38,450 bases of DNA from a virus. Shown one piece after another: positions 1 to 38,450 of this stretch (position 1 is its first letter; every line of letters starts with the position of its first letter). The translations under genes and the position numbers were made by a program. The notes under the pieces are model-generated. The model was not told the origin of the DNA. It was given only the letters and a program-made list of their open reading frames with translations, and searched no databases. The stretch lies in IMG/VR virus record IMGVR_UViG_3300022744_000064, positions 1 to 38,450 of that record. One strand, given 5' to 3'.

Positions 1-120
1 TTCCGCCGCTGGAATTGAATTATTTGGCGAGAACAATGAAATAAAGATTTTGAGCAAGCAGCTAACCGCCGTCACAGCCCGGCGGGATGAGCTGCTAGAA
101 ACTATGCACAAGCTTGCATG
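1..120. repeat. Terminal direct repeat, left copy (matches 38204-38323)
   Basis: All 120 bases are identical to 38204-38323, in the same orientation. The identity stops sharply at 120/121, where this copy runs into the cassette while the right copy continues into sequence that reappears at 3266. This is what overlapping ends of a circular molecule look like when two versions of the circle exist. Confidence 0.95.
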
Positions 121-130
121 CTCTAACTGA
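2..130 (+). CDS. 3' end of accessory gene (second copy of 37989-38354), cut short by the cassette
   Basis: The frame starting at base 2 is the C-terminal part of the protein encoded at 37989-38354, running through ELLETMHKLAC. After the cassette junction at 121 it adds only Ser-Asn and stops at TGA (128-130). The uninterrupted copy continues with about ten other residues (CLEGLSDERS) that overlap the next gene. On the cassette-plus circle this gene therefore encodes a slightly shorter protein. The affected part is only the extreme C-terminus, so function may not be lost. The family is a common prophage protein of the HTPEPW...ARRIVACVN type, with no known role. Confidence 0.7.
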   Translation, partial: SAAGIELFGENNEIKILSKQLTAVTARRDELLETMHKLACSN

Positions 131-281
131 TGCTCCAGAGCACTCATCACCGCAAGATTTAAGGATAATTACAAATCTATACGCCAGCCCGGTACCGGCG
201 CAGCAGGTTGAAATAACCGGGGAGATTCCGGACTTTACCGAAGCGGCAGAGGTAAAACCGGAATTAAAACGTCAAATCTCG

Positions 282-583
282 ATGCTAAACCAAAAACTAC
301 GAAAATTATTTATCGCGGCTATAGTTTGGAAATCGATACATCATGTCGCTACAAGTCCAACGATCAAGTTGTCATTGAAGCAACTGATGATGAAAGCGGA
401 GAGCCTTATGCGACTATGAGCGTGTGCCTTGCCCATGAACGCGTTAAGCCTGGCCACACCTTTATCGACACGAATAACTTACCAGACGCTCTGGAAATTC
501 TTGTCAGTAATAAGGTGGTGGAACCAACAGGAAAGATCGGACGAAGTGGATTTTGTGAATATCCCGAAGTCCGTGTACTTTAA
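282..583 (+). pseudogene. Small phage-type gene interrupted by a one-base frameshift
   Basis: An ATG at 282 opens MLNQK, and the well-formed sequence IIYRGYSLEIDTSC through to PEVRVL at 583 lies in another frame without its own ATG. The two frames join if the run of five A at 292-296 had one more A, giving about 100 residues. The C-terminal part has ordinary coding character (VVIEATDDESGEPYA, PDALEILVSN). The frame upstream of 282 is also open from 114 and reads like the C-terminal tail of another phage protein (NLYASPVPAQQ), so the original gene may have been longer. I do not recognise a family. A TTG at 326 could start a shorter product. A real mutation, an assembly indel or a slippery site are all possible. 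Confidence 0.4.
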
Positions 584-588
584 ATATT

Positions 589-617
589 AAGTGCCTTCTA
601 TCGAAGGCACTTTTTAA
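589..617 (+). terminator. Rho-independent terminator between convergent genes
   Basis: Bases 589-598 (AAGTGCCTTC) pair with 603-612 around a TATC loop and run into a T-tract (611-615). The preceding A residues would also allow some function on the other strand. It separates the plus-strand remnant ending at 583 from the minus-strand gene ending at 645. Confidence 0.8.
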
Positions 618-644
618 ACTGATTCCTTTTAATATATATAACCG

Positions 645-1106
645 TTAAATAATTTCAATACCGCATTTATCAGAAAGAAATTCAGATAGAACATCGTTTA
701 AATCACTGCAAAGATCACTATCGAGTTTTACACCAAATCGCTCAATCACTTGCGCACTTTCGTGGGTCAAATCATCGACATCATTTTCGCTTAACGCACT
801 CACTGATTCTACATCGACATTACGGAACTGTGTTTCGCCAAGAAGTCCAAGAGTCAAACTTAGACTGTATAACACACGTACTGCATGATCAAAGGCGGCA
901 TCCGTCGCATCACTCACAGAAAGATTATCCAACGATGTTCCTATCATCGCTGGGAAATCCTCAATGCTTAAATCACGCACTTGTTCATGGCAGGACATTG
1001 ATTTTTTTTGCTCATGCATCGCCTTAAGAAGCCTTCCAATCAAATCACATGCAGCACGTTCATTTTTCAAAATATCTTTAGCTAACACCTCAGGACAATC
1101 ATTCAT
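645..1106 (-). CDS. Acidic 153-aa protein of unknown function, divergent partner of the DndC-like gene
   Basis: I do not recognise a family. The product is acidic and mostly helical in character, with many Asp, Glu, Leu and Ser residues, four scattered cysteines, and no signal peptide, membrane segment or helix-turn-helix that I can see. The start ATG follows AAAGGTG at good spacing. It is transcribed away from the DndC-like gene across a 154-bp divergent promoter region, and its own promoter appears to contain a 15-bp palindrome. As the only other intact gene of the cassette it is a candidate partner, regulator or immunity protein of the DndC-like product; this is inference from position only. 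Confidence 0.7.
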   Translation of the reverse strand: MNDCPEVLAKDILKNERAACDLIGRLLKAMHEQKKSMSCHEQVRDLSIEDFPAMIGTSLDNLSVSDATDAAFDHAVRVLYSLSLTLGLLGETQFRNVDVESVSALSENDVDDLTHESAQVIERFGVKLDSDLCSDLNDVLSEFLSDKCGIEII

Positions 1107-1150
1107 GCCAACACCTTTCTAGATTAAATTAACGCAAAATATAAGATTAG

Positions 1151-1179
1151 ACAATACACCCTTAAAGGGTGCCTATCAA
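1151..1179 (-). promoter_or_regulatory. Promoter of the 153-aa gene
   Basis: Read on the minus strand, a -35 TTGATA (1174-1179) and a -10 TATTGT (1151-1156) are separated by 17 bp. The spacer is almost entirely the palindrome at 1157-1171, so a bound protein would directly control this promoter. Confidence 0.5.
1157..1171. promoter_or_regulatory. Palindromic operator candidate, CACCCTT-A-AAGGGTG
   Basis: Perfect 7-bp inverted repeat with a single central base, lying between the divergent cassette genes and inside the spacer of the minus-strand promoter. A further half-like CAACCCTT follows at 1178-1185, next to the plus-strand -35. This is typical of an operator for a dimeric regulator. Neither cassette protein has an obvious DNA-binding fold, so the regulator is unknown. 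Confidence 0.5.
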
Positions 1180-1182
1180 CCC

Positions 1183-1210
1183 TTGTTATTTATTATCTCT
1201 CAATTAGAAT
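1183..1210 (+). promoter_or_regulatory. Promoter of the DndC-like gene
   Basis: TTGTTA (1183-1188) and TAGAAT (1205-1210) are 16 bp apart, giving a predicted start near 1217 and a leader of about 44 nt before the ATG at 1261. The leader has only a weak Shine-Dalgarno sequence. Confidence 0.45.
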
Positions 1211-1260
1211 GCGCTCTAAATTTTGGGGCTAAACCTGTTTCATTTATTTGAGTATTTATC

Positions 1261-3015
1261 ATGTCAACACAAGCACATTTAAAACTTGAAAGCACAAATC
1301 TGATTCCTCTATCTGAGGTAAGTAATAGTTTTCAAACGCTTACTCTAGAAGAAAAAATCGAACGTACATCTGATGTAATAAAAGGGTTGCTTGCTGACGG
1401 AAAACATTTATTACTTGCGAGTAGTTTTGGTAAAGATAGCGGAGTACTTTTGAATATTTTTTTGCAAGCGATGAAAGAATTTGTTACCGAAAATGGCTCT
1501 GCACCTTGTTGTATTGTAGTCAACAGTAATACCTTGGTTGAGTCTCCATTGCTTGATGCCTATAGTCGATTAGAAGCTGCGAAAGTTACTGAATACTGTG
1601 AGCGCCATAATCTTCCGGTGACAATGCATATCGTCGAGCCATCACTATCGAATAACTACCTCGTCAATATCATCGGTGGACGCACGATTACTGTCGACTC
1701 AGCGAACGATGCCAAGTGCAGTATTATGATGAAACTAAATCCGATCAATTCACATAAAAATCGTATCTTCAAACAATTCGGCAAGGAAAATGTTGTGACC
1801 CTAGTAGGGACTCGTTTTAGTGAGTCTCCGGAGCGCGGCCGCGCAATGAAAGATCGCGGCGATTCGTATGATTCAATTTCTATCAACACAGCAGGTGATA
1901 AAGTAATTTCGCCAATCGCTGAATGGGAATTAGACGATATATTTTTTTATATTGGGTACGTGCGCTCAAATAAAATTGAATGTTATAGCGATTTCGAAGC
2001 CTTAGTTGAAACCTATCGTGATATTAACGGCGGTGAGTGCATGGTCAATGTCTACACCACTGGGCAGGCATCTAAGACTCCATGTGGGGGAAGATCGGGT
2101 TGTTGGATTTGCTTAAGAATTTCTGAAGACAAATCTATGGAAAATATGCTTAAACGCGATGAGAACGCCTATATGCGTCCTTTAAATGATTTAAGAAATT
2201 ACCTTGCCGCCAACCAATATGATCCCTCAAAACGCAATTGGCTGGCTCGCACGTTGAATGACGATGGCTCTGTAACAATCGCTCCTAATTCATATAGCCC
2301 TGATTATTGTGAGACCCTTCTTCGATTAGTCCTTAGTATACAAATGCGCGAAAATCGTGCTGCGGCAGCACTAGGTATCGCACCACGTTTTACACTCCTG
2401 CGCCTCAAAGACGTTATTGCTATTGAGGTTCTTTGGGCTCGGTATGGATACCATACCAGTGCCAGGGCTTTGCAGATTTTTGATGACGTTGTTGTTCAAG
2501 GTGAAGAATTTGATGTCCCAACAAACCAACCAATATTTCACAAAAACTCCTTGCCGCGTTTTAGCGCGAAGGTCTCATTTGCTGATAAAGATTTCTTTGG
2601 GCTCACGAGTGGACTAAGAGACGTAGAGGCGATTATTGCTGACTGCGAGCGAACCGTTACAAAAGCTGACGGGCGGATCTATTCTGATGTAAATACATCC
2701 GCAGAATTCACAGTTGATGAAGAGGGTGCGGATCTTTTTTTCCAATTTGAGTATGAGAGATTTTTAGAGCGATACACAAACCCAAGTTATTGTCCCACAC
2801 AAGTCTTTCATTATTTTTTACGACAAGGCACCGTTTCTTTGCACCGGGGTGGACATGCTGAAAATGATCGCATGTTGCGAATGGCAAATCAAATTCACCG
2901 CAAAGGCATAACCAAAGTATTGAATAATCCGAACCTGTTACTCAGTAGACTTTCGGATTTGGCAGGATCAGAAAACGTAAATGTGGTTATCGAACAACAA
3001 TGCACGTTATTTTAA
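1261..3015 (+). CDS. DndC-like PAPS-reductase-family protein (stand-alone)
   Basis: This 584-aa protein belongs to the PAPS reductase/ATP pyrophosphatase superfamily and most resembles DndC. DndC is the Fe-S ATPase that activates DNA for phosphorothioation. Residues 55-60 are the PP-loop SFGKDS. Next come C153 in a CSIMMKLNP segment, GTRFSESPERGR (183-194) matching the family's GxRxxES motif, and a cluster C260, C275, C281, C284 with CGGRSGCWIC followed by DKSM, as in the DndC iron-sulfur region. The last 200 residues are divergent and unrecognised. No dndA, B, D or E, brx or ssp partner lies nearby, so sulfur transfer to DNA cannot be assumed. Its place in an optional cassette with its own promoter suggests a phage-defence, exclusion or anti-defence role (inference). 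Confidence 0.8.
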   Translation: MSTQAHLKLESTNLIPLSEVSNSFQTLTLEEKIERTSDVIKGLLADGKHLLLASSFGKDSGVLLNIFLQAMKEFVTENGSAPCCIVVNSNTLVESPLLDAYSRLEAAKVTEYCERHNLPVTMHIVEPSLSNNYLVNIIGGRTITVDSANDAKCSIMMKLNPINSHKNRIFKQFGKENVVTLVGTRFSESPERGRAMKDRGDSYDSISINTAGDKVISPIAEWELDDIFFYIGYVRSNKIECYSDFEALVETYRDINGGECMVNVYTTGQASKTPCGGRSGCWICLRISEDKSMENMLKRDENAYMRPLNDLRNYLAANQYDPSKRNWLARTLNDDGSVTIAPNSYSPDYCETLLRLVLSIQMRENRAAAALGIAPRFTLLRLKDVIAIEVLWARYGYHTSARALQIFDDVVVQGEEFDVPTNQPIFHKNSLPRFSAKVSFADKDFFGLTSGLRDVEAIIADCERTVTKADGRIYSDVNTSAEFTVDEEGADLFFQFEYERFLERYTNPSYCPTQVFHYFLRQGTVSLHRGGHAENDRMLRMANQIHRKGITKVLNNPNLLLSRLSDLAGSENVNVVIEQQCTLF

Positions 3016-3114
3016 TCAATATGGTGAAATGGCATTACCTGTAATTCAGCAATACAAACTGTATATGCGGCAATTGCGCGTACCCAAAAAACTTACGACG
3101 GGTTTAGCTCTGAG

Positions 3115-3270
3115 GTGCAGAAGTGGTATGAGCCAAAAATGGAGCAGCAACCAGCAGAGCTTCCGGACGATGTGCGATACGTTATAGACCCGCGACTTAA
3201 TGACGATGGCGAGTATTACATTCTCGGAAAGGTCATTAATGAAATATTAGAATCCGCAAAGCGAATTTAG
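3115..3270 (+). CDS. Fragment of a small phage-type gene at the right edge of the cassette
   Basis: The frame is open from 3028 (just after a stop) to TAG at 3268-3270. It reads like real coding sequence (TVYAAIARTQKTYDGFSSE, then ELPDDVRYVIDPRLNDDGEY), but there is no ATG before 3139. A GTG at 3115 is the coordinate given here, with ATG 3139 as the alternative. The 5' part was probably lost when the cassette was joined, or this is a short gene with a rare start. The stop codon straddles the cassette boundary at 3265/3266. Unknown function. Confidence 0.4.
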   Translation: MQKWYEPKMEQQPAELPDDVRYVIDPRLNDDGEYYILGKVINEILESAKRI

Positions 3271-3392
3271 AGGGGTTAAGTGATGAGCGAAGTTAGTGAA
3301 TACCAAAAATCGGCGGCTCTTATGGCTTTAGATATAACAACATTATATAGCGCAGCGAAAAGAAAGCCCGAAATGGCGCTGGAGTTTTTTGA
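3266..3392. repeat. Second half of the terminal overlap (matches 38324-38450)
   Basis: All 127 bases are identical to 38324-38450. Together with 1-120 this shows that the right end of the window is the cassette-free version of the same locus. Confidence 0.95.
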
Positions 3393-3531
3393 AATGCTGC
3401 ACGACAGAAAAGAAAAAATTACTAACGATAAAGAGTACAGAGATTCTCGATTTTCCGCAGCGTGCGTTCTTATTTCGATGGGCGATCGGCAGGCTATTGG
3501 GGATAACCAAAAAATAATACGGGAAAAATAA
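3283..3531 (+). CDS. Small hypothetical protein, last gene before attP (82 aa)
   Basis: ATG at 3283 follows GAGGGG at proper spacing; a GTG one codon earlier is less likely. The product begins MSEVSEYQKSAALMALDI and is helical, charged and soluble, with no recognised domain. The same gene starts again at 38341, where it overlaps the end of the upstream gene. On both versions of the circle it keeps its ribosome binding site. Its last codons overlap the first arm-type repeat of attP, so transcription of this operon runs into the attachment site. Confidence 0.7.
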   Translation: MSEVSEYQKSAALMALDITTLYSAAKRKPEMALEFFEMLHDRKEKITNDKEYRDSRFSAACVLISMGDRQAIGDNQKIIREK

Positions 3532-3551
3532 GGGAAAAATACGGGAAAAAA
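3517..3551 (+). repeat. Three phased arm-type repeats left of attP core
   Basis: ATACGGGAAAAAT, ATAAGGGAAAAAT and ATACGGGAAAAAA start at 3517, 3528 and 3539, an exact 11-bp period, so all three face the same side of the helix. The motif recurs in the same orientation right of the core. This is how arm-type integrase binding sites in lambda-like attP regions are arranged. Confidence 0.6.
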
Positions 3552-3602
3552 TTTTATAAGTTATTCGGAAGGCTTTTTAATTTATTGTTTTTAAAGTGGT
3601 TT

Positions 3603-3650
3603 TTGGTCGGAACGGCGGGATTTGAACCCACGACCCCTACACCCCCAGTG
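3603..3650 (-). other. attP: attP core: 3' half of a tRNA-Pro gene
   Basis: Read on the minus strand this is the end of a bacterial tRNA. It holds an anticodon loop with GGG, the variable region, a T-arm GTGGG-TTCAAAT-CCCGC, the 3' acceptor strand CGTTCCG, and ACCA. A G at position 72, requiring C1, and A73 are hallmarks of tRNA-Pro. The 5' half (D-arm and 5' acceptor strand) is absent, so it is not a working tRNA gene. Phages that integrate into tRNA genes carry exactly such a 3' segment to restore the gene. The predicted target is the host tRNA-Pro(GGG) gene. The precise crossover cannot be set without attL and attR. Confidence 0.85.
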
Positions 3651-3712
3651 TGCCATTGCAAACCGCGCATGCCATTGTTTTTAAAAGCCTTTCGCATTTT
3701 TTAACCATCGAA

Positions 3713-3725
3713 AAACCGGAAAAAT
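3713..3725 (+). repeat. Right arm-type site 1
   Basis: AAACCGGAAAAAT, a degenerate copy of the repeat at 3517-3551, in the same orientation on the far side of the attP core. A weaker CGGAAATA follows immediately. Confidence 0.4.
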
Positions 3726-3764
3726 CGGAAATATAAGCCGTTGATAACGCTTGGTATTTTTTCG

Positions 3765-3777
3765 ATACGGGAAAAGA
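3765..3777 (+). repeat. Right arm-type site 2
   Basis: ATACGGGAAAAGA matches the left repeats at its first 11 positions. It lies about 115 bp beyond the core edge, consistent with a second attP arm. Confidence 0.5.
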
Positions 3778-3869
3778 TTTTTGATTGATTACGAGGATTT
3801 TAATGTGATTACGGGCTTGCAGATCCTGAGCGAGCGCTTGAGGTGATCGAGAATCTGGATAGATACAAT

Positions 3870-5810
3870 CTACAGGTTCCCCTCGCTTACCCAAACCCCG
3901 CCAGCTCTAATCCATGCTTTTTGCGCACCAACAGCAGGGGCCATGTTTTTGGTTCTGGCGCCGTTTCCCCACGTACCGGAAGTTGGGACGCCAAGACCAA
4001 TCACGGCGCCGATAGCGTATGAACCATCGTCAAATATTGATGCGACCGGGCCAGCAGTCTGCGTTATAGTTGAGCTGAAAGTAGTCCCGTAGGAAATTAT
4101 CGATCCGTTATCAATGGTCACTGCTGGTGTAATAGTGGATCCATGCGTTATTAGGGTTCGATAAGAAACTGACAACGCCGAAGCTCCCACATTGTTTACA
4201 GTTACCCCGCGCAGTACGGTTACACCCTGCAGCAGATTATTGTGCGTTTGTATTTTGCCTCCCTCAAACGTCGCTGCAGACTGTGTGGAAGTGCTGATAA
4301 GCTCACCAATTTCGCAATTAGAAAACACGCCTTTTGTCGGTATGTTATTAGCAAAACCGATTGATAGATGCGCTACTCCAACTCGGTCAAACCTAAATCC
4401 ATCCGGCTCGCATACGACCTCGTTTATCCCACCGCCGGTAACATTAATTAGGCCGACTTGCCCAGCGACATTAATCAACCTTCCCTGTATTTCAGGGTTG
4501 TCGATATCAATTGAGCTGCCTGCCTGCGCTTCCACCGAAGCAATAATATCACCCTCTATTAAAGGAGTTATGTATTTATTGTGCGACCCGGTTAATATGG
4601 CGCTTGCGTCAGAAGATGGTGCATTTGCATCAAGCCTAAGAGTGTTATATGTGCAGCGATTTCCTCCAAGCACCCAGGTATAAGTTCCGACCTGCCCGGT
4701 AGCTTGCTCGGAGTGGATATTATCAATCAGGCACGATAATGTGTTTGGACTTACATAAATAGCTTTGTATTTTGATTTCTCAACCTGCAGCCGAAGAATA
4801 TGCGACATGTTAGTCGTGTCGCCATCGTCGTTTATACTAAAGGCGTATTCAGTGGCGTTTCCACACTGCTCTATGCTGATAAAATCAATAACACTGTCCC
4901 ACATTTTATTAATTTTTACTCCAAACCCGTCGAAGTTATACACCCTAATTTTTCCGAATTTACCTAAAAATGGGTTTGATAGCAGCAGAGCGTTACAGGT
5001 GCCGCCGTTGCCAAAAAGTGAGATATTAAAATTGGTTGCCTGTCCAGAATATGTAAATGCTGTGTAACCGGTTCCGCTAACTATAATCGCCGAGTCAGAA
5101 CCTACGGCATTCCCATAGCCTGCGGATCCAATGTCAAACCCAGCGGTATTTGCGGTAATTGGCCCGGTTATTTTAAATAGACCGCCCCTAGATTTAATTA
5201 TTTTGTTTTTACCTGTCGACGAATTTCCATAGTTACATGCCGCCTGAATTGCTGTTGTACAGTCCACAATTCCGCCAGGAATAGCGCCGAAATCTTCAAT
5301 ATAAAGATCGGTAGCTTTTCGTAAAAACGCAAACGCTCCGTTTATTACTGTCCAACCTAAGTCATTCGTCAGGCCAGAGCTAGATACAACATTAAACGCT
5401 CCTCCGCCGACTTTGCCGCCAGATGTATGTTCGTATATCTCGACTACATCGCCGATTATTGCCGACGTTGTTGCCAAATCCGCAAAGGTGGCGACGGTTT
5501 TTATTGTTCCAGCGGTAGAGCTGACAATTAAACCTTCTAGCGTTTGCACATTGTCAACCGGCCACCCTGGCTGCGTTACGTCTGCCGAGTCCTTTAACAA
5601 AAATTTAAACGATGCAGTGCTTAGCCAAATATCGCACTGGCCGTACTGATCCAAAATAATCGGGTTTGTATTGGGCGTGCCTGCGGCATCTTTTGTGGTT
5701 GCAAGTGGCGTAGTGGTGCCAGCGGCATAGGTGTACAATTTACCGCCCGATAGCGGGTTTCCGTTTGTGTCGAACGCACGAAATTTGGCCTGTGGTGCCA
5801 GACTGGTCAT
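3870..5810 (-). CDS. Tailspike / tail fibre protein
   Basis: Last gene of the late operon, 646 aa, the receptor-binding and probably polysaccharide-degrading or -binding spike. The N-terminus (AKFRAFDTNGNPLSGGKLYT, then a DQYGQCDIWL-type segment) is a head-binding module found in many podovirus spikes. From about residue 160 the sequence becomes a pectate-lyase-like right-handed beta-helix, with IEDFGAIPGG followed by many short Gly/Asn/Ser-rich turns. In P22 the tailspike also lies at the end of the virion genes next to attP, as here. Catalytic residues cannot be assigned by eye. The start ATG at 5810 is the only one that includes the conserved N-terminus. Confidence 0.85.
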   Translation of the reverse strand: MTSLAPQAKFRAFDTNGNPLSGGKLYTYAAGTTTPLATTKDAAGTPNTNPIILDQYGQCDIWLSTASFKFLLKDSADVTQPGWPVDNVQTLEGLIVSSTAGTIKTVATFADLATTSAIIGDVVEIYEHTSGGKVGGGAFNVVSSSGLTNDLGWTVINGAFAFLRKATDLYIEDFGAIPGGIVDCTTAIQAACNYGNSSTGKNKIIKSRGGLFKITGPITANTAGFDIGSAGYGNAVGSDSAIIVSGTGYTAFTYSGQATNFNISLFGNGGTCNALLLSNPFLGKFGKIRVYNFDGFGVKINKMWDSVIDFISIEQCGNATEYAFSINDDGDTTNMSHILRLQVEKSKYKAIYVSPNTLSCLIDNIHSEQATGQVGTYTWVLGGNRCTYNTLRLDANAPSSDASAILTGSHNKYITPLIEGDIIASVEAQAGSSIDIDNPEIQGRLINVAGQVGLINVTGGGINEVVCEPDGFRFDRVGVAHLSIGFANNIPTKGVFSNCEIGELISTSTQSAATFEGGKIQTHNNLLQGVTVLRGVTVNNVGASALSVSYRTLITHGSTITPAVTIDNGSIISYGTTFSSTITQTAGPVASIFDDGSYAIGAVIGLGVPTSGTWGNGARTKNMAPAVGAQKAWIRAGGVWVSEGNL

Positions 5811-5913
5811 AGCTTACCCTTGGAATAATTTATGGATTACGAGCGAATAGCCACCGCGCTTGCGATAGCGTTTTTATTGGCTGCAATTGATGGCTTTTGG
5901 AGAAGGTGGAAAT

Positions 5914-7932
5914 TTATTTCCGCTGTGCGGGCAGAACTGGCGCGGCGCGATAGGTTGTCAGTAGAGCGGGATTCAATAGATCGTTAAGCGGCGTTTGGCT
6001 TTGGATGATTTTTTCGAGTGCTGCTTGGGCTTGCACTGGGTCAAGCGCCAAATCATTTAGCTTGGTTTGGATTTCCTTATTTGCCGCGCTGTATGGGATT
6101 TTCAGCAATCCGCCAAGCGTAGTTTTCACCGGCATAGAGCCGCCGAGCTTTGAGCCCAAGAGGTTTGACAGCAGGTTGTCAGCCGATAGGTTTTGAGCGG
6201 TGTTTGAGCCGCCTCTTACCTGCCCTGCAGAATTGGCCTTTTCTGCCGCCCCGGCATCGGCAGCGACATTGCGCAAGCGCTGCAGCTGCGCATCGGTTAA
6301 AACCTTTTTCAGTTCTGGTAGCTCGTTTTTTAGTATCCCCTCAAGTTTTGACCCGCTAATGATCAAGTCACCGCCAGTGCCGCTCGCTCTGTCTCCAGCA
6401 TCCCTAACGGTATTTTGCGAGCGCCGCAATACATCCTGAAGCTTTTCCATTTGGTCGATTGGCTTGCTTTCCTCGGTGTATTTGTTGAGGTAGGTGCGCC
6501 ACGTTGATGGATTCCCGCCGACCTGGCTTGCGGTCTCAATGGTGTCGTCAATCATCCCCTTAAGCTCTACAAGCTGCCCGCTTGCGAGTTTTAGGTTGCC
6601 CGATTCGCCCTGCAGCTTTCCGCTAAGCAGGTTGCCAATGTCGTCTTTTCGAATGGCATAAAGGGCGCGGGCGTCGATATTTCCGGCTGCATCCGTGGCG
6701 CGGGCGATGGCGTTACCAACCTTTTTTAGTGCCGCCTGAGCTGTTTCGCCCGCATTACCCGGTTTCTTTAGTAACCCCTCAATGCCGAGCAACAGTTGGT
6801 TAGCGTTGACGCTCCCGGCTGCATCGAGCGCCTTCTCGCGCAAATCGGCCGTGACCTGATCGCGGGCCTCTTTGGCGGTTTCGATCTTGCCAGGGTTGCC
6901 CGCTATCTCATCAAGGTATCCGGTACGGGCGGCGTTTTGTGCTGCCGCTCGCTCAGTGAGCAGTGCCGAAAATCCGCCGTGTTCGCTATACCGGTTGTTA
7001 AGTGTGCGCTGTAATCCAGACAGGCCGATGTCACCGGTCACAGCCGCAGTTGTTGGCGCCGAACCTGGCACCAGTTGTCGGCCCGCTTCGTTGTAAGCTT
7101 TAAGCGCCTGCAGTGACTCTTCTGGGTATTGGGCCATTTGAAACAACTGGCGGGCGCTAATTGTTTTTTGCCCGGATTCAAACAGAGGGCGAAACAGATC
7201 GGTGCCAATGGCACCCACTTTTGCACCTGCACCAATTACGCCGGGCAGTGCGCCACCAATAGCGGCACCAACGGGCGCGCTTTCGGGGTCGATCATTCCT
7301 AGCTGTGCACCTCCGGCAGTAGCCCCGCCCGCAACCTTAGTGGCGCCGCCTGCCAAGCCTTTAAGTGCTCCGGAACTCATGCCGCTTGTGGCAATGGCCT
7401 CCCCCAGTGGAGCCATGAACGGCACGGCTTTAACTGCTCCACCTATTACCGGGCCTAAGCCAGCAGTACCGGCCATCTCTCCGACAATCTTGCCGCCCTT
7501 GTATCGCCATGAATCTGGATTGGCACCCATGGAAATTAAGCCCTGGTCAATACCTTCGGCGCGCTGCTCGTATGGTGTTTTCGGTTTTTTGCCAGTAACT
7601 AAATCTTCAAGGTTGCGTTGCGGGCCAGTGCCAAGCCATTCATCCACTTTGTCACCAGCAGCTAACAACGTGTTGCCGATTCCGGCTGCCCCACGCAAAA
7701 CACCCAAGGCATCCTGCTTGAGATTCTTTGTGCCTTTTTCAAAATCAGACTTTATAGCGTCCAGAATACCGCCCGACTCCGGCTGCTCGATAGGCGCGGG
7801 GCCTGGCGCTGCCTGACCAAAATCCGATTCTTTTGCGAGACCAGAAGAAATGGCCTTAAGCCTAATTTGGTCTTTTGTAGCGTCGTCTGGCACACCGTTG
7901 ATGGTGACGCCATTGGGTAGTGTCACATTCAT
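5914..7932 (-). CDS. Virion DNA-injection protein (gp16-like)
   Basis: The product is 672 aa. It opens with LPNGVTINGVPDDATKDQI, a short N-terminal motif common in phage ejection and internal virion proteins. A long Gly/Ala-rich, weakly hydrophobic middle part (about 100-260) suggests membrane interaction, and helical, charged coiled-coil-like sequence follows to the C-terminus. In P22 the ejection proteins gp7, gp20 and gp16 lie between the tail genes and the tailspike. This gene, the last before the spike, corresponds in position and character to gp16. It overlaps the upstream gene by an ATGA junction (7929-7932), so the two are translationally coupled. No lytic transglycosylase motif is visible. 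Confidence 0.65.
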   Translation of the reverse strand: MNVTLPNGVTINGVPDDATKDQIRLKAISSGLAKESDFGQAAPGPAPIEQPESGGILDAIKSDFEKGTKNLKQDALGVLRGAAGIGNTLLAAGDKVDEWLGTGPQRNLEDLVTGKKPKTPYEQRAEGIDQGLISMGANPDSWRYKGGKIVGEMAGTAGLGPVIGGAVKAVPFMAPLGEAIATSGMSSGALKGLAGGATKVAGGATAGGAQLGMIDPESAPVGAAIGGALPGVIGAGAKVGAIGTDLFRPLFESGQKTISARQLFQMAQYPEESLQALKAYNEAGRQLVPGSAPTTAAVTGDIGLSGLQRTLNNRYSEHGGFSALLTERAAAQNAARTGYLDEIAGNPGKIETAKEARDQVTADLREKALDAAGSVNANQLLLGIEGLLKKPGNAGETAQAALKKVGNAIARATDAAGNIDARALYAIRKDDIGNLLSGKLQGESGNLKLASGQLVELKGMIDDTIETASQVGGNPSTWRTYLNKYTEESKPIDQMEKLQDVLRRSQNTVRDAGDRASGTGGDLIISGSKLEGILKNELPELKKVLTDAQLQRLRNVAADAGAAEKANSAGQVRGGSNTAQNLSADNLLSNLLGSKLGGSMPVKTTLGGLLKIPYSAANKEIQTKLNDLALDPVQAQAALEKIIQSQTPLNDLLNPALLTTYRAAPVLPAQRK

Positions 7933-9179
7933 TTTAGATCGTTCCAGTGTACGGTTTTAGGTGTTGCTCCGCCAATCGCTTCCGCCTGCTTAGCGCCTGG
8001 CCCGGCGCGCACTTTTAGCGATTCGATGTAAAGTGGTATGGAATCCATTTTTTGCTTAATGACTTCATCGGAGTCACCCCATACAGGCGTAACCTCGCGA
8101 ATCTTTTGCTCCGCCTCATGCTGGTTTATCCCGGCCCCAGTAGCAGCCCGCAATAATGATTCTGATAGCGATGAGGCACCCTGTATAAACTTCTGCCGGT
8201 CGGCGCTTCTGAGTGAGTTGCCAACCGCCCCCATCAAAGGAATTCCAGCTACAGCGTCGGCAACACCCGGCTTCTGCGCTTCTGGGTTTTTGCTTGTCGC
8301 ATCTTGCATGTTTTTATAGGCGTTTGTTGCTTGCACTAGCCAGCTTGACGCCTTTCCCTGATCTTCAGTTAGTTTTGCCTTGTTCCCGCCAATAGGATTA
8401 CCTTGCGCGTCAACTACAGGCTGACCGACAGGCGCAGTGGTGCCATTTGTCTTGGTGGGAAGCGCAATCAAATTGCCGTTCGCATCGGTTTGATAAGTTA
8501 CACCGCTATTCTGTTGAGACTGGCGCAGGTTAATGTCCTGCTGCTGCAGTCCTATGCGTTGCTGACCCTGGGCCAACTCAGCTTGCTTAAGCTGGTTATC
8601 TAGCTGCTCTTTAACTGTCATGCCCTGCATAGCCGCTTGCGTGAGCATTTGGCGAGCAATGCGAATGTCTCCCGGCAGAGAACGAACAAACTGGGCGCCC
8701 TCTTGTGGGGTTTTGTGCCCAGCATTCACCAACTGGTTAACGCCCGCGATAATGTCTTGATGGGTCAAATTAGGGTTTTGCAGTAACGAGCCAAGCACAC
8801 CGCTTGCCGCGTCCTGGTGAGCCTTTGCGGCTTTCAATTGTTCAACACTGGCCTGCGCCTGGGTTTTTTGCACGTCAGCGCTCGCCTTGTCGGCATCCGC
8901 AAAGCTTTTCATTAGTCCCGGCACTTGCGCACCCATGCCACCGGCTGCGGCACCCTGCAACACCCCCGCCCTGTTTATTTTCCCATCGGCGCCAATATTG
9001 CCACGGTACAAATCCGACAGCTTTTGACGGTCGCCAATGGCCTGCTTTTGCTGGTCGATCTGCATGTTTTGCAGGGTGTTTTGGCCTTGCATGGCCCTGG
9101 CCCGCTCAACCTCGGCCACCTGCTCAACATAGCTTTTGGGCTGAACCTGGTTGAGCAAAATGCGTGTATCTAGTGGCAT
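7929..9179 (-). CDS. Virion DNA-injection protein (gp20-like)
   Basis: A 416-aa protein, very rich in Gln and Ala. Long predicted helices dominate the first 250 residues (for example MQIDQQKQAIGDRQKLSDLY), with a linker near 225-270 and a second helical part after it. The composition and the position between two other ejection-type genes match gp20-like internal virion proteins of P22-type phages, which leave the particle with the DNA. Sequence identity to gp20 is not claimed. The start follows directly after the upstream gene's stop and the end overlaps the next start. Confidence 0.6.
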   Translation of the reverse strand: MPLDTRILLNQVQPKSYVEQVAEVERARAMQGQNTLQNMQIDQQKQAIGDRQKLSDLYRGNIGADGKINRAGVLQGAAAGGMGAQVPGLMKSFADADKASADVQKTQAQASVEQLKAAKAHQDAASGVLGSLLQNPNLTHQDIIAGVNQLVNAGHKTPQEGAQFVRSLPGDIRIARQMLTQAAMQGMTVKEQLDNQLKQAELAQGQQRIGLQQQDINLRQSQQNSGVTYQTDANGNLIALPTKTNGTTAPVGQPVVDAQGNPIGGNKAKLTEDQGKASSWLVQATNAYKNMQDATSKNPEAQKPGVADAVAGIPLMGAVGNSLRSADRQKFIQGASSLSESLLRAATGAGINQHEAEQKIREVTPVWGDSDEVIKQKMDSIPLYIESLKVRAGPGAKQAEAIGGATPKTVHWNDLK

Positions 9180-10142
9180 TTATTTTCTCCCGTAGCGGTT
9201 TTTGTCAATAGCGTAAGAGCTAAGATTGTTTAGGCCGTTGTTGATTGCGTTGCCGGTGGCGATTGATGAGGCGGCTCTTGCATTGCCGATTTGCAGCTGA
9301 TTTTCGCCAATGCGCGCAGCGGTATTCATCCCCGCGTTATCTATGGTGTTTGCGGCTGTTTGGCCGAATCCAGACAGTGAGGCAAGGCGGTTAAATCGGG
9401 TGCTTAAGTCATTGTTGAACCGGTTGTAGGCGTTGCCGTATTCATTGCTTGCGAAGTCCTGGCCGTACTTGTTGATGGCTTTTAGGGTCGCGCCGCTGAG
9501 CAATCCGCCGCGTGCAGCGGCGCTGTTCTCTATCGCCTTTGTCCCCTCATCCATACGGAATTGATAGCCGGGGTCTTTTTCAAAATCATCAATCCCGAAC
9601 GTGTTGTTAAAGTAATTTAGCGGGGTCGCTTCTTGTGGGCGGTCGCCTGGCTTAAAGTTGGTTAGATAGTCTTGGTACTGCTGTATACGCGGGTCTACCT
9701 GCAGAGCTGATTTTTTCTTTTTTCCGAACAGACCTATTGGGTCCAGCTTGTTTGAAACATCCGATAAAACTTTAGGCAGCGGCATTCCGGATGTCGCGCT
9801 GAAATTGTTTTTCATCGTCGGCGCGAACTTATTCCCGCCAGATCCGCCGCCAGCCGTCGGCGCTTGGTTTTGTGATGCCCACTGATCAAAACTAAGCGGT
9901 GTAGTTACACCCGGATAATAACCATCTAGGCCCATGCCAGACGCCAGATTGTTCAAGGCCTGCGTGCCAGTTTCGCGCCACGGTGACTGATCCTGACGAA
10001 TCTGATTAAACATGTTCAGCTGTGTGTCGCTGGATTTGTTCGCCGCGTTAGTCATGGCGTTTGCGCCAGATTTAGCAGACTGATTTTGCGCCACTGCGCC
10101 CACCACCGCTGACCCGGCAACCGCCGCCGCTACCCAAGACAT
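9180..10142 (-). CDS. Virion DNA-transfer protein (gp7-like)
   Basis: A 320-aa protein with an Ala/Gly-rich hydrophobic N-terminus (MSWVAAAVAGSAVVGAVAQ), typical of phage DNA-transfer proteins. It continues with a Gln/Asn-rich helical body and a segment DPGYQFRMDEGTKAIENSAA plus RGGLLSGATLKAI, which recurs in this protein family across many tailed phages. It is the first of three consecutive genes that look like the P22 ejection set (gp7, gp20, gp16). The N-terminal stretch may be membrane-active or removed by processing. It overlaps the upstream gene by 13 bases. Confidence 0.7.
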   Translation of the reverse strand: MSWVAAAVAGSAVVGAVAQNQSAKSGANAMTNAANKSSDTQLNMFNQIRQDQSPWRETGTQALNNLASGMGLDGYYPGVTTPLSFDQWASQNQAPTAGGGSGGNKFAPTMKNNFSATSGMPLPKVLSDVSNKLDPIGLFGKKKKSALQVDPRIQQYQDYLTNFKPGDRPQEATPLNYFNNTFGIDDFEKDPGYQFRMDEGTKAIENSAAARGGLLSGATLKAINKYGQDFASNEYGNAYNRFNNDLSTRFNRLASLSGFGQTAANTIDNAGMNTAARIGENQLQIGNARAASSIATGNAINNGLNNLSSYAIDKNRYGRK

Positions 10143-10543
10143 TTTTGCACCTCCAAATATTTTTCATAAGAGCCAACAATGAGCAGCCGCTCCGCCTCTT
10201 CTGGCGTTGTTGCTGATGTTGCGTGGACAGTCGTCCAAATGGTTTGCGTGTGGGTATAGCCAGCGCGCTTAATCCCTTTTTTTGAGGGGACAGCGATTTG
10301 CACCCCAGTTAATCGAGTCATGCCTTCGTCTGTCTCTACGGAGATGTCCCCAGTAACAAAATTCAGGTGGTCTTCAAGATGGATTTTCCCAGTTAGGCAT
10401 ACTCCGGCTGGGATCACTATCTCGCGCGCGCACAGGCCGCCAATAAAATAGTGCTTAGGCTCAATAGTGATCTGCGGGAGCTGTAGCAAGTGGTGCTCAA
10501 GCCCTTCTATAGATGCGCGGCGCTGCTCGACGGTTAATTCCAT
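10130..10543 (-). CDS. Hypothetical virion-region protein with cupin-like stretch (137 aa)
   Basis: I do not recognise a specific family. Residues 25-95 alternate short hydrophobic strands and turns (IEPKHYFIGGLCAREIVIPA, then LTGKIHLEDHLNFVTGDISV), suggesting a small beta-barrel or cupin-like domain. A Lys/Thr-rich segment and a C-terminal helix follow. It lies between two small virion-region genes and the first ejection protein. The spacing (one-base overlap upstream, 13-base overlap downstream) places it firmly in the late operon. A structural or assembly role is the default guess. Confidence 0.6.
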   Translation of the reverse strand: MELTVEQRRASIEGLEHHLLQLPQITIEPKHYFIGGLCAREIVIPAGVCLTGKIHLEDHLNFVTGDISVETDEGMTRLTGVQIAVPSKKGIKRAGYTHTQTIWTTVHATSATTPEEAERLLIVGSYEKYLEVQKCLG

Positions 10544-10884
10544 TAGCTGAATAGAACCCCGCCCATTTCGTGGATGGTGATTGAAGTCGCCGCACTGGCC
10601 AGGCCGCGTAATGTATCGCCCGCTTTGAGTGTGGGCAGGTCAACATCTAAATACCCGTTAGCAGCGATGCTCACAGCGTTTAGGCAGCAATTCGCCGCAC
10701 TGCTCGCGGTTGCGCTTGCGTCCGCATAAAGAGTGACCGACACCGCCCCGCCGGTCGTGTTTGTCAGGCGTACGCGGCCATTCTTTAGGACTGTTGTCGC
10801 TGGACTTGTCGGCATTGTAAACAGTACGGCCACAGCATTTGGCAGCTGAGCCGGTGGGAATAATTGAGAAAACGTTAGGGCCAT
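10543..10884 (-). CDS. Small beta-rich virion-region protein (113 aa)
   Basis: Unknown function. The sequence is neutral, Ala/Thr/Ser/Val-rich and lacks charged helices. Segments such as NGRVRLTNTTGGAVSVTLYA and ANGYLDVDLPTLKAGDTL look like an antiparallel beta-sandwich, the kind used for capsid decoration or tail accessory proteins. Its start overlaps the stop of the upstream gene by one base (TAATG) and its stop overlaps the next start the same way, so all three are probably translated in sequence. Confidence 0.6.
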   Translation of the reverse strand: MALTFSQLFPPAQLPNAVAVLFTMPTSPATTVLKNGRVRLTNTTGGAVSVTLYADASATASSAANCCLNAVSIAANGYLDVDLPTLKAGDTLRGLASAATSITIHEMGGVLFS

Positions 10885-11267
10885 TAGTTAGCTCCAAAGG
10901 CATAAGCGCGGACTTCATCGAGTGCGGTTTTTAGTTGGCTGGTGTTAATTTGGCGCTGCAGGACGACCACTTGCGCCTCTAACTGCTCAATGCGAGCGGC
11001 AAGGTCATTTGCTGGGCGTCCAGCGGCCAGAACAACATTGGTTAAGTCGTTCAGCGCAGCAGTTAATGCGGTGGTGTTTTCGGGCCTGGCAGCGGCAATA
11101 ATCGAGTTAACCAGATCAGTTACATCTGTATTGCTGGTTTCGGTGGCGCCAACGACGTTGTATAGGCTTTGAAAAAACAGGAACCATTCGCGGGAAATTA
11201 ACCCCGTGCGCGGATCGGTAAGCGCAACGCGAGGCGGTAATATTTTGCCAAGACTCACGTTCTGCAC
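10884..11267 (-). CDS. Tail accessory protein, possible tail-needle equivalent (127 aa)
   Basis: The N-terminus contains LTDPRTGLISREWFLFFQSL, a short motif I associate with tail-tip and fibre proteins of many phages. The rest is helical, ending in a heptad-like coiled coil (ARIEQLEAQVVVLQRQINTS). In P22 the tail needle gp26, a trimeric coiled coil, follows gp4 and gp10; this gene follows the gp4-like and gp10-like genes. It is about half the length of gp26, and no direct homology is visible, so the needle assignment is positional inference. Confidence 0.5.
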   Translation of the reverse strand: MQNVSLGKILPPRVALTDPRTGLISREWFLFFQSLYNVVGATETSNTDVTDLVNSIIAAARPENTTALTAALNDLTNVVLAAGRPANDLAARIEQLEAQVVVLQRQINTSQLKTALDEVRAYAFGAN

Positions 11268-12679
11268 ACCTTGGTTTTAAGCGTGGCGCCAACAATGGCA
11301 ACGCGCACAGGGTCAGTGATTACAAGCTCAAAAATTCTGTTTCTGCCGCTGCCTAGGCGGTCGTATTTCAGGCGGGTCTCCGTCTCGCCGACCTTGCCCA
11401 TGGCGCCAGATTGTTCGTTACTCCAAAACTTGGCATCGTGCGACCAACGCAAAAGCGCCTGCGGGTCTTGGCCTTGGCCGGTGTCGGTTCCAACACCTTG
11501 CTCGAATAGGATCTCTAGCGAGTTATACACAACCCGCTTTTCATGTGATGCCAGGTGCATACAGCGGCGAACGCGCGGCAATGGGTCGCCGTTGTCCGTG
11601 TACGTTTCGAGGTCCAATTCGTACACGTTGCCGTTTTCGTAATCGCCCACCAGATTTTTACCGGCAAAAACCATGTGGCACTGGCCGCGATGGCGCCCAA
11701 GCTGCCCGCTTACTGGGTCTCGGTAGGCGCGTTCGTGCCATTCTCTGGCGGCAACATCAAACACCCATGTGGCATTTCCGCTGGGGAATGTGAGCACGTA
11801 AAAGCTGTGCCCCTCCTGCTGGTAGGTGTAGCCAATGGCGTCAGCTATGGTCGGGTAGCCGTGTAGCGCGTGCTCTATTGCGTGGGTGCTAATGCGTTGC
11901 GGCTGGTAGCCCACCGCCCGGTAAATCATGCCGACACCGCGATCATCGGCACCCAACCAAAACACGGTGTTGTCAATCTTTGCCGGGGAGAACTTAGCCG
12001 CGCACCCAGTCTCAATAAACGCACCCGTGATGCGCTCAAAGTGGAAATCTGCACCGCCTGCGCCGTAGTAAACCTCAGCGCTGGACTCGCCAAACAGCCA
12101 GGCCTCGCGGTGGTCAACCATTAGTGAAACAAGCAAGTCAGGGGAACCCTCAGCGGTGGCAAAGTCCAGGGCATCAATGCTGCTGGTATAGGGCCCGGTG
12201 GCTTGGAATCTGCCGGTGCCCGGTTGGTTAAACAGCATGAATCCGTCTAAATAACCAACAGTATCGGCACCAGTGAACGCCACATTGGCAATTGGCTCTA
12301 TGGTGGCCGCTGTCGGGTTAATGACATACCCAAACGGGCCAGTAACCAGCATTATCTCAATGCCATTGCTGGCCATTGAAACTATGGGATTGCCGATGGA
12401 AATCGAGCCGATGAGTGTCAAATTGCCCAGCGAATCAACCCGGTAAACCTCAACGCCAGAAACAACAATCGAATATTGCGCACTGAACTTAAGCACCCCG
12501 CGAATAGGCCCTGTGCCGATGGTTTTCCATAGTTTTAGCCCTGGCGTACCAATTAGGGCGCTTACGGTTCGGCTGTCTTTATCCTCTGAAATCTCAGGGT
12601 ATAAATTCACCGTGCGCTGGGCATCCAATCGGGTTGTTCTCGATGTGTAGCTAGAGCCGACAAAGGGGAACTCAGGCAT
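11255..12679 (-). CDS. P22 gp10-like tail hub / packaged-DNA stabilization protein
   Basis: A 474-aa protein starting MPEFPFVGSSYTSRTTRLDA with RTVNLYPE soon after, the characteristic opening of the gp10 family, which in P22 forms the hexameric tail hub and helps keep packaged DNA in the head. The body shows repeated short strand pairs typical of a beta-propeller (FSAQYSIVVSGVEVYRVDSL and GYLDGFMLFN among others). The length equals that of P22 gp10. It directly follows the gp4-like gene with a one-base overlap, as expected for the head-completion order gp4 then gp10. Confidence 0.85.
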   Translation of the reverse strand: MPEFPFVGSSYTSRTTRLDAQRTVNLYPEISEDKDSRTVSALIGTPGLKLWKTIGTGPIRGVLKFSAQYSIVVSGVEVYRVDSLGNLTLIGSISIGNPIVSMASNGIEIMLVTGPFGYVINPTAATIEPIANVAFTGADTVGYLDGFMLFNQPGTGRFQATGPYTSSIDALDFATAEGSPDLLVSLMVDHREAWLFGESSAEVYYGAGGADFHFERITGAFIETGCAAKFSPAKIDNTVFWLGADDRGVGMIYRAVGYQPQRISTHAIEHALHGYPTIADAIGYTYQQEGHSFYVLTFPSGNATWVFDVAAREWHERAYRDPVSGQLGRHRGQCHMVFAGKNLVGDYENGNVYELDLETYTDNGDPLPRVRRCMHLASHEKRVVYNSLEILFEQGVGTDTGQGQDPQALLRWSHDAKFWSNEQSGAMGKVGETETRLKYDRLGSGRNRIFELVITDPVRVAIVGATLKTKVCRT

Positions 12680-13389
12680 TACCAGTTACCGCCGATAAAC
12701 TGAGCCAAGCCAGTACCGCGCCTTGGGCCAGAGGTCAACGCAGGGTCAAGCTTGGAGAATCGCGGATCAGCGTTTGCGGCCTTAATGGATGCCTTAAGCG
12801 ATGCGGCGGTGGTAATTACAACCGGGTTAAGCTCTGCGCCGTACTCCTGGGCCAATTCAACGGCCAGGGCGTAACGGAAGAACTTTTTATACCCTGGCGG
12901 GTAGTTGATAACCGAATCCAGGGTTAACGCAGCGAATTGCATATCCGCAGCAATGGTTAGTGGTATCGCCTGGCTTGGCGACGGCCACAGATACACATTG
13001 CCCAGCGGCGCCGACGACACATAATAAAACGCGATCGGAATGGGCGAGGCATAGCTTTTTAGACTTATCTCGTTCCACTGGTCAACGGTTAGCTGGCGCA
13101 ATGGAAAGTCCAGGCCGTTATACCGAACATACGCCTGATTAATTTCTACCGGGCGCTTCGTGTTGAAGTTACCGGACGGCCCAATAGTGTAGGACTGCTG
13201 GTTCGCGACAAGATTAAAAGTCTCGTTCTCGTTGCCGTATAACATCAGGTTTTCGAGCGCGAGCGCATCTAGTAGGTCGTTCCACACCTCAAGCGCGTCG
13301 GCGGCTTCGCCATTGGTGGCGGTCTCGCCAGGGGCTTTAACCCCAGTGAGGCGCAGCGCCGAGTCGATCATGTCGCGGGCGGTAGCCAT
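12679..13389 (-). CDS. P22 gp4-like head-completion / tail accessory protein
   Basis: A 236-aa protein beginning MATARDMIDSALRLTGVKAP, followed by EVWNDLLDALALENLMLYG. These segments are typical of the gp4 family, which forms the adaptor ring between portal and tail hub in P22-like phages. The C-terminal part holds a helix (FFRYALAVELAQEYG) and a final disordered tail. P22 gp4 is somewhat shorter (about 166 aa). No peptidoglycan-hydrolase signature is evident. The position between coat and gp10-like genes supports the role. Confidence 0.75.
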   Translation of the reverse strand: MATARDMIDSALRLTGVKAPGETATNGEAADALEVWNDLLDALALENLMLYGNENETFNLVANQQSYTIGPSGNFNTKRPVEINQAYVRYNGLDFPLRQLTVDQWNEISLKSYASPIPIAFYYVSSAPLGNVYLWPSPSQAIPLTIAADMQFAALTLDSVINYPPGYKKFFRYALAVELAQEYGAELNPVVITTAASLKASIKAANADPRFSKLDPALTSGPRRGTGLAQFIGGNW

Positions 13390-13742
13390 TACTTATTGCC
13401 TTTTTCCGGCTTAACTTCCGGCGCTTTTGGCGTGCCGTCGTCATTCACAAGCGATGCGTAGTCAGTCGTGTAGCCATCCTCAAGCGCCTTTTTCTTTTGC
13501 GCTTCAGAGTGCACGGTCAGGCTATCAAGCTTGCCATCAGCAACACGATAAACAGCCAGGGGGAATTCTTGCGGTATGTGCGCCATGCCGTAACCTTCAG
13601 CGGTGTAGCGGTCGATCTCTTCCCGGTTGTGCACGAAAATGGTTTTAACGCTTCCACCCTCTTTCTTGTGCATGGCATAAGGGAATTGGGCTTGCGGAAC
13701 CCAGTTCCATTGCTCGGTATGTGGGTTGTATAAATGGCTCAT
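13389..13742 (-). CDS. Small virion-region protein after the coat gene (117 aa)
   Basis: The ATG at 13742 (MSHLYNPHTEQWNWVP) is chosen as start because the same frame extends upstream only through a strong terminator hairpin (13756-13779). The product is hydrophilic, with a segment SVKTIFVHNREEIDRYTAEG repeated in style by LTVHSEAQKKKALEDGY, perhaps two copies of a small alpha/beta unit. A Lys/Glu/Pro-rich tail (APEVKPEKGNK) ends it. I do not recognise the family; it may be a head protein or a small DNA- or coat-interacting factor. Confidence 0.6.
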   Translation of the reverse strand: MSHLYNPHTEQWNWVPQAQFPYAMHKKEGGSVKTIFVHNREEIDRYTAEGYGMAHIPQEFPLAVYRVADGKLDSLTVHSEAQKKKALEDGYTTDYASLVNDDGTPKAPEVKPEKGNK

Positions 13743-13755
13743 GCTTTCTCCAGAT

Positions 13756-13779
13756 GAAAAAAAGCCGGGTTTCCCCGGC
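13756..13779 (-). terminator. Terminator directly after the coat gene
   Basis: On the minus strand GCCGGG pairs with CCCGGC around a 4-base loop (13764-13779) and is followed by a run of T (13756-13763). It lies 60 bases past the coat stop codon, before the next gene. Partial readthrough here would give more coat than tail mRNA. Confidence 0.85.
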
Positions 13780-13840
13780 GGACAAATAGGGGTTATCGCA
13801 CCGAAAAGGGGTGTTTTCGTACGATGGACCCCTATTTTCA

Positions 13841-15052
13841 TTACGCCACTAACTTAACGCTGAGCTCAGGGTAGGTCGCGGCCCACCCGTAAAGCACATC
13901 GAGGCGCATGTTGTAGTTATCGTTTGTGCCGTCGTAGTACTCAGTGACCTTAACAGTGAAACCGTTGTTAGTTTGCTGAGATACCTTCGCGCCCACGGTG
14001 CCGCTTGGTGGCGCGTACATTGGCACCATGGCCAAGGTGAACGCGTTCTTGTGGCAGCCGATGTTGGTTTGATACGAGGCAGAAGCAGCTCCCAAGATGG
14101 TAATGGTGCCGCCGTTGGTTGGGCTTGCTGTTACGTTCTGGAATGCGCCAGAGGTAACAATTGCAGGGCTGATAGAGATTGAAGTCGCGCCGCCAGCAGC
14201 GTCAGCAGTAACAACAAACTGCATCAGGTTGCCAGTAGTGGTGCGGTTCTGCGGGTTAACTGCGTTACAGCCTGCAAATGTCAACACGGTACCAGCAGTG
14301 ATAGTGCCGCCAAGTGCTGAGGTGGTGATGGTTGACCCAGTTTGGCCGGCGCCGCTCACAGTGGCAGTGGCCGCAGCCTGAGTACCGTTAGTGTGAACGC
14401 CCACGTTTTGGTCCATGCCGTACACAAGACCCAGGCTATCAACCATCATGCCCGAGCCGTATTGCTCACCGAGTTTGGCGGCAGCATTGAACAGTCCGGC
14501 AGTGCCCTGAATCATCGCGCCATTCATGGCGGGCGATAAGGTCAAGAATCGCTGACGGTCGCGAGGCGCGGCCATTTCATCCAAGCGCTGGTTAACTGCA
14601 GTAGCGGCAGCCAGTGCGGTGGCCTGAGTGGTGGGAAACGTACCAACGGTGCCGACGGCATTGAAGGTGGCCAGGCGAGCCAGAGCCAAACCATCAAAGT
14701 CGATTTTGTTTGCCACGGTTGCAACAGCAGCAGCAATTTTGTCTTCAAGCTTGTTAAAACTCAAAGTGCGCTCTAAACCGTTAAAGTTAAGATCGCAACC
14801 GCCCTGAGAGAGCGTCAACGGTACTGAGGTTTCGGTGGTTGCTTGCGCAGAGGCTACGCGGCCAGTTCGGTAGGTGTAACGAGGTGGACGCTTAATATTA
14901 ATGGTCGAACCGGGCATATAGCCGCGCGACACATTACCGGTAAATTCGTCCTCGTAATCGCGGTTTGCATTGCGCGCAAATACGCACATGTTTTCTAAAA
15001 TGGGTAGCGCCATTTTTGCAACGATGCTACAGGTTACGGCTGTATTACTCAT
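13841..15052 (-). CDS. Major capsid (coat) protein, P22 gp5-like
   Basis: A 403-aa coat protein. The N-terminal third (ILENMCVFARNANRDYEDEF, then GSTINIKRPPRYT) and the DFDG...AAPRDRQRFLTLSP region are typical of P22-type coat proteins with the HK97 fold. A Thr/Gly/Ala-rich segment (about 225-330) corresponds to the inserted beta-barrel domain of this family. P22 gp5 has 430 aa. The gene follows the scaffold by 23 bases and is preceded by GGAG. A strong terminator just behind it suggests high, separate expression. Confidence 0.9.
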   Translation of the reverse strand: MSNTAVTCSIVAKMALPILENMCVFARNANRDYEDEFTGNVSRGYMPGSTINIKRPPRYTYRTGRVASAQATTETSVPLTLSQGGCDLNFNGLERTLSFNKLEDKIAAAVATVANKIDFDGLALARLATFNAVGTVGTFPTTQATALAAATAVNQRLDEMAAPRDRQRFLTLSPAMNGAMIQGTAGLFNAAAKLGEQYGSGMMVDSLGLVYGMDQNVGVHTNGTQAAATATVSGAGQTGSTITTSALGGTITAGTVLTFAGCNAVNPQNRTTTGNLMQFVVTADAAGGATSISISPAIVTSGAFQNVTASPTNGGTITILGAASASYQTNIGCHKNAFTLAMVPMYAPPSGTVGAKVSQQTNNGFTVKVTEYYDGTNDNYNMRLDVLYGWAATYPELSVKLVA

Positions 15053-15075
15053 AAATAATTACTCCAAAACGGGTT

Positions 15076-15870
15076 TTAACGCACCCATCGAGAGCCGTTA
15101 TTTTTCATCCAGGCTTTTAATTCGCCTGGACTCATTTGTTCCGGGTCTCGTGATGCATTTGTGCGCCCCGATCCAACTGGTTTAATTGGCCGTGGCGCGT
15201 TGCTAATGGGTTTTGGTGCAGCTTCAGGGGTGGTTAAACGCGCTTCTAAACGGCCTATTTCCATCGCCGCTTGTCGTTCCGGCAATGAATTTAAACGGTC
15301 TAAAACATCGGGATTTTTGGCGAAGTGATAAACCAATTCCGGGCCTTTTTCGCTATCGAGCAAGGCATCGCGGACATGGTTTGAGACCGGCAAATCAGCA
15401 CCGGAAACAACCTCGTCATAATCTGCAATGGATTCACGAACAGAGCTTTGGCGCTCAGCCCAGGAATTAGATTTAGCATCCAAAACCTTGGCCTCTGCTT
15501 CGCGTGATCGCTCGGCAGCTTGCTTTTTGTCATGCTCTTGAATCGCGTATTGCGCAACGGCTTCAATGTATTCCTGCGGGTTTTCGAATTTGCTTGGATC
15601 TGGCTTTTCAAGCTGCGTTTCAGGCTTATTACTGCCTAATGCGCGCTCTCGCCAAAATGCGGCTTCTCGTTCCGCCTCGCGTGACTTGCGAGTTAATTCA
15701 TCAAATCGCTTCTGCACGGAATTATCTTTTTTCGGAGCTTCTTGCTGCTCCTCTTGATGTTCCGCTTCCTGTTTTTCTTCAATTACTTCGCTTTCAATTA
15801 CCGGGTTTTCTTCGGTAATAATCGTCGGCTCGGAAACTGTTTCTTGCTGCACCTGAATTTCATCTGTCAC
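15076..15870 (-). CDS. Scaffolding protein
   Basis: A 264-aa, highly charged and helical protein, directly upstream of the coat gene, the invariant place for scaffold in P22-like phages. The first 50 residues are Glu/Gln-rich (EEKQEAEHQEEQQEAPKKDN) and the middle part is coiled coil. The end is basic (ELKAWMKNNGSRWVR), as expected for the coat-binding helix-loop-helix of gp8-type scaffolds. It starts at GTG (15868-15870), with GGAG eight bases upstream; that ribosome binding site lies inside a small hairpin. P22 scaffold represses its own translation, which may be relevant here. Confidence 0.85.
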   Translation of the reverse strand: MTDEIQVQQETVSEPTIITEENPVIESEVIEEKQEAEHQEEQQEAPKKDNSVQKRFDELTRKSREAEREAAFWRERALGSNKPETQLEKPDPSKFENPQEYIEAVAQYAIQEHDKKQAAERSREAEAKVLDAKSNSWAERQSSVRESIADYDEVVSGADLPVSNHVRDALLDSEKGPELVYHFAKNPDVLDRLNSLPERQAAMEIGRLEARLTTPEAAPKPISNAPRPIKPVGSGRTNASRDPEQMSPGELKAWMKNNGSRWVR

Positions 15871-15872
15871 TG

Positions 15873-15911
15873 CGTGGTCTCCACGGATTTTTGCCCTGTG
15901 AGCGTCACAGG
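15873..15911 (-). promoter_or_regulatory. Two hairpins in the scaffold mRNA leader, one covering the Shine-Dalgarno
   Basis: On the minus strand CGTGG-AGA-CCACG (15873-15885) places the only good Shine-Dalgarno (GGAG, 15879-15882) in a 5-bp hairpin just before the GTG start. Upstream, CCTGTGA-CGC-TCACAGG (15895-15911) forms a second perfect 7-bp hairpin. The pair looks like a translational control element. Confidence 0.5.
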
Positions 15912-15970
15912 TAACGTCGAACCCTGGCGCGTTAATTCCTCGTCGGGCAGCGAGGCGCGAAATTCGGGCG

Positions 15971-15995
15971 AAAAAAAAGCCGCTCTAGGCGGCTT
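15971..15995 (-). terminator. Terminator after the GH5-like gene
   Basis: On the minus strand AAGCCGC pairs with GCGGCTT (15977-15995) and is followed by T residues (15971-15978). It isolates the portal and glycosidase part of the late operon from scaffold and coat, so a further promoter or antitermination is needed; I see no strong promoter in 15912-15970. Confidence 0.85.
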
Positions 15996-16015
15996 GGGTT
16001 TACTGTTTATTTTAA

Positions 16016-17377
16016 TTACCACCCTAGGGCGGCGTTTGCATTTTTTATAATTTCAATTTGCTGATAATTCTCAGCATCGGAAACCGACTCAAGAATGGGT
16101 CTGCCGCTGTCGCTGTCTATCATCCACATCATCGCAACATCTACATCCGAATTTATAATGCTATTAACCATGTATTGAGTGCGTTCGTGGCTCATAAACT
16201 GCAGCCCTTTAACGCTTCCCGACCAGCTCACAGTTGCGCTAGACGATGCTGTAATGGTGTCTCTTGCCGCGTTCACGCTTGTTACGGTTTGTAGGTATCC
16301 GTTTAATGCTGAATGGATGCCGCCAAGTATAAATTTATCGCCAACCTGAATTGGGCATGATGCAGCCACGGTTAGCGTTAAAACTCCCGTAGCGGCTACA
16401 GCATTTGTTACCGTCCACGGCTGATTTCCGAATTCACCCAATACAAACCCGCGCTGGTTTTTTTGTTGCCAAGTTCTGGCCCCACACAAAACAGATTCAA
16501 TTCCAGTGAAATTTGCCGATGTGCAATTAATATTTCCATAAAAGTGAATTGACCCGCAATTTGTTGGGTTATCTCTAACTTGTTCTAAATACCAATTTTT
16601 AAGCGGAGCAGATATGCCAGCAGTCCCGCCCGGCTGAGAGTATGAGTTTGGCCCATTTCCAGTTAAAACTATGCGCTGGCTATCTATCGCAGAAACAATC
16701 CCATACCACCATGCACAGATTCCAGACCACTCAAGGCCAACGAAAATGTCATTTGCGGCTGAGTAGCTAGCTGGCGTTCCGTAGCTTGAGTTCACCCCTG
16801 GGTAACTGCCACGCGTTGCGTCCGACGCATCGTTATAGTGGTTTACCTCGTTGCTAAGCTCGTACCCATAAACGCCCTGTCTGTTGACGTATCTGGTCAC
16901 AACCTCTTGAGTAACTGCCTGCACATAGTTTCTTGTTGCGCTTCCAGATGTTAACCATCCTGCCCGTAACGTCTGCCCGGCCAAATCGGCAGGAGAGGCA
17001 ATTCTAAAAAACAAATTTAAAATTACACCAATTCCCCTTGCTTCACATTTGGTAAGAAAGTTATCAATAGCAACATAATGCGCCTCCCTATCACCGGATG
17101 TTGCAGCAACTCCAGCCACTCCGTTATTTACTCCATAACGCCATTGAGCTGGCCAAAATGGCATCGCTTTAACGCGCAGCACTTTAACTTTCATGGCAAC
17201 GCATAAATCAAGCATTGCGTCCTGCTCAGAACCGGGAGTGTATGCGCAGGCGGTTGCGCTTGGCTGCGAATAAATTCTAACGATGGCGCCAGGATAATTA
17301 AGCCCTATATTCCTAAACCTAACACCATTTAGCGCCAGCTGTTTATTAGCTAGGAGCGTTAAGCCCTGCATCGCCAT
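16016..17377 (-). CDS. GH5-like (clan A) glycoside hydrolase in the capsid gene cluster
   Basis: A 453-aa TIM-barrel enzyme of the cellulase type. Visible landmarks are IGLNYPG near residue 24-30, acid/base GYELSNEVNHY with N176-E177, the substrate-contact pair H278-Y280 in SIHFYGN, and nucleophile E315 in FVLGEFGNQPW. A final barrel strand VAMMWMIDS follows. A Val/Thr/Ala-rich beta insertion (about 325-392) separates the last strands. There is no signal peptide, and genes on both sides encode virion proteins, so the enzyme is probably part of the particle, perhaps degrading capsule, exopolysaccharide or cellulose-like glucan. The exact substrate cannot be read from the sequence. Such a gene between portal and scaffold is unusual. 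Confidence 0.75.
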   Translation of the reverse strand: MAMQGLTLLANKQLALNGVRFRNIGLNYPGAIVRIYSQPSATACAYTPGSEQDAMLDLCVAMKVKVLRVKAMPFWPAQWRYGVNNGVAGVAATSGDREAHYVAIDNFLTKCEARGIGVILNLFFRIASPADLAGQTLRAGWLTSGSATRNYVQAVTQEVVTRYVNRQGVYGYELSNEVNHYNDASDATRGSYPGVNSSYGTPASYSAANDIFVGLEWSGICAWWYGIVSAIDSQRIVLTGNGPNSYSQPGGTAGISAPLKNWYLEQVRDNPTNCGSIHFYGNINCTSANFTGIESVLCGARTWQQKNQRGFVLGEFGNQPWTVTNAVAATGVLTLTVAASCPIQVGDKFILGGIHSALNGYLQTVTSVNAARDTITASSSATVSWSGSVKGLQFMSHERTQYMVNSIINSDVDVAMMWMIDSDSGRPILESVSDAENYQQIEIIKNANAALGW

Positions 17378-17742
17378 TACACAAATGTCCTAACGGTTAA
17401 GCCTATGGAAGCTTGAGCATTTCCAAGGAGAAGCCTGGCGTGTGTACCTTTAACCGTTTCTACAAAGTATGCTCCGTTAGTTACACTAACCTGAGCAAAG
17501 GTGTATGTTTTGTAGTCTCGATAGTTCGACCCACCATCCATGCTTAACTGTAATGTCAGCGTTTCAGATACAACCGCGCCGAATTTTACGCACTGGATCG
17601 CTATTAAATTGGTCTGCGATATATCCACCCCAGTAGTTGTGAGCTGAGCCGAAGACATTGAAACCGACGCAGCAAGCGTGCGCGATCCACCATCTATTGT
17701 TGGTGTTGGTAATTGCTGTGCTGTTGTTGCTGTAAGCGTCAT
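17377..17742 (-). CDS. Small beta-rich virion-region protein (121 aa)
   Basis: Unknown family. The protein is rich in Thr, Ser, Val and Leu with few charges; strands such as TNLIAIQCVKFGAVVSETLT and ETVKGTHARLLLGNAQ suggest a beta-sandwich. The segment LQLSMDGGSNYRDYKTYTFA resembles sequence seen in small head or decoration proteins. Its neighbours are another beta-rich protein and the glycosidase; all three may form one surface-exposed unit of the virion. The one-base overlap with the glycosidase start indicates translational coupling. Confidence 0.6.
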   Translation of the reverse strand: MTLTATTAQQLPTPTIDGGSRTLAASVSMSSAQLTTTGVDISQTNLIAIQCVKFGAVVSETLTLQLSMDGGSNYRDYKTYTFAQVSVTNGAYFVETVKGTHARLLLGNAQASIGLTVRTFV

Positions 17743-17745
17743 AAA

Positions 17746-18228
17746 TTATGCTCCCCTGTAGAACGTGATTGGCCCGCCAGACAAAATGCTTATTTTGAAG
17801 TACTTTGCCTGTGGGTTTGAATAAAGAATCGGTGGCGTGACTTCAGCCAAAGAGCTGCTCGCATATGTGCCGGTGTATGCCTGCGCAAGCGATGTGGAGC
17901 CGTCCGCGCTCACATCTATACTAAAGGTGGTAGTGGTTGTGCCACTATCTAATATGTACATTAGCCTTTCTGGGTATGGCGCTATTTCTAGCCATGAAGT
18001 GCTATTGCCAGCAACGCCGCCTGACAAAATCGGTATTTTTGTTGAAAAATCTCCGCCGTTAGCATCTTGCGCAGAAAGAGACAAAACGCCAGACGGATCG
18101 CTGACAAATCCTTTTGAATACAAATCTTTTGCAAAGTCAAATTCCAGCCTTTGCGAGCTTCCATTGGGCATCGTTATTCCAAACGAATTTGGAAAATCGC
18201 GCAGCATAATTACGGTTACAAGTGCCAT
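17746..18228 (-). CDS. Beta-rich virion-region protein (160 aa)
   Basis: I recognise no family. The N-terminus (MALVTVIMLRDFPNSFGITM) and later segments (FSIDVSADGSTSLAQAYTGT, KYFKISILSGGPITFYRG) suggest two small beta domains. The second, SADGST...YFKISI, is reminiscent of the neighbouring 121-aa protein (SMDGGS...HARLLL), so the two may be related by duplication. It starts one base inside the portal stop codon and probably depends on portal translation. A capsid decoration or glycosidase-anchoring role is possible but unproven. Confidence 0.6.
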   Translation of the reverse strand: MALVTVIMLRDFPNSFGITMPNGSSQRLEFDFAKDLYSKGFVSDPSGVLSLSAQDANGGDFSTKIPILSGGVAGNSTSWLEIAPYPERLMYILDSGTTTTTFSIDVSADGSTSLAQAYTGTYASSSLAEVTPPILYSNPQAKYFKISILSGGPITFYRGA

Positions 18229-20294
18229 TATTCATACTCCTGAGCTTCAGGCTCGTTTAATTCTTCAGTTAATTGCGGCGGCGGCTGCATATGCTGTAAC
18301 AGCATCGCAATTGCGCCTTTAATTTCTTCAACGTCTTTTTTCGTGTCGTTATTTCGGTCGGCTAATTCAAGCTGCAATTCAGCTTTCATCTGCTCGATTT
18401 GTATTTTTGTTTCTGAGTCGATTTGAGCCTTCTGGATGCCGCTTTGGGCTTTCTGCAGTTCTTCATCCATCGCTTGTATGGTTTGTTCCATTTGCGCAAT
18501 TTGCTGCTGCACTTCTGGCGGCAATGGTTGCTCTTCGCCTTCTTTAATGTCGGCTAAACCGGGCGGAAGGGCCTTTTCTAATCGGTCGGCAATCTCATCA
18601 CCGTTTACCCAGTCGAATGCCCTAACCATCTTGTCCCCGGCCACATCCCACAATTTTGGGTTAGCCTGAGCGGCTTCGATCATCTGCTGGGCGGACTCTT
18701 GGCGCATGGTTGTGTAAGCAGGGCCAGTTGAAACGGTACAGTCATATTTTCCGCTGGTCATGTCGTGCAGCACCATTTCAACCGCGCCGGTTTTCTTGTT
18801 CTTGCGCTCGTGCGGAGCGTTCAGAGTCACCGATTCAACCGTCTCATCGATACCCAAAATGCGCTCAACGCGGGGGGCGTCGTAGTAGTGCGGAATCATC
18901 GACAAAATAGTGCGGCCAACATGGCGCATAGTCATGTTGAGGTTGTCGGTGTAGTGGTAATTCGCTAGTGAGCCTTGCTGCTGCTGGGCGCGCTCTTGGA
19001 TGCCAGAAGTAGCATTGCCTTCATTGCCGAGACTGGAATCGAATAGGCCCGTGGTGGCTTTTATGTCGTCGTTGGCGTGCATCAGCATGGTGATCGCACC
19101 AGCGGGTACATCAACCATCATCTGGCGCTGAGGCGGCGGTGCTAGCTGGCCATTGGCCGCTACAACAGGGTCATACTCCAGGTAGCTGAACGAGCGGTTG
19201 TTTGCCTGCGCCCACTCGAGGCCCATGGTTTCAAACTGGCCGAGCGCGCCAATGAACGGCACTTTAGGCCGCAGCGCATATTCTTCTGTGGCCGTTGAAA
19301 CCCAGTAGTTGTACATCTTCTGAGGGTCGCGAGCGGCGCGGACAATACCCGAGCGAATTACCTTCCCTTCTATGTCTAGCTCATCGCCATACACCGGGAA
19401 AACGGGTATCCAGTCGCTCTTAATCTCGGTTTCTTCAAGCACCTGGGCGCCGGTACACTTGCGAAGGATAACTTTGCGAATCTCGGACCTGCGCGACTTC
19501 TGGATGCGAACGCCAAAAGGCAGCGCCTCTAAAACCGGGTCGCCTTCCCACACGCTTTCGCCGGTAGTCAATCTGTGCAGCGTTTTTTCTTTGGTCTCGA
19601 TCGAGTAGTAATCGACTACCCGAACCATTTTGTTTGAGTTATCCCACCAGGTTTCAGAGCTGTCGCCAATGCCTTTTTTGAGGTTGTCGGTTAGGTCTAA
19701 ATCGGGGAAATCCGCCTTTAAATCGTCCTCATTAACGAATTCAGAAATCGCCCACCACGTAGCGTCTGAGCCATCCAGCTCAACGCTTGCCGGGTCGCAG
19801 TACACACTAAAAGAATTGCGGATGCGCTTAAATTTAATGCACTGGTCGAAAGACTCAGTAGATGAATAATCAGTAATTAGGCGGAAATAACCAAACCCAA
19901 TCGCCGCAGCAGAATTAACTGCGGTTGCGTAGGCAGTCTTGGCGTTTGAATCGTATTCAATGTGCCGAATTAGGCCCTGGCGAACTTCTGCGCCATCTTT
20001 GTCCGCGCCATCGCCAACCGGGTGAACTTTAATACCGGGGGAATTCTGGCGCTGGTTATTCGTAACTTGGTGAACGAACGTTTGCAACTTGTTGACCGTC
20101 AACGCTGGTCGGTTTTCTTGCTCGCGCAATCGCTTTGCGTTGTCGTCCCACTGCTCACCTGAGAGCATTTTTAAATCAATAAGCGCTTCGGCGTTATTCG
20201 CATGGGTAAAACTAATGGCCGCAGCCATGCGCTGATTCAACTGCTTAATCACATCCTCGTCTTTACTCGGATTTTTTAGCGTGTCTTCAGCCAT
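18228..20294 (-). CDS. Portal protein, P22 gp1-like
   Basis: A 688-aa protein of the P22 portal family. The opening contains LKMLSGEQWDDNAKRLREQE followed by RPALTVNKLQTFVHQVTNNQ, the family's characteristic start. A central DP and SGIQERAQQQQ segment follows. The C-terminus is Gln/Glu-rich and helical (about 585-688), which in P22 forms the long internal barrel. Length is close to P22 gp1 (725 aa). It forms the dodecameric ring through which DNA is packaged and ejected. It overlaps the upstream GNAT-like gene by 19 bases. Confidence 0.92.
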   Translation of the reverse strand: MAEDTLKNPSKDEDVIKQLNQRMAAAISFTHANNAEALIDLKMLSGEQWDDNAKRLREQENRPALTVNKLQTFVHQVTNNQRQNSPGIKVHPVGDGADKDGAEVRQGLIRHIEYDSNAKTAYATAVNSAAAIGFGYFRLITDYSSTESFDQCIKFKRIRNSFSVYCDPASVELDGSDATWWAISEFVNEDDLKADFPDLDLTDNLKKGIGDSSETWWDNSNKMVRVVDYYSIETKEKTLHRLTTGESVWEGDPVLEALPFGVRIQKSRRSEIRKVILRKCTGAQVLEETEIKSDWIPVFPVYGDELDIEGKVIRSGIVRAARDPQKMYNYWVSTATEEYALRPKVPFIGALGQFETMGLEWAQANNRSFSYLEYDPVVAANGQLAPPPQRQMMVDVPAGAITMLMHANDDIKATTGLFDSSLGNEGNATSGIQERAQQQQGSLANYHYTDNLNMTMRHVGRTILSMIPHYYDAPRVERILGIDETVESVTLNAPHERKNKKTGAVEMVLHDMTSGKYDCTVSTGPAYTTMRQESAQQMIEAAQANPKLWDVAGDKMVRAFDWVNGDEIADRLEKALPPGLADIKEGEEQPLPPEVQQQIAQMEQTIQAMDEELQKAQSGIQKAQIDSETKIQIEQMKAELQLELADRNNDTKKDVEEIKGAIAMLLQHMQPPPQLTEELNEPEAQEYE

Positions 20295-20632
20295 TGCTTA
20301 ACCTGGAATTCTGGGAGAGGCGCGCGCGCCATAATTTGCGGGTCGTCCTGGATAATGACGAACCCAAGCTTTTCGTAGAATTTAATTAATGCGTCCTGAG
20401 GCATTCCGCCATCTTCCGCCTCAGGCATTAAAACCAGCGTAATGCGGTCTAAATCTGCCATTTCGCAGACATGCAGCATCAAAGCCCTGGCGTGTCCGCA
20501 TTTGCGCGTAACACTGTTGAGTTTGGTGATTTCTCTGATGCTGTCTTTAAGTGCTGGGGCGGGCTCGAACTCCCTCAGTTCACATGAGGAGCTGAGGTAT
20601 TTAACGGGGCCTAAGTGCATCAACTCATCCAT
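20276..20632 (-). CDS. Small GNAT-like protein between terminase and portal (118 aa)
   Basis: The end of the protein (LIKFYEKLGFVIIQDD, then MARAP) matches the last conserved part of GNAT acetyltransferases, where the FYxKxGF motif packs near acetyl-CoA. Before it HARALMLHVCEMADLDRITL fits the acetyl-CoA-binding helix and strand. The N-terminal strands of a full GNAT fold are short or missing, so it may be a minimal or degenerate domain. It overlaps the large terminase end and the portal start. What it acetylates, if anything, is unknown. Confidence 0.6.
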   Translation of the reverse strand: MDELMHLGPVKYLSSSCELREFEPAPALKDSIREITKLNSVTRKCGHARALMLHVCEMADLDRITLVLMPEAEDGGMPQDALIKFYEKLGFVIIQDDPQIMARAPLPEFQVKQWLKTR

Positions 20633-22074
20633 CCACCGCCGTAGCTTGGGCGGGCTGTTTTAGTTTTTGGTGGCGCAGGCGTTATCTGCACATGCTGAAT
20701 GGCGTCGAACATTGGGTCTAGCTGATCGTCGTTTGCGCCGCTTGGAAATGTTGCAACTTCGCCCAGGAAGTCAGACAGCCATGGAGCATCGAGCGGCAGC
20801 AGTACGTTGCCAGACTCGATGAACGGAGCCGCGTCATACCCCCTGCTTACCTTGTCTTTGCTGCGCTGTACCGCAAGGATCGGAACCCCTTCTCTGCGCA
20901 GCGTTTGAATAAGTCCAGTACCGCTGGCCTTGTCTTCGACATACATGCCGCGAAGTGCGGTTTTGCCGCTCTTGTGCTTCAACCAAAAGGCTCTCGCTTG
21001 AATTAGCAGCTCTGGCGCTTCCCACTTTCCGCGTATCAAGTCGATCAATACCGCCTGACCAACTGTTGACCTACCCCACAGCTCAAAAACGGAATAATCG
21101 CTCTGCTCTTCTTCCTTCATCGCTGTGTCAGCAAATATCGCTTGATATTCCAGTGTTGGCAGATGCTGCCAATAGCCGAACCAGGCAGTCTTAATCATCC
21201 CGCCACCCCTTGGTGACGGTCGCTGCTGCAACTGACCAGCAGAGCCATAACTACCCAAAGTGGTCTCAAGCTCCGCCACTTGCTGCTCTCCGAATCGCTC
21301 AGGGAACATCAACTCGCCGTCTTCAGTGCGCGGATCAGTCCACCCAATTGAAGTGGTACAGCGGCGCTCAGGCTCAAATCTCATGGGAATGCAGAGGTGC
21401 ACGTATGGCAATCCCATTTCTAGGATTACACCGGAAACGTCCAGCTCATTAAGCCGCTGCATAATCACAACAATGGCGGATTTTTCAGAGTTAACCCGCG
21501 TTGGCAGGGTCTCTGTAAACGTAACCTTTGCGGCTTCTAGCTTTGGCTCTGAGTTGGCGTTATCGGCGCTTATTGGGTCGTCCAGAATTACACGATCACC
21601 ACGAACACCGGTTAGGCTTGTAAACGATCTGGCCTGACGAAAACCTTTCGATGTGTTTCCAAATTCGCGCTTTCCGTCAAGGTCGCGGCTTAGCTCAATT
21701 GGCCACAACTCTTGATACCACTCGGACTTAATTAAGTCTCTGCAGCGGCGGCTGTCGCGAATAGCCAAACCCTCTTCGTGGGCCGTGCCGACATACCGCA
21801 TTTCCGGCATGCCTTTCGGCCCCCACTCCCACGCTGGCCAGATAACGCCAACCAGAAGCGACTTCATACAGCCAGGCGGCACATTCACCAGCAGACGGGT
21901 TATCTCCCCGCTCGTGACGGCCTCGAGGTGAAGGCAAATTGCATCAAGCGCCCAGCCCCACTTAAGTTCAGCAGTCGGCTCTAGCACATGCCAGGCGCGC
22001 TTTGCGAATGCCGATAGAGACCGTCTGCATAGCTCACGTTCAGCGCTTAGCAGATCGAACTCTGTGAGTTGCAT
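20620..22074 (-). CDS. terL: Terminase large subunit
   Basis: A 484-aa packaging motor. Walker A is VNVPPGCMKS (63-72) and Walker B RVILDDP (161-167), with the coupling motif near IMQRLNELD (204-212). The C-terminal RNase H-like nuclease begins with IFADTAMK (first Asp about 316), and the DDQLDPMFDAIQ part closes the active site. It cuts concatemeric DNA and drives it into the prohead through the portal. It follows the small subunit with a one-base overlap. P22-like organisation suggests headful packaging, but this cannot be shown from sequence alone. Confidence 0.92.
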   Translation of the reverse strand: MQLTEFDLLSAERELCRRSLSAFAKRAWHVLEPTAELKWGWALDAICLHLEAVTSGEITRLLVNVPPGCMKSLLVGVIWPAWEWGPKGMPEMRYVGTAHEEGLAIRDSRRCRDLIKSEWYQELWPIELSRDLDGKREFGNTSKGFRQARSFTSLTGVRGDRVILDDPISADNANSEPKLEAAKVTFTETLPTRVNSEKSAIVVIMQRLNELDVSGVILEMGLPYVHLCIPMRFEPERRCTTSIGWTDPRTEDGELMFPERFGEQQVAELETTLGSYGSAGQLQQRPSPRGGGMIKTAWFGYWQHLPTLEYQAIFADTAMKEEEQSDYSVFELWGRSTVGQAVLIDLIRGKWEAPELLIQARAFWLKHKSGKTALRGMYVEDKASGTGLIQTLRREGVPILAVQRSKDKVSRGYDAAPFIESGNVLLPLDAPWLSDFLGEVATFPSGANDDQLDPMFDAIQHVQITPAPPKTKTARPSYGGGWMS

Positions 22075-22514
22075 TATTTTTTACGCAGGTTTGCCAACTC
22101 TTCCAGAGCCTCTGATGAAAGCCCGGTGACGTCTATCGTTGACTCGATTACCATTTCGCCAGAGTGCTGAACCTTATCTGTCCACATACTTAAGTGCTTG
22201 CCTAAAAGCTCGCAACCCTTAAGCGCGGCCTGCGGGTTGTACTCGCTTTCGCCCTCGGCAGAAGTCGCTTCGATGATGCTTTGAATCTTTTGCAGCACAT
22301 AATCTGCTGTAATTTCAGTACGTTGCGAGCGATCTGCAGTTAAACGCTGTATTTCCGCCTGAATGGTAAGTTTTGATAAGTTTTGAGCGCCTATTTCCTT
22401 TGCGGTCTTAGCGCTGTAACCGGCTCTAATGGCGGCCTGCGTAGCGTTTAAGTCGATTACGTACTCTCTGCAGAAAAGCGCTTGCTTATCGCTGAGGCCG
22501 TTTAGTTTTGGCAT
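22074..22514 (-). CDS. terS: Terminase small subunit
   Basis: A 146-aa protein of the Terminase_2 type. The N-terminus LSDKQALFCREYVIDLNATQ followed by AAIRAGYSAKTAKEIGAQNL is the classic DNA-binding helix-turn-helix of this family, and a helical oligomerisation region follows. It recognises the packaging (pac) site and regulates the large subunit encoded next. In P22-type phages the pac site is often inside this gene; I could not identify one by eye. Confidence 0.9.
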   Translation of the reverse strand: MPKLNGLSDKQALFCREYVIDLNATQAAIRAGYSAKTAKEIGAQNLSKLTIQAEIQRLTADRSQRTEITADYVLQKIQSIIEATSAEGESEYNPQAALKGCELLGKHLSMWTDKVQHSGEMVIESTIDVTGLSSEALEELANLRKK

Positions 22515-22948
22515 TACTTTGTTGTCATTTTATCAATCGAGCGCATCACTCCAAGCCCCAGCATTGCAGTCACTAAGCCCATTAAATCTGCGATGTTTAA
22601 ATCAGGGCGAGAGACAAGTGTTTCGGTGTGTACGCACTGATAAGCCCAAATGGCAGTAGCAACCAGGCAATAAGGCACGTAATACGAAAAAAGCGATACT
22701 GCACATGTCCAGCCGATTGCCGGGCGCCAACCGCTTTTAAATAGCGATTCTGAGGCGGCTTCGATTTTGTTAATTTCTACTTGGCCGAGAATAATTTGAA
22801 CCTCGGCCTGCAGCTTCTCGCTGTCTTTCTTGTCTGCCAATTCTTGCAGTTTGAACAGAGCTGCAGCTTTTGCCTGTTGGTCTGGGATGAATTTGTCTAG
22901 AGCTGTGCGGCCAATATCGAGAAGCGCTGTGATTGGGTCTAAGCTCAT
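22514..22948 (-). CDS. Holin of the 3TM type
   Basis: The ATG at 22948 overlaps the endolysin stop as ATGA, so it is preferred over an upstream GTG at 22957; the product has 144 aa. The N-terminal half is charged and helical (QQAKAAALFKLQELADKKDS). The pattern ASESLFKSGWRPAIGWTCAV followed by hydrophobic segments (about 85-112 and 120-138) is typical of the GTA/3TM holin family. It would form membrane lesions that release the endolysin. Position next to the muramidase supports this. Confidence 0.8.
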   Translation of the reverse strand: MSLDPITALLDIGRTALDKFIPDQQAKAAALFKLQELADKKDSEKLQAEVQIILGQVEINKIEAASESLFKSGWRPAIGWTCAVSLFSYYVPYCLVATAIWAYQCVHTETLVSRPDLNIADLMGLVTAMLGLGVMRSIDKMTTK

Positions 22949-23466
22949 TTGCCCCACCCTTGTAGAGTACGATTAACCCAGCCAAGCAAAAACTTGCTTT
23001 GGTCGCGGTTTTTATTGCAGATATCCGCGTAGCGCTGGATTTTTTCGAGTGCGAAAACTGACAAAAACAGCTCTCTGGAATTGGAGAACTCGCTGCAGTG
23101 ATTTATAGCCGCTAGCGTTCTCTTTCCCATGGCCCCATCCGCATCAAGTGCCACAGGAAAAACCCTGTTGGTGGATTTCTGCGCGATCTTAATTGAGGTG
23201 GAAATGCCAGCATTAACAGCAAAATCAAAAATAGCCTCGGCTATATCCTGGGAGTTGATATCGTCACCGCGAACCCTGTCCCAGTAATCGCGCTTATAAA
23301 TCGCCTTGGCCTCTGCCTCGGTCAGCGCTTTAATATTTAAATTCGGGTAGGACTTCTGGCTAATGCCGTACTTAGTTGCGCCGCCAGTATCGCCTGGGGT
23401 TTCTGTGTACTTGTCGCCACCCTCGAAGCTCAGGGTTTTGGCGATAGCCAGGTCAAAGCTGGCCAT
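22945..23466 (-). CDS. Endolysin: GH108-type N-acetylmuramidase
   Basis: The start at ATG 23466 (MASFDLAIAK) is chosen because GAGG lies seven bases upstream; the 173-aa product then has the usual length of this family. Residues 11-33 (LSFEGG, then PGDTGGATKYGIS) carry the catalytic Glu15 and the DxGG-T-YGI signature of GH108 muramidases. DYWDRVRGDDINSQDIAEAI and the DGAMGKRTLAAI segment form the C-terminal peptidoglycan-binding part. There is no signal peptide, so release depends on the adjacent holin. It overlaps the upstream gene by 14 bases. Confidence 0.88.
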   Translation of the reverse strand: MASFDLAIAKTLSFEGGDKYTETPGDTGGATKYGISQKSYPNLNIKALTEAEAKAIYKRDYWDRVRGDDINSQDIAEAIFDFAVNAGISTSIKIAQKSTNRVFPVALDADGAMGKRTLAAINHCSEFSNSRELFLSVFALEKIQRYADICNKNRDQSKFLLGWVNRTLQGWGK

Positions 23467-23872
23467 TTTGTTGCCTCGACGCAATTAGCGTGTCTAGTCT
23501 TGTATTTACCTGCCTAACGCTCTCGGTCATTTCCTGCCTTGACGATTTAAGCTCCAAAAAGAGATCAGTGCGCAAGCTGTTCATGCAATTTCTAACTTCT
23601 ACCCCAACTGTTTTAATGTCCTGATCGAGCTTTCCCAAATCTTTTCGCGTCTCCTCGCGTAGTTTTGATATTTCCGCTTCATGTTCTTTTTTGTTTGCGT
23701 CCACCTTGGCCTCGACCTGGGCCGCGCGGTTGATGCAGTTTTTCTGCAGCGCTACTATTTGTCCTTTTAAAGTGGAGAGAACATATCTGCCGCCCCACCC
23801 TACCAACGCAACCATTAAGCCTAGAATGTATATTCCAAGCTGTTGCACCATTTGCATAATTTGTTCTGGCAT
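23453..23872 (-). CDS. First late gene: membrane-anchored coiled-coil protein (possible spanin-like)
   Basis: A 139-aa protein with one N-terminal membrane segment (about 10-32, LGIYILGLMVALVGWGGRYV) followed by about 100 residues of charged coiled coil (EAKVDANKKEHEAEISKLRE onward). This topology is that of an inner-membrane spanin (Rz), and the gene sits next to the endolysin and holin. I see no clear Rz1-like lipoprotein embedded in or next to it. A holin regulator or XhlA-like protein is the alternative. Confidence 0.6.
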   Translation of the reverse strand: MPEQIMQMVQQLGIYILGLMVALVGWGGRYVLSTLKGQIVALQKNCINRAAQVEAKVDANKKEHEAEISKLREETRKDLGKLDQDIKTVGVEVRNCMNSLRTDLFLELKSSRQEMTESVRQVNTRLDTLIASRQQNGQL

Positions 23873-23894
23873 CTTCGGGGTGTCCGTTGGGAAT

Positions 23895-23916
23895 AAAAAA
23901 CCCGCACTAGGCGGGT
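23895..23916 (-). terminator. Terminator in front of the late genes
   Basis: On the minus strand ACCCGC pairs with GCGGGT (23900-23916), followed by T residues (23895-23900). It lies only 23 bases before the first late gene, so late transcription must read through it. Confidence 0.8.
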
Positions 23917-24020
23917 CAGAATATTTTTAAACTAAGCGAAAATAATACTTGCGTTGCGCGTAACGGGGGTTGGGCTTAAATCACTTTGTCTTTCAAGCAT
24001 TTTCCAACCCTCCAAAACGC

Positions 24021-24046
24021 AAAAACCCCGGTTTTTAGGCCGAGGT
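24021..24046 (-). terminator. Terminator just after the late promoter (tR'-like)
   Basis: On the minus strand ACCTCGG (24040-24046) pairs with CCGGGGT (24025-24031), with one G-T pair, and runs into TTTTT (24021-24025). It ends about 50 nt after the predicted start of the promoter at 24080-24108. It also follows the last early gene. Confidence 0.8.
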
Positions 24047-24079
24047 CTTTTATTTGTGTGCATAATTCCACTATGGAAA

Positions 24080-24108
24080 AAAGTAGCACGATATTGAGCA
24101 CTGGTCAA
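24080..24108 (-). promoter_or_regulatory. Candidate late promoter (pR'-like)
   Basis: On the minus strand -35 TTGACC (24103-24108) and -10 TACTTT (24080-24085) are exactly 17 bp apart, at the stop codon of the last early gene. The predicted transcript meets a terminator after about 50 nt and another before the first late gene, which is the arrangement of lambda pR' and tR'. Confidence 0.6.
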
Positions 24109-24686
24109 TAATCCAGTTGCTTTTCTTTTATCCTTCTTGCTATCTCGCCACCCACATAACCAAGTGCCCGCCCTGGCAAATCCAATGCTATATCGCGCAA
24201 CAAATCATAATGCCTGCGGTATCGAGTGAAGAACACTTCATGTTCAATGCCCATACGCTTTGAAAGCTCCACAAAGTGCCCCCGTGATTTTCTGCAGGGC
24301 TTGCCATCCTCTATCAAATTATCGTCCCTAATCGCGTCCTGTAGCGCCTGATCGGCAAGTATAGAAATGCTGCGGCGCTGGCTTTCAATATCAACATGCG
24401 GGCGCTGGGTGGCGAACTCTTCCAGTAAATACCATTCCACCTGTGCGCGCTCGCTGGTGACCTCCAGGCATTCGGTGTACGCCATCATTCCCCAGCAATA
24501 TGCTATGTAATCGTGTTCTCGCAGGTGGTGAACTGCAGCGATTATCACCCCCCGCTCGGCGTTATCCCAGAACGCATCTGAGGCGGTCAGCTTTGAATCA
24601 CCGCCCCTTATTTGTCGGTAGTCGATCCCTGGGCCGTAAAAACTGAACGCCTGATTCCACGCTAGCCGGGCACTGTTGAATCGCAT
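24105..24686 (-). CDS. Last early gene, in the Q (late antiterminator) position; family not recognised
   Basis: A 193-aa mixed helical protein. I see no zinc motif and no similarity that I can name, including to lambda Q. It contains a helical middle (WDNAERGVIIAAVHHLREHD) and a basic part RKSRGHFVELSKRMG that could be a helix-turn-helix-like unit. The gene is the last of the early operon, and a promoter plus two terminators lie between it and the late genes. A late regulator is therefore the best positional guess. Its start overlaps the stop of the alternative frame of the methyltransferase region (TAATG) and is preceded by AGGGG. Confidence 0.6.
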   Translation of the reverse strand: MRFNSARLAWNQAFSFYGPGIDYRQIRGGDSKLTASDAFWDNAERGVIIAAVHHLREHDYIAYCWGMMAYTECLEVTSERAQVEWYLLEEFATQRPHVDIESQRRSISILADQALQDAIRDDNLIEDGKPCRKSRGHFVELSKRMGIEHEVFFTRYRRHYDLLRDIALDLPGRALGYVGGEIARRIKEKQLDY

Positions 24687-25432
24687 TAATTTTCCCCTTT
24701 ATTGTTTTGACAAAATATTGAATGCTCGTGCAGCCACTCCTGGAACTTGTGCATTTCCAATGGCGCGAGTTCTGTCCACCCGTCTGGCATCCCCATTACC
24801 TTTTCTAATAATCCAGGATTCGGGTATACAGTCTCTTCTGCCTTGCTGAATTTCGCTAACCACTCGCGCAATGTCATCCCATTGTTTTTTTTCTGGCGGC
24901 GCTGAACTTGGTAGGGTGTTGATCCTTTGTGATCGGTGCATGTTGGCGTCGGCAATAATCCATAATCTTTCGCGAAGGTGCGGCGCGCCACATTCGGCAG
25001 CCGATATAACGCCCCATTCAACATAAAACCCCATCGAGGCAAGATCACATAGGCATCTATCAAGTCCGCAATTAATGAGGTTTGGGCTGTTTTCAATGAA
25101 TGCGTATCGGGGTCGTACTTCGCTAATAATTCGCGCCATGTGCCCCCACATTCCACTTCGCTCTCCGATGATTCCTGATTTATTTCCGGCAACGCTGATG
25201 TCTTGACAGGGAAACCCGCCAGAAATAACGTCAACAATTCCCCGCCAAGGGTTTCCGTCAAAAGTCTGCACGTCAGACCAAATTGGGAAAGGTCGCAAAA
25301 TTCCATCGTTTTGTCTTTGCGCCAGAATTTGTGCTGCATTGGCATCACGTTCAACTGCGCAAACGGTTCTCCATCCGAGCAGCTTTCCCCCAAGAATTCC
25401 ACCACCAGCGCCCGCGAATAAAGCCAGCTCAT
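24686..25432 (-). CDS. Long second reading frame overlapping the methyltransferase gene (248 codons)
   Basis: Same strand, different frame, almost fully overlapping the Dcm gene. It starts at ATG four bases inside the Dcm start and shares its AGGAG ribosome binding site, nine bases away instead of five. It stays open for 248 codons and ends as TAATG on the start of the next gene, the ideal form for translational coupling. The product begins MSWLYSRALVVEFLGESCSD and includes LLPTPTC and MPDGWTELAPLEMHKFQEWL. From memory, many phage hypothetical proteins begin MSWLYSRALV and contain such PTPT and GWT segments, so this frame seems to be conserved elsewhere. Those entries may merely be mis-called frames of other dcm genes. 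The Dcm frame is certainly real; this one is open to test. Confidence 0.4.
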   Translation of the reverse strand: MSWLYSRALVVEFLGESCSDGEPFAQLNVMPMQHKFWRKDKTMEFCDLSQFGLTCRLLTETLGGELLTLFLAGFPVKTSALPEINQESSESEVECGGTWRELLAKYDPDTHSLKTAQTSLIADLIDAYVILPRWGFMLNGALYRLPNVARRTFAKDYGLLPTPTCTDHKGSTPYQVQRRQKKNNGMTLREWLAKFSKAEETVYPNPGLLEKVMGMPDGWTELAPLEMHKFQEWLHEHSIFCQNNKGEN

Positions 25433-25436
25433 TCAT
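24699..25436 (-). CDS. dcm: DNA cytosine-5 methyltransferase (Dcm type)
   Basis: A 245-aa C5 methyltransferase starting at ATG 25436, five bases after AGGAG; a longer frame upstream would overlap the resolvase gene and lacks conserved sequence. Motif I is LFAGAGGGILGG (6-17) and motif IV SGGFPCQDIS with catalytic Cys77. Motif VI is FIENS (113-117), motif VIII LRERLWIIA (154-162), and motif IX/X AIGNAQVP near the end. The target-recognition region between VIII and IX is only about 50 residues, so the enzyme is at the small end of the family. It probably protects phage DNA from host restriction or modifies it for regulation; no cognate endonuclease is nearby. The gene fully overlaps a second open frame. 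Confidence 0.9.
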   Translation of the reverse strand: MNELALFAGAGGGILGGKLLGWRTVCAVERDANAAQILAQRQNDGILRPFPIWSDVQTFDGNPWRGIVDVISGGFPCQDISVAGNKSGIIGERSGMWGHMARIISEVRPRYAFIENSPNLINCGLDRCLCDLASMGFYVEWGVISAAECGAPHLRERLWIIADANMHRSQRINTLPSSAPPEKKQWDDIARVVSEIQQGRRDCIPESWIIRKGNGDARRVDRTRAIGNAQVPGVAARAFNILSKQ

Positions 25437-25438
25437 CT

Positions 25439-25885
25439 TTACTCCTGTAGCGCCAAATACCCAAAAAACGCAGCCGCCCGAGAATCCGGATTGCTGCGCC
25501 CCGTCCATCCTGTTATTTTCTCGAATAATTCCTTTTTATCCGACCAATTGCCTTTTTGCGGCGCGTGCAAAACATAGGGAATTTTGTAGTAATCGAGCCA
25601 TTTCATAAGCTCTAATTGCGCTTGCTGGCAGCGGCCTATGTGCATTGCAACCTTGCTTTCTGCCGCTTTGCTTGCCTTTTTGTTCCGTGTGTAAACGAAT
25701 TGGTTTTGCATTACGTTTTCGATGGAAAACATGACGGCCCCTGATTCGCGCAGCATTGGCAAATGCCATGTAAATATTTCTACCGCCGTAGCTGATGCGC
25801 ACACGATTAATTTTCCATCGTTGAAAACTGCAAACCCGTGGCGGTCTGAATCCGGGTCTATGCCAACAATAATTTTACGATCCAC
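25439..25885 (-). CDS. RuvC-like Holliday junction resolvase
   Basis: The start is taken as GTG 25885, whose TAGTG overlap with the upstream stop is typical of this operon, giving 148 aa. IIVGIDPDSDRHGFAV (5-20) carries the first acidic residue (Asp10) of the RNase H fold, SIENV (54-58) holds Glu56, and NPDSRAAAFFGYLA near the C-terminus supplies the last Asp (134). This is the layout of RuvC-type nucleases. Phage versions resolve branched replication and recombination intermediates before packaging. Confidence 0.75.
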   Translation of the reverse strand: MDRKIIVGIDPDSDRHGFAVFNDGKLIVCASATAVEIFTWHLPMLRESGAVMFSIENVMQNQFVYTRNKKASKAAESKVAMHIGRCQQAQLELMKWLDYYKIPYVLHAPQKGNWSDKKELFEKITGWTGRSNPDSRAAAFFGYLALQE

Positions 25886-26247
25886 TACCGCCACCAATTC
25901 GCTATAGCCGCAAAAACATCCAACGGGCACTCATGCCGCAATGGGTATTTCTGCAATTGTTTGTGCCACAAATCAGACTGCGGCCCGTGAATTTCTCTAA
26001 ATTTCTTCCGGCTTCCGTGCGTCACAATATCGTCACAGCCTTGGCACAAACCCAAAATAAACCACGGCCCCACATAAGCTTTGTTGTGCTTAAACGTGGA
26101 GCCTTCGCAGTGGTGACCAATTAAAGGCGCCTGATTACCGCAAGCAGAACAGCACTCCAAATCCGTTTTAATCCACACCAAATGCCGCATGGCTGCAGCG
26201 CTTGGCGCGGGGGATTTCTTAGTGATTTTCCGCTGCAACTTCGCCAC
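25885..26247 (-). CDS. Ref-like HNH-type recombination nuclease
   Basis: A 120-aa zinc-binding nuclease candidate. ECCSACGN (31-38) provides Cys ligands. LIGHHCEGSTFKHNKAYVGP (42-61) holds the His-His pair and Gly typical of Ref-type HNH domains. FILGLCQGCDDIVTHGSRKK (63-82) completes the second metal site, and FREIHGPQSDLWHKQL is the family's C-terminal helix. P1 Ref is a RecA-dependent nuclease that enhances recombination; related small proteins sit in many phage recombination clusters. It overlaps the RdgC end and the resolvase start. Confidence 0.65.
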   Translation of the reverse strand: MAKLQRKITKKSPAPSAAAMRHLVWIKTDLECCSACGNQAPLIGHHCEGSTFKHNKAYVGPWFILGLCQGCDDIVTHGSRKKFREIHGPQSDLWHKQLQKYPLRHECPLDVFAAIANWWR

Positions 26248-27124
26248 CCAGCGCGCCAGTTAAATCGCTTAAAAATTCGCGGATAGTCGCCGACATAATA
26301 AAAAACTGTGCGTCGAACTCTTCTGCAGCGGTTTCGGGCTTGCGGTCTCCCGCCTGTTCGCTAAGTAAATCCGAGAATTTGAGCTGCTTAATTCCCAGCC
26401 ATTCATCAAGCGTAAAAGTTAATTTTTCGCCCCAGGCGAGGGACAGCTTTTGAACACGCAAGCCAACGCTTAAGTGATTGCCAATCTCTTCAGAGCTTAA
26501 ATCCTGCTTTTTAGCTTTGATATTTCGCCCGTCTTTGGGTGCTGACAGCTCGCACGATTCACCCAGCATAAATGGCGCTTGCGCATAACCCTGGCGCACC
26601 CATTCAGTCATGAGCAATTCAGGGTTGGTTTCGGTTTGCAGAGGTGTGCATGGCAAATTCCCTATGGCCAAACTCAATTCGTGAATAAATCCCTCAGCGC
26701 GCTTTGTTGAAGCGGTATTGATAATCATCCGCTGATTTATGAAATCAATGTACGCATAGTCCAGGCGATCACGAACAAATGCGCGCGGGAGCAACGAAAA
26801 TATAATTTCATCTTTCAGATCCTGGCGCTCTTTACGGCCCAGCTTGCGCGATTGCGCTTGCTCAATCTCCTTAACCTTTTCATTCACCGCCGCATTAACG
26901 ACGGCGCTGGGCAATATTTTCTCCTGCGTTTTAATGCACATCATTATGCAGTGGTTGACCACATGAATAAGGCTTTCACTGCCTGCAATGGGCGGCACAA
27001 ATCCCCGGCGCATAGCATCAAGGTTGCCGCAGGGCGCAAACTTATGCGCATCGAGCGCGGCATCAAGCGCCAAATCATGCAAATCAAATTTGATATTGTA
27101 AATTCTTAAATTCTTAAACCACAT
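26219..27124 (-). CDS. rdgC: Recombination-associated protein RdgC
   Basis: A 301-aa protein matching bacterial RdgC along its length: MWFKNLRIYNI at the start, then GFVPPIAGSESLIHVVNHCI, EEKILPSAVVNAAVNEKV-type sequence, LKDEIIFSLLPRAF, and SLAIGNLPCTPLQTE. RdgC forms a ring dimer around DNA and limits RecA activity. Bacterial genes normally encode it, and its presence in a phage early operon next to Ref-like and RuvC-like nucleases suggests control of recombination on replicating phage DNA. It is close to full length. GAGGG precedes the ATG. Confidence 0.92.
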   Translation of the reverse strand: MWFKNLRIYNIKFDLHDLALDAALDAHKFAPCGNLDAMRRGFVPPIAGSESLIHVVNHCIMMCIKTQEKILPSAVVNAAVNEKVKEIEQAQSRKLGRKERQDLKDEIIFSLLPRAFVRDRLDYAYIDFINQRMIINTASTKRAEGFIHELSLAIGNLPCTPLQTETNPELLMTEWVRQGYAQAPFMLGESCELSAPKDGRNIKAKKQDLSSEEIGNHLSVGLRVQKLSLAWGEKLTFTLDEWLGIKQLKFSDLLSEQAGDRKPETAAEEFDAQFFIMSATIREFLSDLTGALGGEVAAENH

Positions 27125-27133
27125 AACTGACCC

Positions 27134-27592
27134 TCATTTATTTTGTTTTTTAACAGCGTCGGCATATTCGCCTTTAGACTCCAAAATTGTCCCGCGCTGC
27201 GCCGCGAACATTTGCAGCCAATTCATAAACATCAACTTCTCCCCCTTTTTCCAATCCTTCATGCTGGTGTAATCCGTTTTGCTGCGCTTGGTTAGCGGAC
27301 AATAAACTTTATGCACCATCCAGGGTTCCTGTGTTTCGTGATAAAACCAGCCTTTTGCACTGCGCTTAATTCCCTCTAGCATTCCTTTTGTTACTTGCTT
27401 GGGGTGGCACTGCGCTAAATCTGCCGCGAATTCAGTAAGCCAAACATGCACTAGTGAGTTCATCGGCAGTGTCCCCTCTTCACACTGCACAACCTTGTAA
27501 ACCGTGTGCTTGTGCTTATCGAAATTATCAATCAACCGTGTATGCGCAGCGGCTAGCGTTGCACGACTATTGACGATAAATTCCTCGGCCAT
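27134..27592 (-). CDS. Early-operon protein in the recombination cluster (152 aa), weakly NinB-like
   Basis: I do not recognise it with confidence. It is basic, aromatic-rich and soluble. The C-terminal pattern PLTKRSKTDYTSMKDWKKGE followed by FMNWLQMFAAQRGTIL resembles the ends of small phage proteins of the NinB/Orf group, which help load recombinases on ssDNA, and the neighbours (RdgC, Ref-like) fit such a role. No catalytic motif is seen. It starts two bases after the upstream stop. Confidence 0.5.
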   Translation of the reverse strand: MAEEFIVNSRATLAAAHTRLIDNFDKHKHTVYKVVQCEEGTLPMNSLVHVWLTEFAADLAQCHPKQVTKGMLEGIKRSAKGWFYHETQEPWMVHKVYCPLTKRSKTDYTSMKDWKKGEKLMFMNWLQMFAAQRGTILESKGEYADAVKKQNK

Positions 27593-27594
27593 TT

Positions 27595-27933
27595 CTAAAA
27601 CCCATGCGCAAACGCTAATTTTTTAAACTCAGCAACTCCGCTCTCTCCAAAGAACTGCCCAAGCTGATTATCTGGAACCCTCAGAGGAATGTATTTTCGC
27701 GATTCCCTGGCATGCGTGTTTTGCGTTCCGTAAATCGGTACTTCCGTGTGGAATACGTGAGTAGGGTTTTCAAGATCGGTAAACGGCGCAATCCATTTTT
27801 TAGGAGCAGGCAACGGCGCGGCAAAATAACTACGCAATTCCTTTTCGCCGTTTTTGTAAAATAACTCAACAGCAATGGGTGATTTAGCGTTAGCTGTTCT
27901 TATCCGATCTTCTATAAAGTGTTTGCTTTTCAT
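27595..27933 (-). CDS. Hypothetical early protein (112 aa)
   Basis: No recognised family. It is basic and aromatic with mixed alpha/beta character (SPIAVELFYKNGEKELRSYF, then YIPLRVPDNQLGQFFGESGV), has no membrane segment and no clear motif. The gene lies between a membrane-protein gene and the recombination cluster and is read in the same early operon. Confidence 0.5.
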   Translation of the reverse strand: MKSKHFIEDRIRTANAKSPIAVELFYKNGEKELRSYFAAPLPAPKKWIAPFTDLENPTHVFHTEVPIYGTQNTHARESRKYIPLRVPDNQLGQFFGESGVAEFKKLAFAHGF

Positions 27934-27961
27934 TCGTACGCCCTCATAACGATTGCAAAAG

Positions 27962-28273
27962 TTATTTATCTAAAAGCTTTCCAATGCCTTGCAAAATCTG
28001 CTCAAAGTCACCGCTGCTGTAGTGCTTAGAATATTTATCGTAGGTAATATTTTTTATCTGCAGTAATTGGCATTCCAATTTCTCAGCATGCTTGAGAGCT
28101 TCGTTTTGATCCCTAAATAATTTTATAACCCTAATTGCTACGTTAAAAATCATGGTGAAAACTATAAGGCTTGATATTGAATTAATTGAGATCCATGCTA
28201 CCGCGATCAGCTGCGCGTCTCCGCTTACAGCGCTTAAAGTTTCAAGTATTAATTTTAATTGCTCAATGTCCAC
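27962..28273 (-). CDS. Small membrane protein of the early operon (103 aa)
   Basis: GTG 28273 is preferred because GAGAGGA lies seven bases upstream; another GTG at 28306 would add 11 residues. The product has a hydrophobic stretch of about 35 residues (LIAVAWISINSISSLIVFTM and on), likely one or two membrane segments. A charged helical tail with coiled-coil character (DQNEALKHAEKLECQLLQIK) follows. Function unknown; membrane proteins in this position can act in superinfection exclusion or host takeover, but nothing here proves it. Confidence 0.55.
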   Translation of the reverse strand: MDIEQLKLILETLSAVSGDAQLIAVAWISINSISSLIVFTMIFNVAIRVIKLFRDQNEALKHAEKLECQLLQIKNITYDKYSKHYSSGDFEQILQGIGKLLDK

Positions 28274-28327
28274 GTTTAATCCTCTCTTGGTAGTTTCTAA
28301 TAGCACAGGTGTTTAGGTTTCCGTATT

Positions 28328-29191
28328 TCATCGCCCAATCCGCCCGGATTTCCAGTCAAGCGTGAACGCCTTTCCGCCACCTTCGCGCATGCGGTCAAGC
28401 AGACGCTCACCAATGAACGACTTAAGCCCTTTTCGCGTAACGCCGTTTTCAATTTGATCTTGCAGTGGCAAATTGGTAAGCAGAATTGTTGGTTTGCAAC
28501 TCTCATAACGAGAATTCAAAATCTCAAAAATAATTTGGTGCTCGTTATCGCTGCCAGACTGAACGCCAACCTCATCAACGATTAATAAATCCGGCATGAT
28601 AAAAATATTCATAGCCGCCGATTCGTCCTCATCGTTTTTCCCCCAGCTAGAGCGAACGCGCCGTACTATTCCTGCAGCCGTTGAAAATAACGCGGTGTAA
28701 CCATTGGCGATAATTTCATTGGCAATCCCTATGCTTAGGTGAGTTTTACCGGTGCCTACAGTGCCGGATAAAATTATTGAACTGCCCAGTTTTAAAACCT
28801 CGTCGAATTTATCTGCGTAGGTTCTGCAGAAATCCAAAACTGCCGCTTGCTTGTCGCAGTGAGTTTCGTAATTCCCCAAGGTGCGGTCTTTGAAACGCTG
28901 AGGTATGCAAGCAGATTCAAAGCGGCTGGCGATTAGCCTGGATCGGTTTTCCGCCTGCATCCGAATCGACGCTTCACGATCGCGTTGTTTTTCTAATTCG
29001 GCATGGCACTCAGGGCAAACACCGGAAGCTACCAGACCGTTTTTGTCGATAAATTCATCGTGAGTGAATTTGCCGTGGCTTTCGCACTCGGATTCTTTTC
29101 GTCCCAAAAATTCAAATCCAGCTCTGCGCCTGGCCGCACGAACAAGCTCTCGAACGTAATCCTGAACTTCGGTTTCGATCGTTTCTGACAT
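28328..29191 (-). CDS. DnaC-like helicase loader (P-type replication protein)
   Basis: A 287-aa AAA+ protein starting at ATG 29191, with GGGAG upstream. A Cys/His cluster (C36, H39, C59, C62, H63) forms a probable N-terminal zinc ribbon. Walker A is GTVGTGKT (143-150), Walker B LLIVDEVG (202-209), and sensor region ILLTNLPL follows near 250. It is the DnaC/IstB-type loader that brings the host replicative helicase to the phage origin, working with the O-like initiator encoded just upstream. Confidence 0.85.
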   Translation of the reverse strand: MSETIETEVQDYVRELVRAARRRAGFEFLGRKESECESHGKFTHDEFIDKNGLVASGVCPECHAELEKQRDREASIRMQAENRSRLIASRFESACIPQRFKDRTLGNYETHCDKQAAVLDFCRTYADKFDEVLKLGSSIILSGTVGTGKTHLSIGIANEIIANGYTALFSTAAGIVRRVRSSWGKNDEDESAAMNIFIMPDLLIVDEVGVQSGSDNEHQIIFEILNSRYESCKPTILLTNLPLQDQIENGVTRKGLKSFIGERLLDRMREGGGKAFTLDWKSGRIGR

Positions 29192-29193
29192 TC

Positions 29194-30006
29194 TCAAAAG
29201 CTCCCGTCTGGGTTAATTCCGCGTTGATAATCTTCAGGGGTAAATCCAAGTGTTCCGGCATTGTGGCGCGCTGGGGCAGCCCTGGGAGGTGGAACAATCC
29301 ACGGGTTTTGAATGTGCCCACCAGGACCAAAAAACGTAGACCACTGCAAAACGTACTGGGTATTCAGGCTGCCGTTGGCGGTGACAAAGCGTCGGTATCG
29401 CTGAACAGCCTCAAGCATTTCGTCAGGAGTAAAACCCTCTTTGGTGCGGGCATTGGCAGCGGCAAAGGCTTTGCGCTTGTCGTTGCTTCCGGCCCTGGGT
29501 GGATACTCGGCCAGAATTTTTTCAAACCACTCCGGGTACTCCGGTTTTGATTTTTTTACAGGGGCGGAATTTTCAATAGTTATGGTTTGTTCAATGGTTT
29601 GTTCAATGGTTTGTTCTTTGTACTTGGTAAAATTTGCCAAATTGGAGTTGGTAAATTCTGCCAAATTGGTATTGGTGTTATCTTCCAAGTTGGGCAATTC
29701 TTCCAAGTTGGTAAATTCTGCCAAATTGGTATTTAGTCTTTCTGGAAAGGTTAGGCGGTACTCATTGCACCCGGTAAAACCTTTTTTCTTTTTCGTCAGC
29801 CACCCTTTGTCAGCAAGGCTTGTGGTAATTTTTGACACCCTCGGAACGTCGCTAATATTTGCGCGCTCAGCAATACTCGCAGTTGATGGCCAAACCAAAT
29901 TCGTTGACTTGCTTCTAAATGAAAACAGAGCAAGCAGAACGCGTCGCTCTGTGTCAGTTAGCAACATATCGGTTAGCGCTTCTAACGGGGCAACAAGCAA
30001 CGCCAT
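29194..30006 (-). CDS. Replication initiator (lambda O-like)
   Basis: A 270-aa protein. The first 85 residues form a winged-helix domain (MLLTDTERRVLLALFSFRSK, then PSTASIAERANISDVPRVSK) like replication proteins of the O/DnaT group. Residues about 90-140 are a low-complexity linker (NTNLAEFTN and EQTI repeats) encoded by iterons. The C-terminal part (EWFEKILAEYPPRAGSNDKR, then WSTFFGPGGHIQNPW) is common in phage initiators and may bind the helicase loader. As in lambda, the origin seems to lie inside this gene. It is followed two bases later by the DnaC-like gene. Confidence 0.8.
   Translation of the reverse strand: MALLVAPLEALTDMLLTDTERRVLLALFSFRSKSTNLVWPSTASIAERANISDVPRVSKITTSLADKGWLTKKKKGFTGCNEYRLTFPERLNTNLAEFTNLEELPNLEDNTNTNLAEFTNSNLANFTKYKEQTIEQTIEQTITIENSAPVKKSKPEYPEWFEKILAEYPPRAGSNDKRKAFAAANARTKEGFTPDEMLEAVQRYRRFVTANGSLNTQYVLQWSTFFGPGGHIQNPWIVPPPRAAPARHNAGTLGFTPEDYQRGINPDGSF
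29582..29617 (+). repeat. Three 12-bp direct repeats next to the iterons
   Basis: ATGGTTTGTTCA is repeated three times without gaps (the last copy ends CT). It encodes a repeated Glu-Gln-Thr-Ile in the O-like protein. It lies on the loader-gene side of the iterons, where lambda has its easily melted AT-rich segment. Confidence 0.7.
29622..29729 (+). repeat. ori: Origin iterons inside the O-like gene (four 24-bp units)
   Basis: Related 24-bp units lie at 29622-29645, 29646-29669, 29688-29711 and 29706-29729. The second and fourth are identical, and that identity extends over 28 bp. Each has an inverted-repeat core of the form TTGGTAAATTCTGCCAA, as expected for binding by a dimeric initiator. 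Lambda also carries four O-binding iterons within gene O. This is the likely replication origin. Confidence 0.7.
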
Positions 30007-30009
30007 TGC

Positions 30010-30144
30010 TTAATCAATCCACCCAGTGTTGGTAACCTGCTCTACTTCTTTAAACCGAGCACGCGCCTTCAGAGCTTCGTCTATCTCGCTCATAAGCACA
30101 GCGAGAAGGCACCAAACAAACCCCAGGTATTTTTTAATGGCCAT
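30010..30144 (-). CDS. Tiny early protein with hydrophobic N-terminus (44 aa)
   Basis: ATG at 30144 follows AGGGGG. Residues 4-18 (KKYLGFVWCLLAVLM) are hydrophobic, and the rest is a charged helix ending TNTGWID. It stops four bases before the O-like gene begins. A single membrane anchor or a signal-like segment is possible. No known family. Confidence 0.5.
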   Translation of the reverse strand: MAIKKYLGFVWCLLAVLMSEIDEALKARARFKEVEQVTNTGWID

Positions 30145-30156
30145 GGAAAACCCCCT

Positions 30157-30177
30157 AAAAAAACCCCTTTGCAGGGG
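30157..30177 (-). terminator. Early-operon terminator with GCAA loop
   Basis: On the minus strand CCCCT-GCAA-AGGGG (30164-30177) is followed by seven T (30157-30163). It lies after the second early gene and before the replication genes, like lambda tR1, and would need antitermination or partial readthrough. Confidence 0.75.
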
Positions 30178-30205
30178 CTGAAAATCGGCAATTTCTTGAC
30201 GGTGG

Positions 30206-30430
30206 CTAATGCGCTCTAATTACATCCTGAGAGCGGCGGCAAAATTCCTTCGACTGCAATATGGCGCGCTCTTCGGCTTGCTCAACAAGCCTTATGAAGT
30301 ACGCGGTCATGATTGAGGCCAGTTGGCCCGGTATAAATTTCTGAACTCGCAAATACCGCTTGATCAGGTTTTTGCTTACTAAATACTTCTTTTCGACGTT
30401 TCTAATATCGTCTGGGTCTGCGTATGCCAT
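30206..30430 (-). CDS. Second early gene, in the cII position (74 aa)
   Basis: The protein is basic and helical (VEKKYLVSKNLIKRYLRVQK, then EQAEERAILQSKEFCRR). It occupies the place of cII, directly after cro, but I see no convincing CII-type helix-turn-helix. The N-terminal DPDDIRNVEKKYLVSKNLIK might be a degenerate DNA-binding unit. A regulatory role is only suggested by position. Confidence 0.5.
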   Translation of the reverse strand: MAYADPDDIRNVEKKYLVSKNLIKRYLRVQKFIPGQLASIMTAYFIRLVEQAEERAILQSKEFCRRSQDVIRAH

Positions 30431-30466
30431 GGTGTTACTCCTTCAGGGCTTATTTCGGGGTTGGGT

Positions 30467-30658
30467 TTATTTTGATTTAGCTACCGTTTTTTCTTCTCGA
30501 AGCTCAATAACTCCGCCTTCGTGAATAACAACGAAAATATTTCTCTCGGTCTTGATCATCTTGCTAATGGCGCTTTGGGCCAGGCCAACCGCCTTGGCAA
30601 GCATTAGCTGGCTAGCGCCTGGGGATTCAAGAAATGTTTTAAGAGGTATCTGGTTCAT
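30467..30658 (-). CDS. cro: Cro repressor, lambda Cro-like
   Basis: A 63-aa protein with the lambda Cro layout. MNQIPLKTFLES is the first strand and helix, ASQLMLAKAVGLAQSAISKM the helix-turn-helix, then RNIFVVIHEGGVIELREE the C-terminal strands used for dimerisation, and a basic tail KTVAKSK. Lambda Cro has 66 aa with the matching YQSAINKAI recognition helix and KIFLTI strand. It is the first gene behind pR and should bind the palindromic operators at 30683-30721 and 30864-30902 to favour lytic growth. Confidence 0.85.
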   Translation of the reverse strand: MNQIPLKTFLESPGASQLMLAKAVGLAQSAISKMIKTERNIFVVIHEGGVIELREEKTVAKSK

Positions 30659-30679
30659 ATTTACTCCTATTGAGAGCTA

Positions 30680-30708
30680 ACTATAACCACTGGTTATCCT
30701 CTAGTCAA
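30680..30708 (-). promoter_or_regulatory. Early promoter pR
   Basis: On the minus strand -35 TTGACT (30703-30708) and -10 TATAGT (30680-30685) are 17 bp apart, driving cro and the replication operon. Operator 30683-30697 overlaps the -10 and spacer, and 30707-30721 overlaps the -35. Confidence 0.85.
30683..30697. promoter_or_regulatory. Operator OR-a (perfect palindrome)
   Basis: ATAACCA-C-TGGTTAT is a perfect 7-bp inverted repeat around one base. Related sites occur at 30707, 30864 and 30888. Such 15-bp dyads are the expected targets for Cro and a CI-type repressor. Confidence 0.85.
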
Positions 30709-30721
30709 TACCATTGGTTAT
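30707..30721. promoter_or_regulatory. Operator OR-b
   Basis: AATACCA-T-TGGTTAT keeps one full half-site and most of the other. It overlaps the pR -35 and abuts the pRM -35, so a bound repressor would block pR and could touch polymerase at pRM. Confidence 0.75.
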
Positions 30722-30750
30722 TTGATTATGCCCGTAGGTGATAGGATAAT
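30722..30750 (+). promoter_or_regulatory. Candidate pRM, leaderless
   Basis: TTGATT (30722-30727) and GATAAT (30745-30750) are 17 bp apart. The predicted start coincides with the ATG at 30757, so the transcript would be leaderless, as for lambda cI from pRM. Confidence 0.5.
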
Positions 30751-30756
30751 TTGTTA

Positions 30757-30849
30757 ATGAGTGAACGTAAGCCGTTAACGGCGCAACAGCTGCAGGCCTG
30801 CAAAAATGTAGATCGTCTACTTGAAGAGGCTTACAAATTTTTTTTGTAA
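30757..30849 (+). pseudogene. 5' remnant of a lambda-type cI repressor gene
   Basis: The 30-codon frame starts MSERKPLTAQQLQACKNVD, strikingly like the lambda CI N-terminal arm and first helix ([20 protein letters not shown]). It also lies exactly where cI should be, between OR and OL and divergent from cro. It stops at TAA (30847-30849) behind a run of eight T, before the helix-turn-helix would begin. The other frames after this point contain no repressor sequence, and OL follows within 15 bases. The simplest reading is a deletion of most of cI (about 190 codons). A genuine short peptide gene is the alternative. Confidence 0.5.
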
Positions 30850-30863
30850 ATTTCAATAAAAAT

Positions 30864-30878
30864 ATAACCATTGGTGTT
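30864..30878. promoter_or_regulatory. Operator OL-b
   Basis: ATAACCA-T-TGGTGTT has one perfect half-site and one altered half-site, next to the -35 of pL. It mirrors OR-b in position relative to its promoter. Confidence 0.75.
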
Positions 30879-30905
30879 GCATTGCGAATAACCGTTGGTT
30901 ATAGT
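30877..30905 (+). promoter_or_regulatory. Early promoter pL
   Basis: TTGCAT (30877-30882) and TATAGT (30900-30905) are 17 bp apart and face the plus-strand early operon. The -10 hexamer is identical to that of pR and is overlapped by operator 30888-30902 in the same manner. Confidence 0.8.
30888..30902. promoter_or_regulatory. Operator OL-a
   Basis: ATAACCG-T-TGGTTAT, a 15-bp dyad with one mismatch, inside the pL spacer and -10. Confidence 0.85.
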
Positions 30906-30963
30906 TACCACATCAGCCCAGCAACACGCCGGGCGCAGATAACAACAACCAGAGGAAGCGCAA

Positions 30964-31263
30964 ATGGCTAGCAAGAAAAAAGAACCGGTTTTAAATTCGT
31001 TTATCGTCACAACAGAACACCGTGGTGTTTTTTACGCGGAAATTGATTCATCTGCAGATTTAACCGCAAAAACATTCACCAATTTAAAAAACTGCCGCAT
31101 GGCAATTTATTGGGGAACTGATCGCGGCGTAATGCAGTTGGCCGAAACGGGCCCCACTGAAAAATCAAAAATTAGCGCCAAGGCAGATATTGCAGCTCTG
31201 CACGGAATTACAGGAGTTTTTTCTGTAACTGACGAGGCTAAAAGCGTATGGACACAGAAGTAA
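30964..31263 (+). CDS. First gene of the pL operon, small phage protein (99 aa, DUF6948-like)
   Basis: The ATG follows AGAGGA, and the leader from pL is about 50 nt. The protein contains NCRMAIYWGTDRGVMQLAET followed by KISAKADIAALHGITGVFSV, a pattern I know from small conserved phage proteins (DUF6948-like). No enzymatic motif is visible. In lambda this place is held by the antiterminator N, but the sequence lacks the Arg-rich RNA-binding start of N proteins. Its end overlaps the next gene by 16 bases. Confidence 0.6.
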   Translation: MASKKKEPVLNSFIVTTEHRGVFYAEIDSSADLTAKTFTNLKNCRMAIYWGTDRGVMQLAETGPTEKSKISAKADIAALHGITGVFSVTDEAKSVWTQK

Positions 31264-31727
31264 AAACCCATTTAACCGCCTGCGATTTGATTGCTATTGG
31301 CGCGTGCCGCGACGGCGTCAGGGATTTTATAGAAAGGACTAATTGCGCCGCATTCATGCCAGTCAAATTGCTTTTAAAAATGGCTGCAGCATCGGAAAAG
31401 GAATACATAAAAAAAGCGGCAAAACTAAACGGCGGCAACGGCAACGGCGACGGCTACGGCGACGGCAACGGCGACGGCTACGGCGACGGCAACGGCAACG
31501 GCCACGGCAACGGCGACGGCTACGGCAACGGCAACGGCAACGGCAACGCCAACGGCGACGGCTACGGCGACGGCAACGGCAACGGCTACGGCAACGGCGA
31601 CGGCTACGGCAACGGCAACGGCAACGGCGACGGCTACGGCTACGGCGACGGCTACGGCAACGGCTACGGCAACGGCAACGGCTACGGCGACGGCAACGGC
31701 TACGGCGACGGCAACGGCGAATTTTAG
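31248..31727 (+). CDS. Protein with a long Gly-X repeat tail (159 aa)
   Basis: The first 60 residues (ACDLIAIGACRDGVRDFIER, then VKLLLKMAAASEKEYIKKAA) form a small helical domain that I associate with other phage proteins ending in Gly-Asp-Tyr-rich tails. From residue 61 to 157 every second residue is Gly, with one Ala exception, alternating with Asn, Asp, Tyr or one His. The tail is hydrophilic and must be disordered or polyproline-II-like; it could mediate phase separation or sticky binding, as speculation. The start at 31248 has GAGG upstream and overlaps the previous gene. Function unknown. Confidence 0.7.
   Translation: MDTEVKTHLTACDLIAIGACRDGVRDFIERTNCAAFMPVKLLLKMAAASEKEYIKKAAKLNGGNGNGDGYGDGNGDGYGDGNGNGHGNGDGYGNGNGNGNANGDGYGDGNGNGYGNGDGYGNGNGNGDGYGYGDGYGNGYGNGNGYGDGNGYGDGNGEF
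31428..31718 (+). repeat. Hexanucleotide repeat array GGCNAC, about 48 units
   Basis: The run consists of 6-base units GGC-NAC in which only one position (N) varies freely between A, G, T and, once, C. One unit has GCC in place of GGC (31548-31550). It encodes the Gly-Asn/Asp/Tyr tail. The other frames on both strands are open but low-complexity and are side effects of the repeat. Slippage should make the length variable. Confidence 0.95.
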
Positions 31728-31738
31728 GATGCTGGCAA

Positions 31739-31885
31739 ATGATTTATTCAAACGAACCAGAGCAGTTCCAAGCCGACCACGAGGCATGGGCGCTTGCTCG
31801 CGCTCATTATCACCGCGTCGGAACATTTGAGCTTCCTCCAACCGTTTCTGACGATCCGGATGAAATTGATTTCAGCCAATACTAG
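31739..31885 (+). CDS. Small acidic protein (48 aa)
   Basis: ATG 31739 follows AGGA. MIYSNEPEQFQADHEAWALA is followed by a short helix and an acidic end (SDDPDEIDFSQY). A long low-complexity frame upstream is an artefact of the GGCNAC repeat, and only this part looks like protein. It ends eight bases before the next gene. Unknown function. Confidence 0.5.
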   Translation: MIYSNEPEQFQADHEAWALARAHYHRVGTFELPPTVSDDPDEIDFSQY

Positions 31886-31893
31886 GAGGTCTT

Positions 31894-32289
31894 ATGAATA
31901 TTTTAGAAATGGACAAGGCTTGCAAATTTATTCTCGAAAATAACAGTGACCTGCACTTGATGTGTGTGCCTGGCGCCAAGGAATATGGCAACGAATTGGT
32001 TGTTTTATTTCAAGATGACCCAGAGCGTTACACGGCTGTGTTGCGCGAAGAGCTGATGAGAACTGCAAACGCCTACATATTTGAAACTGATTTTTCGGTT
32101 GAACAGGGATTAATTGCAAATGCCAGCCTAATTGAGTGCGAGGCAACACTAATTGCAGGCTTTGAGCCGCGCGCATTTTTAGTGTTTCTATTTAAAGACC
32201 CGATTGAGTTTGTGCGCATGGCCAATTACGCCATGGTTCAGTACGTGAATTTAATGGCGGCAATGAGCAAGGGGGTTGTGTGTCACTAA
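31894..32289 (+). CDS. Hypothetical early protein (131 aa)
   Basis: Preceded by a strong ribosome binding site (AGGAGG). It is an acidic, helix-rich protein (LREELMRTANAYIFETDFSV, then FKDPIEFVRMANYAMVQYVN) with a central hydrophobic stretch LIAGFEPRAFLVFLF that is probably a buried strand and not a membrane anchor. No family recognised. Its last codons overlap the next small gene. Confidence 0.55.
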   Translation: MNILEMDKACKFILENNSDLHLMCVPGAKEYGNELVVLFQDDPERYTAVLREELMRTANAYIFETDFSVEQGLIANASLIECEATLIAGFEPRAFLVFLFKDPIEFVRMANYAMVQYVNLMAAMSKGVVCH

Positions 32290-32414
32290 CAAAAAGCAAA
32301 TATGGCAGCCAGGTTTGCCGCCTGGTAATCGACGGAAAGCCTTTTAATTCTATTGGGCCGAATAATAAAGAAGCGCGTGCAGCTGTGCTTGTTTTAGCGG
32401 GAGTTAAGCAATGA
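32280..32414 (+). CDS. Tiny protein (44 aa)
   Basis: GTG start at 32280, overlapping the upstream gene by ten bases; the end forms an ATGA overlap with the next gene. The product (KYGSQVCRLVIDGKPFNSIG, then EARAAVLVLAGVKQ) looks like a small beta-hairpin plus helix and has ordinary coding character. Unknown function. Confidence 0.5.
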   Translation: MSLTKSKYGSQVCRLVIDGKPFNSIGPNNKEARAAVLVLAGVKQ

Positions 32415-32509
32415 ACGACCTAGTTGATTTCATTGTGTCTCATCCGCTGCCATTTTTGATGCTGTTTTCTATTTTAACAGCGATTATTTTAAGTGGTGGT
32501 GGCAAGTAA
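32411..32509 (+). CDS. Tiny single-pass membrane protein (32 aa)
   Basis: ATG overlaps the previous stop (ATGA) and its own stop overlaps the next start (TAATG). Residues 5-28 (VDFIVSHPLPFLMLFSILTA and on) form one membrane segment ending in GGGK. Such very small membrane proteins are common in phage early operons. Unknown function. Confidence 0.5.
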   Translation: MNDLVDFIVSHPLPFLMLFSILTAIILSGGGK

Positions 32510-32640
32510 TGTTTGATCCTTATTTCCACTGCCAAACGAATTCACGTTATTACCAAAACGGAATTGATGTGACTTGGTACATTTTAAACAACATCGCGCC
32601 GCCGATTAGCGAGCGATTTTTTGAGGTTATTTGTAGATGA
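32509..32640 (+). CDS. Tiny hypothetical protein (43 aa)
   Basis: TAATG overlap at the start and an ATGA overlap at the end tie it to its neighbours. The product (MFDPYFHCQTNSRYYQNGID, then PPISERFFEVICR) is soluble and aromatic-rich. No family known to me. Confidence 0.5.
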   Translation: MFDPYFHCQTNSRYYQNGIDVTWYILNNIAPPISERFFEVICR

Positions 32641-32849
32641 GCGCGGATATAGATTTTACGCAAATGCACTGCGGGCGTGACAAGCGCGACCTGAACGAAT
32701 CCCAAGTTCGCTTTTCTTGTCGGTCAGCATGGAGGGATGAAGGAATAATTGATGCGCCAAAATGGCTAAATGCAGTCGAACTTGAAATATGGCGCGACGA
32801 AGTGTCACAGATTTTAAATGAACAGCAGCGGTCGGGAAGTTACTCATGA
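32637..32849 (+). CDS. Small hypothetical protein (70 aa)
   Basis: MSADIDFTQMHCGRDKRDLN is followed by basic and Trp-containing helices (LNAVELEIWRDEVSQILNEQ). It overlaps its neighbours by four bases on both sides. It may be a small DNA- or protein-binding factor of the following recombination module, but the sequence shows no defined motif. Confidence 0.5.
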   Translation: MSADIDFTQMHCGRDKRDLNESQVRFSCRSAWRDEGIIDAPKWLNAVELEIWRDEVSQILNEQQRSGSYS

Positions 32850-33340
32850 GTAAGTTATACGAAATTGCAAACGAATTTAGTGAAGTGATGGCGATGGTGG
32901 AGTCTGGCGATCTATCAATCGATGATGTAAAGGATACCATCGACGCTATGAGCATGGAGTTCAAAGACAAGGCAAAGAATTGCTTAATGTTTTTGCGCAT
33001 AAAGGAATCCGAAGTGGACGCGGCGAAAAAGGAAATCGATCGAATCAACGCTATAAAGAATAGCGCCCAGGCATCATGCGACAAAATGAAACAGTACGTT
33101 AAGCAATGCATGGAGCAGATGGAGTTAAAGAGCCTTGATTTGCAGACGTTCAAAGTAACTCTAAAGGCACCCACTCAGAAAGTGGAGGTTTTAGAAGAGT
33201 CGAAAATACCTAGCGAATATTTCAGGGTCATACCTGAAACTAAAGCGGTAGACAAAGTGAAGCTTCTGGCGGCGCTTAAGCTTGGCGAGGTTGAGGGCGC
33301 TGAGCTTGTAGACGGCGAGCGAGCACTGCTAATTAAGTAA
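32846..33340 (+). CDS. Siphovirus Gp157 family protein
   Basis: A 164-aa protein of the Gp157 family. MSKLYEIANEFSEVMAMVES opens a long coiled coil (up to about residue 110), followed by the conserved end IPSEYFRVIPETKAVDKVKL and the GVEGAELV-like region. Gp157 proteins usually accompany a phage ATPase and an ssDNA-binding protein, as here. They have been linked to phage recombination and to phage resistance in Streptococcus. The ATGA overlap with the previous gene supports the start. Confidence 0.85.
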   Translation: MSKLYEIANEFSEVMAMVESGDLSIDDVKDTIDAMSMEFKDKAKNCLMFLRIKESEVDAAKKEIDRINAIKNSAQASCDKMKQYVKQCMEQMELKSLDLQTFKVTLKAPTQKVEVLEESKIPSEYFRVIPETKAVDKVKLLAALKLGEVEGAELVDGERALLIK

Positions 33341-33364
33341 TGTTTTTTGGTGATAAGGTGTTTT

Positions 33365-34006
33365 ATGGGTATTCCGGTTTTTATTTTAGGTGATTCAGGT
33401 TCAGGCAAAAGCGCCTCAATGCGCAACATGAACCCAAACGATTTTTTGCTGATTCAGGTTGTTAAAAAGCCCCTTCCATTCCGTGATGGATTTGCAAAGC
33501 ATGAAAAGGAAAGCGGCACAAAGTCGCTGATAGTTACGGATAGTCACGCAAAGATTATCGACATAATTCGAAAAACAAGGAAGACGGTGATTGTTATTGA
33601 TGACTTTCAATACGTAATGAGTAATGAGTTTATGCGCCGTGGCCGTGAGGTTGGATTTACAAAGTTTACCGAAATGGCACAGCAAGTCTGGGAGCTCATT
33701 ACAGCAGCCCAACTGCTGCCGGACGACAAAATTGTGTACTTCCTATCTCACACCTCTACCGATGACTCAGGATTTACTAGATGCAAGACAATAGGGAAGC
33801 TTCTGGACGAGAAAATAACACTAGAGGGACTATTCACCATCGTTATGCGGTCAATGAAGCGGGATAGTCAGCACGTATTTACAACCGCAAACAATGGTCA
33901 CGATACAGTTAAAACCCCTATGGGCATGTTTGAAAACGAAGTGATTGAGAACGATCTAAACGAAGTTACAAAGACAATTAAATCTTACTATTCTTTGGAG
34001 AATTAG
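33365..34006 (+). CDS. Phage P-loop ATPase (Sak4-like recombination ATPase)
   Basis: ATG 33365 is used because conserved sequence begins there (MGIPVFILGDSGSGKSASM). Walker A is GDSGSGKS (9-16) and Walker B VIVIDDFQYV (75-84). NEFMRRGREVGFTKFTEMAQ and YFLSHT follow as in this family of phage nucleotide-binding proteins. The 213-aa size and the neighbours (Gp157, DUF669) fit the Sak4-type single-strand annealing ATPases. It probably cooperates with the next gene's product on ssDNA. Confidence 0.75.
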   Translation: MGIPVFILGDSGSGKSASMRNMNPNDFLLIQVVKKPLPFRDGFAKHEKESGTKSLIVTDSHAKIIDIIRKTRKTVIVIDDFQYVMSNEFMRRGREVGFTKFTEMAQQVWELITAAQLLPDDKIVYFLSHTSTDDSGFTRCKTIGKLLDEKITLEGLFTIVMRSMKRDSQHVFTTANNGHDTVKTPMGMFENEVIENDLNEVTKTIKSYYSLEN

Positions 34007-34007
34007 A

Positions 34008-34595
34008 ATGAACAATATTTTTACGTACAGCCAAGACTCAGCATTAAAAGCTGGATCAATGGATTATGTTGAATTTGGCGGCGCTTATGCCTGCACGATT
34101 AAACAGGCTGAGTATATTTCTACGGCCACGGGTGCGGCCGCTCTTGAGTTTTCGCTTGAGACTAGCGAAGGCCTTAAATGTGGTCACGTAAAGGTGTACT
34201 ACAAAAAGAGCGACGGCACAGAAAACACCTACGGCACATCAATAATCAACGCGATGATGGGCCTCCTAAAGATTACCGCTCTTACGTCGCGTAATGCTGG
34301 CACTCAATACTTTTGCCCTGAGCTTACCGGTAAAGCAATTGGCCTATTTTTGCAAAAGGTAATTTATACGCGGAATGATCAAAGCGAAGGCTTCAAGTTT
34401 GAAATAGCTGTGCCGTTTTCGGTATCGCAAAATAAAACCCTTCGCGAGATTCTGGGAAACCTACCAGCTGAAGAAATAGCTAAGCGCGCGCGGGTTTATA
34501 AAGACAAGCGAGAAACAAACAATAGAACACAGAAAGGTGCGCCAGCAACAACGACGCAATACCCCGGAATACCAGACGACGATATCCCATATTAA
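34008..34595 (+). CDS. DUF669-like, SSB-type ssDNA-binding protein
   Basis: A 195-aa protein with an OB-like beta-rich body (AYACTIKQAEYISTATGAAA, then FEIAVPFSVSQNKTLREILG), a linker of Thr, Gln and Pro, and an acidic end GIPDDDIPY. That end copies the C-terminal tip of bacterial SSB (DDDIPF), which docks recombination and repair enzymes. It follows the ATPase by one base. Together with Gp157 these genes form a phage recombination module. Confidence 0.75.
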   Translation: MNNIFTYSQDSALKAGSMDYVEFGGAYACTIKQAEYISTATGAAALEFSLETSEGLKCGHVKVYYKKSDGTENTYGTSIINAMMGLLKITALTSRNAGTQYFCPELTGKAIGLFLQKVIYTRNDQSEGFKFEIAVPFSVSQNKTLREILGNLPAEEIAKRARVYKDKRETNNRTQKGAPATTTQYPGIPDDDIPY

Positions 34596-34685
34596 TTTGT
34601 GCTTGAACAGTCGGTTAGCGGTGTGCTGCGACTTAAAACAGAAACTACCGCAGGCGTGGCCGGGTTAGCCTCAGTTGGAGGATTT

Positions 34686-34988
34686 ATGGACACAATCTTT
34701 ATTGAAGACAACATCGGCAAGATCGCCCTTATTTGCGCATCGGTGGTTTTTTTAATCGGCTTTTTCCTTGGCTGGCTTGTTGGGCACCTGCGCAATAACA
34801 ATTACATGCAAGCACTTATGAATAAAATAGAGGCTGGCAAGGCCGAAATCGAAAAGCTAAAGGCCGGACTAAAAGATAGCGGCGAGTTTTTCAATCATGA
34901 AATAGCTGTCTTGACCAAAGAAATTGATAGACGCCAGTGCATTATTAATGCGTACCGAATAGGGCAGGATTGCGCGCCGCATTTGTAG
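34686..34988 (+). CDS. Membrane-anchored coiled-coil protein (100 aa)
   Basis: ATG 34686 follows GGAGG at ideal distance; a GTG at 34599 would add 29 residues without conserved character. Residues about 14-38 are one membrane segment (LICASVVFLIGFFLGWLVGH), then a charged coiled coil (NKIEAGKAEIEKLKAGLKDS). Topologically it resembles small phage proteins that anchor complexes to the inner membrane. Unknown function. Confidence 0.6.
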   Translation: MDTIFIEDNIGKIALICASVVFLIGFFLGWLVGHLRNNNYMQALMNKIEAGKAEIEKLKAGLKDSGEFFNHEIAVLTKEIDRRQCIINAYRIGQDCAPHL

Positions 34989-35003
34989 CTAGGAGACAGG
35001 ATA

Positions 35004-35078
35004 GTGATCACAGCAATTTTCATAACATTCTACGCCGCGCTGTTTGCTGCGGCTTATCGGGCGGATGGTGAGGCATGA
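35004..35078 (+). CDS. Tiny membrane peptide (24 aa)
   Basis: GTG at 35004, preceded by AGGAGACAGG, overlaps the next gene as ATGA. MITAIFITFYAALFAAAYRA would be a single short membrane helix. The tight ribosome binding site and overlap are the only evidence that it is real. Confidence 0.4.
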   Translation: MITAIFITFYAALFAAAYRADGEA

Positions 35079-35278
35079 GACGATATTTTGAAGTTCGCCA
35101 GCAGGTTAAATTAGTAAATAGATCCTGGCTTGAGCAAGTTTACATAAGCGAAAGCGAGCGAGTGGCAACCATGACCTACAAATCCTTAGTAGCGGAAAAC
35201 CCAGACTGTTATTTTGAGCTTGTAGAGGTTGAGCACAACGAAAAAACAGTTTTATTTACTAGCAAGGTGGATTCATGA
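35075..35278 (+). CDS. Small hypothetical protein (67 aa)
   Basis: MRRYFEVRQQVKLVNRSWLE is followed by strands and a helix (YISESERVATMTYKSLVAEN), ending FTSKVDS. It overlaps the excisionase gene by four bases, so it is probably coupled to it. No family recognised. Confidence 0.5.
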   Translation: MRRYFEVRQQVKLVNRSWLEQVYISESERVATMTYKSLVAENPDCYFELVEVEHNEKTVLFTSKVDS

Positions 35279-35559
35279 GCCCAATGCAATCACCCAAAAC
35301 CGAATGGCCAAAGCTAATCAGCGTAGGCGCCTACGCAAAGCGCTGGTATGTCGATCGCACGCCCAAGAGTGTCATTAACGACATTAAGGCCGGTCGCCTA
35401 CCAGGCGAAAAAGACGGCAACAACTGGTGCGTGTGGGTTAATGCCGACATGACGCCAGCGGTTAATGTCCCAAAGCCTAAGTTGGTGGCGACGGTTATGC
35501 CTAGCCAGGTTGTATCCGCTAAGGTGGCGAGCATTTTAAGTAGAGTGAGCGCACGATAG
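35275..35559 (+). CDS. xis: Excisionase-like DNA-binding protein
   Basis: A 94-aa protein with the winged-helix layout of phage excisionases: LISVGAYAKRWYVDRTPKSV then NDIKAGRLPGEKDGNNWCVW, where the GRLPG and W/V strand form the wing. It lies directly before the integrase and overlaps it (TAGTG), as xis and int often do. It would bend attL and attR DNA to allow excision. The basic C-terminal part is variable in this family. Confidence 0.75.
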   Translation: MSPMQSPKTEWPKLISVGAYAKRWYVDRTPKSVINDIKAGRLPGEKDGNNWCVWVNADMTPAVNVPKPKLVATVMPSQVVSAKVASILSRVSAR

Positions 35560-36785
35560 TGGCCCCCAAAAAACGCGACCCCCGCAATAGCGACCTAACC
35601 GGCACAAACATCAAGCACCACCGGCGCGGGGGCAAGGACTATTACTATTACATCATGCCGGACGGCTCCAAAGAGCCGCTAATACATGATGACCGCAAGG
35701 GCAGCATACAGGTTGCAATTGCGCTGAATAATGAGCTGCGCCCAAGCGGCAGAGTTGTTGAAAAAATTCTAGCTCGAGCAGTTGAGGCGCCCAAGTCGAA
35801 GGACCCGCATTTGGTTGAAGTGCTGGCCCTATTCGAGGCCGAGTGGCTGCCCGAGCAAAAATACAGCAAGGCGTCCCTCGCCCAGCGCAAAATCAAAATC
35901 AACCAGTACCGCGAGCACTGGCCCCATGCGCGGATATCCGAATTAGATACTTTCGCCGTCGCCCAATTCCTCCGCAAGTTTGGCTCTGAGTCAGCACGGC
36001 AGCACCGGGTTTTGCTTGAGCAGCTTTTTAGGTTCGCCGCCTCCAATGGCTATGCCACCCAACGGCCAATGCTTGAAATAGAAAAGCGCCGGCAGGAAAA
36101 GCGCAAGCGCGCCCGCCACACCTGGGAAGGCTATAAAGCGATTTACGACGCCTGCCCCCAATGGCTTAAGAATGCCTGCGATGCGGCCCTGTACACATTG
36201 CAGCGCCGGTCAGATTTGGTGGCGATACATATCAAAGACCAAATAAATCTCGATGCCCGCACGATCAAAATCATGCAAGCCAAATCGGAGAATTACGACA
36301 AGCCGGTATTTATCGAAATCACTATGGGCGATGCCCTGCTCAAAGCGGTGAAGTCAGCAATAACAAGCGACGTGCCCTGCCCTTACCTTGTCCACCACCG
36401 GCCAGCCCGGATAACTGCGGAATCCCGCAAGGCTAAGCCGCACCCATTTGCCGTGCTGCCGGAGTATTTGACCAGGGCTTATAGCGAGGTGCGCGACCAG
36501 GTTGGAGTTTATAACAACCTGCCAAAACTGGAGCGCCCAGGCTTTCACAGCATCCGGGCGCTGGGAATTTGGTTGTACACCAAGGCAGGCTACTCGGATG
36601 AATACATCATGGCCCTTGCCGGCCACGCCACCGAGGCGATGAAGGCCCGCTATACCGCTGGCCACGAAAAGCGCGAGCCCATGAAGGTTGCGGCAGGATT
36701 GGATTTATCCGCCGTGGATCTTCGCGACGTGAACTGGCAAACCGATTTATCTAAAACACTTAAATCCATAGTAGATGAGGAATAA
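35559..36785 (+). CDS. int: Tyrosine-recombinase integrase
   Basis: A 408-aa phage integrase with a GTG start overlapping the xis stop. The basic, aromatic N-terminus (KHHRRGGKDYYYYIM, about 19-33) is the arm-binding domain, about 85-185 the core-binding domain, and 185-370 the catalytic domain. Arg217 sits in TLQRRSDLVAIH, HxxR is His330-Arg333 in FHSIRALG, then His356 in LAGHATEA, and the nucleophile is Tyr365 in KARYTAGH. The attP site at about 3600 is separated from int by accessory genes, roughly 1.9 kb on the cassette-free circle and 5 kb with the cassette. Confidence 0.92.
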   Translation: MAPKKRDPRNSDLTGTNIKHHRRGGKDYYYYIMPDGSKEPLIHDDRKGSIQVAIALNNELRPSGRVVEKILARAVEAPKSKDPHLVEVLALFEAEWLPEQKYSKASLAQRKIKINQYREHWPHARISELDTFAVAQFLRKFGSESARQHRVLLEQLFRFAASNGYATQRPMLEIEKRRQEKRKRARHTWEGYKAIYDACPQWLKNACDAALYTLQRRSDLVAIHIKDQINLDARTIKIMQAKSENYDKPVFIEITMGDALLKAVKSAITSDVPCPYLVHHRPARITAESRKAKPHPFAVLPEYLTRAYSEVRDQVGVYNNLPKLERPGFHSIRALGIWLYTKAGYSDEYIMALAGHATEAMKARYTAGHEKREPMKVAAGLDLSAVDLRDVNWQTDLSKTLKSIVDEE

Positions 36786-36787
36786 CC

Positions 36788-37678
36788 ATGGCAGAGAACA
36801 GCTCAATTGAATGGACGCACCATACATTTAACCCATGGTGGGGATGCGCCAAGGTTTCCCCTGGTTGCGATAATTGCTATGCCGAAAACCTGGCAAACCG
36901 CTTCTCAACAGGAATCTGGGGGCCAAATGCGGATCGTCGCACCTTCGGTGATAAGCACTGGAACGAGCCGCTAAAGTGGAACAGGAAGGCCGCCAAGGAA
37001 GGCACTCGCTATCGGGTATTCACAGCAAGCATGGCCGATGTATTTGATAAAAATGCGCCGGAAGGTGCCCGTGATCGCCTTTGGAAATTAATAAAAGACA
37101 CGCCAAGCCTTGATTGGCTGCTGCTGACTAAGCGCATAGGTAACGCGGCCAATATGCTGCCGGACGACTGGGGCGCAGGGTATAAAAACGTATGGCTTGG
37201 AATTTCAGTGGTCAACCAGGAAGAGGCCTATAGGGATATTCCGAAGCTGCTAGACACTCCAGCTCGCTTGCGCTGGCTGAGTATTGAGCCACTCCTAGCA
37301 CCACTGAGCTTTGGGGGGATGTGGATTGAATTTACCGACTCCTCAATCCACAAAAACATGCTTGAAGCGATTAACTGGGTTGTGGCTGGCGGTGAGTCCG
37401 GCAAGGGTGCGCGTCCAATGCACCCGGAATGGGCCAGAACAATCCGGGACCAGTGCCAAGCCGCTGGCGTCCCATTTCTATTCAAGCAGTGGGGGGAGTG
37501 GGCGCCCGAGAGCGAAATTACTGTTGATGGCTCTCCGCTTTCAATGACTTGGCAAAACAATTCCGCCCTACATATTTGCGAAGGCGGCGAACGGGTTTAC
37601 CGCGTCGGGAAAAAATTAGCCGGTCGGACCCTAGACGGGAAATTACACGACGAATATCCAATTGTGGACGAGGAATAG
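36788..37678 (+). CDS. Phage Gp37/Gp68 family protein (DUF5131)
   Basis: A 296-aa protein with the family signature SSIEWTHHTFNPWWGCAKVS and then PGCDNCYAE, giving Cys20, Cys27 and Cys30 in a cluster resembling radical-SAM or Fe-S enzymes. Further landmarks are FTASMADVFD, LDWLLLTKRI, LRWLSIEPLL and VAGGESGKGARPMHP. These proteins are widespread in phages and mobile elements. The fold is probably radical-SAM-like, but the reaction is unknown. It ends in IVDEE, with GAGGA serving as ribosome binding site for the next gene. Confidence 0.85.
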   Translation: MAENSSIEWTHHTFNPWWGCAKVSPGCDNCYAENLANRFSTGIWGPNADRRTFGDKHWNEPLKWNRKAAKEGTRYRVFTASMADVFDKNAPEGARDRLWKLIKDTPSLDWLLLTKRIGNAANMLPDDWGAGYKNVWLGISVVNQEEAYRDIPKLLDTPARLRWLSIEPLLAPLSFGGMWIEFTDSSIHKNMLEAINWVVAGGESGKGARPMHPEWARTIRDQCQAAGVPFLFKQWGEWAPESEITVDGSPLSMTWQNNSALHICEGGERVYRVGKKLAGRTLDGKLHDEYPIVDEE

Positions 37679-37680
37679 AA

Positions 37681-37986
37681 ATGCCCTGCTACTTAGTGCC
37701 AATGAAAGATGGCGGCCAAATGTTTATGTGCGGCAACCTTGGTGATCACTGCGCAGACTGCGGCGATGTTTCAGGGTTTCTATGCGACTACCCGGTAGGC
37801 GATGGCAAAACATGTGATCGCCCAATGTGCGAAGCGCACGCAAACGAAATTGCACCAGACCTGCACTACTGCATTCAGCATCTAAAAATGTACCGTGAAT
37901 TTGTTGAGAGTGGGCGGCAGATAAAATCGCTTGAAAACGTAGTCCCCTATAGCGGGATTTTAAAACCAGTCGTGGACGAGGAATAA
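37681..37986 (+). CDS. Cys-rich zinc-binding protein (101 aa)
   Basis: MPCYLVPMKDGGQMFMCGNL is followed by a cluster of Cys and His residues (HCADCGDVSGFLCDYPVGDG, KTCDRPMCEAHANE, HYCIQHL), probably binding two zinc ions. Small proteins of this type sit beside DUF5131 genes or in phage accessory regions, without known function. The C-terminus is LKPVVDEE, the third in a row ending in VDEE. Confidence 0.65.
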   Translation: MPCYLVPMKDGGQMFMCGNLGDHCADCGDVSGFLCDYPVGDGKTCDRPMCEAHANEIAPDLHYCIQHLKMYREFVESGRQIKSLENVVPYSGILKPVVDEE

Positions 37987-37988
37987 CT

Positions 37989-38354
37989 ATGTCTAATCAC
38001 ACGCCAGAGCCTTGGCTAATAAATGAAAATTGCGCCGACGAGGTAGGCGTTTTGTGCGCCGAAAATACGCAGGAATATGGCAGTATTATTCCTATCCTAT
38101 TGGCGTATGGCAATAAAGCAAATGCAAACGCTCGCCGCATAGTCGCCTGCGTTAATGTGTGCAAAGGCTTATCAAATGAAGATTTAGAAAATGGGGCTTT
38201 ATTTTCCGCCGCTGGAATTGAATTATTTGGCGAGAACAATGAAATAAAGATTTTGAGCAAGCAGCTAACCGCCGTCACAGCCCGGCGGGATGAGCTGCTA
38301 GAAACTATGCACAAGCTTGCATGTTTAGAGGGGTTAAGTGATGAGCGAAGTTAG
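37989..38354 (+). CDS. Accessory protein, uninterrupted copy (121 aa)
   Basis: The product begins HTPEPWLINENCADEVGVLC and contains NARRIVACVNVCKGLSNEDL, a sequence type common in prophage accessory genes of proteobacteria with no known function. The last part (SKQLTAVTARRDELLETMHK) is helical. In this copy it ends CLEGLSDERS and overlaps the next gene by 14 bases. In the copy at 2-130 the cassette changes the last residues. Its start follows GACGAGGAATAACT, the same junction as at the two previous genes. Confidence 0.7.
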   Translation: MSNHTPEPWLINENCADEVGVLCAENTQEYGSIIPILLAYGNKANANARRIVACVNVCKGLSNEDLENGALFSAAGIELFGENNEIKILSKQLTAVTARRDELLETMHKLACLEGLSDERS

Positions 38355-38450
38355 TGAATACCAAAAATCGGCGGCTCTTATGGCTTTAGATATAACAACA
38401 TTATATAGCGCAGCGAAAAGAAAGCCCGAAATGGCGCTGGAGTTTTTTGA
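38204..38450. repeat. Terminal overlap, right copy (cassette-free junction at 38323/38324)
   Basis: 38204-38323 equals 1-120, and 38324-38450 equals 3266-3392. Read as a circle, the molecule returns to its start here, but through a junction that lacks 121-3265. Confidence 0.95.
38341..38450 (+). CDS. Start of the small pre-attP gene, second copy (partial)
   Basis: Identical to the first 110 bases of the gene at 3283-3531; it is cut by the window end. Here the upstream gene overlaps its start by 14 bases, whereas on the cassette-plus version a different reading frame ends just before it. Confidence 0.9.
   Translation, partial: MSEVSEYQKSAALMALDITTLYSAAKRKPEMALEFF

Follow-up and report, generated by a model that had tools for sequence, protein, structure and literature searches.

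A gene in an optional cassette of a temperate phage encodes a 584-aa protein that, as judged from its sequence, is a DndC-type PP-loop protein with a DndC-type active site. The gene lies in the window analysed here (all 38,450 nt of IMG/VR record IMGVR_UViG_3300022744_000064; Table 1) and adds a new, divergent member to a plasmid-borne family, itself a variant of an enzyme kind already known. We tentatively propose that the protein is a DndC-type sulfurtransferase of mobile elements, which would be fed by a host desulfurase and would thiolate a nucleic acid, with DNA favoured, without DndD or DndE.

Table 1. Positions of features in the window and of second PP-loop genes at loci of homologues
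Feature	Position	Strand	Basis or remark
Optional cassette, 3,145 bp	121..3265		absent from second allele
DUF4313 gene, 85 aa, TTG start, inside cassette	326..583	+	probably frameshifted remnant of a longer gene
153-aa acidic ORF, pI 4.3, divergent from DndC-like gene	645..1106	-	ATG start; orphan
Divergent intergenic region, 154 bp	1107..1260		promoter and repeat scans
DndC-type PP-loop / [4Fe-4S] sulfurtransferase (predicted), 584 aa	1261..3015	+	ATG start; family models, cysteines, tree, AF2 model
PP-loop SFGKDS, residues 55-60	1423..1440	+	alignment of relatives
Cys153 (DndC Cys146), cluster ligand	1717..1719	+	alignment to Salmonella DndC
Cys260 (DndC Cys262), DndC-specific	2038..2040	+	alignment to Salmonella DndC
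CGGRSGCWIC: Cys275, Cys281, Cys284 (DndC Cys273, Cys280, Cys283), cluster ligands	2083..2112	+	alignment; PMC12193691
C-terminal family-specific domain, residues ~436-570	2566..2970	+	conserved in plasmid homologues
Open frame without start, 5'-truncated gene remnant, right cassette edge	3020..3270	+	no phage match
Small 83-aa phage gene in the cassette-attP interval, in both alleles	3280..3531	+	ORF, allele comparison
attP core, 46 bp, 3' part of tRNA-Pro(GGG) gene	3604..3649	-	sequence identity
Tyrosine integrase, 408 aa	35559..36785	+	family matches
Contig end, cassette-less allele	38204..38450	+	120 bp = 1-120, then 127 bp = 3266-3392
Second PP-loop gene, first setting	L013:6678-7796, L014, L016, L025		
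Second PP-loop gene, second setting	L028:5806-7874, L026, L033		
Second PP-loop gene, third setting	L012:4696-5673		

Active site of the DndC-like protein

The DndC models TIGR03183 (E=3e-41) and PADLOC DndC (E=1.6e-43) both matched the 584-aa protein, which upholds the preliminary description of this reading frame, exactly as delimited there, as a stand-alone DndC-like gene. Pfam PAPS_reduct matched at 3e-5 and the PHROG "PAPS reductase" also matched; TIGR00434 (CysH) was not among the NCBIfam matches. The TIGR03183 score of 141.7 bits is under the curated cut-off of 290.4 bits, and NF005316 gave 160 bits with a cut-off of 536. The score under the curated cut-off speaks against the reading proposed here, as does the PP-loop, which reads SFGKDS in the window protein and SGGKDS in most relatives. 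In an alignment of 22 homologues, S55, G57, K58, D59 and S60 were invariant. All the motifs that had been named beforehand were located in the protein, i.e., SFGKDS, GTRFSES (residues 183-189), and the cysteine cluster with CGGRSGCWIC (275-284) and DKSM (290-293).

Cysteine positions were mapped with Salmonella DndC as the reference, which has a cysteine at every position published for E. coli B7A (PMC12193691). In this alignment DndC C146, C262, C273, C280 and C283 correspond to C153, C260, C275, C281 and C284 of the window protein. For DndC itself, a C280S change is reported to abolish phosphorothioation (PMC11662687). The five cysteines were invariant in all 20 dnd-linked DndC proteins and nearly invariant in 31 stand-alone homologues, among which C153 was kept in 97%. 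Four of the five have been reported to be [4Fe-4S] cluster ligands in DndC, and C262 and C273 to be absent from APS reductase (PMC12193691); counterparts of these two DndC-specific residues were also missing, by alignment, from the PAPS reductase of phage Dobby and from the second PP-loop proteins encoded near some homologues. The AF2 model of the protein (pLDDT 85, pTM 0.84) contains a PP-loop domain at residues ~23-297, and Foldseek placed the [4Fe-4S] thiolases TtuA and LarE among its best matches to solved structures, with NcsA and CysH in a second look. These matches were confined to the PP-loop domain and are as compatible with a tRNA thiolase as with a DNA enzyme.

Absence of Dnd partners and the C-terminal domain

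The claim that the gene has none of the usual Dnd, Ssp or BREX companions held across the whole record. A PADLOC scan of the 49 window ORFs called DndC for the 584-aa gene only and no DndB, DndD, DndE, Ssp or BREX protein; SspB, SspC, DUF4007 and PglZ had neither a PADLOC nor a Pfam match among these ORFs. Searches with Salmonella DndB, DndD and DndE by tblastn returned nothing from the window, and tblastn for the same three proteins found none in the homologous loci L002-L035. DndD scored above the cut-off in 2 of 24 genomes carrying a stand-alone copy, and the idea that the gene is simply a paralogue of a dnd system encoded in trans therefore fails at the level of the family; that stand-alone copies sit mostly in genomes without DndD is a strong tendency among these 24 genomes, whose completeness is not given. 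One Marinobacterium MAG carries a stand-alone copy (L021) and a canonical dndBCDE locus (L036) in the same assembly.

In the phylogenetic tree the 20 DndC proteins with dndB or dndD neighbours formed a single clade (99/99), with the window protein outside it. The window protein paired with a protein of an Oleiphilus MAG (L009; 100/100) within the plasmid and Pseudomonadales copies. The branch leading to CysH is very long (5.08), and the tree alone cannot decide membership in CysH. Its tree position and the missing Dnd genes place the DndC-like protein outside the Dnd systems.

According to profile alignments, the DndC models end near residue 405-435 of the window protein, and the C-terminus does extend beyond known DndC models as first noted; it is not unplaceable, since the domain is common to the plasmid family, in whose members it is conserved up to residue ~565. 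In E. coli DndC, residues 433-482 and the last helix dock DndD at a predicted interface that has experimental support (PMC12193691). This docking region has no clear counterpart in the window protein, in which the family-specific domain is found instead.

A plasmid-borne family under purifying selection

Members of the family were found by tblastn in 2,550 of 72,556 PLSDB records, with 1,987 of the matches covering 80% or more of the query, and 2,031 of the 2,550 records are predicted to be conjugative. Typed carrier plasmids include IncC, IncA, IncHI2A and IncHI1A. A profile search of a sample of 398 Pseudomonadota genomes recovered a full-length copy in three of them, a contrast between plasmids and genomes that is indicative only, PLSDB being skewed to enterobacterial isolates. 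The nearest relative of the window protein is the Oleiphilus MAG protein (57% identity over residues 6-565), while plasmid and genome copies are 40-43% identical to it over residues ~27-565. The search with alignment A2 yielded 39 genome loci and one weak viral locus, the search of viral contigs with alignment A5 yielded no viral locus, and single-sequence searches of viral and genome contigs with the DndC-like protein gave no match. IMG/VR yielded no further phage copy, in a search that may omit very near records.

The family is under strong purifying selection and behaves as a useful backbone enzyme, not as a fast-evolving conflict gene. Values of dN/dS were 0.071 for IncC versus IncA (0.044 in the core), 0.054 for IncHI2 versus IncHI1, where dS is near saturation, and ~0.1-0.2 for Pseudomonas pairs. 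Diversifying selection was rejected on account of these low values; the divergent PAPS gene reported from pQBR103 (PMC4989453) encodes 387 aa and is too short to belong to the family. The only annotation that the family carries is "PAPS reductase family protein". Our literature search found no paper on what the plasmid family does, and the family is not mentioned in an anti-defence survey (PMC11541004).

Several kinds of genes were found repeatedly near the homologues, although none of them occurs in the window. Genes for DNA or SAM methyltransferases are found close to the family gene in IncC and IncA plasmids and in Marinobacter (L031) and Neptuniibacter (L003), a proximity that may be due to chance because plasmids carry many such genes. 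A second PP-loop gene, PAPS reductase-like, was found near the stand-alone gene in at least three settings (Table 1), in one of which a conserved 286-aa gene lies between the two; it was dropped as a conserved partner because it is absent from the window and from most plasmids. PRTRC genes, including a ThiF-like one, adjoin the DndC-like gene in L007 (1-5576), but in the Pseudomonas loci L014, L016 and L025 the distance is ~5-7 kb, and a PRTRC ThiF as sulfur-carrier partner was dropped on these grounds. IbrA/IbrB was also considered and dropped.

The optional cassette and the 153-aa neighbour

The portal and coat proteins of the phage are P22-like. The two terminal segments of the contig, 38204-38323 and 38324-38450, are each 100% identical to 1-120 and 3266-3392, respectively. 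These 247 bp join position 120 to 3266 and thus represent a second allele without 121-3265; since they start by repeating the beginning of the contig, the contig closes on itself and then enters the alternative allele. The junction is clean, with neither target duplication nor microhomology, and the 127-bp overlap resembles an assembly k-mer, which suggests that the sampled population probably contained both alleles. The attP core matches a tRNA-Pro(GGG) gene of another genome at 46 of 46 bp. The order of genes on the circle is int, the DUF5131 gene, two small genes, the cassette, the 83-aa gene and attP, which would place the cassette near one prophage end in a lysogen. The allele without the cassette and the position of attP together bear out the proposal of an optional cassette between int and attP. 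When the integrase, the cassette flank and the 83-aa gene were used as queries, no related phage was found.

Other features of the phage were recorded along the way. The DUF5131 gene (phrog_2045; 36788-37678), which is radical-SAM-like, follows directly after the integrase gene and lies shortly before the cassette. An RdgC-type exonuclease is encoded at 26219-27124 (PHROG "exonuclease recombination-associated"; Pfam RdgC at 5e-99 among the window ORFs); other products of the phage are a Sak4-like annealing protein and a Gam-like protein for end protection. A glycine/asparagine-rich repeat array (GDGNGNGYG...) with many imperfect tandem copies is found at 31430-31720 in a 159-aa gene beside a DUF6948 gene. 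One window ORF has strong matches to the PADLOC candidate defence models PDC-M41B and PDC-M30B.

The 153-aa acidic ORF is of no known family, as had been described; it had no match in Pfam, NCBIfam, PADLOC or PHROGs. When the region was shuffled 500 times, every stop-free run was shorter than this frame (maximum 153, mean 71), and, being acidic and beyond chance length, the ORF is probably a gene. Relatives were found neither in the phage and plasmid collections nor in IMG/VR, the last examined by pattern search, and a search of 391 genomes of the nearest homologue's order, run without a positive control, gave no match. The gene was missing from all 48 loci examined, 39 of which came from the homologue search, and the structure model (pLDDT 40) was unusable. 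Nor could the suggested regulated divergent promoter be substantiated: the 10 promoter-like matches in positions 1-4000 are at chance level (9.5 expected), and repeats in the 154-bp intergenic region are weak only. From what these searches recovered, the 153-aa neighbour is an orphan cassette gene unrelated to the DndC-like gene.

Proposed function and alternatives

It is probable, by analogy with DndC, that the protein performs DndC-type sulfur chemistry on some nucleic acid, with DNA a plausible, if still tentative, substrate. The N-terminal PP-loop domain would bind ATP and adenylate a substrate oxygen, and a four-cysteine [4Fe-4S] site (C153, C275, C281 and C284), together with C260, would take sulfur from a host cysteine desulfurase and pass it on. 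The DndD-docking C-terminus of canonical DndC would be replaced by the family's own domain, and we propose that the family can for this reason act without DndD and DndE. The favoured substrate would be the DNA of the element's own replicon, and a thio-mark made by a gene at the prophage end might shield the element against host or rival nucleases. Three points favour DNA: the DndC-specific cysteines are retained, DndC is the nearest characterised family, and mobile carriers would gain by marking their own DNA. Canonical DndC requires DndD and DndE for its action on DNA; this dependence leaves a lone DndC without a known way to find DNA and counts against the DNA reading. That a large family of mobile-element proteins makes a DNA sulfur modification alone, as a new self-marking chemistry without DndD and DndE, is a doubtful extension of the proposal.

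If a DNA mark is made, an overlooked sulfur modification, invisible to ordinary sequencing, would be present on many conjugative plasmids in the IncC, IncA and IncHI groups, and self-marking, if true, would be carried by thousands of conjugative plasmids as well as by an optional lysogeny cassette of a phage. Even if the substrate were tRNA, phage and plasmid genes annotated as "PAPS reductase" or cysH could encode a DndC-type sulfurtransferase and not a sulfate-assimilation enzyme.

A role as a thiolase of tRNA or another RNA, in the manner of TtuA, NcsA or TtcA, which would tune translation for the mobile element, is unlikely but the best of the alternatives. The fold matches tRNA thiolases equally well, the best solved-structure matches include TtuA and LarE, with [4Fe-4S], and the U34-tRNA thiolase NcsA, and no DNA-scanning partner, which is absent here, would be needed; the likeness is, however, limited to the shared PP-loop domain, and the protein keeps the DndC-specific C262/C273 and is nearest to DndC models in sequence. 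We regard as still less probable that the gene serves defence or superinfection exclusion from the prophage, with the sulfurtransferase marking or blocking incoming phages or plasmids. Such a role is in keeping with its location, between int and attP in an optional cassette near one end of the prophage, and with the activity of DndC relatives in Dnd, Ssp and BREX-4 defence (PMC10853773, PMC12839542), but no restriction or effector gene was found in the cassette or recurring beside the homologues, and in IncC and IncA plasmids the gene belongs to the backbone and evolves slowly, unlike a fast-changing gene. The two-gene system of the preliminary description, in which the 153-aa acidic protein would be the partner, is very improbable; the two genes are divergent neighbours within one optional cassette, but the 153-aa protein has no relatives wherever searched and is absent from every homologous locus, and the pair recurred neither in other phages nor in any other collection or homologous locus searched. 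An auxiliary metabolic cysH, i.e., a PAPS reductase boosting sulfate assimilation, is the annotation that most pipelines would give from the Pfam PAPS_reduct and PHROG matches and is likewise highly improbable, as DndC models score far higher and the DndC-specific cysteines are present.

Comparison with known systems

The window protein has in common with the DndC of Salmonella and E. coli dndBCDE systems the PP-loop ATP pyrophosphatase core and the five conserved cysteines. Its identity to dnd-linked DndC is 24-29% over the core; it lacks DndB, DndD and DndE, lies outside the dnd-linked clade (99/99) and has an extra family-specific C-terminal domain in place of a clear DndD-docking counterpart. 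SspD of Ssp systems and BrxP of type-4 BREX are likewise sulfurtransferases of the PAPS-reductase fold that act in mobile-element conflict, but BrxP lacks the DndC cysteine dyad (PMC12839542), its PADLOC match to the window protein is weak (E=0.016), and the window has no SspB, SspC, DUF4007 or PglZ. CasCysH of type IV-B CRISPR systems is also a plasmid-borne PP-loop protein, but it lacks the catalytic cysteine (PMC8175902), whereas no cysteine of the set is missing from the window protein. Phage PAPS reductases (PHROG 424), such as that of Pseudomonas phage Dobby, share the PP-loop fold and a phage location beside the integrase; the Dobby protein, whose gene adjoins a cytosine methyltransferase gene, is less than 26% identical to the window protein and lacks the two DndC-specific cysteines. 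By comparison, the "phosphoadenosine phosphosulfate reductase family protein" of IncC, IncA, IncHI1 and IncHI2 plasmids and of Pseudomonas megaplasmids belongs to one family with the window protein over nearly the full length, C-terminal domain included; the plasmid copies have no 153-aa neighbour, and the copy described here is carried by a temperate phage.
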